The translations under genes were made by a program, and so were the position numbers. Shown one piece after another: positions 1 to 64,000 of a DNA stretch of 64,000 nucleotides. How positions within the stretch are numbered: the stretch's first letter is position 1; each line of letters opens with the position of its first letter. The notes beneath the pieces are model-generated. The model was given only the letters and a program-made list of their open reading frames with translations. It made no database searches and was not told the origin of the DNA. The DNA comes from an uncultured Flavobacteriaceae bacterium (lineage in GTDB: Bacteria; Bacteroidota; Bacteroidia; Flavobacteriales; Flavobacteriaceae), in the NCBI GenBank assembly GCA_937959395.1, contig CALGLR010000001.1, positions 1 to 64,000 of the forward strand, given 5' to 3'.

Positions 1-129
1 CATAAAATCAAGAAAAAATATTTACAGTTATATCTCAATGAGTTTGTCTACAAGCTCAATCGAAGATATTTTGGAGAAAGAATATTCGATAGACTAGTAA
101 TAGCTAGTATTACAACTAATGGACATTAA
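1..129 (+). CDS. IS1595-type transposase, C-terminal fragment
   Basis: The open frame enters from the left edge and ends with TAA at 127-129, giving 42 visible residues. The segment YLNEFVYKLNRRYFG followed by IFDRLVIAS matches the C-terminal tail I know from ISXO2/IS1595 DDE transposases. Only the tail is visible, so I cannot tell whether the rest is intact. The AAGCGGATATAC just after the stop (128-139) could be part of the right terminal repeat, but no partner is in view. Identification rests on recall of the family tail. Confidence 0.65.
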   Translation, partial: HKIKKKYLQLYLNEFVYKLNRRYFGERIFDRLVIASITTNGH

Positions 130-220
130 GCGGATATACAAATTTATTATCTTAAGAATTTTAAAAACAAACTTTTAATTATAAATTAAGAGTAAATCCA
201 TAGTGTATAATAAAATCAAA

Positions 221-1444
221 ATGAAAGTTAAAACAAAAATTAAAAATAGGTTGATAGTTTTTTTATTATCAATCATTGTAAGTCAAGTCTATTCTCAAAA
301 CAGGCCAATAGGTAGACCTTCATCAGAATTAAATTGGAAAAAAATAAATAATTTAAGTGATGAGTTTAATAGAAGTGGAGGACAAATAGGCTCAATATGG
401 CAAAAAAAACCTAAACAATCTTCGGTTTGGAAATGGGACAACAGAAATATAAATCATAATGGAAAAGAAGCTTTAATAAAAGCAAAATATTTTAAAAATG
501 GTTTTACGGCTAAATATGATAATAACTGCACAAATAAGAGGGTTTCTGGAACTTTATATTTTCGTTCAGGTTTATTAAAGAGCAAAAATGTTATTAATAT
601 TCAGAATGAAAATGCTGTTTTTGTGGAGGCAAAAATTAAGGGGGTAAAGAGTTTTCCGGGCTATAGCCCAGCATTATGGTTGTTTAGCAACCCTTCTAAC
701 AAAACCCCTAAAGAAGGTGTGCTTTACAATGAGATAGATGTGGTAGAGTTAACTCAAGGGAGGTCAAAAAACGAAACATTTCATAATTTACACGTTAAAC
801 GAATTGTGGGAGGTGAGCCAAAATTTTTCAGACCTATTAATACACCTAGTCTTAAGACAAGAAATAGCGTTTCTAATTCTTCAGAGTTTAATATTTATGG
901 TGCTTACATAGATAATAATATAATTATATGGTACATAAATGGTGTAGAGATTTCAAGGAAAAGAAATACTTATTGGAAACAACAATCTTATAATGTAGCT
1001 CTTTCTTTAGGGATGAGAGATCCTTATGTTAATCAGGTTCAGTGCCCAGATGATAATTCTATAAGAACAAAAGTTCCTGTTAAGCCCACTGTATCAAGCT
1101 TACCAGATCAAGTAATGACAGTAGATTGGGTTCGTACATGGAGAAAAGTAAACAGAAGCGGTAGAATAGAAGCTAGTAAGGGCATGATTGCAAATGAAAT
1201 AGAGAATCTCAATGATTTGGAAATAAAAGTATATCCTAACCCAGTGGAAGATGAATTAAATTTGGATTTAGGAACAAATCAGCCAACAAGTGTGTCTATT
1301 TTAGATCTTAATGGGAGAGTAGTATTTCAAAAAAAGTTTCAAAAAGAGAGTATCATTTTAAAAGATCTAGATCTTAAGGGATTGTTTATTGTGAAAATAA
1401 ATAACGAAAGTAAATCTTACATAAAAAAAGTTTTATTTAAATAA
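221..1444 (+). CDS. Secreted GH16 glycoside hydrolase with T9SS sorting domain
   Basis: Likely hydrolyses a beta-linked, possibly algal, polysaccharide outside the cell. I start at ATG 221 (407 aa) because a signal peptide ending SQVYSQ begins there; an in-frame GTG lies at 203. The GH16 signature EIDVVE is at residues 171-176 (nucleophile E171, acid/base E176). Its extra residue is the beta-bulge form typical of the agarase/porphyranase/carrageenase side of GH16 rather than the lichenase form EIDIE. The C-terminus (about 335-407) begins with YPNP at 338-341 and ends SYIKKVLFK, a type A T9SS sorting domain, so export by PorSS is expected. Exact substrate cannot be read from sequence. It stands alone after an IS fragment, with no SusCD pair nearby. 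Confidence 0.85.
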   Translation: MKVKTKIKNRLIVFLLSIIVSQVYSQNRPIGRPSSELNWKKINNLSDEFNRSGGQIGSIWQKKPKQSSVWKWDNRNINHNGKEALIKAKYFKNGFTAKYDNNCTNKRVSGTLYFRSGLLKSKNVINIQNENAVFVEAKIKGVKSFPGYSPALWLFSNPSNKTPKEGVLYNEIDVVELTQGRSKNETFHNLHVKRIVGGEPKFFRPINTPSLKTRNSVSNSSEFNIYGAYIDNNIIIWYINGVEISRKRNTYWKQQSYNVALSLGMRDPYVNQVQCPDDNSIRTKVPVKPTVSSLPDQVMTVDWVRTWRKVNRSGRIEASKGMIANEIENLNDLEIKVYPNPVEDELNLDLGTNQPTSVSILDLNGRVVFQKKFQKESIILKDLDLKGLFIVKINNESKSYIKKVLFK

Positions 1445-1503
1445 GTATTCAGTCTTTTTGTAAAAAAAATGAATATACTAAAGACTTAATATTCATATCT
1501 ATC

Positions 1504-1553
1504 AAAAACCTCTTTTTTTAGCGTTTAAACTAAAGAAAGAGGTTTTTTTTTTT
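1504..1553 (+). terminator. Intrinsic terminator after the GH16 gene
   Basis: The arms ACCTCTTT and AAAGAGGT flank a loop and are followed by a run of more than ten T. It lies about 60 nt after the GH16 stop on the same strand. Confidence 0.75.
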
Positions 1554-1565
1554 GAAATAAAATGA

Positions 1566-1763
1566 ACCCATAAGCAGTACTTGTTTAAAAAAACAAGTTT
1601 ATACCCTAAGAATCAAGTTGTGATTGAATAGCCAAAAAAAGGAAAGAAAGTGACTCAAAAAGAATATAAAATAATAAAGGAAAAGAAAATGAAAGAAATG
1701 CAATCTCGCTATCTAATCGATTCTGGTAATGAGCGTTCATTCAAAATTAAAATTGGTAGATAA
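1566..1763 (+). pseudogene. Decayed C-terminal remnant of a GLPGLI-family gene
   Basis: This frame reads ...LYPKNQVVIE-stop-PKKGKKVTQKEYK... and ends IKIGR-stop at 1763, with an in-frame TAG at 1629. It resembles the C-terminus of the intact downstream GLPGLI protein, where NPDEKEDIKKPSKGKEVTKE is followed by EY and then KKKMEEMREMY; the remnant has KKMKEMQSRY at the matching place. The DNA also matches over stretches (GGAAA-GAAGTGACT and AAGAAAATG-GAAGAAATG). The N-terminal two thirds and the GLPGLI box are absent. It is best read as the leftover of a tandem duplicate or of a related neighbour. Confidence 0.6.
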
Positions 1764-1860
1764 AATTTAAGAATAATTTAACAGAGAAAGAATTAACGAA
1801 GTGTGTTTATAATAGTCTTATCAATATTAACTGTATTTTTATGTCACTAAACCGTAAACC

Positions 1861-2760
1861 ATGAATTATTTTTCTATTAAATCAACCGTATTAATCCTTG
1901 TTATGATACTAAGCTTAAGTGCTTTTGCTCAAAAAGATTTTCAAGGAAAAGCAATTTACCAATCAAAAACTACTGTAGATTTAGATAATTGGGGAGGCGG
2001 TAAAATGAGTCCAGAGCGAAAGAAGATGATTATGGATCGCATGAAAAATATGTTTGAAAAAACATATGTTTTAACGTTCAATAAAATAGAATCTTCTTAT
2101 AAAGAAGAAGAAAAACTAGATGCTCCTGGAGGCAGAGGTGGTTTTGGGGGAATGATGAGTAGTTTTACAGCGGGTACGCAATATAAAAATATTAAAGATG
2201 GCGAATTTTTGCAGGATCAAGAGTTTTTTGGAAAACAATTTTTAATAAAAGATGACCTTGAAAAACTGGAATGGAAAATAACTGGTGAAATGAAGCAAAT
2301 TGGAAAGTATACATGTATGAAGGCTACTGCTATGAAAAAAGTAGACAAAATGGACTGGGCTAATATGCGTAGAAAAAATAAAGATAAAAACGAAGGGGAG
2401 GAACAAGAAGATAAAAAAGAAAGTGATTCTACAGCTACAGTCTCTAATAATCCAATGGATGAAATTGAAACGCCTGAAGAAGTAGAGGTTGCGGCTTGGT
2501 ACACCATGCAAATTCCTGTTAATAATGGGCCAGGAGAATATTGGGGATTACCAGGATTAATTTTAGAAGTAAGTTCTGGGAAAACGACCATTTTGTGTTC
2601 AAAAATTGTAATGAATCCAGACGAAAAAGAAGACATCAAAAAACCTTCAAAAGGAAAAGAAGTGACTAAAGAAGAATATGCAGATACTGTAAAAAAGAAA
2701 ATGGAAGAAATGCGAGAAATGTACGGTGGACGAAACAGGGGTAGAGGTCCCAGATTCTAA
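1861..2760 (+). CDS. GLPGLI family secreted protein
   Basis: 299 aa with an N-terminal signal peptide ending LSAFAQ. The family-defining GLPGLI motif is at residues 229-234, preceded by PGEYW. The C-terminus is basic and glycine-rich (GGRNRGRGPRF). The function of this Bacteroidota family (TIGR01200) is not established. Its members are commonly encoded beside a carboxypeptidase-regulatory/TonB-receptor-like barrel, as here with the gene 57 nt downstream, which suggests an envelope pair. A charged stretch rich in Lys/Glu lies around residues 160-205. Confidence 0.85.
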   Translation: MNYFSIKSTVLILVMILSLSAFAQKDFQGKAIYQSKTTVDLDNWGGGKMSPERKKMIMDRMKNMFEKTYVLTFNKIESSYKEEEKLDAPGGRGGFGGMMSSFTAGTQYKNIKDGEFLQDQEFFGKQFLIKDDLEKLEWKITGEMKQIGKYTCMKATAMKKVDKMDWANMRRKNKDKNEGEEQEDKKESDSTATVSNNPMDEIETPEEVEVAAWYTMQIPVNNGPGEYWGLPGLILEVSSGKTTILCSKIVMNPDEKEDIKKPSKGKEVTKEEYADTVKKKMEEMREMYGGRNRGRGPRF

Positions 2761-2796
2761 TTGAAATATCCTAAAAAATAACAATAAACAAGTTTG

Positions 2797-2808
2797 CCGC
2801 TTTCGCGG
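2797..2808 (+). repeat. Short GC-rich hairpin just before a start codon
   Basis: CCGC-TTTC-GCGG, ending 9 nt before ATG 2818. It has the same design as hairpins before argG, the proC micro-ORF and metF. Confidence 0.5.
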
Positions 2809-2817
2809 AAAATAAAT

Positions 2818-5529
2818 ATGAAAAAAATAATTGTATTGCTGCTTTTAGTGGCAAGTGTCTCTTCTTATGCCCAAATTAAGCTAGAAGGAGTTGTTAAGGA
2901 TAGTATCGGGGCGCCTCTAGAACTGACAAATGTAGTAGCAATTAATCAAGAAACAAAAGCTTTAGATTCTTATGGGATTACCAATGATAAGGGATATTAT
3001 AAACTGTCTCTTAATAAGAATGCATCCTATAAATTGCAAGTAAGCTATATAGGTATGGTCACAGCTGAAGAAGTTGTTGCAACTAAAGAACAGAACATTA
3101 CTAAAGATTTTATTTTAAAAAACGATAATGCTTTAGATGAGGTAGAGATTACCTATGAAATGCCAGTAACAATAAAAGGTGATACTATCGTTTATAATGC
3201 CGACTCCTTTAAAACTGGAACAGAAAGAAAGTTAGAAGATGTTTTGAAAAATTTGCCAGGTGTAGACGTGAATGAAGATGGGGAAATTGAGGTTGAAGGA
3301 AAAAAAGTTTCTAAGATAATGGTTGAAGGGAAAGATTTTTTTGACGGCGATTCTAAATTAGCGACTAAAAATATTCCTGCAAATGCTGTAGATAAGGTAC
3401 AAGTATTAAAAAATCATTCTAATGTAGGTCAGTTAAGTGGTGTTACAAATAATCAAGACAATATTGCAATTAATATTAAATTAAAAGAGGGTAAAAAGAA
3501 TTTTTGGTTTGGAACTGTTACTGCTGGAAGTGCTGCTTATTCTACTAATGAACTCTATCTTGTACAGCCTAAATTATTTTATTATAGTCCAGAATATAGT
3601 GTTAATGTAATAGGTGATATAAATAATATTGGTGAGTCTGCTTTTACACGTCGTGATTATTTCAATTTTTCAGGAGGCTTTAATAATCCTAGTCAAAAAA
3701 GTGGAACAAATATTAATTTAGGAAGCAATGGACTTGGTTTTTTAAATCTTCAGAATAATAGAGCAAAAGATATAAATACAAAGTTTGGAGCAGCAAATTT
3801 TAGTTATTCACCTAAGAAAACTTTAGATATAGGAGGGTTTGCAATTTTTACAAATAGTAGAGTAGAATTGCAAGAAAACAACTCTGTGGTATATACAGAT
3901 GAAGATTTAAATATTCCAAATGAGAACACTCAAAGTAATACAAGACAGAGTAGTGATTTAGGGATGCTAAAACTTAAAACGAAATACAAGCCAAACGTTA
4001 ATAATCAATTAGATTATGCGATAATTGGTAAGTTATCTAAAGAAACTCAGGATCAGAATGTGTTTTCTTCAGTAATTGGAACAATAGGTGAAAAGGAAGA
4101 AACCAAACCATATAGTATAAATCAAGATTTTGATTACTATTACACACTTAATGAAAATAATATTTTTGCAATTGAAGCTCAGCATTTATTGCAAGATGAG
4201 GATCCGTTTTATAATGCTGTTTTGGAAGATAAAGTTAATTATTTAGGTACAGCAACGGCTTTAGGCTTAGATAATGGTCAGGTTAATTATGATATCGCTC
4301 AAGAGAAAAGAGTAAAGAGTAATCAATTAGATGCGAAAATCGATTATTGGAATATTCTTAACAAAAAAAGTGATATTAATTTTACTTTAGGAAGTATATA
4401 TAGTAAGCAAAATTTCGATACAGAAATCTTTCAGAACTTAGATAATGGTTCACGTTTTATCCCTTCTCCAAATATAAATGATGGTTTAGATGAAAATAGT
4501 ACAGATTATAGATTTAGTGATTTGTACTTGGGATTGCATTACCGTTTAAAAGCTGGGATTTTTACTTTTACACCAGGATTTTCTGCACATGCCTATGCTA
4601 CAAAAAACAGGCAGTTTAATAGTGATTATAAAGATGATTTTTTTAGATTACTACCCGATTTTAATGTGGGTTTACAATTAAAGAAAAGTGAACAAATAGT
4701 ACTTAATTATAGAATGCTTACTCAATTTACCGATGTCACACAATTAGCAAAAGGATTGGTCTTAAATAATTATAATTCGTTGTTTTCTGGAAGCCCTGAA
4801 TTAGAAAGTGCTTTATCGCATAATATAAACTTGTCTTATTTTAGTTTTAATATGTTTAACTATACGAATGTTTTTGGAAACTTATCGTATACTAAGAATA
4901 CAGATCAAATTAGAAGTTCTTCGGGATTTCAGCCAGGAAGTGTTATAAGAATTAGCACTCCTTTTAATTCTAATTTTGCCGATGAGAATATTAATGCAAA
5001 CGGACGCTTTCAAAGAACCTTTGGGAAGTTAAGAGCAACATTAAATGGTAGTTTTAATTATTCTAAATTTAATCAGATAATCAATAATAATCGATCTACA
5101 AATGAGAATTATTCACAAACCTATGGAACACAATTAAGAACCAATTTTAAAAAGGCACCTAATGTAGAGTTAGGATATCGTTATACTATCCAGAATAATG
5201 ATCAAGGTGCTACACGATCTAAGTTTTTTACACATGCACCGTCTGTAGATTTTGATGCTTTAATTTTGGATGCCTTTACGTTTAAAACAGATTATACATT
5301 TAATGATTTTAGAAATGAAGAAGAATCTATTAATAGTTATGAATTCTGGAATGCGGCTTTAGCTTATAGAAAAAGTAAAGACAGTAAATTCGAGTACGAG
5401 CTAAAGGCGACTAATTTACTAGGTACGAAATCTCAGAATAATACAAGTACTGGAGTGTTTTCTGTTAGTGCGAGAGAGTACTTTATACAACCACGTTTTG
5501 TAACGTTTAGGATAATATATAGTTTATAA
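2818..5529 (+). CDS. TonB-receptor-like outer-membrane beta-barrel with CarboxypepD-reg domain
   Basis: I start at ATG 2818 (903 aa), which gives a clean signal peptide ending SVSSYAQ; the longer TTG start at 2794 would run through an intergenic hairpin. Roughly residues 19-105 form a carboxypeptidase-regulatory-like beta-sandwich (KLEGVVKDSIGAPLELTNV). A plug-like region follows with DVLKNLPGVDVNEDGEIEVE and NIAINIKLKEG, then a long barrel rich in alternating aromatic strands, ending in the aromatic-rich FVTFRIIYSL. I see no clear TonB box. The conserved gene pair with the GLPGLI protein suggests joint envelope function. Substrate unknown. Confidence 0.8.
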   Translation: MKKIIVLLLLVASVSSYAQIKLEGVVKDSIGAPLELTNVVAINQETKALDSYGITNDKGYYKLSLNKNASYKLQVSYIGMVTAEEVVATKEQNITKDFILKNDNALDEVEITYEMPVTIKGDTIVYNADSFKTGTERKLEDVLKNLPGVDVNEDGEIEVEGKKVSKIMVEGKDFFDGDSKLATKNIPANAVDKVQVLKNHSNVGQLSGVTNNQDNIAINIKLKEGKKNFWFGTVTAGSAAYSTNELYLVQPKLFYYSPEYSVNVIGDINNIGESAFTRRDYFNFSGGFNNPSQKSGTNINLGSNGLGFLNLQNNRAKDINTKFGAANFSYSPKKTLDIGGFAIFTNSRVELQENNSVVYTDEDLNIPNENTQSNTRQSSDLGMLKLKTKYKPNVNNQLDYAIIGKLSKETQDQNVFSSVIGTIGEKEETKPYSINQDFDYYYTLNENNIFAIEAQHLLQDEDPFYNAVLEDKVNYLGTATALGLDNGQVNYDIAQEKRVKSNQLDAKIDYWNILNKKSDINFTLGSIYSKQNFDTEIFQNLDNGSRFIPSPNINDGLDENSTDYRFSDLYLGLHYRLKAGIFTFTPGFSAHAYATKNRQFNSDYKDDFFRLLPDFNVGLQLKKSEQIVLNYRMLTQFTDVTQLAKGLVLNNYNSLFSGSPELESALSHNINLSYFSFNMFNYTNVFGNLSYTKNTDQIRSSSGFQPGSVIRISTPFNSNFADENINANGRFQRTFGKLRATLNGSFNYSKFNQIINNNRSTNENYSQTYGTQLRTNFKKAPNVELGYRYTIQNNDQGATRSKFFTHAPSVDFDALILDAFTFKTDYTFNDFRNEEESINSYEFWNAALAYRKSKDSKFEYELKATNLLGTKSQNNTSTGVFSVSAREYFIQPRFVTFRIIYSL

Positions 5530-5604
5530 AAAAAAAACACTAAAAAAAGACCTTATTTAAATAATTAGTTTTCACCCTAGATTCATTAATTTAGGGGGCA
5601 ATAG

Positions 5605-5636
5605 TTTGCATACAGTCTCACCGATTTTTACCTTTA
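5605..5636 (+). promoter_or_regulatory. Candidate Bacteroidota promoter for the RiPP precursor
   Basis: TTTG at 5605-5608 and TACCTTTA at 5629-5636 (one mismatch to TAnnTTTG), 20 nt apart. They lie about 95 nt before the precursor ATG. The leader between them has a small hairpin-prone segment that I cannot assign. Confidence 0.35.
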
Positions 5637-5731
5637 AAAAGGACTAAGCGAAAAAAGGAATATGATTTTTCGTAGCCTTAAGGGTAAACCGAAAACCTTA
5701 TAATAGAGTAGGTGCTATATAATTTATAATT

Positions 5732-5905
5732 ATGAAAACTAAAAGTGTTAAAAAATTACAGTTGTCTAAAAAAGCCATAGCCAATTTTAATGAAGAAGTA
5801 TCATCTAAAGTTAAAGGTGGAGGTCCATCTCTTTTTTGTGGAGTTCCTCATTCGCTTCTTTGTCCTTCTCACTCAATATGTCCACCTGGTCAACATTGTT
5901 ATTAA
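5732..5905 (+). CDS. Orphan RiPP precursor peptide (lanthipeptide-like, GG leader)
   Basis: 57 aa. The N-terminus MKTKSVKKLQLSKKAIANF has the LxLxKxxI leader pattern of Bacteroidota natural-product precursors that include class I lanthipeptide leaders. The leader ends at GGG (residues 29-31). The remaining 26-residue core holds four Cys (36, 44, 50, 56), four Ser (33, 41, 46, 48) and many Pro/Gly, which fits thioether or disulfide crosslinking. A strong terminator follows within 40 nt, so it is its own transcript. No dehydratase, cyclase, radical SAM enzyme, peptidase or exporter is encoded in this window, so modification would depend on genes elsewhere. Leader assignment is by family recall; the modification class is inference. 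Confidence 0.7.
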   Translation: MKTKSVKKLQLSKKAIANFNEEVSSKVKGGGPSLFCGVPHSLLCPSHSICPPGQHCY

Positions 5906-5941
5906 AAAAGTAAATTCTGCTTTTAGAGTTGTGCTAAAAAT

Positions 5942-5975
5942 AAAAAGCCTCAAAATTTAAATTTTGAGGCTTTTT
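5942..5975 (+). terminator. Terminator of the RiPP precursor gene
   Basis: Long near-perfect stem AAAAAGCCTCAAAATT / AATTTTGAGGCTTTTT with terminal T run. The symmetric A/T runs mean it could also work for transcripts from the metK side. Confidence 0.8.
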
Positions 5976-5985
5976 AATGATTTTT

Positions 5986-6147
5986 ATACCATTTCTAAAT
6001 AGAATTTACTGTAAAAGAAATTGATGATTTTATACTTTATATGAAATACAAAAATAAAGCATAGCCTTAGTTACGATTTCTTTTTTTGTTAAAATAGAAA
6101 GGGGAAAAGGGCAATTTATTACGATAAATTCTATTAAGAAATGGTAT
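5986..6147 (+). repeat. Terminal-inverted-repeat element, copy A
   Basis: 162 bp bounded by ATACCATTTCT and AGAAATGGTAT, with extended arms (AATAGAATTTACTG against the reverse complement of the right end). The interior holds the conserved AAAATAAAGCATAGCC. Related copies are at 16769, 21871 and 47776, all in the same orientation. It ends at the metK stop codon. It contains no ORF, so it is MITE-like or a structured RNA element. Confidence 0.8.
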
Positions 6148-7400
6148 TATAAACCAAATTCAGATTTTACTTTATCCACATAATCTAGTTTTTCCCAAGT
6201 AAATAATTCAACATTAAGCGTTTTGTCTTCGCCATTTGGCCTAGAAAATGTTTTAGAAACGGTCTCTGCTTTTCTTCCCATATGGCCATATGCAGCAGTT
6301 TCGCTATACATGGGTTGTCTTAATTTTAAACGTTCTTCAATAGATGCTGGTCTCATGTCGAAGACATTCGAGATTTTTTCAGCAATTTCACCATCTGTTA
6401 AATTAAATGGACAAGTCCCATATGTGTCTACAAATATTCCCATTGGTTCTACAACTCCTATTGCGTAAGAAACTTGAACTAAAATTTCATCACAAAGGCC
6501 AGCTGCAACTAGATTTTTTGCAATGTGTCGTGTTGCGTAGGCAGCACTTCTATCTACTTTACTAGGGTCTTTACCTGAAAAAGCACCACCGCCATGGGCT
6601 CCTTTTCCTCCGTAAGTATCAACAATTATTTTACGTCCAGTTAAGCCGGTATCACCATGCGGGCCTCCAATAACAAATTTGCCTGTAGGATTAATATGAT
6701 ATTTAATATCATTATTAAATAATGATTTTAAGTTATCTGGTAATTTAGCAACAACTCTAGGTATTAATATATCTACAATGTCTTTTCTAATTTTAGCAAG
6801 CATGTCATCGTCATTGTCAAAATCATCATGCTGTGTAGATACAACAATGGCGTCAATTCGTTGTGGCGAATTGTCGTCGCTATACTCAATAGTTACTTGA
6901 CTTTTTGAGTCTGGTCTTAGATACGTGATTTCTTTGTTCTCTCTTCTTAACTCAGCTAATTCTATTAAGATTTTGTGAGATAAATCTAGAGCCAAAGGCA
7001 TGTAGTTTTCTGTTTCACGAGTCGCGTATCCAAACATCATTCCTTGATCGCCAGCGCCTTGTTGTTCTTTGCTATCACGATCTACACCACGATTAATATC
7101 TTCACTTTGCTCATGTATAGCAGAAAATACACCGCAAGAATTACCATCAAACATGTATTCGCTTTTTGTATAGCCAATCTTATTAATAGTATCTCTAGCA
7201 ATTTTTTGTACGTCTAAATACGTTTTAGATTTTACTTCTCCAGCGAGAATGACTTGTCCTGTTGTTACAAGAGTTTCACAAGCGACCTTAGATTGTGGGT
7301 CGAATGCTAAAAAGTTATCAATTAATGCATCACTAATTTGATCTGCTACTTTATCTGGATGTCCTTCAGATACACTTTCCGAAGTAAATAAATATGCCAT
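6147..7400 (-). CDS. metK: S-adenosylmethionine synthase
   Basis: 417 aa, full length. Makes SAM from methionine and ATP in the cytoplasm. Visible family motifs are [16 protein letters not shown] near the N-terminus, [12 protein letters not shown] in the ATP-binding region and [13 protein letters not shown] in the centre, followed by the glycine-rich [20 protein letters not shown]. The gene is monocistronic on the minus strand, convergent with the RiPP gene. A ~140 nt leader precedes it. Its product is the ligand of the two SAM riboswitches elsewhere in the window. Confidence 0.97.
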
Positions 7401-7541
7401 ATTTTGTTTTAATAAGTTACTTGAGATTTGACGATATAATTCAAGGAAGTTTACACGACCTTTTGATATTTTTTATACAGAAATTAATTTAGTGTATAAA
7501 GGTGGCGATCTGTCAAATATTTTCTCTTTTATAATTGGATT

Positions 7542-7549
7542 CAAAAGTA
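7542..7549 (-). promoter_or_regulatory. Candidate -7 box for metK
   Basis: On the minus strand this reads TACTTTTG, a full match to TAnnTTTG. I see no good TTTG at the usual -33 spacing, so the call is weak. If it is real, the metK 5' UTR is about 135 nt. Confidence 0.3.
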
Positions 7550-7610
7550 CAAAAATAAAGTAATTTCTATGGTGGCTAAGGGTAAAATTGTTTTGATTTA
7601 ATTGAAAATA

Positions 7611-7646
7611 AAAAAGCCTTGAAACGTAACTAATTTCAAGGCTTTA
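7611..7646 (-). terminator. Terminator of the porin-glnK-amt operon
   Basis: Arms AAAGCCTTGAAA and TTTCAAGGCTTT around a 9 nt loop. On the minus strand the 3' arm runs into a T tract. It lies 22 nt beyond the amt stop. Confidence 0.75.
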
Positions 7647-7667
7647 AAGTTGTTATTTAGATTGCTA

Positions 7668-8936
7668 TTAATGTTCGTTTAGTCTAAAATCTGGATAAGC
7701 AGACATGCCATGTTCATGGTTGTCAAGACCTTCTATTTCTTCTTCCTTAGAAACACGAATTCCTATTGTTTTCTTTAGTACGAAAATTATAATAAACGAA
7801 GTTGCTATACAGAAAGCGGCATAGGCAGCAACGCCAGTTAATTGATATAAAAACTGATCAACACTTTTCATTGCTCCAAAGATTCCAACAGCTAAAGTTC
7901 CCCAAATACCGCAAATTAAGTGAACAGCAATAGCACCAACTGGATCGTCTAAACGTAATTTATCAATTAAAGCGACACCTCCAACTATAATCATTCCAGC
8001 TATAGACCCTATTAATATGGCATCTGTTGGAGACATTTGATCTGCTCCAGCAGTAATGCCAACGAGTCCACCTAAAATACCATTAAGAAACATGGTTAAG
8101 TCATAGTTTTTGTATAAAAGTGTAGATACCAAGAAAGCAGCTACACCTCCTGCTGCTGCTGCTAAAGAAGTGGTTACGAGTGTAAGAGAGGTTAAGCTTG
8201 GATCTGCAGATAATACTGAGCCCCCATTAAAGCCAAACCAGCCTAGCCAAAGAATTAAAACTCCAGCTGTAGCTAAAGGAATATTATGACCTAAAATGAC
8301 ACACACCTTACCTTCATTAAATTTACCTATTCTTGATCCTAATAGCCATACTGCAACTAAAGCAGCCCAGCCACCAACAGAATGTACTAATGTTGAACCT
8401 GCAAAGTCGTAAAAACCAGCTTCTTTAATTAATTCTCCAGCCGCATTAACTTCATTGCCTAAAGTGTGTAAAAAACCACCTCCCCATTTCCATGATCCTG
8501 CTATTGGATAAACGATACCTACATAAATGATTACAAAAATCATAAAAGGACCTAGTTTTATGCGTTCGGCTACTGCTCCAGAAACAATAGTAGCTGCAGT
8601 AGCTGCAAACATGCCTTGAAACAAAAAGTCTGTCCAATACGTATAGCCTTCGTTATATGTCAAATCTAAAACACCTTCACTAGTTAGTGGTGCTTCTAAT
8701 CCAAATCCTGCAAATCCTAAAAAGCCATTAAAATCTCCTGGATACATTAAATTAAAACCAATTAAGCAGTATAATAACAGCCCAATGCAAATTATAAATA
8801 TGTTTTTAAATAAAATGTTTATCGTGTTTTTTTGTCTAGTTAATCCTATTTCTAAAAGCGAGAAGCCTAAGTGCATAAAGAAAACAAGAGCTGTACAGAT
8901 CATCATCCATACATTATTTGTAGTTAGTAATTCCAT
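7668..8936 (-). CDS. amt: Ammonium transporter
   Basis: 422 aa, about eleven hydrophobic segments, inner-membrane Amt/MEP/Rh channel for NH4+/NH3. The two pore histidines of the family are visible in STLVHSVGGWAALV and AIAVHLICGIWG. Further family segments are DFLFQGMFAATAATIVSGAVAERIK (periplasmic gate region) and FNGGSVLS. It is the last gene of a minus-strand operon whose middle gene is the P-II protein expected to plug its cytoplasmic exit. A charged C-terminal tail of about 25 residues follows the last helix. Confidence 0.96.
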   Translation of the reverse strand: MELLTTNNVWMMICTALVFFMHLGFSLLEIGLTRQKNTINILFKNIFIICIGLLLYCLIGFNLMYPGDFNGFLGFAGFGLEAPLTSEGVLDLTYNEGYTYWTDFLFQGMFAATAATIVSGAVAERIKLGPFMIFVIIYVGIVYPIAGSWKWGGGFLHTLGNEVNAAGELIKEAGFYDFAGSTLVHSVGGWAALVAVWLLGSRIGKFNEGKVCVILGHNIPLATAGVLILWLGWFGFNGGSVLSADPSLTSLTLVTTSLAAAAGGVAAFLVSTLLYKNYDLTMFLNGILGGLVGITAGADQMSPTDAILIGSIAGMIIVGGVALIDKLRLDDPVGAIAVHLICGIWGTLAVGIFGAMKSVDQFLYQLTGVAAYAAFCIATSFIIIFVLKKTIGIRVSKEEEIEGLDNHEHGMSAYPDFRLNEH

Positions 8937-8961
8937 AATATTTTAGTGTCTTTAATCTTTT

Positions 8962-9300
8962 TTATTTTAATGTATCTCCTCCTTTTTCTCCTGTACGGAT
9001 TCTATAAACTTCATCGATAGTAGAAACGAATATTTTCCCATCTCCTATTTCGCCAGTAGCACAAGAGTCTAGGATTGTTTTAATTGTTACTTCTTCAAAA
9101 TCATCATTTACGACAATAGATAAGTAACGTCTTTGGATATCGCTAGTGCTGTAGGATACCCCACGGTAGACATGTCCTATTTTTTCGTTTCCAAGGCCTG
9201 TCACGTCCCAATAAGAGAAGAAGTTTACACCTACTTCATGTAGTGCTTTTTTTACTGAAGAAAATTTAGATTTCCTTATAATTGCTTCAATTTTTTTCAT
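8962..9300 (-). CDS. glnK: P-II nitrogen regulatory protein
   Basis: 112 aa, one complete P-II fold. The C-terminal ATP-binding signature is clear: TGEIGDGKIFVSTIDEVYRIR then TGEKG. The T-loop is unusual: the common GRQKGxTExYRGAEY is replaced by GNEKIGHVYRGVSY, although Tyr50 sits where the uridylylated Tyr51 of E. coli GlnK would be. It lies 25 nt upstream of amt in the same operon, so its likely role is reversible inhibition of Amt under nitrogen excess. I see no uridylyltransferase in the window, so covalent modification is open. The glnK/glnB distinction rests on linkage to amt. Confidence 0.93.
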   Translation of the reverse strand: MKKIEAIIRKSKFSSVKKALHEVGVNFFSYWDVTGLGNEKIGHVYRGVSYSTSDIQRRYLSIVVNDDFEEVTIKTILDSCATGEIGDGKIFVSTIDEVYRIRTGEKGGDTLK

Positions 9301-9355
9301 ACAAAAATTTATTTTTGATTTTCCTTGAAAAAGGAAATCGTATTAATTGTGTTAG

Positions 9356-10342
9356 TTAAAATTTATAAATGGCAGTCATCACAAAAGAGGCTAGGCTTTT
9401 TGTAGGTTTAAGGTCGGTGTCAACAAAAATATCTTCAGACCCGTTATCTATTCTTAATTCTGGCTTTAGTATTAAATCCTCATCTATAATATAGCTTCCA
9501 GTTAATGTTGCAGTAAACACACTTGGGTCATCATTTAAGCTTTCGCTTTGAATAGCAAAATATTCACCTCTCAGTCCTAAAGTGAAGCTGCTACTAGTGC
9601 TGTATTGTGGGTAAATAGCTGCACCGTAGAAACCTTCGCCTTCATTATCTGTATAAGCGGCATTAATTCCAATAAAAAATTCTTCAGAAGTATTGAAACC
9701 TCCTGTGTAGTCTATTTCGAAACCTAAACCAGCTTTGTCATAAAGTAAGTTTAGAAATTGGTCATTGTAGCCTAATTGTGCGCCAATGGCATAACTTCCA
9801 TCTGGATTAAACTCGGTAACATCTGTTTGATTAAAGATTCCTAACATTAAGCTAAAATCTTCAGAAAGGGAGAAATCTGCTTTTAAACCTGTATGAGAGA
9901 ATGGGCCATTAGAGAAAAGATAAGAAGTGCTATAATTAAAATTACCAGCTGGAGCAATAACTTCATAACCTAAATAAGTATTGAATTTACCTAGTGTTAA
10001 AGTGGTGGATTCACTTACGTTCCAAAAAGCGTATAATTGATTTAGTACAGTAGCACTTGCTGCTTCTCCTCTAGGTCCAAAAACAAGATCGGCCACGCCT
10101 CCAATTTTACCTTTTTCATAAGAAGCTATAATATTTGCCATTCCAAGAGAGAAACCAGCAGTGTCTGCAAAAGAAGTGCTAGGTGCAATTTGATTGTCAT
10201 CGTTTGGGCCTGTTAAATTTGTTCTATAGTATGTATCTATACTCCCGTTAAACGTGAATTTTTTTTCTGAAATTTCTTTCTCTTCTTGTGCGGTTAAATA
10301 AATGGTAGCTAAGAGTAATGTTAGAGTGAATAATTGCTTCAT
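9356..10342 (-). CDS. Outer-membrane beta-barrel porin linked to ammonium uptake
   Basis: 328 aa with a signal peptide ending YLTAQEE. The body alternates short aromatic-rich strands, for example GFSLGMANIIASYEKG and SFTLGLRGEYFAIQ, and ends FVMTAIYKF with a terminal Phe as in outer-membrane barrels. It is first in the operon with glnK and amt, so a porin that helps ammonium or small nitrogen compounds cross the outer membrane is a reasonable inference. A small hairpin (GATTTTCC/GGAAATC) lies between it and glnK and may adjust downstream expression. I cannot name a porin subfamily securely. Confidence 0.75.
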   Translation of the reverse strand: MKQLFTLTLLLATIYLTAQEEKEISEKKFTFNGSIDTYYRTNLTGPNDDNQIAPSTSFADTAGFSLGMANIIASYEKGKIGGVADLVFGPRGEAASATVLNQLYAFWNVSESTTLTLGKFNTYLGYEVIAPAGNFNYSTSYLFSNGPFSHTGLKADFSLSEDFSLMLGIFNQTDVTEFNPDGSYAIGAQLGYNDQFLNLLYDKAGLGFEIDYTGGFNTSEEFFIGINAAYTDNEGEGFYGAAIYPQYSTSSSFTLGLRGEYFAIQSESLNDDPSVFTATLTGSYIIDEDLILKPELRIDNGSEDIFVDTDLKPTKSLASFVMTAIYKF

Positions 10343-10448
10343 AAAATTTTTGTTTTTTTTATTTTAAAAACCCAAATCTATGTAAAAAGAATATTAACCC
10401 ATTTAAAAATAGGGCTTGTTTAGTTATTTTTATTATATTTTTATTTTT

Positions 10449-10468
10449 ACCCCCAAAAAAATTGGGGT
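10449..10468. promoter_or_regulatory. Palindrome between divergent nitrogen operons
   Basis: ACCCCCAA and TTGGGGT arms flank an A-rich centre. The site lies in the 441 bp spacer between the porin-glnK-amt operon (minus) and gltBD (plus). It is a G/C island in very AT-rich DNA and is a candidate operator for joint nitrogen control. The rest of the spacer holds only AT-rich sequence and a near-palindrome ACAAAAG-CTTTTTGT at about 10592. I found no sigma-54 type box. Confidence 0.4.
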
Positions 10469-10783
10469 ATCATTTTTTATTGGTGTATTTTATTGTTTTT
10501 TGATAAAATGAATTTTAGAGAATTGTTAAAGATGTGGTGTTTTTAATGTGTTTTTTTCTTGAAAAATATCTTTTTTGTGAATTATAATTTGACAAAAGCT
10601 TTTTGTATTGATAAAAATCAATTGCTATTTTGATAAAATAGGTAGGGTGAAAATGAATAATTAGTTTTTTAAGCCCTTATTTTTTTCAAAATCGGAATAA
10701 TGATTGGTCCATTTTATTATTAGAGTTCTTCGGTATACTTTAGTGTTTTTCGGGTGAGAAATAACCATTAAAAATTATCGATT

Positions 10784-13700
10784 ATGCTAACTAAACAAGG
10801 ACTTTATTTACCAGAATTTGAACATGAAAATTGCGGGGCAGGTTTTATATGTAGTTTGAAAGGGAATAAGTCTAATTCTATTATTCATAAAGCGCTGGAA
10901 ATTCTTGAAAAATTAGAACATAGAGGAGCAGTAAGTTCAGATGGAAAAACAGGAGATGGTGCAGGGATTTTAATAGACATTCCTCATGATTTTTTTGTAA
11001 ATAATTGTGATTTTAGTTTGCCTAAAGCAGGAGAATATGCCGTAAGTAATGTTTTTTTACCTCAAAAAGAAAATCAACGTAATTACTGTATAGAAAAATT
11101 TGAATACTATTTAAAGGAGCAAGACTTAGTTATTTTAGGTTGGAGAGATGTGCCTGTCGATGATTCTATAATTGGAAAAATTGCAGCAGAAACAGTACCT
11201 TATATTAAACAGATATTTATTGGTAAAGATAAATCTACGCTAAAAGATTTTAAATTTAATTTAAAATTATTCACGGCTCGTAAAAAAGCCGAACATCATA
11301 TTTATAATTCAAAACTATCAGAAAATAAACGATTCTATTTGCCAAGTCTCTCTACTAAAATAATAATATTTAAAGGCCTTTTAATTCCTGAAGATATTAA
11401 GTTGTTTTATACCGATTTGCAAGATCCATCTTTGGTGACACGATTGGCTTTAGTACATCAACGCTTTTCTACAAATACATTTCCTACATGGGATTTAGCA
11501 CAGCCATTTCGTTATATGTGTCATAATGGTGAGATTAATACATTAAGAGGTAATGTATCTCGCATATTATCTCGACAAGAATTAATGGAAAGTGATTGGT
11601 TTGGTGAAGATATTAAAAGTCTTTTTCCTATTATTCTTCCAGGTAAATCAGATTCTGCTTCTATGGATATGGTTGTTGAGTTGTTATTAATGACAGGGCG
11701 ATCACTTCCTGAGGTCATGATGATAATGGTGCCAGAGGCATGGGAAAAGAATCCAGACATGTCTAAAGCTAAAAAAGCATTCTATGAATATAATTCCTGT
11801 ATAATGGAACCTTGGGATGGACCAGCATCTATTCCTTTTACCGATGGTAATTATATTGGAGCGGTTTTAGATAGAAATGGTTTGCGTCCTTCTAGATATT
11901 CAGTAACAAAGGACGGTTTTGTTATTATGTCTTCAGAAACTGGAGTTATAGAAATAAAACCAGAAAATGTAGAATATCATGGACGTTTAGAGCCTGGTAA
12001 AATGTTTTTGGTTGATATGAACCAAGGACGTATTATTAATGATGAAGAAATTAAAGAAGATATTGTTTCTAAACGACCGTATAAAGAATGGTTAGATAAA
12101 AATTTAGTGCACTTAAGAGATATTCCAGCTAAAAAAGGACCAATTAAACATGAAGAAGACGATTTAATAAAAAGACAAGTCGCATTTGGTTACACTGAAG
12201 AAGATTTAAGAGTTATAATACAACCAATGGCTCAGGCAGGAAAAGAACCAATAGGTTCTATGGGGAATGATTCTCCAATTGCAATACTGTCAGAAAAACC
12301 ACAATTAATATATAATTACTTTAAGCAATTATTTGCACAGGTTACCAATCCCCCTTTGGATGGTATTCGTGAAAAACTAATCACAGATATTAGTTTAACA
12401 CTTGGTAGTGATGTTAATCTTTTTGAGGATAATGAAGATCAATGTCGCAAACTTAAAATTCAAAATCCAGTAATCTCTAAGCACGATTTAGATAAAATTA
12501 AAAATTATGATACCAATCCAGACTTTGTAGTCACTACGATTCCAATTTTGTATGAGATTGATAAAGGGTTAAACGAATTGGAACACGCTTTAGAACATAT
12601 TGTAAAATCTGCTTCTAAGGCAATAGATGAAGGTGGTAATATTATTATTTTATCAGATCGAGGTGTTAATGAGAAATTAGCTCCAATTCCTGCATTGTTG
12701 GCATGTTCGTATGTGAATCATGAATTATATAAAATTGGAAAACGCGCTAAAGTAAGTTTAATAATAGAATCGGCAGAGCCCAGAGAAGTACATCATTTTG
12801 CATTGCTTTTTGGTTATGGTGCTAGTGCGGTTAATCCATATATAGTAAATGAAATAGTTTATAAACAGGTCGAAGAGCAAGAGGTCCAAGGTTTAGATTA
12901 TTTATCGGCAATTAAAAATTATAATAAAGCCGTAGGAATGGGGGTTTTGAAAGTCATGAATAAAATAGGAATTTCTACTTTAAACTCTTATCGCGGATCT
13001 CAATTGTTCGAATGCATCGGTTTAAACACAAAAGTAGTAAGTACTTATTTTCCTAATACGGTAACGAGAATTCAAGGTATTGGTTTAAGAGAAATTGAAA
13101 AAGAAATATACAAACGACATAAAAAAGCCTATAAAACAGATCTTGTTGATGCTGATATGAGTTTAGAATTTGGCGGACAATACAAATGGAGACGAGATGG
13201 AGAAAAACATTTATTTAATCCATTAACAATTGCAAAACTTCAAGAGTCTGTTCGTAGTAATAAACATAGTTCTTATAAAGAATATTCTAATTTAGTAAAT
13301 GAACAATCTAAACAGTTAATGACTATTAGAGGTTTATTCGAATTTGATAATTACGACCCTATTCCTTTAGATGAAGTAGAACCGTGGATCGAAATCGTAA
13401 AGCGATTTAAAACTGGAGCGATGTCTTATGGTTCTATAAGTAAAGAAGCGCATGAGAATTTGGCTATTGCGATGAATCGTATTGGAGGTAAAAGTAATTC
13501 TGGAGAAGGAGGTGAAGATGAAGAACGCTTTTATAAAGATTTTAATGGCGACTGGAAAAATTCTGCGATAAAGCAAGTCGCTTCCGGACGTTTTGGAGTG
13601 ACTTCAAATTATTTAACGAATGCTTCCGAAATTCAGATAAAAATGGCTCAAGGCGCAAAGCCAGGAGAAGGAGGTCAGTTGCCCGGACCAAAAGTAAATC

Positions 13701-15289
13701 CAGATATTGCCAAAACAAGAAATTCGACGCCATATGTAGGGTTAATTTCACCACCACCACATCATGATATTTATTCAATAGAAGATTTATCGCAATTAAT
13801 TTACGATTTAAAGTCTGCTAATAGAACAGCACGAATTAATGTGAAATTAGTTTCTGAAGTGGGTATAGGAACTGTTGCAGCAGGTGTAGCTAAGGCAAAA
13901 GGAGATGTTATTTTAATTTCTGGTCATGATGGCGGAACAGGAGCAACGCCTTTAACTTCAGTAAAGCATGCCGGTTTACCTTGGGAATTAGGTTTAGCAG
14001 AAGCACAGCAAACTTTAGTAATGAATGACCTAAGAAATAGGGTTGTACTAGAATGTGATGGCCAATTAAAAACAGGTCGAGATGTGGCCATTGCGTGTTT
14101 ATTAGGTGCCGAAGAATTTGGTTTTGCAACAGCACCTTTGGTAGCTTCAGGTTGTGTTATGATGCGCGTTTGCCATTTAAATACATGTCCAGTAGGTATT
14201 GCCACTCAAAACCCGGATTTACGGAAGAAGTTTAAAGGGAAACCAGAACACGTTGTTAATTTTATGTATTTCGTCGCTCAAGAATTAAGAGAGATTATGG
14301 CGCAATTAGGATTTAGAACGGTTAATGAAATGGTAGGGCAAGTTCAAAAGCTAAATCGCAATAAAACGATAGATTTCTATAAAGCAAATGGTTTAGATTT
14401 ATCACCAATTCTTCATAAAGTAGATGTTTCTGATGATGTTAAGTTGTATAATACAGAAATACAAGATCACGATTTAGAAAAGTCTTTAGATTTTAAAATT
14501 ATTAGTCGGGCACATCCTGCTTTATTTAGAAAAGAAAAAATTGTTTTAGAATCTAAAATCACTAACATGGATCGCGCATTTGGTGCGATTTTGAGTAATG
14601 AGATTTCTAAAATATATGGGGCTCAAGGTTTGCCTGAGAATACTTTGAAAATAAACTTCACAGGATCTGCAGGTCAGAGTTTTGGTGCTTTTGCCACGAA
14701 AGGGTTAACACTTGTCATTAATGGTAATTGTAATGATTACATAGGAAAAGGATTATCTGGAGCAAAATTAGTCGTAAAAGTTCCAGAAGAATCTACAATT
14801 ATTCCAGAAGACAATGTTATAATTGGAAATGTTGCGTTTTATGGAGCGACTTCTGGAGAAGCTTATATTAATGGGAAAGCTGGGGAACGATTTTGTGTAA
14901 GAAATTCTGGAATTGTTGCAGTTGTAGAAGGGATTGGAGATCATGGTTGTGAATACATGACAGGAGGAAGAGCGGTGATTTTAGGAGAAGTTGGTCGTAA
15001 TTTTGGTGCAGGAATGAGTGGAGGTGTTGCGTATATCTATGATGCGAAAAATACATTTGAGAAACAATGTAATAAAGAAGGCTTAAATCTTGATGACGTT
15101 GTTTTATCTGAAGATGTGATAGAATTAAAACAACTTATTGAGTCGCACTATAATGCGACTTTAAGCCCTTTAGCACAGCGTATTCTCGAAAATTGGGAAA
15201 AAGAACGTCCTAAGTTTATAAAGGTATTGCCTGAAGAATACAAACAAGCTTTGATAAGATTAGAACAAGAAAAACAACTATCAGTTTAA
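10784..15289 (+). CDS. gltB: Glutamate synthase large subunit
   Basis: 1501 aa, full-length GOGAT alpha subunit. Transfers the amide of glutamine to 2-oxoglutarate to yield two glutamates. Cys17 in HENCGAGF is the expected glutaminase nucleophile, exposed after removal of a short propeptide. The FMN-domain [3Fe-4S] cysteines are C1124, C1130 and C1135 (spacing C-x5-C-x4-C, within [19 protein letters not shown]). The C-terminal beta-helix region has [20 protein letters not shown]. The small subunit follows 5 nt later. Divergence from the ammonium-uptake operon places it in nitrogen assimilation. Confidence 0.97.
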
Positions 15290-15294
15290 GAATT

Positions 15295-16761
15295 ATGGGA
15301 AAGATTACTGGGTTTTTAGAAATTGAAAGAGAAGTAGAAGCCTACGATAAAGTAGAGAATCGACTTCAAAATTATAACGAGTTTACCATACCTATGGAAA
15401 AACAGGCGCTTAAAGATCAAGGAGCGCGTTGTATGGATTGCGGTGTGCCGTTTTGCCATAGCGGATGTCCGTTAGGAAATTTAATTCCAGATTTTAATGA
15501 TCATGTTTATAAAGGGAGATGGAAAGAAGCTGCTAAGGTTTTACATTCTACAAATAATTTTCCCGAATTTACAGGCAGATTATGTCCGGCTCCTTGCGAG
15601 GAAGCATGTGTTTTAGGAATTAATGAAGATCCTGTCTCCATTGAAAATATTGAAAAAAACATTGTAGAAACGGCTTTTAATGAAGGGTGGATTATTGCTC
15701 AGGTTCCAAAAAATAGAACAGAAAAAAAAGTTGCAGTAGTGGGTTCTGGTCCTTCTGGTTTAGCAACTGCGCAACAATTAAATAGAGCAGGTCATTTAGT
15801 TACTGTTTATGAAAGAGATGCTAAAGTTGGAGGCTTATTAAGATATGGTATACCAGATTTTAAGTTAGAAAAAAAGGTTATAGATCGTAGAATTGCTGTT
15901 CTTGAAGAAGAAGGAATTATATTTAAAACGAATGCTCATGTAGGTAAAACAGTAAGTGTTGAAACCTTGAAAAGTGAATATGATGCCATCGTACTTTGCG
16001 GAGGAGCGACTGTAAGACGAAGTATTCCTATAAAGGGAGCTCATTTAAAAGGAGTACACCAGGCAATGGATTTTTTAAAACAAAATAATCAACGCGTAGA
16101 TGGAATTATTGGTTTTAAAGAAGAGCTAATCGCAAAAGGAAAGAACGTTATTGTAATTGGAGGAGGAGATACAGGTTCGGATTGTATTGGAACATCTAAT
16201 AGACAAGGAGCAAACTCTGTAGTTAATTTTGAAATATTAAATAAACCTACATTAGGAAGGCCTGCAAATCAACCTTGGCCTTATTGGCCTATGAGGCTAA
16301 GAACAAGTTCTTCTCATAAAGAAGGGGTTGAACGTTTTTTTAGTATTTCTACTAAAGAATTTTTAGGAGATAAAAAAGGAAATTTAAAGGGATTAATTAC
16401 TACTGAAGTAGAATGGTTATTTAAAGAAGGTGAGCGACCAGAATTAAAAGAGATTGCTGGGACTGAAAAAACATGGGATTGCGATTTGGTTTTATTGGCT
16501 CTAGGTTTTACGGGTTCAGAAAAAACATTGTCAGAACAGTTTGGAATAGACATGGATTTTAGAACAAATATAAAAGCAACGGAAAAAGACTATAAGACAA
16601 ACGTAGAAGGTATTTTTACTGCTGGGGATATGCGTCGCGGGCAATCGTTAATTGTATGGGCTATTTCAGAAGGAAGACAGGCAGCACATCATATAGATCG
16701 TTATTTAATGGGGCACTCTAATTTACCATTAAAAGCGGTAGGAGATTTACCAAGAGCTTAA
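15295..16761 (+). CDS. gltD: Glutamate synthase small subunit
   Basis: 488 aa. Delivers NADPH electrons through FAD and iron-sulfur clusters to GltB. N-terminal cluster cysteines are in CMDCGVPFCHSGCPLGN and CPAPCEEACVLG. The FAD-binding fingerprint VAVVGSGPSGLATA and the second dinucleotide-binding motif VIVIGGGDTGSDC are both intact, and GIFTAGDMRRGQSLIVWAI closes the family pattern. It lies 5 nt after gltB and is surely co-transcribed with it. Confidence 0.97.
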   Translation: MGKITGFLEIEREVEAYDKVENRLQNYNEFTIPMEKQALKDQGARCMDCGVPFCHSGCPLGNLIPDFNDHVYKGRWKEAAKVLHSTNNFPEFTGRLCPAPCEEACVLGINEDPVSIENIEKNIVETAFNEGWIIAQVPKNRTEKKVAVVGSGPSGLATAQQLNRAGHLVTVYERDAKVGGLLRYGIPDFKLEKKVIDRRIAVLEEEGIIFKTNAHVGKTVSVETLKSEYDAIVLCGGATVRRSIPIKGAHLKGVHQAMDFLKQNNQRVDGIIGFKEELIAKGKNVIVIGGGDTGSDCIGTSNRQGANSVVNFEILNKPTLGRPANQPWPYWPMRLRTSSSHKEGVERFFSISTKEFLGDKKGNLKGLITTEVEWLFKEGERPELKEIAGTEKTWDCDLVLLALGFTGSEKTLSEQFGIDMDFRTNIKATEKDYKTNVEGIFTAGDMRRGQSLIVWAISEGRQAAHHIDRYLMGHSNLPLKAVGDLPRA

Positions 16762-16768
16762 TTTATAA

Positions 16769-16927
16769 TACCATTTCTGAATAGAATTTATTGTAAAAGA
16801 AATTGATGATTTTATACTTTATATGAAATACAAAAATAAAGCATAGCCTTGTTACGATTTCTTTTTTTATTAAAATAGAAAGGAGAAAAGGGTGATTTAT
16901 TGCGGTAAATTCTATTTAGAAATGGTA
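16769..16927 (+). repeat. Terminal-inverted-repeat element, copy B
   Basis: 159 bp from TACCATTTCTG to TAGAAATGGTA, beginning 7 nt after the gltD stop. It is nearly identical to copy A through the interior. No coding capacity. Confidence 0.8.
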
Positions 16928-16936
16928 GAAAAGAAC

Positions 16937-17016
16937 AAAGAGCGCCCGAAAGCGCTCTTATCTAATCCACGTTTGATTATTATTTAACTCTCCCTTTTTA
17001 TCAAATAATCATGGAC
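16937..17016 (+). terminator. Two-hairpin 3' element after gltD
   Basis: Hairpin AGAGCGC / GCGCTCT is followed by TAATCCACG, an ATTATTT arm, an ACTCTC-C-CTTTTTA loop and an AAATAATCATGGA arm. A related element with changed but still paired arms follows argH at 35009. It probably ends or stabilises the gltBD transcript. Confidence 0.6.
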
Positions 17017-17274
17017 TATTATATATAGTATTGTTTGACTTCTATTAAAGATAAGAAAATTAATGCTTCCATAAAAAGAAAGACAATTAAAACCTTTAAA
17101 AGTAATCATATGTAATATTGTAAGGATTAACAATCAATTAATTAGGTGTGATATATACGTGCGTAATGTCAAATTGGATGTTTTTTAATTAAAATTTCAT
17201 GATTTTGATGTGTAAATTGCATTAAAATAGCCTTTAGTCCAGGAAAGGGTGTTGAAAAACAATAAATGATTTAA

Positions 17275-17309
17275 TTTGATTATGTAGGTAAATTCAAATT
17301 AAATGTTTG
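17275..17309 (+). promoter_or_regulatory. Candidate promoter of the ilv leader transcript
   Basis: TTTG at 17275-17278 and AATGTTTG at 17302-17309 (one mismatch to TAnnTTTG), with a 23 nt spacer that is slightly long. It lies 66 nt before the first leader peptide. From here back to 17016 I see only AT-rich sequence. Confidence 0.35.
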
Positions 17310-17374
17310 TAAATCAATTTTTTAAATAAAAAATCATCTAATTATTATAAAAAAATTATATATTAGTCATCTAA

Positions 17375-17437
17375 ATGAAAAAACAAATTTTAAATATTAT
17401 TTCAATTATTGTCATTGTGATTATTTCACAAGGATGA
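17375..17437 (+). CDS. ilv leader peptide 1
   Basis: 20-codon ORF MKKQILNIISIIVIVIISQG: eight Ile, two Val and one Leu, so more than half are branched-chain residues. It is followed 26 nt later by an intrinsic terminator and lies upstream of ilvD. This is the layout of a ribosome-mediated attenuator, in which slow translation of Ile/Val codons would prevent terminator formation. The peptide itself probably has no function. Confidence 0.7.
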   Translation: MKKQILNIISIIVIVIISQG

Positions 17438-17463
17438 AGGAATGTTATATATTAAAAATATTT

Positions 17464-17494
17464 AAAAGCCTTCTCTAAAAAGAAGGCTTTTTTT
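17464..17494 (+). terminator. Attenuator terminator 1 of the ilv operon
   Basis: Perfect 11 bp stem AAAAGCCTTCT / AGAAGGCTTTT with a 6 nt loop and a T run. GAAGG at 17436-17440, overlapping the leader 1 stop codon, can pair with CCTTC at 17469-17473 as a competing antiterminator. Confidence 0.75.
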
Positions 17495-17508
17495 ATGCAT
17501 TATTGATT

Positions 17509-17562
17509 ATGAAATTAAGAAACTTAACAATTATTATTTGTGTCATTATTAACTCTGTTTAG
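17509..17562 (+). CDS. ilv leader peptide 2
   Basis: 17-codon ORF MKLRNLTIIICVIINSV: five Ile, two Val, two Leu. It starts 15 nt after the first terminator, so it is translated only if RNA polymerase passes attenuator 1. It has its own downstream terminator. A second, independent Ile/Val/Leu sensor in series is the simplest reading. Confidence 0.7.
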   Translation: MKLRNLTIIICVIINSV

Positions 17563-17591
17563 AGTTGATACAGATATTAGTATATAATATT

Positions 17592-17623
17592 AAGCCTGTA
17601 TCATTTAGATACAGGCTTTTTTT
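17592..17623 (+). terminator. Attenuator terminator 2 of the ilv operon
   Basis: Perfect 11 bp stem AAGCCTGTATC / GATACAGGCTT with loop ATTTA and a T run. A copy of the 3' arm start, GATACAG, lies at 17567-17573 right after the leader 2 stop codon and can pair with CTGTATC at 17596-17602. A ribosome finishing the leader would cover that copy and allow termination; a stalled ribosome would leave it free to form the antiterminator. Confidence 0.8.
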
Positions 17624-17788
17624 ATATAAAAAAAAGATGTTGAATACACCAGTAAATTAGATATAAGATGCTTAAAATCAATTAATTAAATAATTATTTT
17701 TTGTTTTGGACTTAATAGGTCTAACTAAAAAATAAACTAAACACTTTTAGAAACTTTTAAATTCGAACTATAAAGATTAAACGTCGTA

Positions 17789-19465
17789 ATGAAATTAAAT
17801 AAATATAGTAAAACAGTTACTCAAGATCCAACGCAACCAGCTGCTCAGGCTATGTTACATGCTATTGGTTTAACTAAGGAAGATTTTTATAAACCTATCA
17901 TTGGTATTGCAAGTACGGGGTATGAAGGTAATCCATGTAATATGCATCTAAATGATCTCGCAAAATTAACAAAAGAAGGGACTAAGAAGGAAGATGTTAT
18001 TGGGCTTATATTTAATACAATAGGAGTTAGTGATGGTATTTCTATGGGGACTCCAGGAATGCGTTATTCATTGCCTTCTAGAGATATTATAGCAGACTCT
18101 ATGGAAACTGTAGTGCAGGCTATGAGCTATGATGGGCTAATAACAGTAGTGGGTTGTGATAAAAACATGCCAGGTGCTTTAATAGCAATGATTCGTTTAG
18201 ACCGTCCTAGTATATTGGTATATGGAGGAACAATAGATTCTGGCTGTCATGAAGGGAAAAAATTAGATGTCGTTTCTGCTTTTGAAGCATGGGGTAGTAA
18301 GGTAAGTGGTACGATGACTGAAACCGAATATCAAAGTATTGTTCAAAAGGCATGTCCAGGAGCTGGAGCTTGCGGAGGAATGTACACTGCAAATACAATG
18401 GCTTCAGCAATTGAAGCTTTAGGAATGACATTACCTTTTAATTCTTCTAACCCTGCACTAAGCAATGCAAAAAAAGAAGAAGCAGTAAAAGCTGGTGAAG
18501 CGATTAAATTATTGCTAGAAAGAGATATAAAACCTTCAGATATTATTACACGTAAATCTTTAGAAAATGCAATTCGATTAGTTACTATTTTAGGAGGTTC
18601 TACTAACGCAGTATTACACTTTCTAGCCATAGCAAGAGCATCAGATATAGATTTTACGCTTCAAGATTTTCAGAAAATTAGTGATACAACTCCTTTTTTA
18701 GCCGATTTAAAACCTAGCGGAAAATACCTTATGGAAGACATTCATGAAATAGGAGGTATTCCAGCGGTTTTAAAATATTTATTAAGAAAAGGTTTGATTC
18801 ATGGTGATTGTTTGACGGTAACAGGTAAAACGATAGCAGAAAATTTATTGGATGTAGAAGATTTAAAAGCTGGACAAGAAGTTATTAAGTCAATAGAAAA
18901 TCCAATTAAAGTTTCTGGGCATTTAAGAATGCTTTACGGGAATCTAGCAGAAGAAGGTAGCGTTGCAAAAATCACAGGAAAAGAAGGCTTAAGTTTTAGA
19001 GGTAAAGCAAAAGTGTTTAATGGTGAATATGAAGCGAATGCTGGAATTCAAAATGGCAAAGTTAAGAAAGGAGATGTGGTAGTTATTCGTTATGAAGGGC
19101 CTAAAGGAGGACCAGGAATGCCAGAAATGCTAAAACCAACTGCAGCAATAATGGGAGCAGGTTTAGGTAAAGAAGTGGCTTTAATAACAGATGGGCGATT
19201 CTCTGGAGGAACTCATGGCTTTGTTGTAGGTCATATAACACCAGAAGCTCAAGAGGGAGGAACATTAGCATTAGTTAAAAATGGAGACATTATTACTATT
19301 GATGCAGAAACAAACAGTATTGAGTTAGAAGTCGCTTATGAAGTTTTACAACAAAGAAGAAGGTTTTGGGAAGCTCCAGAATTGAAATTTAAAAAAGGAG
19401 TTTTATATAAATACGCTAAAACCGTATCTCCAGCGTCTAAAGGTTGTGTTACCGATGAGTTTTAA
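17789..19465 (+). CDS. ilvD: Dihydroxy-acid dehydratase
   Basis: 558 aa, usual length. Third step of valine/isoleucine synthesis, using an iron-sulfur cluster. Cluster cysteines are in [15 protein letters not shown] and [16 protein letters not shown]. The C-terminal half keeps [12 protein letters not shown] and [12 protein letters not shown]. First structural gene after the tandem attenuators, with about 165 nt of AT-rich leader between terminator 2 and its ATG. Confidence 0.97.
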
Positions 19466-19501
19466 TAAAAAAAGTTTTCAAAATCATAAATAAATCAAAT
19501 T

Positions 19502-21235
19502 ATGAACACAGAAACACTAAAAAGAACAGAAAAAAAAATAGATTCTAAAATGCGCATCACAGGAAGTGAAGCAATAGTCCGTTGTTTAATTGCAGAAGGT
19601 GTAAATACGCTTTATGGTTATCCTGGCGGGGCAATTATGCCGGTTTATGATGAGTTATATAAATTTCAAGATAAAATAAATCATGTCTTAACGCGTCATG
19701 AACAAGGAGCAACACACGCAGCTCAAGGTTATGCGAGAATATCTGGTAAAGTTGGAGTTGCAATAGCAACATCTGGCCCTGGTGCAACAAATTTAATTAC
19801 AGGAATAGCAGATGCTCAAATAGATTCTACACCTATGGTTTGTATTACTGGACAAGTGGGTTCACATTTATTGGGAACAGATGCATTTCAAGAAACAGAT
19901 ATTATTGGAATTTCTACTCCAGTTACTAAATGGAATCATCAAATTACAAAAGCATCGCAAATACCTGAGGTCTTGGCAAAGGCATTTTACATAGCAAGAA
20001 CAGGAAGACCTGGTCCTGTACTTATAGATATTACTAAAGATGCACAGTTTGAAGCATTCGATTTTTTATATGAAAAATGTGATGGGATTCGTAGTTATGT
20101 TCCCGTTCCAAATACAGATCCTGAGACCTTAAAAAATGCAGCTCAATTAATTAATTCAGCTAAAAAGCCATTGATAATTTGGGGACAAGGTGTTATTCTA
20201 AGTGAAGCGGAAAATATATTAAGAGCAGTTATCGAAAAAGCAGGAATTCCTTCGGCTTGGACCATTATGGGAGCTTCAGCTATTCCTACTAGCCATCCTT
20301 TAAATATAGGCATGGTAGGCATGCATGGTAATTATGCGCCAAATGTATTAACTAATGAGTGTGATGTCTTAATTGCCATTGGTATGCGTTTCGATGATAG
20401 AGTTACGGGGAATTTAGAAACCTATGCGAAGCAAGCAAAAGTTATTCATTTTGAAATAGATCCAGCTGAGGTTGATAAAAATGTAAAAACAGAAGTCGCC
20501 GTTTTAGGAGATGCAAAAAAAACATTACAAGCTCTATTGCCTTTGTTGAATAAAAAAGTACATGTTAATTGGCTTCAAAAATTTAAAGACCTATATAAAG
20601 TTGAATATGAAAAAGTAATTAATGATGATTTATATCCTGTAAAAGAAGGCATAACTATGGCAGAGGTTATAAAGGAAATAAATAAACAGAGTAGAGGGCA
20701 AGCAGCTATTGTTAGTGATGTAGGCCAACATCAAATGATTGCTTGTCGTTATGCCGAATTTAATGTCACTAAAAGTAATATTACTTCTGGAGGCTTAGGA
20801 ACTATGGGTTTTGCTTTGCCGGCAGCTATTGGTGCTAAAATGGCAGCGCCAGAAAGAGACGTAGTAGCAATTATTGGAGATGGAGGTTATCAAATGACGA
20901 TTCAAGAATTAGGAACGATTTTTCAAACAAAAGTACCAGTAAAAATAGTGGTTTTGAATAATGATTTTTTAGGAATGGTTCGACAATGGCAACAGTTGTT
21001 TTTTGATAAGCGTTATGCGTCTACCGAAATTCAAAATCCAGATTTCGTAGCCATAGCAAAAGGGTATTCAATTAATGCTAAAAAAGTAACAAAAAGAGAA
21101 GAAATCGCTTCCGCAGTAAAAGAGATGATGGCCTCTAAAGCCGCTTACTTTTTAGAAGTTTCTGTAGAGAAAGAAGCGAATGTTTTTCCTATGATACCCA
21201 CGGGGGCAAGTGTTTCAGATATAAGATTAAGTTAA
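19502..21235 (+). CDS. ilvB: Acetolactate synthase large subunit
   Basis: 577 aa. Condenses pyruvate with pyruvate or 2-oxobutyrate, using thiamine diphosphate. The ThDP-activating Glu is E67 in TRHEQGATHAAQGYARISG; the cofactor-metal motif GDGGYQMTIQELGT is in the C-terminal domain, followed by LNNDFLGMVRQWQ. Lies 36 nt after ilvD. Its regulatory subunit is encoded next. Confidence 0.97.
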   Translation: MNTETLKRTEKKIDSKMRITGSEAIVRCLIAEGVNTLYGYPGGAIMPVYDELYKFQDKINHVLTRHEQGATHAAQGYARISGKVGVAIATSGPGATNLITGIADAQIDSTPMVCITGQVGSHLLGTDAFQETDIIGISTPVTKWNHQITKASQIPEVLAKAFYIARTGRPGPVLIDITKDAQFEAFDFLYEKCDGIRSYVPVPNTDPETLKNAAQLINSAKKPLIIWGQGVILSEAENILRAVIEKAGIPSAWTIMGASAIPTSHPLNIGMVGMHGNYAPNVLTNECDVLIAIGMRFDDRVTGNLETYAKQAKVIHFEIDPAEVDKNVKTEVAVLGDAKKTLQALLPLLNKKVHVNWLQKFKDLYKVEYEKVINDDLYPVKEGITMAEVIKEINKQSRGQAAIVSDVGQHQMIACRYAEFNVTKSNITSGGLGTMGFALPAAIGAKMAAPERDVVAIIGDGGYQMTIQELGTIFQTKVPVKIVVLNNDFLGMVRQWQQLFFDKRYASTEIQNPDFVAIAKGYSINAKKVTKREEIASAVKEMMASKAAYFLEVSVEKEANVFPMIPTGASVSDIRLS

Positions 21236-21341
21236 AGTATGTAAAAGAAGTGTCACCGAGGCAGTCGAGAGGTTTTTAAAGGTCTCGACTTTGGCCTGTC
21301 TTGAGCGACAGACCAAAGGCTCGACCAGACAGAATTAAGGA
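21236..21341 (+). repeat. ilvB-ilvN spacer with two hairpins
   Basis: GTCGAGAGG / GGTCTCGAC-type arms at 21264-21289 and CTGTC / GACAG within TTTGG...CCAAA at about 21290-21317. These look like dispersed flavobacterial intergenic palindromes rather than a terminator, because no T run follows. Confidence 0.5.
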
Positions 21342-21887
21342 ATGATAGATATGGAAGAAAAACAATTATACACAGTATCAATATATACAGAGAATAATAT
21401 AGGGTTGTTAAATCGTATTTCTGCAATTTTTCAGAGGCGACATATTAACATAGAAAGCATAAACACATCGGTTTCAGAAATCGATGGCGTTTCTCGATTT
21501 ACTATAGTTATTTCGGTAGGTAAAGAACAAATAAAAAAAATAATAGGACAAATAGAAAAACAGGTTGAGGTTATTAGAGCTTATTACCATACTGATGAAG
21601 AAACAATTTATCAAGAATCATGTCTCTTTAAAGTCAAATCTGATTTATTATTTGAAGATGGGCATATTCAAAGTATAATTAAAGAAAGTAATGCGCGAAT
21701 TATAACAGTAAATAAAGAATTTTTTGTGCTTGAAAAATCAGGAGTAAGAAACGAGATAGAATTATTATATAAAGAATTAAGCGCTTTTGAAATTTTGCAG
21801 TTTACACGTTCAGGTAGAATTGCAGTAACAAAAGAGCGTATGGAAATATCTAAAATGCTTGAGGCATTTAACACCAATTATGTATAA
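21342..21887 (+). CDS. ilvN: Acetolactate synthase small (regulatory) subunit
   Basis: 181 aa with an N-terminal ACT domain (YTVSIYTENNIGLLNRISAI, then FQRRHINIES) that would bind valine. The C-terminal domain is the usual second half. An ATG at 21351 (MEEKQLY) is an equally good start. The last codons and the stop lie inside repeat copy C, so the element forms the end of this gene. Confidence 0.93.
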   Translation: MIDMEEKQLYTVSIYTENNIGLLNRISAIFQRRHINIESINTSVSEIDGVSRFTIVISVGKEQIKKIIGQIEKQVEVIRAYYHTDEETIYQESCLFKVKSDLLFEDGHIQSIIKESNARIITVNKEFFVLEKSGVRNEIELLYKELSAFEILQFTRSGRIAVTKERMEISKMLEAFNTNYV

Positions 21888-22032
21888 AATTTACTGTAAA
21901 AGAAATTGATTATTTTTTTCTTTAAATGAAATATAAAAATAAAGCATAGCCTAAGTTACGGTTTCTTTTTCTATTGAAATAGAAAGGAAAAAAGAACGAT
22001 TTATTGCAGGAAATCCTATGTATAAATGGTGT
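21871..22032 (+). repeat. Terminal-inverted-repeat element, copy C
   Basis: 162 bp between ACACC and GGTGT. The outer arms differ from copies A and B at both ends (ACACC/GGTGT in place of ATACC/GGTAT) yet remain complementary, so the stem appears maintained. It starts inside ilvN and ends 21 nt before ilvC, and is therefore transcribed within the operon. Confidence 0.75.
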
Positions 22033-22053
22033 AAATATTAAAAAAAAAAGAAA

Positions 22054-23556
22054 ATGGCAAATTATTTTAACACGTTATCATTACGTGATCAATTAGATCA
22101 ATTAGGAAAGTGTCGCTTCATGGATTCATTAGAGTTTAAAGACGGAGTGACTGTTTTAAAAGGTAAAAAAATAGTAATAATAGGTTGTGGTGCGCAAGGT
22201 TTAAACCAAGGTCTGAATATGAGAGATTCTGGATTAGATATTTCATATGCATTACGACAAAAAGCTATTGATGAGAATCGTAATTCTTATAAAAATGCAA
22301 CGAATAATGGGTTTAAAGTGGGGACTTATCAAACGCTTATTCCTACTGCAGATTTGGTGTTAAATTTAACGCCAGATAAACAGCATTCTAATGTTGTTGA
22401 GACGGTGATGCCATTAATGAAGAAAGGGTCAACGTTAAGTTATTCTCATGGATTTAATATTGTTGAGGAAGGTGTTCAAATTCGAAAAGACATTACCGTA
22501 ATAATGGTCGCTCCTAAATGTCCTGGAACAGAAGTAAGGGAAGAATATAAACGCGGTTTTGGAGTGCCAACGCTTATTGCTGTTCATCCAGAAAATGATC
22601 CAGAAAATAAAGGCTGGGGCCAAGCTAAAGCATATGCTGTAGCTACAGGAGGTCATAAAGCCGGAGTTTTAGAATCTTCTTTCGTAGCTGAAGTGAAAAG
22701 TGATTTAATGGGAGAACAAACTATTTTATGTGGTGTTTTACAAACGGGATCAATTTTATGTTTTGATAAAATGGTAGCTAGCGGAATAGAAGCCAGTTAC
22801 GCAGCAAAACTAATACAGTTAGGTTGGGAAACGATAACCGAAGCACTAAAGCATGGAGGCATCACTAATATGATGGACAGATTATCTAATCCTGCAAAGA
22901 TTAAGGCTTTTAAACTAGCCGAAGAGTTAAAAACGATTATGAAACCATTGTTTGAAAAACATATGGATGATATTATTTCTGGGCACTTCTCAAAAACAAT
23001 GATGACCGATTGGGCTAATGATGATAAAGACCTTTTAAATTGGAGAGCAGCAACAGAAAATACTGCTTTTGAGAAAACGACATTAACTACAGAGCATATT
23101 TCTGAACAAGATTATTTTGATCATGGTGTTTTATTAGTTGCTTTTGTTAAGTCTGGTGTTGAATTAGCTTTTGAAACTATGGTAAGCGCAGGAATCATTG
23201 AAGCATCTGCGTATTACGAGTCCTTACATGAATTACCATTAATAGCGAATACAATTGCGAGAAAGAAATTATTTGAAATGAATAATGTCATATCTGATAC
23301 TGCAGAGTATGGATGTTATTTATTTGATCATGCTTGTAAACCACTACTTGTAGACTTTATGGAAACTATTAATACGGATGTTATTGGGAAACGCTTTTCT
23401 TCAACAAATGCGGTAGATAATATAGAATTAATAGCAATAAATGAAGCGATAAGAAATCATCCTATTGAATCAATAGGTAAAGAATTAAGAACAGCAATGA
23501 CCGCAATGAAAATAGTGAAAACTGATGTTAGGACTAAGGATTCAGTATTAGCTTAA
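22054..23556 (+). CDS. ilvC: Ketol-acid reductoisomerase, class II
   Basis: 500 aa, the long form with a duplicated C-terminal knotted domain. Converts acetolactate or acetohydroxybutyrate to the dihydroxy acid with NADPH. The dinucleotide-binding loop is [40 protein letters not shown] follows. Metal-ligand acidic segments such as [15 protein letters not shown] are intact. Lies directly after repeat copy C. Confidence 0.96.
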
Positions 23557-23662
23557 AACGGTATGTTGCACTGAGCGGAGTCGAAGTGCTAATAAAATAA
23601 TAATAATAATAAAACTGGATGGGTGATTCCGATAGCTATCGGGACTGCCTCCACAGAAATGG
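23557..23662 (+). repeat. ilvC-ilvA spacer with dispersed palindromes
   Basis: Contains GCACTGAGCGGAGTCGAAGTGC-type sequence at about 23569-23591, a short TAA triplet run, and TCCGATAGCTATCGGGA at about 23626-23642. Both palindromes resemble dispersed repeats of flavobacterial genomes. No terminator T run. Confidence 0.55.
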
Positions 23663-24925
23663 ATGAAAGTTAAAACAACCTATTTCCCAACACTAGAAGC
23701 TGTTGAATTGGCTGCAAAACGATTAGACGGTATTGCGTTAGTAACACCATTAACAACTAATTTGCAGTACTCCAAACAGTATGATAGTAACATTTTGTTT
23801 AAACGAGAAGATTTGCAAGTCGTTCGTTCTTATAAAATAAGAGGGGCTTATAATAAAATGGCAGCACTTACTACCTCAGAAGTGATGAATGGTATTGTAT
23901 GTGCAAGTGCTGGAAATCATGCGCAAGGTGTAGCGTTATCCTGTAAATTGTTAAAAATGAAGGGGACTATCTATATGCCAGTGCCTACTCCTAAGCAAAA
24001 ATTAGATCAAGTTAAAATGTTTGGAGAAGCGTACATTAATATTGTTTTAGAAGGAGATACTTTCGATGATTCTTATCACGCAGCAAAATTTGAAAGCGAA
24101 CGTTTAAATAAAACATTTATTCACCCTTTTAATGACGAAAAAGTAATTGAAGGCCAAGCGACTGTAGGTTTAGAAATCTTAAAACAAGCAAAACAACCTA
24201 TAGATTATGTTTTTGTTCCTGTTGGAGGTGGTGGTTTATCTTCCGGATTGTCTTCAGTATTTAAATTATTATCTCCTAATACAAAGATAATTGGTGTCGA
24301 ACCAGAAGGAGCGCCTTCAATGTCTAATTCTATAAAACATAATAAAAATATAGAATTAAAGTATATAGAAAAATTTGTAGACGGTGCCGCTGTAAAACGA
24401 GTCGGGGACTTGAACTTTGAAATATGCAAATCGAATTTAGATGCTATGATTACCGTTTCAGAAGGAAAAATATGTCAAACTATTTTAGAACTATATAATA
24501 AAGATGCTATTGTAGTGGAACCTGCAGGTGCTTTAAGTATAGCCGCTTTAGAATGTTATGCTAATGAAATAAAAGGGAAAAATATAGTTTGCGTGGTTAG
24601 TGGAAGTAATAATGATATTACACGAACTGCCGAAATAAAAGAACGTGCTCTATTACATGCTAATTTAAAACATTATTTTATTATAAAATTTCCACAACGC
24701 GCAGGTGCATTAAGAGAGTTTTTAGCAGATATTTTGGGGCCTACCGATGATATTACGCATTTTGAATATACAAAGAAAACAAATCGCGAAAATGGGGCAG
24801 CTGTTGTAGGGTTAGAATTAAAATCTTCAGCAGATTTAGAACCATTAATTACTAAAATGAAGCTTCATAACTTTTATGGGGATTACCTAAATGATAAACC
24901 AGATTTATTTCAATTTTTGGTATGA
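23663..24925 (+). CDS. ilvA: Threonine dehydratase (biosynthetic)
   Basis: 420 aa, PLP enzyme making 2-oxobutyrate for isoleucine. The PLP lysine is in VVRSYKIRGAYNKM; the phosphate-binding loop is VPVGGGGLSSGLSS. A short C-terminal ACT-like segment begins near HYFIIKFPQRAGALREFL, shorter than the two-domain E. coli enzyme. It closes the ilv operon. Confidence 0.95.
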   Translation: MKVKTTYFPTLEAVELAAKRLDGIALVTPLTTNLQYSKQYDSNILFKREDLQVVRSYKIRGAYNKMAALTTSEVMNGIVCASAGNHAQGVALSCKLLKMKGTIYMPVPTPKQKLDQVKMFGEAYINIVLEGDTFDDSYHAAKFESERLNKTFIHPFNDEKVIEGQATVGLEILKQAKQPIDYVFVPVGGGGLSSGLSSVFKLLSPNTKIIGVEPEGAPSMSNSIKHNKNIELKYIEKFVDGAAVKRVGDLNFEICKSNLDAMITVSEGKICQTILELYNKDAIVVEPAGALSIAALECYANEIKGKNIVCVVSGSNNDITRTAEIKERALLHANLKHYFIIKFPQRAGALREFLADILGPTDDITHFEYTKKTNRENGAAVVGLELKSSADLEPLITKMKLHNFYGDYLNDKPDLFQFLV

Positions 24926-24980
24926 TATTATGGGTGTTAGCTTAAATAATGGTAATATTAATTTGCTAAAAAAAGGACTT

Positions 24981-25032
24981 ATACCAATTATAATTCAAAT
25001 GAGTTATGGTTTATTTAAGTTGTAATTGGTAT
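24981..25032 (+). repeat. 52 bp inverted repeat
   Basis: ATACCAATTATAATTCAAAT and TTTAAGTTGTAATTGGTAT are complementary with few mismatches. A smaller related palindrome, ATACTATTT...AAATGGTAT, is at 25063-25088. The ATACC/GGTAT ends recall the 160 bp element, so these may be reduced relatives. Confidence 0.6.
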
Positions 25033-25153
25033 TACTTTTATAAGTACTGATTATGTATTATAATACTATTTCAAAGTTTAAATGGTATGAGATTAATAAT
25101 AAAAAGAGGTTAATAATCAGATGTTTATATTTTAAGGTCAGAAAAAGAAGAAA

Positions 25154-25288
25154 ATGATAATTTTATCGATAAATGCTGTTTTTTTTAAAGTCGTATTAAA
25201 TAATATTGTAATATTGTACCATATGTGTATTCAAGAAAATAAAAATCGTATTTCAGTTCCCAGCAGGCCATTGCGCCGCCGCCGCTAA
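25154..25288 (+). CDS. Arginine-rich leader peptide of the arg operon
   Basis: 44-codon ORF from ATG 25154; an internal ATG at 25223 would give 21 codons. Six of the last 13 residues are Arg, and the peptide ends PSRPLRRRR with four consecutive CGC codons before TAA. The GC-rich codon block is conspicuous in an AT-rich spacer. It lies upstream of a contiguous arginine biosynthesis cluster, so an arginine-sensing leader is the natural inference. I see no clean hairpin-plus-T-run terminator after it; a T-rich stretch at about 25319-25335 lacks a strong stem, so the downstream mechanism is unclear. Confidence 0.6.
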   Translation: MIILSINAVFFKVVLNNIVILYHMCIQENKNRISVPSRPLRRRR

Positions 25289-25338
25289 TTCTTCTATTTA
25301 GCATTTAACTGATTACGCCATTTTTTTTATTTTTCACT

Positions 25339-25461
25339 TTGCACAAATTATCTTTAATATTATTTTTTCAGAATGTAGTTGTTTTTCAAAATAACGTCGC
25401 TTCTGTACGCCGCATTTTTCCGCGCCGCCCGTTTGGGTGTTCTTCTATTTATAGAGCTTAG
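25339..25461 (+). other. Second possible Arg-codon-rich leader ORF (TTG start)
   Basis: Open frame of 40 codons from TTG with CGC pairs at codons 24-25 and 29-30 (VRRIFPRRPFG) and one AGA near its end. The DNA after the Arg block shares TTCTTCTATTTA with the DNA right after leader 1, which suggests a duplicated unit. No ATG start, so translation is doubtful. Confidence 0.25.
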
Positions 25462-25521
25462 GTGAGTCCGGTTCTTCTTTCCAAACTTAAAATTTTACAG
25501 TAACAATTTAAAATCAAGATA

Positions 25522-26088
25522 ATGAAAATCATTATTGCAGATCAATCACATAGTATTTATGCGAATGATATTAGTGAAGCCATTACAAGTGCAGCACAAG
25601 TAAGAGGTACAGGTATTGCTAAACGAACTCCAGAGTATATCATTTCTAAAATGGAAAAAGGAAATGCTGTAATAGCAATAGATAAAGGCACTTTTGCAGG
25701 ATTCTGTTATATCGAATCTTGGGGCCATGGAAAATTTGTAGCAAATTCGGGACTTATAGTACACCCTAATTACAGAGGGAGAGGATTAGCAAAACAAATT
25801 AAGAAAGTCATTTTTAAACATTCAAGAGCCAAATTTCCTGAAGCGAAAGTATTTAGTATTACTACAGGTTTGGCAGTTATGAAAATGAATAATGATCTAG
25901 GATATAAGCCAGTAACATTTTCAGAATTAACAGATGATCAATCCTTTTGGAAAGGCTGTCAAACGTGCAAAAATTATGATGTCTTACAGCGTACCCAACA
26001 AAGTATGTGCTTATGTACAGGGATGTTATATGATCCTAATGTAGAAAAAGAAAAAGTAGAAGCTGTAGAAAAGGCAATGAGAGATTAG
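25522..26088 (+). CDS. GNAT acyltransferase, probable N-acylglutamate synthase
   Basis: 188 aa, single GNAT domain with the acyl-CoA loop LIVHPNYRGRGLAKQIK. As first gene of the arginine cluster it is the best candidate for acylating glutamate (the ArgA/ArgJ step), since no argJ or classical kinase-fused argA is present. Its C-terminus is unusual: C146-x2-C149 and C163-x-C165, a four-cysteine set that could bind metal or form disulfides. Whether the acyl group is acetyl or succinyl cannot be decided here. Confidence 0.75.
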   Translation: MKIIIADQSHSIYANDISEAITSAAQVRGTGIAKRTPEYIISKMEKGNAVIAIDKGTFAGFCYIESWGHGKFVANSGLIVHPNYRGRGLAKQIKKVIFKHSRAKFPEAKVFSITTGLAVMKMNNDLGYKPVTFSELTDDQSFWKGCQTCKNYDVLQRTQQSMCLCTGMLYDPNVEKEKVEAVEKAMRD

Positions 26089-26126
26089 AAAAGGCATAAA
26101 AAAAATTAAGTTTAATTAAAAAGATA

Positions 26127-26140
26127 CCCGCATTCGCGGG
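26127..26140 (+). repeat. Hairpin before the argG start
   Basis: CCCGC-ATTC-GCGGG, ending 7 nt before ATG 26148 and preceded by AGTTTAATTAAAAAGATA. The preceding sequence is nearly the same as that before the hairpin at 28506. Confidence 0.65.
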
Positions 26141-26147
26141 CATATAA

Positions 26148-27335
26148 ATGAAAACATCTAAAAAATTAGTAATAGCTTATAGTGGCGGATTAGATACGTC
26201 GTATTGCGCAGTAAACTTGTCAAAAAAAGGTTTTGATGTTCATGCGGTAAGTGTTAACACAGGAGGGTTTACTCTAAATGAAATTAAAAATATAGAGTTA
26301 AACGCTTATAAAATGGGTGTGTCTACTTATAAAAATATTGATGCCGTTACCACTTTTTATGAAAAAGTGGTAAAGTATTTAGTGTTTGGAAATGTTTTAA
26401 AAAATAACACATATCCATTATCGGTAAGTGCAGAACGTATTATTCAAGCGATTGAAATTGTTGAATATGCAAAAAGTATCGATGCTAAATATATCGCGCA
26501 TGGAAGCACAGGGGCAGGAAACGACCAAGTACGTTTTGATATGATTTTTCAAACTCTGGCTCCAGAGATAGAAATCATTACGCCAATAAGAGATAGGAAA
26601 TTAACGAGACAAGAAGAAATAGAATATCTTAATAAAAATGGTGTTGATTTATCATGGAATAAAGCTAAATATTCTATTAATAAAGGACTTTGGGGTACAA
26701 GTGTTGGAGGCGAAGAAACATTAACATCAGAAAAGGCATTGCCAGAACAGGCCTACCCATCTCAGCTTAAAAAAGAAGAAGAAGAGAAAGTAAAACTCAC
26801 TTTTTTGAAAGGAGAACTGGTTGCATTAAATGATAAAAAGGGAACGCCCGAAACTATAATAGCTGCATTAAATGATTTGGGATCTCAATATGCTATTGGA
26901 CGAGATATTCATGTTGGAGATACTATAGTAGGAATTAAAGGACGCGTTGGTTTTGAAGCCGCCGCTGCTTTAATTACTATAAAAGCACATCATTTATTAG
27001 AAAAACACACACTTACCAAATGGCAGTTACAGCATAAAGAGTATTTGTCTGGTTTTTATAGCATGCATTTACACGAAGGTCAATACTTAGATCCTGTGAT
27101 GCGAAATATAGAATCGTTTTTTGAAAGCAGTCAAACGAATGTTTCAGGAGATGTTTTTGTCACTTTAAAACCGTACCATTTTACACTTAACGGGATTCGT
27201 TCTAAACATGATTTAATGAATGCGAAGTTTGGAACTTATGGCGAGTTAAATAAGGGTTGGACTGCAAGTGAAGCCAAAGGTTTTATTAAAATTCTAGGCA
27301 ATCAAAATAAAATATATCAACAGATAAATTCATAA
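26148..27335 (+). CDS. argG: Argininosuccinate synthase
   Basis: 395 aa. Joins citrulline and aspartate with ATP. The ATP pyrophosphatase loop VIAYSGGLDTSYCAVNLSKK is at the N-terminus; HGSTGAGNDQVRFD is the second family segment. Placed early in the cluster, as is common in Bacteroidota. Confidence 0.96.
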   Translation: MKTSKKLVIAYSGGLDTSYCAVNLSKKGFDVHAVSVNTGGFTLNEIKNIELNAYKMGVSTYKNIDAVTTFYEKVVKYLVFGNVLKNNTYPLSVSAERIIQAIEIVEYAKSIDAKYIAHGSTGAGNDQVRFDMIFQTLAPEIEIITPIRDRKLTRQEEIEYLNKNGVDLSWNKAKYSINKGLWGTSVGGEETLTSEKALPEQAYPSQLKKEEEEKVKLTFLKGELVALNDKKGTPETIIAALNDLGSQYAIGRDIHVGDTIVGIKGRVGFEAAAALITIKAHHLLEKHTLTKWQLQHKEYLSGFYSMHLHEGQYLDPVMRNIESFFESSQTNVSGDVFVTLKPYHFTLNGIRSKHDLMNAKFGTYGELNKGWTASEAKGFIKILGNQNKIYQQINS

Positions 27336-27339
27336 ATTA

Positions 27340-28317
27340 ATGGTTCAAGTAGGAATTGTAGGAGGAGCAGGATATACAGCAGGAGAATTAATACGATTGT
27401 TGATTTTTCACAGTAAAACAAATATCGATTTTATTTATAGCACGTCTAATGCTGGGAATAAAGTTTATAAAGTACACCAAGATTTATTGGGAGTAACGGA
27501 TTTGGAATTTACTAAAACCATCAACCCAAAAGTTGATGTTCTTTTTCTGTGTTTAGGGCATGGGAATTCTAAGGTTTTTTTAGAGAAAAATGAGTTTTCA
27601 GAAACGACAAAAATTATCGATTTAAGTAATGATTTTAGACTTGAAAAAGATAAGGTATTCCAAGGGAAGGATTTTGTGTATGGGTTACCAGAATTACAAA
27701 AAGAAACTATAAAAACAGCACAGTATATAGCAAATCCAGGTTGCTTTGCTACAGCAATTCAATTGGCTGTTTTACCATTAGGTAAAAATGAAAAACTGAA
27801 AGAGAGTATACACGTAAATGCTGTAACTGGGGCAACTGGTGCCGGGACTTCATTATCTAAAACAACACATTTTACTTGGAGAGATAATAATTTTTCACAT
27901 TACAAACCTTTTACACATCAGCATTTAGGAGAAATTAATCAAACGGTAAACCGATTGCAAGATAGTTTCGATTCTGAAATTGTTTTTATGCCCAATCGCG
28001 GCAATTTTTCAAGAGGAATTTATGCGACACTCTATACGACTTATGAGGATTCTTTAGAGCAAGCCATAAAACTATATAAGGATTATTATAAAAACGCTGC
28101 GTATACTTTTATTTCTGAAGATGAAATCCATTTAAAACAAGTGGTGAATACAAATAAATGCATTATTCATTTATATAAACATAACAACAAATTATTAGTA
28201 ACGAGTATCATCGATAATCTTTTAAAAGGGGCTTCAGGACAAGCGGTTCAAAATATGAATCTCATGTTTGGTTTTGAAGAAACGGAAGGGTTACAACTCA
28301 AAGGAAGTTTTTTTTAA
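27340..28317 (+). CDS. argC: N-acyl-gamma-glutamyl-phosphate reductase
   Basis: 325 aa. NADPH reduction of the acylglutamyl phosphate. N-terminal nucleotide fold VGIVGGAGYTAGELIRLL; catalytic Cys in ANPGCFATAIQLAVLPL; conserved His region FTHQHLGEINQ. Four nt after argG. The active acyl form (acetyl or succinyl) is not decided by sequence. Confidence 0.95.
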   Translation: MVQVGIVGGAGYTAGELIRLLIFHSKTNIDFIYSTSNAGNKVYKVHQDLLGVTDLEFTKTINPKVDVLFLCLGHGNSKVFLEKNEFSETTKIIDLSNDFRLEKDKVFQGKDFVYGLPELQKETIKTAQYIANPGCFATAIQLAVLPLGKNEKLKESIHVNAVTGATGAGTSLSKTTHFTWRDNNFSHYKPFTHQHLGEINQTVNRLQDSFDSEIVFMPNRGNFSRGIYATLYTTYEDSLEQAIKLYKDYYKNAAYTFISEDEIHLKQVVNTNKCIIHLYKHNNKLLVTSIIDNLLKGASGQAVQNMNLMFGFEETEGLQLKGSFF

Positions 28318-28585
28318 TAGAAAAAATATAAATGAGAATCGAGACAAAAGAATCAATAGAAGGAAAATGTCATCTTGAGCGCAGTCGAAAGCTCTTTAAC
28401 TGAAATTTCATTTTTTAGTCTCTTTTAAAACAAAAATAAGTAAGATCCTGAAACAAGTTCAAGATGATAAATACAGAACAAGAAACTAAGTTTAATTAAA
28501 ATATACCCGCCTGCGCGGGCAATATTATGAACCGAGCGCTTTTGCGCGAACACATTTGACCATTAAAAATAATAATAACGAACAA
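28318..28585 (+). repeat. argC-proC spacer: inverted repeat and hairpins
   Basis: Inverted repeat TCATCTTGA (28370-28378) / TCAAGATGA (28459-28467); hairpin CCCGC-CTGC-GCGGG at 28506-28519; then GCGC-TTTT-GCGC at about 28536-28547 inside a micro-ORF. No T run after any of them, so read-through into proC is likely. Confidence 0.6.
28527..28559 (+). other. 10-codon micro-ORF before proC
   Basis: MNRALLREHI-stop. It starts 7 nt after the CCCGC/GCGGG hairpin, the same geometry as argG and metF have relative to their hairpins, and it stops 26 nt before the proC ATG. It may be a chance ORF inside repeat DNA or a translated upstream ORF. Confidence 0.3.
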
Positions 28586-29386
28586 ATGAAAATTGCAATT
28601 ATAGGAACCGGGAATTTAGGAAAATCGATAGCCAAAGGATTAATAACAAATAATGCGATCACTAGCCTGTATTTAACAAAAAGAAATCTAGATGAAATTA
28701 AAGATTTTGAAGTTTACAAAGGGGTAACATTAACGCAAGATAATGCAGAAGCTGTGAAGCATTCAGATATTCTAATTTTTGCTGTGCAACCAGCGCATTT
28801 AGAAAACATACTTAAAGTTATTAAACCATTGCTCACAGAAAAGCATGTGTTAATATCTACAATTGCAGGATTTTCAATTGCTAAAATGGAAACCATCGTT
28901 GGAGAAGCTCCTTTTATAATTCGGGCGATGCCAAATACTGCGATTGCAGTTGGAAAATCTATGACTTGTTTGTGTAGCAACGAAAATGGAAAACAACGCA
29001 TTAAAGTTGCTGAGGCTATTTTTAATCGTTTAGGAACATCCATTGAAATTCCAGAAAATCAAATGCAAGCAGCAACAGTAGTCTGTGCCAGTGGTATTGC
29101 TTTTTGGATGCGATTAATAAGAGCAACAATGCAAGCAGCGATACAATTAGGGTTTGATGCCAAAGAAGCTCAAGAATTAGCCATGCATACCTGCGAAGGT
29201 GCTGCTAGTTTATTAATAACAACGGGTAATCATCCAGAACAAGAAATAGATAAAGTAACGACACCTAAAGGGTGTACGATTCAGGGTTTAAATGAAATGG
29301 AACACAAAGGCTTAAGTTCTTCTTTAATTCAAGGAATGGTAGCATCTTTCAATAAGATAAGTAATATAAAAACCAATCAATTATGA
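28586..29386 (+). CDS. proC: Pyrroline-5-carboxylate reductase
   Basis: 266 aa from ATG 28586, which places the Rossmann motif IAIIGTGNLGKSIAKGL at residue 3 as in the family; a longer TTG frame start at 28556 is rejected. C-terminal signature LAMHTCEGAASLL and TTPKGCTIQGLNEME are intact. It makes proline from P5C. Its place between argC and argD links proline and arginine synthesis. It overlaps argD by 4 nt. Confidence 0.94.
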   Translation: MKIAIIGTGNLGKSIAKGLITNNAITSLYLTKRNLDEIKDFEVYKGVTLTQDNAEAVKHSDILIFAVQPAHLENILKVIKPLLTEKHVLISTIAGFSIAKMETIVGEAPFIIRAMPNTAIAVGKSMTCLCSNENGKQRIKVAEAIFNRLGTSIEIPENQMQAATVVCASGIAFWMRLIRATMQAAIQLGFDAKEAQELAMHTCEGAASLLITTGNHPEQEIDKVTTPKGCTIQGLNEMEHKGLSSSLIQGMVASFNKISNIKTNQL

Positions 29387-30507
29387 GTTTGTTTAATGTA
29401 TATCCTTTGTTTGATATTACTCCCGTAAGCGCTAAAGGTCTTTTTGTATTTGATAACAATGGGAATAATTATTTAGACCTTTATGGCGGTCATGCTGTAA
29501 TTTCTATTGGACATTCACATCCAGAATATACTAATGCTATAAGTGAGCAAGTTCGTAAATTAGGGTTTTACAGTAATTCGATTAAAAACCCTTTGCAAGA
29601 GGACTTAGCGACTAAAATAAAAGAACTTTCTGGCTGTGAAAACTATCAATTGTTTCTTTGTAATTCTGGGGCAGAAGCTAATGAAAATGCCTTAAAATTA
29701 GCGTCATTTCATACTGGTAAATCTAAGGTTTTAGCTTTCGAGAATGGTTTTCATGGGAGAACATCTGCTGCTGTTGCTGCAACCGATAATGCTAAAATTA
29801 TTGCGCCAATTAATGCACAACAAAAGGTTGATTTTGTAAAGCTAGGCGATTTAACAGCTGTAGAAACGGTTCTAAAGAAAAACGAAACTTGTGCAATTAT
29901 TATAGAATGCATTCAAGGTGTAGGTGGTTTAGATGAAAGTACGACCGCTTTTTATAAAGGTCTAGAGCGATTGTCTAAGGAATACAATACGATTCTTATT
30001 GCAGATGAGGTGCAATCTGGTTTTGGTAGAACTGGTGATTTTTTTGCGTTTCAAAAGCATAAAATTAATCCAGATATTATTTCTATGGCAAAAGGAATGG
30101 GTAATGGGTTTCCTGTTGGAGGCATTTTAATTGATGAGAAAATTAAAGCATCTTTCGGTTTGTTAGGAACAACGTTTGGAGGTAATCACTTAGCATGTGC
30201 TGCTTCATTAGCCGTTTTAAAGGTAATCGAAAATGATAATTTGATAGAAAATGCAAATTCCATTTCTAATTATTTTAAAGAAAAAGCACAATCTCTTCCG
30301 AAGCTAAAAAAAGTAAAAGGTAGAGGTTTAATGCTAGGTCTAGAATTCGATTTTCCAATAGCGCCATTACGGGAAGCATTGATTTATAAACATCACATTT
30401 TTACAGGAAGTTCAAAAAATCCCAACGTGTTAAGAATTCTTCCACCTTTAACCATTCAAGAAAAACATATCGATCAGTTTTTTGAAGCATTACATGAAGA
30501 ATTATGA
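29383..30507 (+). CDS. argD: N-acylornithine aminotransferase
   Basis: 374 aa class III PLP aminotransferase. Segments: NSGAEANENALKLA, the ADEVQSGFGRTGDFFAFQ aspartate region and the PLP lysine in SMAKGMGNGFPVGGILI. Four-nt overlap with both neighbours shows tight translational coupling. Activity on acetyl- or succinylornithine is open. Confidence 0.94.
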   Translation: MSLFNVYPLFDITPVSAKGLFVFDNNGNNYLDLYGGHAVISIGHSHPEYTNAISEQVRKLGFYSNSIKNPLQEDLATKIKELSGCENYQLFLCNSGAEANENALKLASFHTGKSKVLAFENGFHGRTSAAVAATDNAKIIAPINAQQKVDFVKLGDLTAVETVLKKNETCAIIIECIQGVGGLDESTTAFYKGLERLSKEYNTILIADEVQSGFGRTGDFFAFQKHKINPDIISMAKGMGNGFPVGGILIDEKIKASFGLLGTTFGGNHLACAASLAVLKVIENDNLIENANSISNYFKEKAQSLPKLKKVKGRGLMLGLEFDFPIAPLREALIYKHHIFTGSSKNPNVLRILPPLTIQEKHIDQFFEALHEEL

Positions 30508-31439
30508 AAAAGTATACCGCAATAAAGGATATCGAGAACCTTTCAGAAACTATTAAACAGGCTATTGAATTAAAAGAAAATCCTTTTCAATATGAGGCAT
30601 TAGGAAAGCAAAAAACATTAGTCATGCTTTTTTTTAATTCCAGTTTAAGAACACGATTAAGTACCGAAAAAGCGGCAAAAAATTTAGGAATGAATGTCAT
30701 GACTTTAAATGTAGGAGAAACCTGGGATTTAGAGTTTGAGGAAGGCACGATTATGAATTTAAAATCGGCAGAACATATTAAGGAAGCAGCACAAGTTATT
30801 TCTCAATATGCCGATATTATTGCAGTGCGAGCATTTCCTTCGTTAATAAACAGGGAGCAAGATGAGTTAGAACCCATTATTACTAATTTTATAAAATATG
30901 CTTCAGTACCTATAATTAATATGGAAAGTGCTACAGCGCATCCATTACAAGCACTTGCAGATGCTATTACTATTGAAGAATTTAAGAGGTCTAAAACTCC
31001 AAAGGTTGTTTTGTCTTGGGCGCCTCATCCCAAAAAATTACCTCATGCTGTTGCCAATTCATTTGTAGAAATGATGCAAAAAAGAGATGTCGATTTTGTA
31101 ATCACCCATCCTCCAGGTTATGAATTGGACCCCAGAATAACTAAAAACAGTATAATTATATACAATCAAGAAGAGGCTTTTCAAAATGCTGATTTTGTGT
31201 ATACTAAAAACTGGAGTAGCTATTCTAATTATGGCGAAATTTTAAAAACGGATGCTAATTGGATGATTACAAAAGAAAAACTAGGGACTGCTAAATTTAT
31301 GCATTGTTTGCCCGTAAGACGGAATGTAGTGGTTGAAGATGCAGTTTTAGATAGTGAGCATTCTATTGTTATAAAACAGGCAAATAATAGAACGTTCGCC
31401 GCGCAAATCGTATTAAAAGGGATTTTGGAGAATTTATAA
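30504..31439 (+). CDS. argF': N-acylornithine carbamoyltransferase (ArgF' type)
   Basis: 311 aa. Carbamoyl phosphate loop FFNSSLRTRLSTEKAA, and MHCLPVRRNVVV near the C-terminus as in the N-acetyl/N-succinyl-ornithine transcarbamylases. It aligns well by eye with the Bacteroides fragilis succinylornithine enzyme, where Pro90 sets substrate choice; the matching residue here appears to be Ala89 (in NLKSAEHIKEA), neither Pro nor the Glu of acetylornithine enzymes. It uses acylated ornithine, so ArgE must act after it. Confidence 0.9.
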   Translation: MKKYTAIKDIENLSETIKQAIELKENPFQYEALGKQKTLVMLFFNSSLRTRLSTEKAAKNLGMNVMTLNVGETWDLEFEEGTIMNLKSAEHIKEAAQVISQYADIIAVRAFPSLINREQDELEPIITNFIKYASVPIINMESATAHPLQALADAITIEEFKRSKTPKVVLSWAPHPKKLPHAVANSFVEMMQKRDVDFVITHPPGYELDPRITKNSIIIYNQEEAFQNADFVYTKNWSSYSNYGEILKTDANWMITKEKLGTAKFMHCLPVRRNVVVEDAVLDSEHSIVIKQANNRTFAAQIVLKGILENL

Positions 31440-31450
31440 GATTTCGTTAT

Positions 31451-31514
31451 GCTGAATTTATTTCAGTATCACATAAAATAATTAACAATAATGAGACCCT
31501 GAAATAAATTCAGC
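31451..31514 (+). repeat. Perfect 16 bp inverted repeat
   Basis: GCTGAATTTATTTCAG and CTGAAATAAATTCAGC, 32 nt apart, in the argF'-argB spacer. In RNA it would be a long stem. No terminator T tract. Confidence 0.75.
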
Positions 31515-31525
31515 TTAACAAAAAA

Positions 31526-32302
31526 ATGGAAACACTAAAAATTATAAAAATAGGAGGTAATATTATTGACGATGATAAAGCCTTAAATGATTTTCTTTCT
31601 GATTTCTCGGCACTTAAAGGTCCCAAATTATTGGTTCACGGTGGTGGCAAATCGGCAACTAAACTTGCAACTAAAATGCAAGTAAAAGTAGAAATGGTGC
31701 AAGGAAGGCGCGTTACAAATGAAGACATCTTAAACATTATTACTATGGTTTATGCGGGGAAAATAAATAAAACAATCGTGGCGAAACTTCAAGCGTCTAG
31801 TTGTAATGCGATGGGTTTATCTGGTGCAGACGGAAATACTATAGAAGCCATTAAACGCCCTATAGAAACTGTAGATTTTGGTTTTGTAGGCGATGTTGAA
31901 AAGGTAAATATTGAAACCATAAACCTATTATTAAAAAATAATATCACACCCGTTTTTTGTGCTATTACTCATAACAAAAAAGGCCAGTTATTAAACACAA
32001 ATGCAGATACTATTGCTTCAGAACTGGCGATAGGATTGGCGTCATCTTTTAAAACGGAACTATATTATTGTTTTGAGAAAAAAGGTGTTTTAGAAAATGT
32101 AAACAATAACGATTCAGTAATAAAAACAATAAACAAGTCTACCTATAAAACATTAATAAAAAATGAAATTATTATAGACGGTATGCTGCCCAAACTGAAT
32201 AACTGTTTTCATGCGATAACTAATAAAGTGAGTAAAGTATGTATAGGGCTTCCAGAAATGATATTCAATTCAAAATTAATATGCACAACAATCGAGAAAT
32301 AA
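31526..32302 (+). CDS. argB: N-acylglutamate kinase
   Basis: 258 aa amino-acid kinase fold. IKIGGNIID at the N-terminus, LLVHGGGKSATKLA for the substrate/nucleotide loop and NTNADTIASELA near the C-terminal ATP site. Lacks the N-terminal helix of arginine-inhibited hexameric enzymes, so direct arginine feedback is less likely (inference). Its stop shares one base with the argE start. Confidence 0.94.
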   Translation: METLKIIKIGGNIIDDDKALNDFLSDFSALKGPKLLVHGGGKSATKLATKMQVKVEMVQGRRVTNEDILNIITMVYAGKINKTIVAKLQASSCNAMGLSGADGNTIEAIKRPIETVDFGFVGDVEKVNIETINLLLKNNITPVFCAITHNKKGQLLNTNADTIASELAIGLASSFKTELYYCFEKKGVLENVNNNDSVIKTINKSTYKTLIKNEIIIDGMLPKLNNCFHAITNKVSKVCIGLPEMIFNSKLICTTIEK

Positions 32303-33414
32303 TGATAGAAACAACGAAGAATATAAATAAAACTTCAGATCAAGAATCAATAAAAGAGTTAACGAATAATGCGATTCAACTGCTTAAAGATTTAATAGAA
32401 ACACCTTCTTTTTCTTCAGAAGAGGATAATACAGCTCGTCTTATTGAAAATTGGTTTGTAGCTCATGAAATTTCTTATACGAGAACAGAAAATAACATTT
32501 GGGCTACTAATAAACATTTTGAAAACGGAAAACCTACATTATTACTAAATTCTCATCACGATACCGTAAAACCGAATAAAGGTTATACTAAAGATCCTTT
32601 TAAAGCTATAGAAGAGGATGGTAAACTTTATGGATTGGGAAGCAATGATGCTGGAGGTTGTTTAGTGTCTTTAATGGCAACGTTTACACATTTTTATAAT
32701 GCTGAAAACTTGAAATATAATTTAGTTATTGTGGCTTCGGCAGAAGAAGAAAGTAGTGGAGATAATGGTTTAAATTCTATGTTAAAAATTATTCCAAAAA
32801 TTGATGTTGCCATCGTAGGAGAACCTACATTAATGCAGTTGGCTGTTGCCGAAAAAGGATTAGTCGTTTTCGATGCAGTAATAAAAGGGACACCTAGCCA
32901 TGCTGCTCACCCTAACACCAATAATGTGATCTATAAGAGTATAGAAACACTAAAATGGTTTAGAGATTTCAAATTTGAAAAAACATCTCCTGTTTTGGGA
33001 GATGTAAAATTAACAGTAACACAGATCAATGCTGGTAAACAACATAATGCAGTGCCTGCCAATGTTGAATTGGTGATAGATGTTCGTGTTAATGATAAGT
33101 ATACAAATGAAGATATTGCAGAACTATTAACTAATAATGCACCGTGTTCTAGTATTAAAGCAAGAAGCTTACGTTTAAACTCATCGTCAATACCAGAAAA
33201 TCATGAATTAGTAAAAGCAGGACTTGCTATAGGAAGAGAAACCTATGGATCACCTACATTATCCGATCAAGCCGTTCTAAGTTGTCCGTCGTTAAAACTA
33301 GGGCCTGGAGATAGTAGACGTTCACATACAGCTGATGAATTTATTTACCGCGCCGAGATCGAAGAAGGTGTGAAAATATATATAGAATTGTTGAATAAAG
33401 TGGTTTTAAAATAG
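32302..33414 (+). CDS. argE: N-acyl-citrulline/ornithine deacylase (M20 family)
   Basis: 370 aa from the ATG in TAATG at 32302, which overlaps the argB stop; a frame-only extension to 32239 lies inside argB. M20 metal motifs: NSHHDTVKPN, GLGSNDAGGCLVS and AEEESSGDNG (general-base Glu pair). Because the carbamoylation step uses acylornithine, the substrate is probably acetyl- or succinyl-citrulline. Confidence 0.9.
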   Translation: MIETTKNINKTSDQESIKELTNNAIQLLKDLIETPSFSSEEDNTARLIENWFVAHEISYTRTENNIWATNKHFENGKPTLLLNSHHDTVKPNKGYTKDPFKAIEEDGKLYGLGSNDAGGCLVSLMATFTHFYNAENLKYNLVIVASAEEESSGDNGLNSMLKIIPKIDVAIVGEPTLMQLAVAEKGLVVFDAVIKGTPSHAAHPNTNNVIYKSIETLKWFRDFKFEKTSPVLGDVKLTVTQINAGKQHNAVPANVELVIDVRVNDKYTNEDIAELLTNNAPCSSIKARSLRLNSSSIPENHELVKAGLAIGRETYGSPTLSDQAVLSCPSLKLGPGDSRRSHTADEFIYRAEIEEGVKIYIELLNKVVLK

Positions 33415-33500
33415 AAACAAGAGAAACGAGAGTTCAGAATAAAGAGAAACGAGAGAAAACAAAAGTAAAGAGATAAGAATAAGTGATGAAAGGACAATTG

Positions 33501-33709
33501 TGTCATTCCTGCGCAGGCAGGAATCCACTTTATAAGTCTTGATTCTAACAACTGAATCAGTCTTTATTCTAGAAGCGAATGTCTCCTTTAGCCTTCGACT
33601 GCTCTCAGGGCAAGCTAAAGGCGAAAATTTTTTTATGTGAAGAAGTAGAAAATAGAAAAGAACAGTAATACGAGAAACTAATTGGATTTCTGCCTGCGCA
33701 GGAATGACA
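33501..33709 (+). repeat. Long inverted repeat in the argE-argH spacer
   Basis: Arms of 27 nt at 33501-33527 and 33683-33709 (TGTCATTCCTGCGCAGGCAG... and its near-perfect reverse complement), each containing its own palindrome CCTGCGCAGG. Between them is about 155 nt with a further palindrome-rich piece near 33587-33620. This 311 bp spacer (33415-33725) holds no gene that I can support; the minus-strand ORFs here are repeat read-through. Confidence 0.7.
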
Positions 33710-33725
33710 AACAAAAAAAGAAGTT

Positions 33726-35003
33726 ATGAAATTATGGGATAAAGGATTCTCGATAGATGAGAAGATAGAACAATTTACGGTTGGAAATGATAGAGAAATT
33801 GATTTACACATTGCAAAATATGACGTGCAAGCCTCTTTGGCGCATGCTAAGATGTTGGCAAAAATAGAAATCATTTCAAATGAAGAATTAAAACAATTAG
33901 AAACAGGTCTAAATGTTATAGAACAACAAATAGAAGCGAATACTTTTGTAATAGAAGATGCATTCGAAGACGTACATTCTAAAATAGAATTTGAATTAAC
34001 GAAACAGTGCGGAGATGTTGGTAAAAAAATACATACAGCACGTTCTAGAAACGATCAGGTTTTAGTGGCTTTACAACTGTTTTATAAAGATAATTTAAAA
34101 CAAATAAGAGAAAAAACTACTGATTTTTTTGAAACACTATTGCAATTAGCAAAGGCACATGAAAATAAGTTATTGCCAGGATATACCCACTTGCAAATTG
34201 CAATGCCATCGTCTTTTGGATTGTGGTTTTCTGCATACGCCGAAGTATTAGTAGATGACGTTTCTATTTTAGATGCGGTTTTGAAAATCACAGATCAAAA
34301 CCCACTAGGATCTGCTGCCGGATATGGAAGTTCTTTTCCTATAGATCGTGATTTTACAACAGAGCTGTTAGGGTTTTCAACTTTAAAGTATAATGTGGTT
34401 GCGGCTCAATTAACAAGAGGGAAAAGTGAGCGCGCTATAGCTAATGCTTTAGGGAGTTTATGCAACACATTAAGCCGTTTTGCAATGGATATTTGTTTGT
34501 ATATGAGTCAGAATTTTGGATTCATAATTTTCCCGGACGAATTAACTACCGGAAGTAGTATTATGCCGCATAAAAAAAACCCAGATGTATTCGAACTCAT
34601 AAGAGGGAAGTGTAATAAAATTCAAGCGTTGCATACCGAAATGTTATTAGTGACTAATAATTTACCAAGTGGTTATCATAGAGATTTTCAGTTACTTAAA
34701 GAATCTATTGTTAAGGCGCTTTTAGAAGTAAATGATATCCTAGATATTTTTAATTATGCGATTCAACAAATTATAATAAAAGAGATCGATTTAAATGATG
34801 AGAAATATCAATACTTATTTACTGTAGATAGTATTAATAATTTGGTTGAAGATGGAGTTTCATTTAGGGATGCTTACCAAAAAATAGGAGCTCAAGTTCA
34901 AAATAATACTTACAAACCAGAAGGTGTTAAACCACATTCACATATAGGAAGTATTAATAATTTGTGCTTAGACAAAATTAGGGGGAAACTTAGAAAAGTA
35001 TAA
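33726..35003 (+). CDS. argH: Argininosuccinate lyase
   Basis: 425 aa. Releases arginine and fumarate. Fumarase-superfamily signature GSSIMPHKKNPDVFELIRG is intact with the mobile catalytic Ser; HTARSRNDQV and LPGYTHLQIAMPSSFGLW also match. Last gene of the arginine cluster. Confidence 0.96.
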   Translation: MKLWDKGFSIDEKIEQFTVGNDREIDLHIAKYDVQASLAHAKMLAKIEIISNEELKQLETGLNVIEQQIEANTFVIEDAFEDVHSKIEFELTKQCGDVGKKIHTARSRNDQVLVALQLFYKDNLKQIREKTTDFFETLLQLAKAHENKLLPGYTHLQIAMPSSFGLWFSAYAEVLVDDVSILDAVLKITDQNPLGSAAGYGSSFPIDRDFTTELLGFSTLKYNVVAAQLTRGKSERAIANALGSLCNTLSRFAMDICLYMSQNFGFIIFPDELTTGSSIMPHKKNPDVFELIRGKCNKIQALHTEMLLVTNNLPSGYHRDFQLLKESIVKALLEVNDILDIFNYAIQQIIIKEIDLNDEKYQYLFTVDSINNLVEDGVSFRDAYQKIGAQVQNNTYKPEGVKPHSHIGSINNLCLDKIRGKLRKV

Positions 35004-35008
35004 AATAC

Positions 35009-35113
35009 AAAAGAGCGCCGATAAGCGCTCTTCTCAACTAATCCACACGTAGAACATAAAACTTATTATTTAAAACTCTCTCTTTTTAAATAATCGTGGA
35101 CTGTCCTACGTGT
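35009..35113 (+). terminator. Two-hairpin 3' element after argH, overlapping the leuB end
   Basis: Hairpin AGAGCGC-CGATA-GCGCTCT, then nested arms ACACGTAG / CTACGTGT and ATTATTTAAA / TTTAAATAAT around an ACTCTCTC loop. It is related to the element after gltD (16937), with compensating changes in the arms. It also encodes the last residues of leuB on the other strand. Confidence 0.6.
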
Positions 35114-36204
35114 ATGTTTAAAAAATTCACATTGGTTTCATCAGGGTTGTTTATATAATCCTCAATGAAATCTCCAACGGTATTTGTTGTAATTAATTTA
35201 TAATCGGTATTAAGATCTGGTGTCGTAATATTTAATACTAAAGATTTTTCGACCGCTTCTTTAATTAATTGGGCTTCTTTAAAGAGTCCAAAATGTTCTA
35301 AAAGCATGGCTGCAGATAAAATAGAAGCAATAGGATTCGCAATACCTTTATTAGTAGCCTGAGGGAAAGAACCATGAATAGGTTCAAAAAGGGCATGTTT
35401 GTTTCCTATTGAAGCTGAGGCTAATAAGCCAATAGATCCGCCAATAACACTAGCTTCATCACTAATAATATCTCCAAACATGTTTTCGGTTAAAATAACA
35501 TCAAACTGTTTTGGGTTTAAAATAAGTTGCATGGCCGCATTGTCTACAAATAAAAACTCTAAAGTGACTTCAGGATACTCATTTGCAATCTCTGTAACTA
35601 CCTTTCTCCACAAACGAGAACTCTCTAAAACATTGGCTTTGTCAACTAAAGTTACTTTTTTATTTCTTGTTTTTGCAGCTATAAAAGCCAAATGAGTAAT
35701 ACGCTCAATTTCAAAACGAGAGTATTCACACAAATCAGAAGCCGTATTACCATTATTAGAAACTTCTTTTTTTCCAAAGTAAATACCTCCTGTTAATTCG
35801 CGATAAATACAAATGTCTGTATTTTCGATGCGTTCTTTTTTTAAAGGTGATAAATCCAACAATGACTCATAAGCTTTAACTGGTCTTATATTAGTATATA
35901 ACTCTAGTTCTTTACGTAACTTTAATAAACCTTGTTCTGGTCTTATTTTAGCACTTGGATCGTTATCGTATTTTGGGGCTCCAATAGCTCCAAATAAAAC
36001 AGCATCACTAGCTTTACATAGTTTTAAAGTGCTTTCTGGTAGGGGGTTTCCTAATTTGTCTATCGCTATAGCTCCAACCAAACCTTCTTTAAATGTAAAA
36101 GTGTGATCAAAAATAAAAGCGATTGCTTTTAATACCTTTATGGCTTGAGTTGTGACTTCTGGACCTATACCATCGCCAGATAGAACTGCTATGTTTAATT
36201 TCAT
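35086..36204 (-). CDS. leuB: 3-isopropylmalate dehydrogenase
   Basis: 372 aa. NAD-dependent oxidative decarboxylation to 2-ketoisocaproate. GDGIGPEVTTQAIKVL at the N-terminus, IYRELTGGIYFGKKE and the metal-binding DNAAMQLILNPKQFDVILTE region, then NMFGDIISDEASVIGGS. The C-terminal tail ending HVGQSTII lies inside the structured element after argH and looks like an added extension. Confidence 0.95.
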   Translation of the reverse strand: MKLNIAVLSGDGIGPEVTTQAIKVLKAIAFIFDHTFTFKEGLVGAIAIDKLGNPLPESTLKLCKASDAVLFGAIGAPKYDNDPSAKIRPEQGLLKLRKELELYTNIRPVKAYESLLDLSPLKKERIENTDICIYRELTGGIYFGKKEVSNNGNTASDLCEYSRFEIERITHLAFIAAKTRNKKVTLVDKANVLESSRLWRKVVTEIANEYPEVTLEFLFVDNAAMQLILNPKQFDVILTENMFGDIISDEASVIGGSIGLLASASIGNKHALFEPIHGSFPQATNKGIANPIASILSAAMLLEHFGLFKEAQLIKEAVEKSLVLNITTPDLNTDYKLITTNTVGDFIEDYINNPDETNVNFLNIHVGQSTII

Positions 36205-36250
36205 AGAAAAAGTTTTTATTTCCGTTTTTATGGAAATTTTTATTTTTTAA

Positions 36251-36841
36251 TTAATATGCTTTTTGTCTTTCAAAAGCCATTATTTTATTTTTCTTACTGA
36301 GTAGAAAACCAATATCATCGTAACCATTTATCAGGCATCTTTTTTTGTAAGAATTAATATTAAAGTCTTCTTTAAAAGAAGTGCCTTCAACAGTAATGGT
36401 TTGTTCTAATAAATTTACTCCTAATTGGGTTTCTGGGTTTTCTTCTATTCTACTTAATAGTGCTTTTAAAAACTCTGGAGTCACTTGTATGGGTAGCAAA
36501 CCGTTGTTTAATGCATTTTCTTTAAAGATGTCTGCAAAAAAACTAGACACAATAACTTTAAACCCATAATCGGTTAATGCCCATGCTGCATGTTCTCTAC
36601 TTGAACCGCAACCAAAATTATTTCCAGCGACTAAAATGTCTCCCGAGTAAGTCGGATTATTTAATATAAAAGTAGAATTTTTTGTATGGTCTTTATTATA
36701 TCTCCAATCTCTAAATACATTTTTACCAAACCCATTTTTATTAATAGATTTTAGGAAGCGAGCAGGAATTATTTGATCGGTATCTACGTTTTCAATAGCT
36801 AAAGGAATAGCTCTTGATGATAATGTTGTAAATTTTTCCAT
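36251..36841 (-). CDS. leuD: 3-isopropylmalate dehydratase small subunit
   Basis: 196 aa aconitase swivel domain. [15 protein letters not shown] and [20 protein letters not shown] are the expected segments. Forms a heterodimer with LeuC, encoded 24 nt upstream in the operon. Confidence 0.96.
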
Positions 36842-36865
36842 AATTGGTCGTTTTTGTTATTCTCT

Positions 36866-38272
36866 TTATTGAATTTCTTGAACAAGAGAATGCGTTAAAT
36901 ATTCAGTGAGATCAATAATTTTTCCTTCAATAGCAGTTGCTGCGGCTAATAAAGGACTTGCTAAAAGTGTTCTGGCTCCTTGCCCTTGTCTGCCTTCAAA
37001 ATTTCTATTAGAAGTAGAAATACAGTATTCGCCTTCAGGTATTTTATCGTCATTCATTGCTAAACATGCTGAGCAACCAGGTTGTCTTAATTCAAACCCA
37101 GCTTTAGTAAATATGTCTTCTAGGCCTTCTTTTATAATTTGAGTTTCTACTTGTTTACTTCCTGGAACCAACCAAGCCGTAACATTAGGTGCTTTACTTT
37201 TTCCTTTTATAAAGTTGGCAGCAATTCTAAAATCCTCAATTCTAGAATTAGTACAGCTTCCTATGAATACATAATTAATAGGTTTGTTAATTAAAGATTC
37301 TCCTTTTTCAAAATTCATATATGCTAATGATTTCTCAAAAGAAGGTGTATTAACTTGAGGTATGGTTTCTGTTATTTTAATACCCATTCCAGGATTCGTA
37401 CCATAGGTAATCATTGGTTCTATATCGTTGGCATCAAAAAAGTACTCTTTATCAAATTGGGCTCCGTTATCTGTTGGTAGGGTTTTCCAATAGGCTATTT
37501 TTTGATCTAAATTGCTTCCTTTTGGTGCAAATTCTCTGTTTTTAATATATTCGAAAGTCGTTTCGTCTGGTGCGATCATTCCGCCTCGAGCACCCATTTC
37601 AATACTCATATTACAAATGGTCATTCGGCCTTCCATAGACATGTTTTCAAAAACATCACCGGCATACTCACAAAAATATCCCGTACCCGAATTTGTGCCT
37701 AGTTTTGAAATAATATAGAGTATAACATCTTTTGGAAGAACTCCCTTTTTTAAGTTTCCATTTACGGTAACTCTTAAGCTTTTAGGTTTGGTTAGTAATA
37801 AACATTGACTTGCAAAAACTTGCGCAACTTGACTGGTACCAATACCAAAAGCAATAGCCCCGAAAGCGCCATGGGTTGAGGTATGGCTATCTCCACAAAC
37901 TATGGTCATTCCAGGTTGTGTAATACCAAGTTCTGGAGCAATAACATGTACTATTCCATTATATTTATGACCTAACTCGTATAATGTGATGTTATTTTTC
38001 TTGCAATTTATAGCGAGTTGCTCCAATTGTTTTTTTGAACGCTCATCTTTTATGGGTAGGTGTTGGTTTTGAGTTGGTGTGTTATGATCGGCTGTTGCCG
38101 TAACTTGATCCGGTCTAAAAACAGGAATGTTTCTGCTTTCTAGTTCATTAAAGGCTTGCGGACTAGTAACTTCATGAATTAAATGCCTGTCTATATATAC
38201 TATTTGTGGACCATCTTTAATGGTGTCTACAATGTGGGAATCCCAAACTTTATCGAAAAGTGTTTTTTTCAT
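36866..38272 (-). CDS. leuC: 3-isopropylmalate dehydratase large subunit
   Basis: 468 aa. Isomerises 2- to 3-isopropylmalate with a [4Fe-4S] cluster. Cluster ligands: Cys in [15 protein letters not shown] and the pair in [14 protein letters not shown]-terminal [11 protein letters not shown] and [13 protein letters not shown] are typical. Confidence 0.97.
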
Positions 38273-38351
38273 TTAAAATTTTATTTTTCAATTCCCACGT
38301 AGGTGGGAACCTTACTGATTACAGCTTTTAATTTTAAGCGGAAATTTATTT

Positions 38352-39527
38352 TTAAATAGGTATAATATCTCTGTATACACTACTTGTTTCTATAATTTGA
38401 TGAATATCATTATCATTAACTTCCTTTTTTAGATCTGCACAAGTTAAAAAGTTAGCATAAATAGTATCTAGTTGAAGTTTAGTTAATGCGTAACCAATAT
38501 TTTTAGCTCTATATGCTAAAGCGGCTCTACCACTACGAGCGGTAAGCACAATTTTAGATTCGATTAAACCAATGTCTTTTGGATTAATGATTTCATAAGT
38601 TTCTCGATGTTTAATAACACCATCTTGGTGTATTCCAGAGCTATGAGCGAAAGCATTAGCGCCAACAATCGCTTTATTGGGTTGTGTGTAAATACCCATA
38701 CTTTCACTTACAAGTTGACTTAAACCGTAAAGCATTTCTGTATTTATATTGGTTTCTAAGTTTAAATGTTGGTGCTGTTTTAATACCATCACAACTTCTT
38801 CAAGAGCGGTATTTCCTGCACGTTCACCAATACCATTTATGGTACATTCTATTTGTCTTGCACCATTTATTATACCTTCTATAGAATTTGCTGTTGCTAA
38901 ACCCAAATCGTTATGGCAATGACAGGATACGGTTGCTTTTTCTATACCTTTTACATTTTCCATGAGGTATTTTATTTTAGCACCATATTCGTTAGGTAAG
39001 CAGTAACCTGTTGTATCTGGAATATTTAAAACCGTTGCACCAGCTTTAATTGCAGCTTCGCAAACTCTTGCTAAATAATCATTGTCTGTACGGCCAGCAT
39101 CTTCAGCATAAAACTCGACATCTTCAACGAATTTTTTCGCATAACTTACGGCATCATAAGCACGTTCTATTATACGATCTCTATTAGAATTAAATTTAAA
39201 TTTTATATGAGAGTCTGAAGTACCAATGCCAGTATGTATTCTTGGTTTTTTTGCTTGTTTTAAAGCTTCTGCCGCAACTTTAATATCGTTTTCTACAGCT
39301 CGGGTTAACCCGCAAACTGTTGCATTTTTTACCATTTTTGATATCGCTTCTACCGATTTGAAATCCCCTGGGCTAGAGACGGGAAAACCAGCTTCAATAA
39401 TGTCTACTCCAGAAATATCAAGTTGTTCAGCAATAATTACTTTCTGTTTCGTATCTAATTTGCACCCAGGGACTTGCTCTCCATCACGCAGTGTGGTATC
39501 GAATATTTGAATTTTTGTGTTGGACAT
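38352..39527 (-). CDS. leuA: 2-isopropylmalate synthase
   Basis: 391 aa, the short form without the usual C-terminal leucine-binding regulatory domain (full-length enzymes have about 510-570 aa). [17 protein letters not shown] is the catalytic N-terminus; [14 protein letters not shown] holds metal-binding histidines; [17 protein letters not shown]-type sequence follows. First gene of the leu operon. Related short enzymes include homocitrate and citramalate synthases, but linkage to leuCDB favours IPMS. I found no leader peptide upstream. Confidence 0.9.
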
Positions 39528-39674
39528 TTCTAAAGAATTATTTTTCTATTGTAAGACTAATGTATATTTTGGTTATAAATTAGGATGACTTCGTTTTTAA
39601 ATTCTTACGATGTTCAAACCATAATTAAGAATTTAACTAATTGTTAATCAAGTAGATGTGTAATTTTTTAATTT

Positions 39675-41222
39675 ATGACTAAGGACCAAAAAGATAATCT
39701 GTTTTTATTGGTAAAATCACTTACCAAGTCAGAAAAACGACAGTTCAAGCTCTATGTAGGGAGGCTTGGTGTTAATTCAGATTCTAAATTTTTGAATCTT
39801 TTTAACGTTTTAGATAAGTTAGATCATTATGATGAAGGACATATTTTAAAATTAACAAAAGTAAAAAAGCAACAATTAGCTAATGTAAAAGCGCACTTAT
39901 ATAAGCAAATATTAATTAGTTTAAAACTAAATCCATCTCATCAAAATATTAGATATCAAGTTAGGGAACAATTAGATTTTGCTTCAATTTTATATCATAA
40001 AGGACTTTACAAACAGAGTCTTAAGATTTTAGATAAGGCCAAAGAAATAGCTGTTTTAAATGAAGAAAAAAACCTAGCTTATGAAATAGTAGAACTAGAG
40101 AAGGTTATAGAGTCGCAATACATAACAAGAAGTATTTCAGGAAGGGCAGACGAACTCGCTATTCAAGCTAAAGAGTTAAGTGCTGCCAATTTAATAACCA
40201 GTAAACTATCTAATTTATCTTTGCAGTTATATGGCATTTTTTTAACTAAAGGATATATAAAAAATGAAGAAGAAGGTAAAATGGTTAAAGATTATTTTGT
40301 TAGCCATCTTCCTAAGTATACTTTTAAAGAATTGGGTTTTAGAGAACGGCTATGGTTATATAAAGCAAGTTTGTGGTATAGTTTTTTAATGCAAGACTTT
40401 ATAAATTGTTATAAATATGCTTTAAAATGGGTGAATTTATTTTATGATAACCCTAAAATGATTAGTCTAAATCCTGTATTTTTTATAAAAGGAAATAATT
40501 ACCTTTTAGAATCTTTGTATCTATTAAAAAACAAAACAAAATTTGAAACGATTATTAATAAATTTGAATCGGTAATTAATAATGAAAAGTTTCATAAAGA
40601 TGAAAATGTTGAAGCATTATCATTCCTATATGTTAATCTTAATAAAATTAATCTGTACTTTATTGATGGGAGTTTTGATAAAGGTTTAGATTTAATTCCA
40701 GAGATAGAATTAAAATTATCTTTATATAAAAATAGAATAGATGAACATCATAAAATGGTATTCTATTACAAGTTTGCAAGTTTACATTTTGGATCTGGAA
40801 ATAATAAAGAGTGTATTGTTTATTTAAATAAAATCATTACCAATAAAACGCTCTCAATGCGAGAAGACTTACTTTGCTTTTCAAGGGTTTTAAATCTTGT
40901 TGCACATTATGAAGCAGGTTTAGATGATCATTTAGAGAATTTATTAAGAAGTACTTATAAGTTTTTAATAAAGATGAATGGACTCCACGAAGTGCAAAAA
41001 GAGATGATAAAATTTATTAGAGGGCTTCAAGATATTTACCCACAAGATCTTAAGAAAGCATTCAAATTATTGTATGAAAAACTTAAAACTTACGAAAAAG
41101 ACCCCTATGAAGGACGTGCTTTTTTGTATTTAGATATTATTTCTTGGTTAGAAAGTAAGATTAATAACCTAACTGTAGATCAAGTAGTTAGGTCTAAGTA
41201 TCTTGCGGGTTTGGAGTCTTAA
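39675..41222 (+). CDS. Conserved helical-repeat (TPR-like) protein of unknown function
   Basis: 515 aa, no signal peptide, probably cytoplasmic. The N-terminus KDNLFLLVKSLTKSEKRQFK is followed by helical hairpins that look like degenerate TPRs, for example LYHKGLYKQSLKILDKAKEI at about 110-135. Very rich in Lys, Leu, Asn and Tyr. Divergent from leuA with a 147 bp shared spacer. Not recognised beyond a Bacteroidota-type conserved hypothetical; function not assigned. Confidence 0.7.
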   Translation: MTKDQKDNLFLLVKSLTKSEKRQFKLYVGRLGVNSDSKFLNLFNVLDKLDHYDEGHILKLTKVKKQQLANVKAHLYKQILISLKLNPSHQNIRYQVREQLDFASILYHKGLYKQSLKILDKAKEIAVLNEEKNLAYEIVELEKVIESQYITRSISGRADELAIQAKELSAANLITSKLSNLSLQLYGIFLTKGYIKNEEEGKMVKDYFVSHLPKYTFKELGFRERLWLYKASLWYSFLMQDFINCYKYALKWVNLFYDNPKMISLNPVFFIKGNNYLLESLYLLKNKTKFETIINKFESVINNEKFHKDENVEALSFLYVNLNKINLYFIDGSFDKGLDLIPEIELKLSLYKNRIDEHHKMVFYYKFASLHFGSGNNKECIVYLNKIITNKTLSMREDLLCFSRVLNLVAHYEAGLDDHLENLLRSTYKFLIKMNGLHEVQKEMIKFIRGLQDIYPQDLKKAFKLLYEKLKTYEKDPYEGRAFLYLDIISWLESKINNLTVDQVVRSKYLAGLES

Positions 41223-41254
41223 AAAAAAATAATTTAAAAATTTATTAAAAAATA

Positions 41255-41287
41255 TTTGGAAATTAACTTTTTCTGAATGAATATTTG
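41255..41287 (+). promoter_or_regulatory. Promoter for the metY riboswitch transcript
   Basis: TTTG at 41255-41258 and AATATTTG at 41280-41287 (one mismatch to TAnnTTTG), 21 nt apart and about 30 nt before riboswitch stem P1. Confidence 0.55.
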
Positions 41288-41317
41288 CACTCACAAAGTT
41301 CAATAACTTATTGAGAT

Positions 41318-41437
41318 GTTATCAAGAAAGGTGGAGGGATTAGACCCGCTGAAGCCTTAGCAACCCTTTAGAAATAGAGAAGGTGCTAAATTCTACTTAA
41401 AAATTCGATTCATTTATCGAAGATTTGGATAGATAAC
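41318..41437 (+). ncRNA. SAM-I type riboswitch upstream of metY
   Basis: P1 arms GTTATC (41318-41323) and GATAAC (41432-41437). The conserved core reads AAAGGTGGAGGGATTAGACC, then GCTGAAGCCTTAGCAACC and AGGTGCTAAATTC, as in the S-box/SAM-I family. Between its end and metY (123 nt) is a weak stem GTTAT/ATAAC with a few T, so the output switch may be a weak terminator or translational. Confidence 0.9.
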
Positions 41438-41560
41438 TAACACAGAATTTACGACCTGTAACTTCTGTTATTTTCTTTATAACATTTTTCTATTAAGTCC
41501 GTCATTAAGTGGCGTATTTGACTTTTGGTTTAATTTTTATTAATTCAAAAAACTAGAAAA

Positions 41561-42853
41561 ATGAGCACAAAAAAATTCGCAACAAATGCGTTACATGCAG
41601 GTCACGATACGACCAAAAATGGAGGTACACGTGCAGTCCCAATTTACCAATCAACAGCTTATGTTTTTGATGATTCAGATGATGCGGCAGGACGATTTAA
41701 TCTTTCAATACCAAACTTTATTTACACGAGATTAAATAATCCAACTAATGATGTTTTAGAGCAACGTTTAGCAGCTCTTGAAGGAGGGATAGCAGCTGTA
41801 GTTACTGCATCTGGAACATCGGCAATTGCAACGACTTTATTAACCTTGTTAAAAGCTGGGGACCACATTGTAGCATCAAGTAGTTTGTACGGCGGTACAT
41901 ATAATTTATTAAACGTAACCTTGCCAAGACATGGTATTACAACGACGTTTGTAGATCCATCAAATCCTGAGAATTTTAAAACAGCAGCAAAAGAAAATAC
42001 ACGCGTATTTTTTATTGAATCATTAGGGAATCCTAAGCTTGATGTTTTAGATATTGAAGCTATTTCAAAAGAAGCAAGAGGATACAATGTGCCTTTAATT
42101 GTAGATAATACTGTTGCTACACCATCTTTATTAAACCCAATAGAGTACGGGGCAAATATTGTAATTCACTCATTAACAAAGTACATTAATGGAAACGGAA
42201 CTGCGCTAGGCGGAGCAATAATTGATGCTGGAACTTTTGATTGGACGAATGGCAAATTTCCTGAATTTACAGAGCCATCAGCAGGTTACCATGGTTTAGT
42301 ATATAGCGAAACACTAAAAGAAGCGGCATTCATTGCTAAAGTTAGAATTGAAGGATTAAGAGATTATGGAGGCGCTTTAAGTCCGTTTAATGCGTTTCAA
42401 ATTATTCAAGGACTTGAAACCCTAGAATTGCGTATAAAAAAACATAGTGCCAATGCTCTTGAATTGGCCAAATGGTTACAAGAACAGCCTGAAGTTACTT
42501 GGGTTAATTATCCAGGTTTAGCAACTAGTAAATACAATAGATTAGCTAAAAAATATTTACCAAAAGGACAAAGTGGTGTTGTTACTTTTGGAGTAGAAGG
42601 CGGTTATGAATCTGCAAAAACGATTGCAGACACCACTAAAATATTTTCATTATTAGCCAATATTGGTGATACAAAATCTCTCATTATTCATCCTGCAAGT
42701 ACAACGCACCAGCAATTAAATGATGTCGATCAAGAAGCTACAGGAGTAACGAAAGATTTAATTCGTTTATCTGTTGGAATTGAAAATATAGAAGATTTAA
42801 AAACCGATTTAACTGAAGCTTTTATAGCTGTAAAAAATAAAGTATACTCATAA
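41561..42853 (+). CDS. metY: O-acetylhomoserine sulfhydrylase
   Basis: 430 aa, Cys/Met-metabolism PLP enzyme. Start FATNALHAGHD, YTRLNNPTNDVLEQRLAALE and the PLP lysine in VIHSLTKYINGNGTALGG. The length (over 420 aa) and internal insertion separate it from the ~390 aa MetZ/MetB type found downstream. It would make homocysteine directly from sulfide. Controlled by the SAM riboswitch in front. Confidence 0.93.
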   Translation: MSTKKFATNALHAGHDTTKNGGTRAVPIYQSTAYVFDDSDDAAGRFNLSIPNFIYTRLNNPTNDVLEQRLAALEGGIAAVVTASGTSAIATTLLTLLKAGDHIVASSSLYGGTYNLLNVTLPRHGITTTFVDPSNPENFKTAAKENTRVFFIESLGNPKLDVLDIEAISKEARGYNVPLIVDNTVATPSLLNPIEYGANIVIHSLTKYINGNGTALGGAIIDAGTFDWTNGKFPEFTEPSAGYHGLVYSETLKEAAFIAKVRIEGLRDYGGALSPFNAFQIIQGLETLELRIKKHSANALELAKWLQEQPEVTWVNYPGLATSKYNRLAKKYLPKGQSGVVTFGVEGGYESAKTIADTTKIFSLLANIGDTKSLIIHPASTTHQQLNDVDQEATGVTKDLIRLSVGIENIEDLKTDLTEAFIAVKNKVYS

Positions 42854-43077
42854 TTGGTTGAAAGAGGGAGTGCCTAGCACGTCAATAATTCTTGCTTAGA
42901 TATAATAAAGGCGTGCTATTGTGCTTCTAAAGAATCAACTTTAATTCAAATAAGTTAATCCAATTTCATTCTAATATTTTTTTGATTTGAGATTCCAAAA
43001 AGGGATTCATCTCTTATCAAATGCATCCTAATTTTAATGATAAAGAACTGAATTGTAATCGCTATTTAATAGAGATA
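42854..43077 (+). repeat. metY-metX spacer with inverted repeats
   Basis: TAGCACG (about 42877) pairs with CGTGCTA (about 42912), and GAGAT-TCC pairs with GGA-TTCATCTC near 42990-43016. No T-run terminator, so metX could be read from the metY promoter. Confidence 0.45.
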
Positions 43078-44094
43078 ATGAAAAATATAAAGCACATATC
43101 CTCATTAAATTATACAACCATTACTGGGAAGAAAGTAACCTTAAGGTTGTCGTATCAAACATTTGGTAAACCATTATACGAAGCCCCAATTGTATTAGTA
43201 AATCATGCTTTGACGGGGAACTCAAACGTATGTGGGGCTTCTGGATGGTGGAAGGATATCATTGGAAGTCATAAAAGTATAGATAGTAACAAGTTTACAG
43301 TTTTATCCTTTAATATTCCTGGAAATGGTTTTGATGATTCTGAGAAAAGTATTATTGAAAATTATAAAGATTTTTGTGCTAGAGATATTGCCGAAATCTT
43401 TGCTTTAGGATTAGAAAGACTGAATATAAACTCTCTTTTTGCTGTAATAGGCGGATCTGTTGGTGGAGGAATTGCTTGGGAATTAGCAGCTTTAAAACCA
43501 GATTTGATAGAACATTTAATTCCTATAGCAACAGATTGGAAGTCTACAGATTGGTTAATTGCAAACTGCCATATACAGGAAGCAATTTTAAACAATTCAT
43601 CTCAACCTTTAAAAGATGCAAGAATGCATGCCATGACATTATATCGTACTCCAGAATCATTAAAACAGAAATTTCAAAGAACGACGAGTAATGATGAATT
43701 ATTTAATATAGAAAGTTGGTTAAACTATCATGGTAAAACTTTAAGTGATCGTTTTCAGCTTTCAGCTTATAAAATGATGAATCAAATTTTAAGAACAATT
43801 GATATTACTAAAAACAGAGCATCCTTTGTTGAAGTTGCAAAAACAATAAAATCAACGATTCATATTGTTACTATTAATAGTGATTTGTTTTTTAAAGCAG
43901 AAGATAACTGGAATACTTATATCGATTTAAAATTGCACAAGGAGAATGTTAACATTCATGAAGTAAAATCCATACATGGGCATGATGCTTTTTTAATAGA
44001 GTATGGTCAATTATCAAAATTATTAGCTCCAATTTTTAATTCAAAAACGCAAAAAAATGAAAACAATAAATATAGTCTTGTTCGGGATTGGTAA
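43078..44094 (+). CDS. metX: Homoserine O-acetyltransferase
   Basis: 338 aa from ATG 43078 (MKNIKHISSLNYTT); an ATG at 43021 would add 19 unrelated residues. Alpha/beta hydrolase fold: oxyanion segment VNHALTGNSNV, nucleophile Ser in IGGSVGGGIAWE, and catalytic His in IHGHDAFLIEYG. Slightly shorter than typical MetX in the lid. Makes the O-acetylhomoserine used by MetY. It overlaps hom by 38 nt, an unusually long overlap. Confidence 0.88.
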   Translation: MKNIKHISSLNYTTITGKKVTLRLSYQTFGKPLYEAPIVLVNHALTGNSNVCGASGWWKDIIGSHKSIDSNKFTVLSFNIPGNGFDDSEKSIIENYKDFCARDIAEIFALGLERLNINSLFAVIGGSVGGGIAWELAALKPDLIEHLIPIATDWKSTDWLIANCHIQEAILNNSSQPLKDARMHAMTLYRTPESLKQKFQRTTSNDELFNIESWLNYHGKTLSDRFQLSAYKMMNQILRTIDITKNRASFVEVAKTIKSTIHIVTINSDLFFKAEDNWNTYIDLKLHKENVNIHEVKSIHGHDAFLIEYGQLSKLLAPIFNSKTQKNENNKYSLVRDW

Positions 44095-45127
44095 TGTTGG
44101 AGGCACTTTAATTAATCAAATTAATAAAGCAAAAACCCAACTTCATTTAAAACAAAAAACGAATGTAAAAATAATAGTTGCAACAAATTCGAACACGGCA
44201 CTATACAATGAAAATGGAATTTCTAATAATTGGTCAACACATTTTTCTAATGAAGCAAAACCGTATGTTATTAACGATATTATAAACTATGTTAGTGCTA
44301 AAAAGTTGAATAATTTAATTGCTATCGATGCAACTGCGAGTATAGAATTTGTCCAAAGTTATATTCATTTAGTCCAAAATGGGTTTCATATTATTTCTGC
44401 AAATAAGGTCGCTAATACATTACATTATGATTTTTATGATGCGCTTCGTTCAGCATTAAAACAATGCAATAAAGAATTTTTATATGAAACGAATGTTGGA
44501 GCTGGGTTACCAATTATAGAAACGATTAAAAATTTGCACGAATCGGGAGAACGAATAGACAAAATAAGAGGTGTTTTTTCAGGGTCGTTAAGTTATATTT
44601 TTAATACATTTTCTAATGATAAAGTACGTTTTTCTGAAGTTCTAGAAAAAGCAGACCAGTTAGGATTAACAGAACCTGATGCTAGAGATGATTTATCAGG
44701 AAAAGATGTTGCGCGTAAACTTTTAATTTTAGCAAGAGAGTTAGATTTAAATAAGGAATTTAAAGATGTAAAAGTAGAATCTCTAGTGCCAAAACAGTTA
44801 AATGGAGATACAACTCTTAATGAATTTAAAAGTAGAGTAAAAGAATTAGATGCGCCATTGCAAGAGCTAAAACAAAAATTATCTGGAAAGACCGTTTTAA
44901 GATATATTGGCGAGCTTGATGTTTCAAAGGAAACTTTAGATGTGAAATTAATAGAAGAAGATAAAGAATCTTCTATTGGTCAGCTAAAAGGAGCCGATTC
45001 CGTTTTTGAAATTTATTCTGAATCTTATAACGATTCACCATTAGTAATTAAAGGAGCAGGAGCAGGAAAAGAAGTGACAGCAAGGGGTTTGTTTTCAGAT
45101 ATCATTAAATTATCAAGTCGATTATGA
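44057..45127 (+). CDS. hom: Homoserine dehydrogenase
   Basis: 356 aa, stand-alone (no aspartokinase fused). NAD(P) fold VLFGIGNVGGTLINQI, substrate region NVGAGLPIIETIKNL and GVFSGSLSYIFNTFS, then EPDARDDLSGKDVARKLLIL, the family signature with catalytic Lys. Produces homoserine for MetX. Lies in the methionine cluster, so it may be a methionine-dedicated isozyme. Confidence 0.92.
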   Translation: MKTINIVLFGIGNVGGTLINQINKAKTQLHLKQKTNVKIIVATNSNTALYNENGISNNWSTHFSNEAKPYVINDIINYVSAKKLNNLIAIDATASIEFVQSYIHLVQNGFHIISANKVANTLHYDFYDALRSALKQCNKEFLYETNVGAGLPIIETIKNLHESGERIDKIRGVFSGSLSYIFNTFSNDKVRFSEVLEKADQLGLTEPDARDDLSGKDVARKLLILARELDLNKEFKDVKVESLVPKQLNGDTTLNEFKSRVKELDAPLQELKQKLSGKTVLRYIGELDVSKETLDVKLIEEDKESSIGQLKGADSVFEIYSESYNDSPLVIKGAGAGKEVTARGLFSDIIKLSSRL

Positions 45128-46296
45128 GTTTAGAACATTTGTCTTTTGAAACAGAGGCTATTCGTACACAAATTGGACGTTCACAATATTTAGAACATTC
45201 TGCACCATTATTTTTGACATCAAGTTATGTTTTTGAAGATGCTGAAGACATGCGCGCTTCTTTTGCAGACGAAAAAGATCGAAATATTTACAGCCGATAT
45301 TCTAATCCAAATACAACTGAGTTTATTGATAAAATTTGTAAAATGGAAGGCGCAGAGCGCGGTTATGCTTTTGCTTCAGGCATGTCTGCAGTGTTTTCAA
45401 CTTTTGCAGCATTGTTAAACGCAGGAGATCATATTATTTCATCGCAAAGTGTTTTTGGTTCAACACAAACCATGTGTAATAATATTTTACCAAAATGGAA
45501 TATTTCAACAACGTATTTTAAAATAGATGAGTTAGATATTATAGAGCGTTTAATTCAGCCTAATACAAAGGTGATTTATGCAGAGAGCCCAACGAATCCT
45601 GCAGTCGATATTTTAGACCTAGAGCGTTTAGGAGAAATAGCAGCAAAGCACAATCTTATTTTAATAATAGATAATTGTTTTGCAACACCGTATTTACAGC
45701 AACCCATAAAATTTGGTGCGCATTTGGTCATTCACTCTGCAACAAAATTAATAGACGGGCAAGGTCGTGTATTGGGAGGGGTTACTGTTGGTAGAGCAGA
45801 TTTAATGCAGAAAATTTATTTATTTTCAAGGAATACTGGGCCAGCATTATCTCCATTTAATGCTTGGATTTTGTCTAAAAGTTTAGAAACGCTCCCAGTA
45901 AGAGTGGATAAACATTGTGAGAATGCATTAAAAGTAGCTGAGTTTTTAGAGCAAAAGGATAAAGTAAATATGGTGAAATATCCATTTTTAAAATCGCATC
46001 CTCAATACAAGTTAGCCAAAAAACAAATGAAATTAGGAGGTAATGTCGTGGCTTTTGAGATAAAAGGAGGTATAGATGCGGGTAGAACTTTTTTAAATAA
46101 TATAAAATTGTTATCGCTCTCGGCTAATTTAGGAGATACGCGAACTATAGTAACACACCCGGCATCGACAACACATGCAAAACTCGCTGAAGAAGATCGA
46201 TTAAAAACAGGAATTACTGGTGGTTTAGTTCGTATTTCGGTAGGATTAGAAAATGTAAATGATATTTTAAGCGATTTAGATCAAGCATTAAGATGA
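45124..46296 (+). CDS. metZ: O-succinyl/acetylhomoserine sulfhydrylase or cystathionine gamma-synthase
   Basis: 390 aa PLP enzyme of the MetB/MetZ group. YSRYSNPNTTEFIDKICKME, VIYAESPTNPAVDILDLE and the PLP lysine in VIHSATKLIDGQGRVLGG. ATGA overlap with hom. Sequence alone does not separate MetZ from MetB; no cystathionine beta-lyase is nearby, which favours MetZ. Confidence 0.88.
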   Translation: MSLEHLSFETEAIRTQIGRSQYLEHSAPLFLTSSYVFEDAEDMRASFADEKDRNIYSRYSNPNTTEFIDKICKMEGAERGYAFASGMSAVFSTFAALLNAGDHIISSQSVFGSTQTMCNNILPKWNISTTYFKIDELDIIERLIQPNTKVIYAESPTNPAVDILDLERLGEIAAKHNLILIIDNCFATPYLQQPIKFGAHLVIHSATKLIDGQGRVLGGVTVGRADLMQKIYLFSRNTGPALSPFNAWILSKSLETLPVRVDKHCENALKVAEFLEQKDKVNMVKYPFLKSHPQYKLAKKQMKLGGNVVAFEIKGGIDAGRTFLNNIKLLSLSANLGDTRTIVTHPASTTHAKLAEEDRLKTGITGGLVRISVGLENVNDILSDLDQALR

Positions 46297-46322
46297 TTGC
46301 AAAAAGGAGTATCTTTGAGCAT

Positions 46323-46733
46323 ATGCTTTCAAAAAAGACGAAATATGGAATAAAGGCACTTATCTATTTAAGTAAACAAGAAGATAAAACGCCTGTACAA
46401 ATTGAAGCGATATCTAAAAGCGAAAACATATCAAGAAAGTTTTTAGAAAGCATCCTTTTAACGCTTCGAAAAAACGGATTTTTAGGCTCTAAAAAAGGAA
46501 AAGGAGGAGGCTATTATCTTATTAAAGATCCAGTAGATATTAAAATGTCTTCTGTTATGAGAGTATTAGATGGACCCATTGCAATGGTACCTTGTGTAAG
46601 CTTGAATTTTTACGAAAAATGCGACGATTGTCCAGATGAAAATGCCTGTGCAGTTCATAATTTAATGGTAGAAGTAAGAGACAGTACATTGCATATATTC
46701 AATAATAAGTCTTTAGCCGATTTAATTAAGTAA
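46323..46733 (+). CDS. Rrf2-family transcriptional regulator
   Basis: 136 aa from the internal ATG (MLSKKTKYGIKALIYLS, the usual family start); a start at 46293 overlapping the metZ stop by ATGA is also possible. Winged-helix N-terminus with ISRKFLESILLTLRKNGFL, then GKGGGYYL. Four cysteines follow: C-x8-C-x2-C-x5-C in CVSLNFYEKCDDCPDENAC, suited to an iron-sulfur cluster or redox sensing as in IscR/CymR relatives. It sits directly before the sulfate-assimilation operon and a palindromic operator, so it probably regulates that operon. Confidence 0.88.
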   Translation: MLSKKTKYGIKALIYLSKQEDKTPVQIEAISKSENISRKFLESILLTLRKNGFLGSKKGKGGGYYLIKDPVDIKMSSVMRVLDGPIAMVPCVSLNFYEKCDDCPDENACAVHNLMVEVRDSTLHIFNNKSLADLIK

Positions 46734-46749
46734 ATAATAGTTAAAAAAC

Positions 46750-46779
46750 TTTGAAATAAAAGATTTTAATATATATTTG
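46750..46779 (+). promoter_or_regulatory. Promoter of the sulfate assimilation operon
   Basis: TTTG at 46750-46753 and TATATTTG at 46772-46779 (full match to TAnnTTTG), 18 nt apart. It is the cleanest promoter in the window. Confidence 0.75.
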
Positions 46780-46786
46780 TTCTTTA

Positions 46787-46807
46787 ATCCTATTAAATCT
46801 ATAGGAT
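46787..46807. promoter_or_regulatory. Candidate Rrf2 operator
   Basis: Perfect inverted repeat ATCCTAT-N7-ATAGGAT, starting 7 nt after the -7 box, where a bound repressor would block initiation. The regulator gene ends 54 nt upstream. Confidence 0.6.
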
Positions 46808-46832
46808 AATAGTAATTATAAATTTATTAATT

Positions 46833-47084
46833 ATGAGTAGTGTTATAAATGCAAATCAAAGTGTTGATTTAGAAGTCGATAAAAAAGAAGAAAATATAAA
46901 GCGAAGTATTGCCAAAACAGTAAGCTGGAGAATTGTTGGAACATTAGCTACAGTTATTATTTCATGGTTAATTACGGGGACATTAGCACTTGCTTTTTCA
47001 ATAGGAGCGATAGAATTAGTATCAAAAATGATTCTGTATTTTTTTCACGAACGTGCTTGGACTAAAATAAAATGGGGAAAATAA
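46833..47084 (+). CDS. DUF2061 membrane protein
   Basis: 83 aa. AKTVSWRIVGTLATVIISWL and a second hydrophobic helix TLALAFSIGAIELVSKMILY, then the basic FHERAWTKIKWGK: the DUF2061 pattern, an inner-membrane protein with about two helices. First gene of the sulfate operon, 4 nt before cysH. Function unknown; a role linked to sulfate or sulfite handling is suggested only by position. Confidence 0.85.
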   Translation: MSSVINANQSVDLEVDKKEENIKRSIAKTVSWRIVGTLATVIISWLITGTLALAFSIGAIELVSKMILYFFHERAWTKIKWGK

Positions 47085-47088
47085 GGCT

Positions 47089-47697
47089 ATGAATTTAGAA
47101 GAGATAAACATAAAGTTACAATCAAAAACACCTAAAGAAATTGTAGAATGGGCGATTGGGAATTCAAAAAAACCAATTGTTACTACAAATTTTCGGCCTT
47201 ACGAAGCGGCAATTTTAAATGTCGTTGCAAAAGTAAAAAAAGATATAAAAGTAATTTGGTGTGATACAGGTTATAATACACCTAATACATATAGACACGC
47301 AAATGAAGTCATAGAAAAATTAAATTTAAATGTAAAACTATATGTGCCTAGAGAGACAACAGCTCATAGAGATGTTGTTTTAGGTATTCCACAAATAGAC
47401 GATCCTAATCATAAAATTTTTACAGAACAAGTAAAGCTAGAACCTTTTAAAAGAGCAATGACAGAGCATGCACCAGATGTTTGGTTCACGAATTTAAGAA
47501 AGGGTCAAACCACTTTTAGAAACAGTATAGATATTGTTTCTAAAGGTAAAGACGGCGTTTTAAAAGTGAGTCCATTTTATAATTGGACAGATAAAGAATT
47601 GGATGTGTATTTGTTAGAAAACAATTTACCAAATGAGTTTAAATATTTCGACCCAACAAAACAATTAGAGAATAGAGAATGCGGATTGCACGCATAA
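47089..47697 (+). CDS. cysH: Phosphoadenylyl-sulfate reductase family
   Basis: 202 aa, somewhat short. PAPS reductase fold with WCDTGYNTPNTYRHANEVIE and the catalytic C-terminal ECGLH (Cys198). The paired CC...CxxC iron-sulfur motif of APS reductases is absent, which points to PAPS as substrate. No APS kinase is visible in the window. Confidence 0.85.
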   Translation: MNLEEINIKLQSKTPKEIVEWAIGNSKKPIVTTNFRPYEAAILNVVAKVKKDIKVIWCDTGYNTPNTYRHANEVIEKLNLNVKLYVPRETTAHRDVVLGIPQIDDPNHKIFTEQVKLEPFKRAMTEHAPDVWFTNLRKGQTTFRNSIDIVSKGKDGVLKVSPFYNWTDKELDVYLLENNLPNEFKYFDPTKQLENRECGLHA

Positions 47698-47775
47698 ATA
47701 TAACAGATGAAATGAGTCACAATTAATAATTTTTACCCTAACTAAAAAATTATTATTAACGAGTTTCATCTGTTT

Positions 47776-47937
47776 ATAGCATATACATATAGAATTTATT
47801 GTAAAAGAAATTGATGATTTTTTTCTTTAAATGAAATATAAATATAAAGCATAGCATTAGTTACGGTTTCTTTTTCTATTAAAATAGAAAGTAAAAAAGA
47901 GCGATTTATTGCGGTAAATTATATAGGTGTATGGTAT
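47776..47937 (+). repeat. Terminal-inverted-repeat element, copy D
   Basis: 162 bp, ATAGC...ATGGTAT ends, with shifted but still mostly paired inner arms (CATATACATATAG against CTATATAATT on the other strand). Lies between cysH and cysD inside the operon, 18 nt before cysD. Interior conserved with copies A-C. Confidence 0.75.
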
Positions 47938-47955
47938 TACTAAAAAGTATAAAAT

Positions 47956-48858
47956 ATGAAAGGAGATACATCAACAATAAATCCATTAGAAAACGAAGCG
48001 ATATATATTATCAGGGAAGTTGCAGCTCAGTTTGAAAAACCGGTACTGTTATTTTCAGGAGGGAAAGATTCGATTACTTTGGTGAGATTAGCGCAAAAAG
48101 CATTTTATCCAGCAAAAATTCCTTTTCCATTAATGCATATAGATACAGGGCATAATTTTCCTGAAACTATAGAGTTTAGAGATCGTTTAGTTAAAGAATT
48201 AGGTCTGGAATTAATTGTACGAAATGTTCAAGATTCTATAGATCAAGGAAAAGTGAAAGAAGAGTCTGGAAAGTATGCCAGTAGAAATAGTTTGCAAACC
48301 ACGACACTTTTAGATGCTATTGAAGAATTTAAATTCGATGCTTGTATTGGAGGCGCTCGTAGAGATGAAGAAAAAGCACGAGCTAAAGAACGTATTTTTT
48401 CTGTAAGAGACGATTTTGGACAATGGGATGAAAAAAATCAAAGACCAGAACTTTTCGATATGTTGAATGGACAAATAGAATTGGGACAAAACGTACGTGT
48501 ATTTCCTATTTCTAATTGGACAGAATTAGACGTTTGGTCTTATATAGAGAAAGAGAATATTGAAATTCCATCGATTTATTTTGCACATACAAGAGCTACT
48601 TTTTTAAGAGATGGTTTAATATGGTCTTCAGATGATGTGGTTTATCGTGAAGATGACGAAGTTGTAGAAGATCGTGTGGTACGATTTAGAACTGTAGGCG
48701 ATATGAGTTGTACTGCTGCAGTCCTTTCTGAAGCGGCAGATATTGCTACAGTAGTCGATGAAATTAGAAATTCTACGATATCTGAACGTGGCGCTAGAAT
48801 AGATGATAAACGTTCTGAGGCAGCCATGGAAAAAAGAAAACAACAAGGGTATTTTTAA
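47956..48858 (+). CDS. cysD: Sulfate adenylyltransferase subunit 2
   Basis: 300 aa. PP-loop LLFSGGKDSITLVRLAQKA, then MHIDTGHNFPETIEFRD, and GGARRDEEKARAKERIFS. With CysN it makes APS from sulfate and ATP. The C-terminus RKQQGYF matches the family end. Confidence 0.96.
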   Translation: MKGDTSTINPLENEAIYIIREVAAQFEKPVLLFSGGKDSITLVRLAQKAFYPAKIPFPLMHIDTGHNFPETIEFRDRLVKELGLELIVRNVQDSIDQGKVKEESGKYASRNSLQTTTLLDAIEEFKFDACIGGARRDEEKARAKERIFSVRDDFGQWDEKNQRPELFDMLNGQIELGQNVRVFPISNWTELDVWSYIEKENIEIPSIYFAHTRATFLRDGLIWSSDDVVYREDDEVVEDRVVRFRTVGDMSCTAAVLSEAADIATVVDEIRNSTISERGARIDDKRSEAAMEKRKQQGYF

Positions 48859-48889
48859 TTTTTCGAAGAGAAATTAGCCTTTTTAGCTT

Positions 48890-48964
48890 TTGGCAATTAG
48901 CCATTAGCACAATTAAAATAAAAAATAATAAGCCAATAGCTAGTAGCTAATGGCTAATAGCCAA
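48890..48964 (+). repeat. Inverted repeat before cysN
   Basis: TTGGCAATTAGCCATTAGC (48890-48908) and GCTAATGGCTAATAGCCAA (48946-48964), ending 4 nt before the cysN ATG. In mRNA it would put a long stem against the start codon. Confidence 0.7.
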
Positions 48965-48968
48965 AAAA

Positions 48969-50216
48969 ATGGAAGTTTTAAAAATAGCAACAGCAGGAAG
49001 TGTCGATGATGGGAAAAGCACCTTAATAGGGAGACTACTTTACGATACAAAATCATTAACAAGTGATAAATTAGAAGCTATTGAAAAGAAAAGTAAGCAA
49101 CGTGGTTATGATTACTTAGATTTCTCTTTAGCAACAGATGGATTAGTTGCAGAAAGAGAACAGGGAATAACGATAGATGTTGCACATATTTATTTTTCTA
49201 CCCAAACGAAAAGTTATATCATAGCTGATACTCCAGGACATGTTGAGTATACTAGAAATATGGTAACTGGAGCTTCTACTTCTCAAGCGGCTATCATATT
49301 AATTGATGCCAGAAAAGGCGTTATTGAACAAACCAATCGACACTTTTTTATAAATAATTTATTACGTGTTAAAGACATTATTGTTGCGGTAAATAAAATG
49401 GATTTGGTCGACTTTTCAGAAGAAAAATATAACACTATTAAAGCGAGTTTTGAAGCTTTAATGGCTAAGAGAGACTACCAAGAACAGCGTATTACTTTTA
49501 TTCCTGTGAGTGCATTAAAAGGAGATAATGTCGTTAATAAATCGGAAAACATGCCTTGGTTTAAAGGGCAGACGCTTTTAGAGCATTTAGAGGTTTTAAA
49601 AAGTGACGATATTTATAATACAGGAACACCACGATTTCCTGTGCAATATGTAGTGCGGCCAAAAACAGAAGAATTTCACGATTTTAGAGGGTATGCTGGT
49701 AAAGTATATGGAGGCGATTTAAGTGTAGGAGATACTGTCGTAGCATTGCCTTCTCAAACAAAGTCTAAAATAAAGGAAATCTTTTCTTATAATGAACTTT
49801 ATGAGACCGCTTCAAGACGATCGTCTGTTACCATTACGTTAGAAGATGATATCAATGTAAGTAGAGGAGACATGTTGGTTAAAGAGAATGATTTACCAAA
49901 AATAGAGAAGCAATTTACGGCAACTATTTCATGGATGGATTCTCAAAAACTAACTAATGGGAGCAAATACATACTTCAACATGGGGTTAATAAAGTGCTA
50001 GCAAAAGTAGATCAGGTTAACCATAAAATAAACCCAGATTATTCGGGAGTAGATATTACAACAGATACTTTAGGGATGAATGATATCGCTTCAGTTACTT
50101 TCAAATTAAATAAACCCATTTTTTTCGATGCCTTTAAAGATCACCGTACAAACGGATCTTTTATTTTAATCGATACACAATCTAATAATACAGTTGGTGC
50201 TGGGTTTATTCAGTAA
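48969..50216 (+). CDS. cysN: Sulfate adenylyltransferase subunit 1 (GTPase)
   Basis: 415 aa EF-Tu-like GTPase. P-loop AGSVDDGKSTLIGRLLYD, effector EQGITIDVAHIYF, DTPGHVEYTRNMVTGAS and base-specific NKMD. It ends after the beta-barrel domains with no APS-kinase domain, unlike CysNC fusions. Confidence 0.96.
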   Translation: MEVLKIATAGSVDDGKSTLIGRLLYDTKSLTSDKLEAIEKKSKQRGYDYLDFSLATDGLVAEREQGITIDVAHIYFSTQTKSYIIADTPGHVEYTRNMVTGASTSQAAIILIDARKGVIEQTNRHFFINNLLRVKDIIVAVNKMDLVDFSEEKYNTIKASFEALMAKRDYQEQRITFIPVSALKGDNVVNKSENMPWFKGQTLLEHLEVLKSDDIYNTGTPRFPVQYVVRPKTEEFHDFRGYAGKVYGGDLSVGDTVVALPSQTKSKIKEIFSYNELYETASRRSSVTITLEDDINVSRGDMLVKENDLPKIEKQFTATISWMDSQKLTNGSKYILQHGVNKVLAKVDQVNHKINPDYSGVDITTDTLGMNDIASVTFKLNKPIFFDAFKDHRTNGSFILIDTQSNNTVGAGFIQ

Positions 50217-50333
50217 ATCCCCCTAGCCCCCTGAGGGGGAACTAGCTTGTTTACCAAAAAATATAAATCAACAAAAATACTCTTACACCACCCGAGTAAG
50301 AGTTCCTCCCCTTTGGGGAGGCTAGGAGGGGAT
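50217..50333 (+). repeat. cysN-sulfite reductase spacer: long inverted repeat
   Basis: ATCCCCCTAGCCCCCTGAGG (50217 on) pairs with a 3' arm ending GGCTAGGAGGGGAT at 50333. Inside is a hairpin ACTCTTAC / GTAAGAGT (about 50279-50303). The structure stops 4 nt before the next ATG. Confidence 0.7.
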
Positions 50334-50337
50334 AATT

Positions 50338-52449
50338 ATGCAAAGTTTTAGAACCGAAATAGAGAATCCTATTGTAGAAAAAGAAATTATAGAATTAGCT
50401 GATAAAATAGAGCTATTTCATAAAGGAAAAATTGATGAAGAAAAATTTCGCAGTCTACGATTAGCAAGGGGAATTTATGGGCAACGCCAACAAGGTGTAC
50501 AAATGATTCGTATAAAATTACCTTACGGAAAAGTATTAAGCAATCAATTGCGTAGAATTTCTGATGTTTCTGATGAATACTCTAGAGGGCGTTTGCATAT
50601 TACGACACGCCAAGATATTCAAATACATTATGTAAGTTTAGATAGAACACCAGAACTTTGGGCTCAATTAGAAAAAGATGATGTGACTTTAAGAGAAGCC
50701 TGTGGAAATACAGTTAGAAATGTAACCGCATCAGAAACAGCAGGTATAGATATTAATGAACCTTTTGATGTGTCTCCATATGCTGATGCTATTTTCCGGT
50801 TTTTCTTAAGACATCCAATCTCTCAAGAAATGGGACGAAAATTTAAAGTCTCTTTTTCAGCTTCAGAAGAAGATACAGCATTGTCTTATATGAATGATTT
50901 CGGACTCATTGCTAAAATAGAGAATGGAATAAAAGGGTTTAAAGTCATGCTAGCAGGAGGTTTAGGTTCGCAGCCAAGACATGCCGAAAAATTATATGAT
51001 TTTTTACCAGCAGATAAAATAATTCCTACAATGGAAGGCATTTTACGTGTTTTTGATCGTTACGGAGAACGTAAAAGTAGAGCAAAAGCGAGAATGAAAT
51101 TCTTATTAAAGGATATTGGAGTTGAAGCTTTTAAAAAGTTAGTTACTGAAGAGCAAAAAGCAATCGAATTTAAAACAGTAGTTATAGATGAAAGTACTTA
51201 TAAGAATTCTTCTCCTGTAACTGTAACTGCTCCAAAAGTAAAAATTAAGGATCAAAAAGCATTTGATTTATGGAAATCTACTAATGTTATTCCACAAAAG
51301 CAAGAGGGTTATGTTGCCATAGGAATTAAGGTGTTATTGGGTGATTTTTATACAGATAAAGCCAGATTATTAGCCAGTTTAGTTGAAGAGTATGCAGCTG
51401 GAGAAATACGATTATCATTACGCCAAAACATATTGATTCCTTTTGTGAAATTAGATTTAATCCCTTTTTTCTATCAAGAGTTAGAAAAACTAGGTTTTGC
51501 AGATGCAGGTTATAATAAAGCAATAGATATTACGGCATGTCCTGGAACAGATACGTGTAATTTAGGAATAGCAAGCAGTACAGGAATTGCAGAAGAGTTA
51601 GAGCGTGTTATAAAAACAGAATACCCGCACTATTTAGAAAATGAAGATTTAGTTATTAAAATTAGTGGATGTATGAATGCTTGTGGTCAACATAATTTGG
51701 CAAACATAGGTTTTCAAGGCATGTCTATTCGTACACCAGAAAAATTAGTAGCACCAGCACTCCAAGTGCTTTTAGGAGGTGGTACGAGAGGGAATGGACA
51801 AGGTATTTTTGCAGATAAGGTAGTAAAAGTGCCAAGTAGAAGAGGTCCAGAGGCCTTAAGACGTGTGTTAAACGATTACGAAAAGAATGGAAACGATGTA
51901 CAGTTTATAGATTACTATAGTTTAAAAGGGGAGAAATATTTTTATGATTTACTAAAAGATTTATCAAATTCAACAAATTTAACTCAAGATGATTTTATTG
52001 ATTGGGGAACGAATGAAACTTACGTTAAAGCGATTGGAGTAGGAGAATGTGCAGGAGTAATTATTGATTTAATCGCAACACTTTTCTTAGAAAGCGAAGA
52101 AAAAATAGCTGAAGCAGAAGAAACTTTTAATGATAAAGTGTATTCGCATGCGATATACCATGCTTATAAAGCGATAATTAATTCGGCTAAAGCCATATTA
52201 TTATCAGACAATATCCCAACAAATACGCAAGCAGGTATTATAAGACAGTTTGATGAGTTGTTTGTTGAAACCAAAAAAATAGAATTAGGAACGCCTTTCT
52301 CAGATTTTATATATCAAATAAAAGAGCATGCACCAACAAGAGAATTTGCGCAAAGTTATATTGAAAATGCGAAACATTTCTTAGAAATAGTAAGGGCATA
52401 TAGAACTAAAGAGATGAAAGATAATACGATTAATGTAATTCAGCATTAA
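50338..52449 (+). CDS. Ferredoxin-type sulfite reductase with C-terminal HEPN-like domain
   Basis: 703 aa. Siroheme/[4Fe-4S] cysteines are C401, C407, C445 and C449 (TACPGTDTCNLG and KISGCMNACGQH). Two ferrite-reductase-like half domains, with RGRLHITTRQDIQIHYV and IRLSLRQNILIPFV. After about residue 570 a helical region follows (SHAIYHAYKAIINSAKAILL) that resembles a HEPN domain and is not part of classical NirA/CysI. Operon partners (siroheme enzymes, ferredoxin, reductase, cysE, cysM) favour sulfite over nitrite as substrate. Confidence 0.85.
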   Translation: MQSFRTEIENPIVEKEIIELADKIELFHKGKIDEEKFRSLRLARGIYGQRQQGVQMIRIKLPYGKVLSNQLRRISDVSDEYSRGRLHITTRQDIQIHYVSLDRTPELWAQLEKDDVTLREACGNTVRNVTASETAGIDINEPFDVSPYADAIFRFFLRHPISQEMGRKFKVSFSASEEDTALSYMNDFGLIAKIENGIKGFKVMLAGGLGSQPRHAEKLYDFLPADKIIPTMEGILRVFDRYGERKSRAKARMKFLLKDIGVEAFKKLVTEEQKAIEFKTVVIDESTYKNSSPVTVTAPKVKIKDQKAFDLWKSTNVIPQKQEGYVAIGIKVLLGDFYTDKARLLASLVEEYAAGEIRLSLRQNILIPFVKLDLIPFFYQELEKLGFADAGYNKAIDITACPGTDTCNLGIASSTGIAEELERVIKTEYPHYLENEDLVIKISGCMNACGQHNLANIGFQGMSIRTPEKLVAPALQVLLGGGTRGNGQGIFADKVVKVPSRRGPEALRRVLNDYEKNGNDVQFIDYYSLKGEKYFYDLLKDLSNSTNLTQDDFIDWGTNETYVKAIGVGECAGVIIDLIATLFLESEEKIAEAEETFNDKVYSHAIYHAYKAIINSAKAILLSDNIPTNTQAGIIRQFDELFVETKKIELGTPFSDFIYQIKEHAPTREFAQSYIENAKHFLEIVRAYRTKEMKDNTINVIQH

Positions 52450-52466
52450 GACTGTTTAAATTTTAA

Positions 52467-53246
52467 ATGAAGATGAATACTATATTTCCAAAATTAACAG
52501 TTGTTGGAGCTGGACCTGGTGATCCAGATTTAATAACCCTCAAAGCGATTAATGCAATTAAAGCAGCAAATGTTATTCTTTATGATGCGCTAATTAATGA
52601 GCAGTTATTAGAATATGCAACACCAGATACAGAACTTATTTTTGTAGGAAAGCGCAAAGGGTGTTATCGTTATCAACAAGAACAGATTAATGAAATCATT
52701 GTTGAAAGAGCTAAAAAATATGGACATGTCGTGCGTTTAAAAGGCGGTGACCCGTTTATATTTGGAAGAGGTGCAGAAGAGATTGATTATGTTCAAGAAT
52801 TTGGTTTGGAAACTGCAATGGTTCCAGGCATTTCATCATCTATCGCAGTTCCAGCATATCAAGGTATTCCATTAACTAAAAGAGGAGCATCGGAGAGCTT
52901 TTGGGTGATTACAGGAACAACCAAATCACACAAAATTTCTAATGACATCGCTCTTGCAGCAAAATCGACTGCTACAGTGGTCATATTAATGGGAATGGGT
53001 AAGTTAGAAGAGATTGTTACTATTTTTTCAGCAGAAAATAAACAAAACCTTCCAGTCGCTATTATACAAGAGGGGACGACACCAAGAGAAAAATCTGGAT
53101 TCGGAACAATAGGTACCATTTTAGAGATTGTTGAAGAGAGAAAGTTGAGTTCACCAGCAATTATAGTCATTGGAGAAGTGGTAAAACAGCGTGCAAATTT
53201 AACTTCGATTTATAAAGAATTAGAATTAGAAAGTTTAGCCAGTTAA
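52467..53246 (+). CDS. cobA: Uroporphyrinogen-III C-methyltransferase
   Basis: 259 aa. Tetrapyrrole methylase fold: VVGAGPGDPDLITLKA, RLKGGDPFIFGRGAEE and PGISSSIAVPAYQGIPLTKR. Makes precorrin-2 with SAM for siroheme, the cofactor of the reductase encoded 17 nt upstream. ATG at 52473 is an alternative start. Confidence 0.95.
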   Translation: MKMNTIFPKLTVVGAGPGDPDLITLKAINAIKAANVILYDALINEQLLEYATPDTELIFVGKRKGCYRYQQEQINEIIVERAKKYGHVVRLKGGDPFIFGRGAEEIDYVQEFGLETAMVPGISSSIAVPAYQGIPLTKRGASESFWVITGTTKSHKISNDIALAAKSTATVVILMGMGKLEEIVTIFSAENKQNLPVAIIQEGTTPREKSGFGTIGTILEIVEERKLSSPAIIVIGEVVKQRANLTSIYKELELESLAS

Positions 53247-53255
53247 ATACTAGAC

Positions 53256-53906
53256 ATGATGAAGGATATATTAAGAGAGAGAAACGTTTTGCGTAAGCAA
53301 GTTCCCTCTTTGGGGGCGGAGAGGGAAAGGAATAATTTATATCCTGTTTTCATGAAAGTTAAAAACTTGAATATTTTAATTGTAGGCGGTGGTAATGTCG
53401 CAGAAGAGAAGTTGCATTTTTTAACAAAATCTAGTCCAAATGCTAAAGTGGTTATGGTTGCTCCTATGTTTAGAGAACAAACTATTGCTTTAGCAAAAAA
53501 ATATTGTGTGACATTAATTACAGATCGTTACAAAGAAACGTATTTGGAAGGCCGTCATTTTGTTATTGCTACCACAGATAATCCAGAAGTAAATATTCAA
53601 GTATGGGAAGATTGTAGGCGACAAGCTAAGCTTGTTAATGTAGCAGATAATCCTCCGTATTGTGATTTTTATATGGGTGGAATTGTAACGAAAGGAAATG
53701 TAAAAGTAGCGATTTCAACTAACGGAAAATCACCAACAACTGCTAAGCGACTTCGTCAATTTTTTGAAGATGTTATTCCAGAAAATATAGATGGTTTAGT
53801 TAAGAATTTAAATGTATTTAGAAAAACAATAAAAGGTGATTTTGAGCAAAAAGTAGAAACACTAAATGAGTTCACTAAAGGGTTAATTGAAAAAAAAGAA
53901 GTATAA
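53256..53906 (+). CDS. Precorrin-2 dehydrogenase / sirohydrochlorin ferrochelatase (siroheme synthase N-domain)
   Basis: 216 aa from ATG 53256. NNLYPVFMKVKNLNILIVGG is the usual family N-terminus; NAD motif GGGNVAEEK follows. TNGKSPTTAKRLRQF is the C-terminal family segment. About 28 residues precede the family start, and their DNA (TTCCCTCTTTGGGGGC and GGAGAGGGAA) is a palindromic repeat, so the N-terminus may be repeat-derived. An ATG at 53352 would lose conserved residues. Confidence 0.85.
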   Translation: MMKDILRERNVLRKQVPSLGAERERNNLYPVFMKVKNLNILIVGGGNVAEEKLHFLTKSSPNAKVVMVAPMFREQTIALAKKYCVTLITDRYKETYLEGRHFVIATTDNPEVNIQVWEDCRRQAKLVNVADNPPYCDFYMGGIVTKGNVKVAISTNGKSPTTAKRLRQFFEDVIPENIDGLVKNLNVFRKTIKGDFEQKVETLNEFTKGLIEKKEV

Positions 53907-53907
53907 A

Positions 53908-54960
53908 ATGATACAAACAGATATATTAATAATTGGAGCTGGACCAACAGGGTTATTTACCGTTTTTGAAGCAGGATTATTAAAATTAAAATGCCATTTA
54001 ATTGATGCATTACCACAACCGGGAGGACAGTGTTCTGAGATCTACCCTAAAAAACCGATTTATGATATTCCTGGTTTTCCAGAAATATTAGCAGGAGACT
54101 TAACAAAGAATCTTTTAGAACAAAGTAAGCAATTTGAGCCTGGTTTTACTCTTGGAGAACGTGCTGAAACGATAGAGAAGTTAGAAGACGGGTCTTTTAT
54201 AGTAACGACTAATAAAGGTACAAAACACCATGCGCCTATAGTTGCTATTGCTGGAGGCTTAGGTTCTTTCGAACCAAGGAAGCCAAAACTTTATGACATT
54301 GAGAAGTTTGAAGATAATGGACTAGAATATTTCATAAAGGATCCAGAAGTGTATCGGAATAAAAAGGTAGTGATATCTGGAGGAGGAGATTCTGCTCTCG
54401 ATTGGAGTATTTTTCTTGCCGATATCGCTTCAGAAGTTACATTAATACACAGAAGAAACGAATTTAGAGGTGCTTTAGATTCTGTAGAAAAAGTACGTGA
54501 ATTAAAGATATTAAATAAGATAAATTTAATAACACCAGCAGAAGTTACAGCATTACACGGCTATAAGAAAATTGAAGCCGTTACAGTTACTAAAGGAGAA
54601 GAAGAACAATTATTAGAAACCGATCATTTTATTCCATTATTTGGATTATCACCTAAGCTAGGACCTATTGGTAATTGGGGATTAGATATCGAAAAAAATG
54701 CGATTAAAGTAGATACATTCGACTATCAAACTAATATACCTGGGATATTTGCAATAGGCGATGTGAATACGTATCCTGGAAAATTAAAATTAATTCTTTG
54801 TGGTTTTCATGAAGCAACATTAATGTGCCAATCTGCATATAAAATTTTAAATCCTGGTAAAAAATTAGTGTTAAAGTATACAACTGTTAGTGGTATAGAT
54901 GGTTTTGATGGTACTCGAAAAGAATCTCCTAAAGCTGTTGTACAAGCTATAAATACTTAA
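53908..54960 (+). CDS. Thioredoxin reductase-like ferredoxin-NADP reductase
   Basis: 350 aa from ATG 53908, 1 nt after the previous stop; the longer frame start at 53887 lies inside that gene. FAD motif ILIIGAGPTGLFTVFEAGL, NADPH motif VVISGGGDSALDWSIFLAD and GIFAIGDVNTYPGKLKL. The CxxC of thioredoxin reductases is absent, as in this FNR type. With the next gene it probably passes NADPH electrons to the sulfite reductase. Confidence 0.9.
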   Translation: MIQTDILIIGAGPTGLFTVFEAGLLKLKCHLIDALPQPGGQCSEIYPKKPIYDIPGFPEILAGDLTKNLLEQSKQFEPGFTLGERAETIEKLEDGSFIVTTNKGTKHHAPIVAIAGGLGSFEPRKPKLYDIEKFEDNGLEYFIKDPEVYRNKKVVISGGGDSALDWSIFLADIASEVTLIHRRNEFRGALDSVEKVRELKILNKINLITPAEVTALHGYKKIEAVTVTKGEEEQLLETDHFIPLFGLSPKLGPIGNWGLDIEKNAIKVDTFDYQTNIPGIFAIGDVNTYPGKLKLILCGFHEATLMCQSAYKILNPGKKLVLKYTTVSGIDGFDGTRKESPKAVVQAINT

Positions 54961-54969
54961 ATTTGACTC

Positions 54970-55290
54970 ATGTCGGATATTAAAATAAAAATAAAAGATA
55001 GAGAAGGTGTAATTCATGAGGTATTAGCTCCGACTGATATGGCAATGAATTTAATGGAAGTTTGTAAAGCATACGAACTGCCAGTAGAAGGAACCTGTGG
55101 TGGAATGGCTATGTGTGCTTCGTGTCAATGTTATGTTCTTTCAGATCAGCAATTACCAGAAAAAGGAGAAGAAGAAGAGGCTATGTTATCTGAAGCATTT
55201 TATGTGAGAAATAATAGTAGATTAGGTTGTCAAATTAATATTACAGAAAATTTAGAAGGTTTGTTAGTCGAATTAGCTCCAGAATATTAA
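54970..55290 (+). CDS. [2Fe-2S] ferredoxin, adrenodoxin type
   Basis: 106 aa. Ligands C43, C49, C52 and C87 (GTCGGMAMCASCQC and LGCQI). The acidic loop EKGEEEEAM fits partner binding. Follows its reductase by 9 nt; likely electron donor of the siroheme sulfite reductase. Confidence 0.93.
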   Translation: MSDIKIKIKDREGVIHEVLAPTDMAMNLMEVCKAYELPVEGTCGGMAMCASCQCYVLSDQQLPEKGEEEEAMLSEAFYVRNNSRLGCQINITENLEGLLVELAPEY

Positions 55291-55296
55291 ATTAAT

Positions 55297-56055
55297 ATGA
55301 ATAATACATCAGAAAGTAAAGGAACCTTTAAAAGTTATAATATCTGTTTAAAAGACAGTGTTAAGAGCTTTACAAAAGGATTGTTTTATATGTTATTTGA
55401 TGAGGCATATGCTAATGAAAATAGAAGTTCGGTTAAAAAGAAATTTTTAAAAATTGCTGGTAAGCTTAAGCATAATGATGGGGAGTTGCTTTGGAATCAA
55501 TTTGAAAAACAATTTTCAAAAGTAAGAGCTCAGTTAGATTTAGACGCAGAAGCGATAGAAAACAATGACCCAGCGACAAAAAGTTTGGAAGAAGTATATC
55601 TTGCTTATCCGGGATTTCATGCTATTGCTATTTACCGTTTAAGCCATGAACTCTATAAATTAAATGCTTTTGTGGTTTCAAGAATGATGAGTGAATATGT
55701 TCACGGTCTTACCGGTATAGATATTCACCCTGGTGCTACAATAGGAGATTCTTTTTTTATAGATCATGGTACAGGTATCGTTATAGGTGAAACATCTATA
55801 ATTAAAAACGATGTTAAAATATACCAAGGTGTAACTTTAGGAGGAATACAGGTAAAGAAAAGTTTGTCATCTACTAAACGTCATCCAACGATTGAAGATA
55901 ATGTTACCATATACGCAAATGCGACTATTTTAGGAGGAAATATTATTATAGGTAAAAATAGTACAATAGGCGCTAATGTGTGGATTACACAATATGTACC
56001 TGAGAATTCTTTAGTAACCTATAAATCTGAAATAAAAATTAGTACAAGATCTTAA
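55297..56055 (+). CDS. cysE: Serine O-acetyltransferase
   Basis: 252 aa. Helical N-terminus and left-handed beta-helix: DIHPGATIGDSFFIDHGTGI then VIGETSIIKNDVKIYQGVTL. Catalytic His in the FIDHGTG segment. Provides O-acetylserine for the next gene. Confidence 0.94.
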   Translation: MNNTSESKGTFKSYNICLKDSVKSFTKGLFYMLFDEAYANENRSSVKKKFLKIAGKLKHNDGELLWNQFEKQFSKVRAQLDLDAEAIENNDPATKSLEEVYLAYPGFHAIAIYRLSHELYKLNAFVVSRMMSEYVHGLTGIDIHPGATIGDSFFIDHGTGIVIGETSIIKNDVKIYQGVTLGGIQVKKSLSSTKRHPTIEDNVTIYANATILGGNIIIGKNSTIGANVWITQYVPENSLVTYKSEIKISTRS

Positions 56056-56057
56056 AA

Positions 56058-56948
56058 ATGGAAGCGAAAGGAATATTAAGTCAAATAGGGAATACACCAT
56101 TAATAGAAGCTGCCAATTTGGTCACTAAACCTAATGTAAAGTTATTTTTAAAATTAGAAGGAAATAACCCCGGTGGAAGTGTAAAAGATCGTGCCGCGTA
56201 TAATATGATAACTCAAGCCTTAGAGCGTGGAGATATTAAAAAAGGAGGGCGTTTAGTAGAGCCAACGAGCGGTAATACAGGAATTGCACTAGCATTTATA
56301 GCAAAGTTATTTGACCTTCATATATCGTTAATAATGTCCGAAAATGCTACTGTAGAGCGGGTTAAAACAATGCGGGCTTATGGTGCCGAAGTTATATTAA
56401 CACCAGCTGAAGGAGGTATAGAAGGAGCAAGAGATGTCGCATTTAAAATGCGTGATGAAGAAGGATATGTATTGTTAAACCAGTTTGAAAATGATGACAA
56501 TTGGAAAGCGCATTATAAAACAACTGGACCAGAAATTTGGAGAGATACCGAAGGTAAAGTAACCCATTTTGTATCTGCAATGGGAACAACGGGAACCATA
56601 ATGGGGACGTCTACTTTTTTAAAAGAAAAAAACAAAGATATAGTGATTACTGGAGCGCAGCCAAAAGACGGTTCTAGAATTCCGGGAATTAGAAAGTGGT
56701 CACCAGATTATGTCCCTAAATTTTTTAATCGCAGTAATTTAGATCGAGTTATAGAAGTAAGTGAAGATGAGGCAAGAAAAATGACACGACGATTGGCTTT
56801 AGAAGAAGGCGTTTTTGCGGGCATGAGTAGTGGCGGTTCTGTAGCTACGGCATTAAAATTAATTGAAGAAATAGATAAGGGTGTTGTTGTTGCTATAATT
56901 TGTGATAGAGGAGATCGTTATTTATCATCAACATTATTTGAAAAATAG
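56058..56948 (+). CDS. cysM: Cysteine synthase B
   Basis: 296 aa PLP enzyme. Lys43 in NNPGGSVKDRAAYN holds PLP; EPTSGNTGIALAFIA and SAMGTTGTIMG bind substrate and phosphate. Its length and the RNARSP-like DGSRIPGIRKWSPDYVP segment fit the CysM branch. Last gene of the sulfate-to-cysteine operon. Confidence 0.92.
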   Translation: MEAKGILSQIGNTPLIEAANLVTKPNVKLFLKLEGNNPGGSVKDRAAYNMITQALERGDIKKGGRLVEPTSGNTGIALAFIAKLFDLHISLIMSENATVERVKTMRAYGAEVILTPAEGGIEGARDVAFKMRDEEGYVLLNQFENDDNWKAHYKTTGPEIWRDTEGKVTHFVSAMGTTGTIMGTSTFLKEKNKDIVITGAQPKDGSRIPGIRKWSPDYVPKFFNRSNLDRVIEVSEDEARKMTRRLALEEGVFAGMSSGGSVATALKLIEEIDKGVVVAIICDRGDRYLSSTLFEK

Positions 56949-57026
56949 AAGAAATAATTACCCTAAAATGAGGCAAATAAAAAAGTTTGCCTTAAGTTTA
57001 CAACTTAGTTCATAAATATATTAATT

Positions 57027-57162
57027 GTTATCACGAAAGGCAGAGGGATTAGACCCGTTGAAGCCTTAGCAACCCTCATGTTCCCGCGTAGGCGGGAATC
57101 TCAATAAATGAGAAGGTGCTACATTCTACTAGTTTTTAGTATTTAAATTCTAGACAGATAAC
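57027..57162 (+). ncRNA. SAM-I type riboswitch upstream of split metH, with a hairpin insert
   Basis: P1 arms GTTATC (57027-57032) and GATAAC (57157-57162); core AGAGGGATTAGACC, GTTGAAGCCTTAGCAACCC and AGGTGCTACATTC as in the metY riboswitch. Between GCAACC and AGGTGC an added palindrome TTCCCGCGTAGGCGGGAA (57081-57098) sits on an extended CTCAT/ATGAG stem. No clear terminator before the next ATG (52 nt). Confidence 0.88.
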
Positions 57163-57214
57163 CCGAGTAAATTTCTCTTACTTTCCTGATGACATACTGA
57201 TAAAATTATCAAAC

Positions 57215-58219
57215 ATGTCAAAAATTTATCAAGCATTACAAGAACGAATATTAGTACTAGATGGCGCTATGGGAACCATGCTTCAGCAGTATAATTTTTC
57301 TGAAGCCGATTTTCGAGGCGATCGTTTTAAAGAGTATCCTTCTTCATTAAAAGGTAATAATGATTTATTATCATTGACCCAGCCAAAAGCTATTGCAGAA
57401 ATACACCAGAAATATTTTGAAGCTGGAGCAGATATTGTAGAAACCAATACGTTTTCTGGAACTACAATCGCTATGGCCGATTATAATATGGAAAACCTGG
57501 TTTACGAGCTTAATTACGAATCTGCAAAGATTGCCAAGCAAGTCGCTAATGAGTTTAATTTGAAAGAACCAAACAAGCCTCGTTTTGTCGCAGGTAGTAT
57601 TGGACCAACTAATAGAACGGCAAGTATGTCTCCAGATGTAAACGATCCTGGATATAGAGCGGTTACATTTAATGAACTACGAATCGCTTATAAAGAACAA
57701 GTCGAAGCATTAATAGATGGAGGAGCAGACCTTTTATTGGTAGAAACCGTTTTTGATACTCTAAATGCAAAAGCAGCTTTGTTTGCTATAGAAGAAGTTA
57801 AAGAAGAGAAAAAGGTAGATATTCCTATAATGCTAAGTGGAACGATTACGGATGCCAGTGGGAGAACACTATCTGGTCAAACAGCAGAAGCTTTTCTAAT
57901 ATCGGTATCACATATTCCTTTATTATCAGTTGGGTTTAATTGCGCCTTGGGAGCAAATTTATTGCAACCGCACTTAGAAGCGATTGCTTCTAAAACCCAT
58001 TTTGCAATCTCTGCACATCCAAATGCAGGTTTGCCTAATGCTTTTGGAGAGTATGACGAATCACCGGAAGAAATGGGAGCTCAAATAGAAGAGTATCTTA
58101 AAAAAGACCTTATTAATATTATAGGCGGTTGTTGTGGTACGACACCAGAACATATTAAAGTGATTTCAGATATTGCTTCAAAGTATGAACCTAGACCAAT
58201 TAAAGAATTAGCATTATAA
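57215..58219 (+). CDS. metH1: Methionine synthase, homocysteine-binding part (split MetH)
   Basis: 334 aa. Homocysteine S-methyltransferase barrel: [31 protein letters not shown] and the zinc site, with Cys in [10 protein letters not shown] and the Cys pair in [15 protein letters not shown]. Corresponds to the first module of MetH; the remaining modules are encoded 11 nt downstream. Confidence 0.93.
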
Positions 58220-58230
58220 TTTTAAAAGGT

Positions 58231-60966
58231 ATGATTATGAGTAATGAAAAAGAGAAAAATCATAATATAATAAAAGCCTCTACAGATAGGGGAGAGGTTG
58301 GAGTGGGGAAAAAGTATTTACACCTTTCAGGATTAGAGCCTTTAGTTTTAAATGCCGATAGTAATTTTATTAATGTAGGAGAGCGAACTAATGTTGCTGG
58401 ATCCCGAAAATTTTTACGATTAATAAAAGAAAAAAAATTTGATGAAGCCTTGGATGTTGCAAGACACCAAGTAGATGGTGGTGCCCAGATTATAGATATT
58501 AATATGGACGATGGTCTTATTGATGGAAAAGAAGCGATGGTACGATTTCTAAATCTTATTGCTGCTGAACCTGATATTTGTCGCGTTCCTATAATGATCG
58601 ATAGTTCTAAATGGGAAATTATAGAAGCTGGACTGCAAGTTGTTCAAGGGAAAAGTGTCGTTAACTCAATTTCCTTAAAAGAAGGCGAAGAAAAATTTAT
58701 TTGGGAAGCGAAACAAATAAAACGTTATGGTGCTGCGGTAATTATAATGGCTTTCGATGAGGTTGGTCAAGCCGATAATTATGAAAGACGAATAGAAATC
58801 GCAGAACGGTCTTATCGTGTTTTGGTTGATAAAGTAGGTTTTGCTTCAGAAGATATTATCTTCGATTTGAACATTTTTCCTGTAGCAACAGGAATGGAAG
58901 AACATAGAAGAAATGCTATCGATTTTATTGAAGCAACCAGATGGGTAAGAGAGAATTTACCAAATGTGAGTGTAAGCGGTGGGGTAAGTAATGTGTCTTT
59001 TTCTTTTCGGGGAAACGATGGGGTTCGTGAGGCGATGCATTCTGTGTTTTTATACCATGCGATCCAAGCGGGTATGAATATAGGAATTGTTAATCCCGCA
59101 CTTTTAGAAGTGTATGATGATATTCCAAAAGATTTATTAGAGCATGTTGAAGATGTTATTTTAGACCGAAGAGAAGATGCTACCGAACGTTTATTAGATT
59201 TTGCTGAAACCGTAAAAGGATCGAAAGTTGAAAAAAAAGCCGATTTATCTTGGCGAGAAAAGGAGCTCCAAGGCCGTATTACTCATGGTTTAGTAAAGGG
59301 GATTGATGCGTTTATTGTTGAAGATGTAGAAGAAGCAAGACAGCATGCCGAAAAACCTATAGAAGTTATAGAAGGCCATTTAATGATTGGGATGAATGTC
59401 GTTGGTGATTTATTTGGGGCTGGAAAAATGTTTTTACCCCAAGTGGTGAAATCGGCTAGAGTCATGAAAAAAGCCGTAGCGTATTTAAATCCTTTTATCG
59501 AAGCAGAAAAAGGTGAAAAACAAAAAGCTTTAGGTAAAATATTAATGGCCACGGTAAAAGGAGATGTTCATGATATTGGTAAGAATATAGTTAGTGTTGT
59601 TTTGGGGTGTAACAATTACGAGATTGTAGATTTAGGAGTTATGGTGCCGCCAGAAAAAATTATAGCAGCGGCAAAGGAACAAAATGTAGATGTTATAGGT
59701 TTATCAGGATTGATTACGCCATCTTTAGATGAAATGGTGTACCTGGCAAAAGAGATGGAACGCCAAAACTTCACGGTACCTTTATTAATTGGTGGCGCAA
59801 CAACATCGAAAGCCCATACTGCCGTAAAAATAAATCCAGAATATAAAAATGCAGTAGTTCATGTTAATGATGCCTCCAGAGCCGTTACCGTAGTTGGAGA
59901 TTTATTAAACAAGAAAACGGCCCATGCTTATGTTGCAAAATTGAAAAAAGATTACGATGAGTTTAAAGAGAAGTTTTTAAAACGAGGTAAAGAAAAATCA
60001 TACATTTCTATAGCAGAAGCTAGACGCAAAAAGTATAAAATCGATTGGAAAGAAACTAAAATAACAAAACCGAAATCTCTAGGAGTTCAAGTTTTAAAAC
60101 AATTAAGTTTAAAAGATTTACTCCTTTTTATAGATTGGAGACCTTTTTTTAGTTCTTGGGATTTACACGGTAAATATCCTGAAATTTTAACTGACGAAGT
60201 AGTCGGGGAACAAGCCCAACAATTATATGACGATGCGCAGGAGATGATTAAAATTATAATCGCAAAACAATTATTAAAACCCAAAGCAGTTTTTGGTTTA
60301 TTTGAAGCCAATAGTAATAAAGATGACGACATTTCCATTCTAAAAAAAGGAGAAGAAATAGCCGTTTTTAGAACATTAAGACAGCAATTAAAGAAAAGAG
60401 AAGGTATTCCGAATATTGCGTTATCTGATTTTGTTGCGCCTAAAGAAACAGGAACTGAAGATTATATGGGGACGTTTTGTGTTTCTATTTTTGGAGCTCA
60501 GGAATTAGCAACCCATTATAAAAATAAAGAAGACGATTACAACGCAATTATGGTACAAGCCATTGCCGATCGTTTCGCTGAAGCTTTTGCAGAATATTTA
60601 CATAAAGAAGTAAGAACAAAACATTGGGGATACGATAGTAATGAAACACTTTCTAATGAAGAATTAATAAAAGAAACTTACAGAGGTATTCGTCCAGCTC
60701 CAGGATACCCCGCTTGTCCAGATCATTTAGAAAAAGAAACGATTTGGCAATTACTAAATGTTGAACAAGAAATAGGAGTGACCTTAACCGAAAGTTTAGC
60801 CATGTGGCCAGCAGCTTCTGTCTCTGGGTATTATTTCGGAAATCAAGAAGCAAAATATTTTGGCTTAGGAAAAATAACAGACGATCAAGTGCAAGATTAT
60901 GCCAATCGAAAAAATATTTCAATTGAAAAAGCCAGAAAGTGGTTGCATCCTAATTTGGCTGTATAA
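58231..60966 (+). CDS. metH2: Methionine synthase, folate/B12/activation part (split MetH)
   Basis: 911 aa from ATG 58231 (an ATG at 58237 is also possible). Modules in order: pterin-binding barrel ([16 protein letters not shown]), B12 cap and B12-binding domain with [16 protein letters not shown] (His ligand) and [14 protein letters not shown], then the SAM-activation domain ([15 protein letters not shown]). Together with the preceding gene it gives a complete cobalamin-dependent methionine synthase. Confidence 0.95.
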
Positions 60967-60976
60967 TAAATGGTAT

Positions 60977-61064
60977 TGCGTTAGCGATAGAAACGGCATC
61001 CTTTTGTTTTTTAATACTATAAAAACAAAAGATATAGTGGATAGCGCGACCCTTGGGTAACGCA
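60977..61064 (+). ncRNA. Structured element after metH (candidate RNA)
   Basis: Outer 7 bp stem TGCGTTA / TAACGCA, an inner hairpin CTTTTGTTTTTT / AAAAACAAAAG, and sequence blocks GCGATAGAAACGGCATCC and GGATAGCGCGACCC between. I recall very similar blocks in many flavobacterial genomes, but I cannot name a family with certainty. Confidence 0.45.
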
Positions 61065-61102
61065 CAAAAAAAAGTATAAAAAAAACAGTAATTTAAAAGA
61101 TA

Positions 61103-61116
61103 CCTGCTTTCGCAGG
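61103..61116 (+). repeat. Hairpin before the metF start
   Basis: CCTGC-TTTC-GCAGG, ending 6 nt before ATG 61123 and preceded by ATTTAAAAGATA. Same geometry as at argG. Confidence 0.65.
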
Positions 61117-61122
61117 CACAAG

Positions 61123-62079
61123 ATGAAAGTAATAGATCATATAAAAAACGCAAACGGAAAGACACAGTTCTCATTCGAGATTTTGCCGCCTTTAAAAGGA
61201 CAACATATCACTTCTATTTTTAATAATATAGATCCCTTAATGGAGTTTAAACCTCCTTTTATTGATGTTACGTATCATAGAGAAGAATATGTTTATAAAG
61301 ACTTAGGAGATGGTTTGTTAAAAAAACAAGTGGTTAAAAAAAGACCAGGAACCGTTGGGATTTGTGCAGCAATTCAAAATAAATACCAAGTTGATGCGAT
61401 ACCTCATATTTTATGTGGCGGATTTACAAAAGAAGATACCGAGAATTTTTTAATCGATCTCGATTTTTTAGGTATTGATAATGTGATGGCACTTAGAGGG
61501 GATGCAGTAAAAACAGAAACCTATTTTAAACCAGAAAAAGAAGGACATCACTACGCTAATGATTTAGTTGCTCAAATCGAAGATTTAAATAATGGAATTT
61601 ATCTTGATGATGAATTAAAAAATACGTCTGCTACTAATTTTTGTACAGGAGTTGCTGGTTATCCTGAAAAACATATGGAAGCGCCAAGTATTGATAGCGA
61701 CATCCATTTCTTGAAAAAGAAAATAAAAAATGGAGCAGAATACATCGTCACGCAAATGTTTTTTGATAATAAAAAGTATTTCGACTTTGTAAAAAAATGT
61801 AGAGCCGAAGGGATTACTGTTCCTATAATACCTGGATTAAAACCTATAGCTACTAAAAAACAATTAAATATTATTCCACATCGGTTTCATGTAGATCTTC
61901 CTGAAGCATTAATCAAGGAAATCGTAAAATGTAAAAATAATGAGCAAATAAGAACGGTAGGTGTAGAATGGTGTATCACGCAATCTAAAGAACTTCAAAA
62001 ATCAGGCATTCCCATGCTTCATTACTACTCAATGGGTAAGAGTGACAATATAAAAGCAATTGCATCTCAAATTTTTTAA
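61123..62079 (+). CDS. metF: Methylenetetrahydrofolate reductase
   Basis: 318 aa FAD barrel. FSFEILPPLKGQHITSIF at the N-terminus, FIDVTYHREEYV, LALRGD-type MALRGDAVKTE, and YIVTQMFFDNKKYFDFVKK. Provides methyl-THF to the split MetH encoded upstream. Confidence 0.95.
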   Translation: MKVIDHIKNANGKTQFSFEILPPLKGQHITSIFNNIDPLMEFKPPFIDVTYHREEYVYKDLGDGLLKKQVVKKRPGTVGICAAIQNKYQVDAIPHILCGGFTKEDTENFLIDLDFLGIDNVMALRGDAVKTETYFKPEKEGHHYANDLVAQIEDLNNGIYLDDELKNTSATNFCTGVAGYPEKHMEAPSIDSDIHFLKKKIKNGAEYIVTQMFFDNKKYFDFVKKCRAEGITVPIIPGLKPIATKKQLNIIPHRFHVDLPEALIKEIVKCKNNEQIRTVGVEWCITQSKELQKSGIPMLHYYSMGKSDNIKAIASQIF

Positions 62080-62119
62080 TTAATTACATACATTTGTTTC
62101 CGAATTCGTTTAAATAGTA

Positions 62120-63208
62120 ATGAAGCAAAGTTTAGTATTTTTTTTTATTGTATTTAGTTGGTCTGTTATTGCTCAAGACCGTTTAGCATCCTATATTGAT
62201 GTTAATAATTTTAAAGGAAATATCGCGCTTCATAATCCAAGTATACTCCATTTAATACAAGGACACCCAAGTGGTGTTATTATTAGTTGGAATCAAAAAA
62301 CATTTGGAGAAAAAGATTGGCAACAATACTATAATTATCCAGATTATGGTGTGTCTTTTCTTTACCAAGACATGAAAAATGAAGTATTAGGAGATAATTA
62401 CAGTCTATTAGGTCATTATAATTTTTATTTATTAAACCGGAAATTAATATTTAGAGTAGGAACTGGAGTCACTTATAACACAAATCCTTATGATCGTGTA
62501 AAAAACCCTAGAAACATTGCTTATGGTTCACGTTTTTTAAGTAATACCTATGCCATGCTTAATTATAAAAAAGAACGTCTTTTCGATAGATTAGGATTTC
62601 AAGCAGGTGTATCACTAATACACTATTCTAACGCGAATGCAAAAGCCCCAAATACGAGTACGAATACAATAGCTCTTAATTTTGGTTTTACATATAATTT
62701 ACAGAAAGAAAATCCAGAATATATTAATACAGTTACAAGAGGAAAGTTTACAGAACCTATTAAGTTTAATTTTGCATTAAGATGGGGTTTAAACCAGAGT
62801 GATTTGGTAGGAAGTAAACAATTTTCACACTATATTTTATCTGCATATGCAGATAAACGCTTAAACCGTAAAAGTGCGATACAATTTGGAACCGATGTGT
62901 TTTTCTCAATGTTTTTGAAAGAATATATCAAATGGAGATCTATTGCTTTTGATGCTGAAGCGGATTTGGTAGATTCAGATTATAAACGAGTAGGGGTTTT
63001 TGTAGGTCATGAATTATTTATAAGTAAGCTATCTATAGTTACTCAAGCAGGTTATTACGCCTATTATCCTTATGATTTTGAAGGGAGAACCTATTTTAGA
63101 CTTGGGATGAAACGGTATTTTGCTAAAAAATGGTTTGCTACATTAACCTTAAAATCGCATGCTGCTAAAGCAGAATCGGGGGCATTAGGAATTGGAATAC
63201 GATTATAA
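62120..63208 (+). CDS. Acyloxyacyl hydrolase / PagL-like lipid A deacylase
   Basis: 362 aa with signal peptide ending FSWSVIAQ. Outer-membrane barrel with HYSNANAKAPN: His168 and Ser170 match the HxS catalytic pair of PagL-type lipid A 3-O-deacylases. The C-terminus ALGIGIRL is barrel-like. It is longer than proteobacterial PagL. Lies outside the methionine theme. Enzyme activity is inferred from the motif. Confidence 0.7.
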   Translation: MKQSLVFFFIVFSWSVIAQDRLASYIDVNNFKGNIALHNPSILHLIQGHPSGVIISWNQKTFGEKDWQQYYNYPDYGVSFLYQDMKNEVLGDNYSLLGHYNFYLLNRKLIFRVGTGVTYNTNPYDRVKNPRNIAYGSRFLSNTYAMLNYKKERLFDRLGFQAGVSLIHYSNANAKAPNTSTNTIALNFGFTYNLQKENPEYINTVTRGKFTEPIKFNFALRWGLNQSDLVGSKQFSHYILSAYADKRLNRKSAIQFGTDVFFSMFLKEYIKWRSIAFDAEADLVDSDYKRVGVFVGHELFISKLSIVTQAGYYAYYPYDFEGRTYFRLGMKRYFAKKWFATLTLKSHAAKAESGALGIGIRL

Positions 63209-63218
63209 TTGATATAAA

Positions 63219-63962
63219 ATGAAAAAAATAATATACCTATTAATAATCTTTAGTTTCTCATGTAGTAGTGAGAAAGCAAACGATTGTTTTCAAAACTCGG
63301 GAAAAATTATTCAGCAAGAAATAGCAGTTAGTTCCTTTAATGAGATTTTAGTAAATAGAGATGTTGAACTCATTTTAAAGGAAGGTTTAGAACATAAAGT
63401 TGTTGTTGAAACAGGAGAATACCTTTTAAATGATGTTGAAGCTAAGGTTGTATCAAATCGATTAGAGCTTACAGATAAAAATAACTGTAATTTTGTTAGA
63501 GATTATGGTTTAACGAAAGTTTATGTAACAGCTCCAGATATAAAAATAATAAGATGTTCTACACAATACCCAATTCGTTCACAAGGTGTTTTAAGTTATG
63601 AGAATTTAGATTTAATTTCGGAAGATTTTAATGAACCTGAAAGTCTTCCTTTAGGTGATTTTATCTTGCAGTTAAATACAACTAGCTTAAGAGTGGTTTC
63701 TAATAATTTATCTTCTTTTTTTATTTCAGGAAATGTTGATAATTTGGATGTCTTTTTTGCAGCGGGAAATGGTCGTTTTGAAGGGGGAGATTTGATTTCT
63801 GAAAAAGTAAGATTAAGGCATCGAGGAAGTAATGATATTATTGTAAACCCACAACAAGAATTAAAAGGTCGATTAGTAAGTACAGGTAATGTGGTTTCAA
63901 AAAATAGACCTTCTATAGTTGATGTGGAAGTTGCTTATACAGGAGAACTTATTTTTGAGTGA
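63219..63962 (+). CDS. DUF2807 (head GIN domain) lipoprotein
   Basis: 247 aa. Lipoprotein signal with lipobox Cys15 (FSFSCSS). The body matches the beta-helical DUF2807 pattern: VSSFNEILVNRDVELILKEG, then VYVTAPDIKIIRCST and repeated short strands. Envelope protein of unknown role, co-directional with the PagL-like gene 10 nt upstream. Confidence 0.82.
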   Translation: MKKIIYLLIIFSFSCSSEKANDCFQNSGKIIQQEIAVSSFNEILVNRDVELILKEGLEHKVVVETGEYLLNDVEAKVVSNRLELTDKNNCNFVRDYGLTKVYVTAPDIKIIRCSTQYPIRSQGVLSYENLDLISEDFNEPESLPLGDFILQLNTTSLRVVSNNLSSFFISGNVDNLDVFFAAGNGRFEGGDLISEKVRLRHRGSNDIIVNPQQELKGRLVSTGNVVSKNRPSIVDVEVAYTGELIFE

Positions 63963-63967
63963 AAATT

Positions 63968-63989
63968 AATTCCTTTGAAAAAAGGAATC
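63968..63989 (+). terminator. Possible terminator at the right end
   Basis: ATTCCTTT-GAA-AAAAGGAAT hairpin just after the DUF2807 stop. Few T follow, so it is weak. Confidence 0.4.
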
Positions 63990-64000
63990 TTATGGGCTTC

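Follow-up and report, generated by a model that had tools for sequence, protein, structure and literature searches.

The leader of the ilvDBNCA operon in an uncultured Flavobacteriaceae bacterium (GenBank assembly GCA_937959395.1, contig CALGLR010000001.1) carries two complete, predicted ribosome-mediated attenuators in series, an arrangement that had been proposed in an earlier, sequence-only reading and that was confirmed by sequence analysis. The window, that is, the whole stretch of DNA analyzed here, comprises the first 64,000 nucleotides of this contig. Behind the leader, the genes ilvD-ilvB-ilvN-ilvC-ilvA are encoded on the plus strand (17789..24925, with ilvD starting at 17789); ilvD, ilvB, ilvC, and ilvA score over the NCBIfam cut-off, and 21342-21887, which has no match at E 1e-30, is called ilvN from its place and sequence. 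It is very probable that the two units are classical ribosome-mediated attenuators acting successively on one transcript. The sequence elements, their conservation, their covariation, and the alternative pairings in silico are documented for these tandem attenuators, to which the proposed mechanism would add ribosome stalling, termination in the cell, independence of the units, and a serial response.

In each unit, a short ORF rich in Ile and Val has a 1:2 hairpin at its end, a putative antiterminator arm lies at its stop codon, and a terminator of 11 bp with a T run follows; the two units are separated by a gap of 14 bases. In unit A, the predicted leader ORF at 17375..17437 on the plus strand encodes MKKQILNIISIIVIVIISQG, for which similar leaders are found in relatives. 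Its end forms the 1:2 hairpin (17412..17434, plus strand), in which 17412-17420 pairs with 17426-17434 according to RNAalifold and pair counts. The arm GAAGG (segment 2; 17436..17440, plus strand) overlaps the stop codon, and in a fold of segments 2 and 3 it pairs with CCTTC, as had been suggested. Subsequently, the intrinsic terminator A with segments 3 and 4 and the T run (17464..17494, plus strand) is formed by AAAAGCCTTCT-CTAAAA-AGAAGGCTTTT at 17464-17491 with the T run at 17488-17494. In unit B, the ORF at 17509..17562 on the plus strand encodes MKLRNLTIIICVIINSV, and the 1:2 hairpin (17547..17570, plus strand) is built from TATTAACTC (17547-17555) pairing with GAGTTGATA (17562-17570), again from RNAalifold and pair counts. 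The arm GATACAG right after the stop codon (segment 2; 17567..17573, plus strand) had been proposed as a pairing partner of the terminator 5' arm; this 2:3 pairing forms in silico, and the assignment is supported by pair counts with segment 3 and by a cross-family permutation test. The intrinsic terminator B (17592..17623, plus strand) has the sequence AAGCCTGTATC-ATTTA-GATACAGGCTT at 17592-17618, with the T run at 17617-17623. The ORF lengths of 20 and 17 codons and the branched-chain counts (I/L/V) of 11/20 and 9/17 proved to be correct, and both terminators have 11 perfect pairs as described. The two 1:2 hairpins and the -7 box discussed below (17359-17366) did not figure in the sequence-only reading.

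When 17301-17640 was shuffled with dinucleotide composition retained, the unit detector found at least one unit in 24 of 3000 shuffles and two units in none. Together with the conservation in relatives, this supports the interpretation of the leader as attenuators. Covariance models recovered both units. Model R2 matched 17410-17491 (E 2.7e-9), covering terminator A, and model R1 matched 17547-17622 (E 8.5e-13), covering terminator B; in the own genome, each model has one strong match, and these are the units of the window. In Rfam, no family, T-box included, matched the leader at gathering score, and its best scores were rli42 (34.7/80 bits), Phe_leader (30.7/55 bits), and Thr_leader (28.1/55 bits), all below gathering. 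Elsewhere in the window, Rfam matches at gathering score are two SAM riboswitches, a Flavo-1 RNA, and a DUF805b RNA (41316-41439, 57025-57164, 60973-61055, 5679-5714).

The units belong to two families, which differ in their terminator stems: CCTTCC/GGAAGG in family A and CCTGTATC/GATACAGG in family B. With RNAalifold, the 1:2 hairpin at the ORF end was found beside the terminator in both families (15 B units; 10 A units). The presence of this hairpin in each unit makes the arrangement a predicted classical four-segment attenuator. In family B, segment 2 (GATACAG) can pair either with segment 1 or, as an antiterminator, with segment 3 (CTGTATC), which can instead pair with segment 4 to form the terminator. 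Across 57 distinct B units, 96.1% of the cells of the structure were paired and 13 of 20 pairs had double changes, a number reached by 0 of 500 shuffles; the 1:2 helix alone had double changes in six of nine pairs in the same 57 sequences. Covariation supports the predicted 1:2 hairpin and the predicted terminator of B. This count leans towards structure because the B rows were found by a model that holds the structure, although MAFFT aligned them without structure. The A6 alignment consisted of 58 R1 matches, without L171, L232, L040, L045, and the triple loci. For the 2:3 antiterminator of B, 97.7% of the cells were paired, double changes were not above shuffles (212/500), and nearly all changes led to G-U, so that what speaks for 2:3 within family B is simply that it has been kept.

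For the putative antiterminator, a comparison across families is a stronger test than that within B. In 44 units with different 5' arms, the stop region paired with its own segment 3 with a mean of -7.2 kcal/mol versus -4.9 kcal/mol with the segments 3 of others, and none of 20000 permutations reached this. The ORFs in this comparison had been picked without regard to segment 2, and some rows that are probably not real units (L053, L102, and the first L106) were retained. Evidence for the 1:2 helix of A is weaker than for that of B, with 82.2% of cells paired and double changes in three of nine pairs; for the whole A structure, the number of pairs with double changes was reached by 3 of 500 shuffles. 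The alignment for the A model contained 10 of 20 candidates: L006, L026, L027, L029, L070, and L099 were not put into A2, and L022, L030, L033, and L037 were left out because of a misaligned 5' arm.

Folding of the states predicted for unit B in silico gave a short 1:2 core beside 2:3 when segments 1-3 had been made (-14.4 kcal/mol), 2:3 when segment 1 was covered (-9.7 kcal/mol), and 3:4 with the ribosome at the stop codon or once segment 4 had been made (-16.9 and -19.7 kcal/mol, respectively). Unit A folded alike in these states, with -14.2, -6.1, -13.8, and -15.0 kcal/mol. In both units of the window, the antiterminator thus excludes the terminator in silico. As the terminator wins at equilibrium once segment 4 has been made, antitermination must be kinetic. 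Antitermination is kinetic in known attenuators as well.

Ahead of ORF A, a -7 box of the Bacteroidota sigma-A type, TATATTAG (17359..17366, plus strand), matches five of the six fixed letters of the consensus TAnnTTTG. The exact consensus is absent before A in most genomes with an A-B pair, and therefore one mismatch was allowed in box counts. Under this rule, 48 of 65 leaders that start with A have a box beginning 16-18 nt ahead of the first ATG (windows of equal width elsewhere: mean 4.8, at most 16), and 20 of 24 leaders that start with B have one beginning 12-13 nt ahead of it (windows elsewhere: mean 1.3, at most 5). In Flavobacterium psychrophilum, the box has been located at -12 to -5 from the transcription start (PMC9723704), which would put the predicted start some 4 nt upstream of ORF A (near 17371 in the window) and roughly on the ATG in B-first leaders; the same report gives only 5.5% leaderless mRNAs for that organism.

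An internal promoter sought as exact TAnnTTTG was found in none of the 27 gaps between serial A and B units. The exact motif occurs inside unit A in 2 of the 27 A-B genomes and downstream of unit B in 10, so that promoters bypassing a unit are possible there, as is a diverged promoter in the five A-B gaps with a length of 77-179 nt. In five genomes (among L141, L142, L160, L199, L243, and others), the exact motif lies 138-147 nt after the B terminator, either by chance or as a second promoter. The likeliest arrangement is the serial reading of both units from one start.

According to the proposed mechanism, the polymerase would start just ahead of ORF A. With plentiful Ile and Val, the translating ribosome would get to the stop codon and cover the arm, and the terminator would form. 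If charged tRNA-Ile or tRNA-Val ran short, the ribosome would stall a few codons before the stop codon and open the 1:2 hairpin, and the arm freed in this way would pair with the terminator's 5' arm, allowing the polymerase to read on to unit B, where the test would be repeated. For independent units, the read-through reaching ilvD would be the product of two probabilities, and as a consequence the leak would be squared and the relative sensitivity doubled. The steeper or AND-like response expected from the sequence-only reading is a reasonable inference.

To determine the spread of this arrangement, 397 sampled Flavobacteriaceae genomes were searched for IlvD at E 1e-180. IlvD was found in 311 of them, and 159 of these were examined, comprising 132 fetched from listed places, which are biased to high identity, and 27 of 30 earlier loci (without L009, L015, and L028). 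With the detector and the models, 28 genomes were assigned to AB, 2 to AA-like, 36 to A only, 26 to B only, and 3 to other, and no unit was recognized in 64, of which four have less than 1.4 kb of upstream DNA. One of the AB genomes (L232) has A and B about 730 nt apart and was left out of the serial count, which amounts to 27 AB pairs in 20 genus codes, typed from the result tables of the genomes, and the 2 AA-like pairs. A stands first in 27 of 27. The models matched both units in 27 of 27 serial pairs and all 26 B-only genomes, and 7 of the 36 A-only assignments rest on the detector alone. On its own, the detector gave 133 matches on the sense strand, spread over 97 of the 159 regions, and, as a control, 40 matches on the opposite strand, spread over 31 of the 159; many of the latter fall on the same hairpins. 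The A-B gap is 47 nt or less in 22 of the 27 serial pairs. In 12 of 28 AB genomes, the last unit lies more than 1 kb before ilvD, and where this was looked at, ilvE lies in between (G219, by sequence; G285, by NCBIfam). ORFs and stems are thus kept in the ilv leaders of many relatives, a check that the sequence-only reading had called for, and its view of a tandem pair as unusual for a flavobacterium needs correction, as the pair is not peculiar to this genome.

A count by eye over 80 named loci, which disregards matches distant from the operon or lacking a plausible leader, gave two units in nine of them: Gaetbulibacter S0825, Tenacibaculum caenipelagi, a Lutibacter, an Aquimarina, Chryseobacterium lathyri, Chryseobacterium MYb7, and three MAGs labelled Flavobacteriales, Cyclobacteriaceae, and Ignavibacteriae. 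The last six of these, Aquimarina among them, have stems unlike the standard A and B stems, for example ATCCCTTT with AAAGGGAT in an Aquimarina. In the loci L042, L204, and L249, pairs with non-standard stems have a stop-codon arm that is altered to match. Furthermore, three units in a row precede ilvE-ilvD in G118 (L273:1654-2045) and G285 (L274, minus strand), which represent two genera, were fetched for their double model matches, and stand outside the 159. In both triples, units two and three are near-copies, and the stop-codon arms match their own stems. At about 2452 of the G118 locus, an in-frame TGA interrupts ilvE, which may be a sequencing error or indicate a broken gene.

The distribution bears on the explanation that one unit regulates and the other is a relic or a back-up terminator. 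That A alone is found in 36 genomes and B alone in 26 indicates that one unit can suffice, and a sister of the window's genus (L002) has lost its B terminator: in the 458 nt before its ilvD, a gap of 41 columns between aligned flanks takes the place of the B terminator, and no A unit is recognizable in these 458 nt, which may reflect decay of an attenuator within one genus. Nevertheless, both units of the window keep the ORF, arm 2, and a perfect 11-bp terminator, serial pairs retain both units across their 20 genus codes, and triples occur in two genera, all of which makes a single working unit unlikely. In a tree of the 159 IlvD rows, in which 71 of 156 inner branches have a support under 80, AB, A, and B are scattered. 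AB requires 21 changes compared to a mean of 26.3 in shuffles, and 0 of 500 shuffles are as low, so that AB is more clustered than in shuffles. The tree reads equally well as gain or as loss; given the fixed order and the distinctness of families A and B, it is simplest to assume that an old A-B pair was lost repeatedly, and the pair is probably old in Flavobacteriaceae.

Regarding the signal, A leaders (n=67) contain 33.2% Ile, 12.3% Val, and 5.8% Leu, and B leaders (n=51) contain 30.8% Ile, 13.5% Val, and 6.3% Leu, compared to 8.3%, 6.2%, and 9.0%, respectively, in the long ORFs of the window. Thus, of the leaders proposed for Ile, Val, and Leu, the first two are borne out as favored residues, whereas Leu is scarcer in the leaders than in the window's proteins on average. 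Part of the enrichment follows from the choice of ORFs by their I/L/V content, but the Leu shortfall does not. The leuA-leuC-leuD-leuB operon of the window (39527-35086, minus strand) has no recognized leader attenuator, neither by the detector over the window nor by eye in its upstream stretch. The commonest distance of the last Ile/Val codon before the stop codon is three residues in A (32/67) and four in B (20/51). As a ribosome covers 12-15 nt from the P site (PMC3641672), a ribosome stalled at this codon would about free the stop-codon arm. Val codons in the leaders are mostly GTC and GTG, with GTC accounting for 57 of 157 Val codons in the A leaders and 72 of 115 in the B leaders, compared to 329 of 2895 in N-terminal IlvD codons. 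Among 32 tRNA matches in the own genome, the sole tRNA-Val has the anticodon TAC, and the list is incomplete, as no tRNA-Ile or tRNA-Ala was recovered.

If the two units sensed different signals, for example one Ile and the other Val, the leader would be a logic gate and not an amplifier. A and B are distinct families in a fixed order, and for Val they prefer different codons, A using GTC and GTG and B mostly GTC, as might be expected for such a gate. Their make-up is nearly the same, however (Ile 33/31%, Val 12/13.5%), and in most leaders of either family the last Ile/Leu/Val codon encodes Ile (45/67 in A, 32/51 in B); a different-signal pair is therefore not favored from the leader sequences and appears unlikely. 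An independent function of the small hydrophobic peptides, with the hairpins serving as plain terminators, is highly improbable: the A peptide resembles a short membrane helix and some other residues (S, N, Q) recur, but Leu is below average, unlike in a usual membrane helix, the stop-codon arm tracks the terminator stem, and the units precede ilv genes or ilvE-ilvD.

Successive attenuators that would respond to the same amino acids remain the preferred reading. One-, two-, and three-unit leaders exist in relatives, and same-signal serial attenuators would therefore be a natural experiment on leak and steepness, in which a second unit in series would square the leak. A broader proposal, on which the evidence is evenly poised, is that Bacteroidota set the gain of the Ile/Val response by the number (one, two, or three) of same-signal attenuators in series. 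This would be a multiplicative amplifier without a regulator protein, with leader RNAs starting no more than a few bases away from the first ORF.

Attenuation is a textbook mechanism. In classical attenuators such as those of trp and his in E. coli and of ilv leaders, a short ORF carries the control codons, the RNA can pair alternatively as 1:2, 2:3, or 3:4, and an intrinsic terminator is present. The window's units share the ORF with control codons, the alternative pairings, and the intrinsic terminator with the classical leader-peptide attenuator model (PMC1183508). Two ORF-controlled attenuators in one leader have been described for mgtCBR of Salmonella, which responds to ATP and proline and was termed 'a singular example' by the authors (PMC3641672). 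This leader resembles the one described here in its tandem of ORF-controlled attenuators; in contrast, its signals differ and its stems are unlike intrinsic terminators, whereas the ilv leader has the same codons in both units and intrinsic terminators. For a flavobacterium, leader-peptide attenuation has already been suggested in the literature: 'strong clues' for it upstream of amino-acid operons were reported for F. psychrophilum (PMC9723704), which belongs to the same family, and the section on attenuation mentions no tandem. The rimP leader of Gammaproteobacteria has two tandem terminators, the upstream one with an antiterminator, but unlike the window's units it does not precede an amino-acid operon, and no leader ORF is named in the passage on the tandem terminators (PMC2965389). 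In ermB, two leader peptides precede one gene (PMC8274638), as do two leader ORFs here, but attenuation is translational and induced by an antibiotic.

Among the papers listed in a literature search outside subscription journals and supplements, none on same-signal tandem or triple leader-peptide attenuators was found. A comparative survey of attenuators from 2004 may mention Bacteroidetes. For Bacteroidota, the finding would document leader-peptide attenuation in detail, in a case where the leader ORFs lie close to the 5' end of the transcript. Unlike classical attenuators, these leaders contain two or three complete units per operon, and their predicted start lies a few bases before the first ORF.
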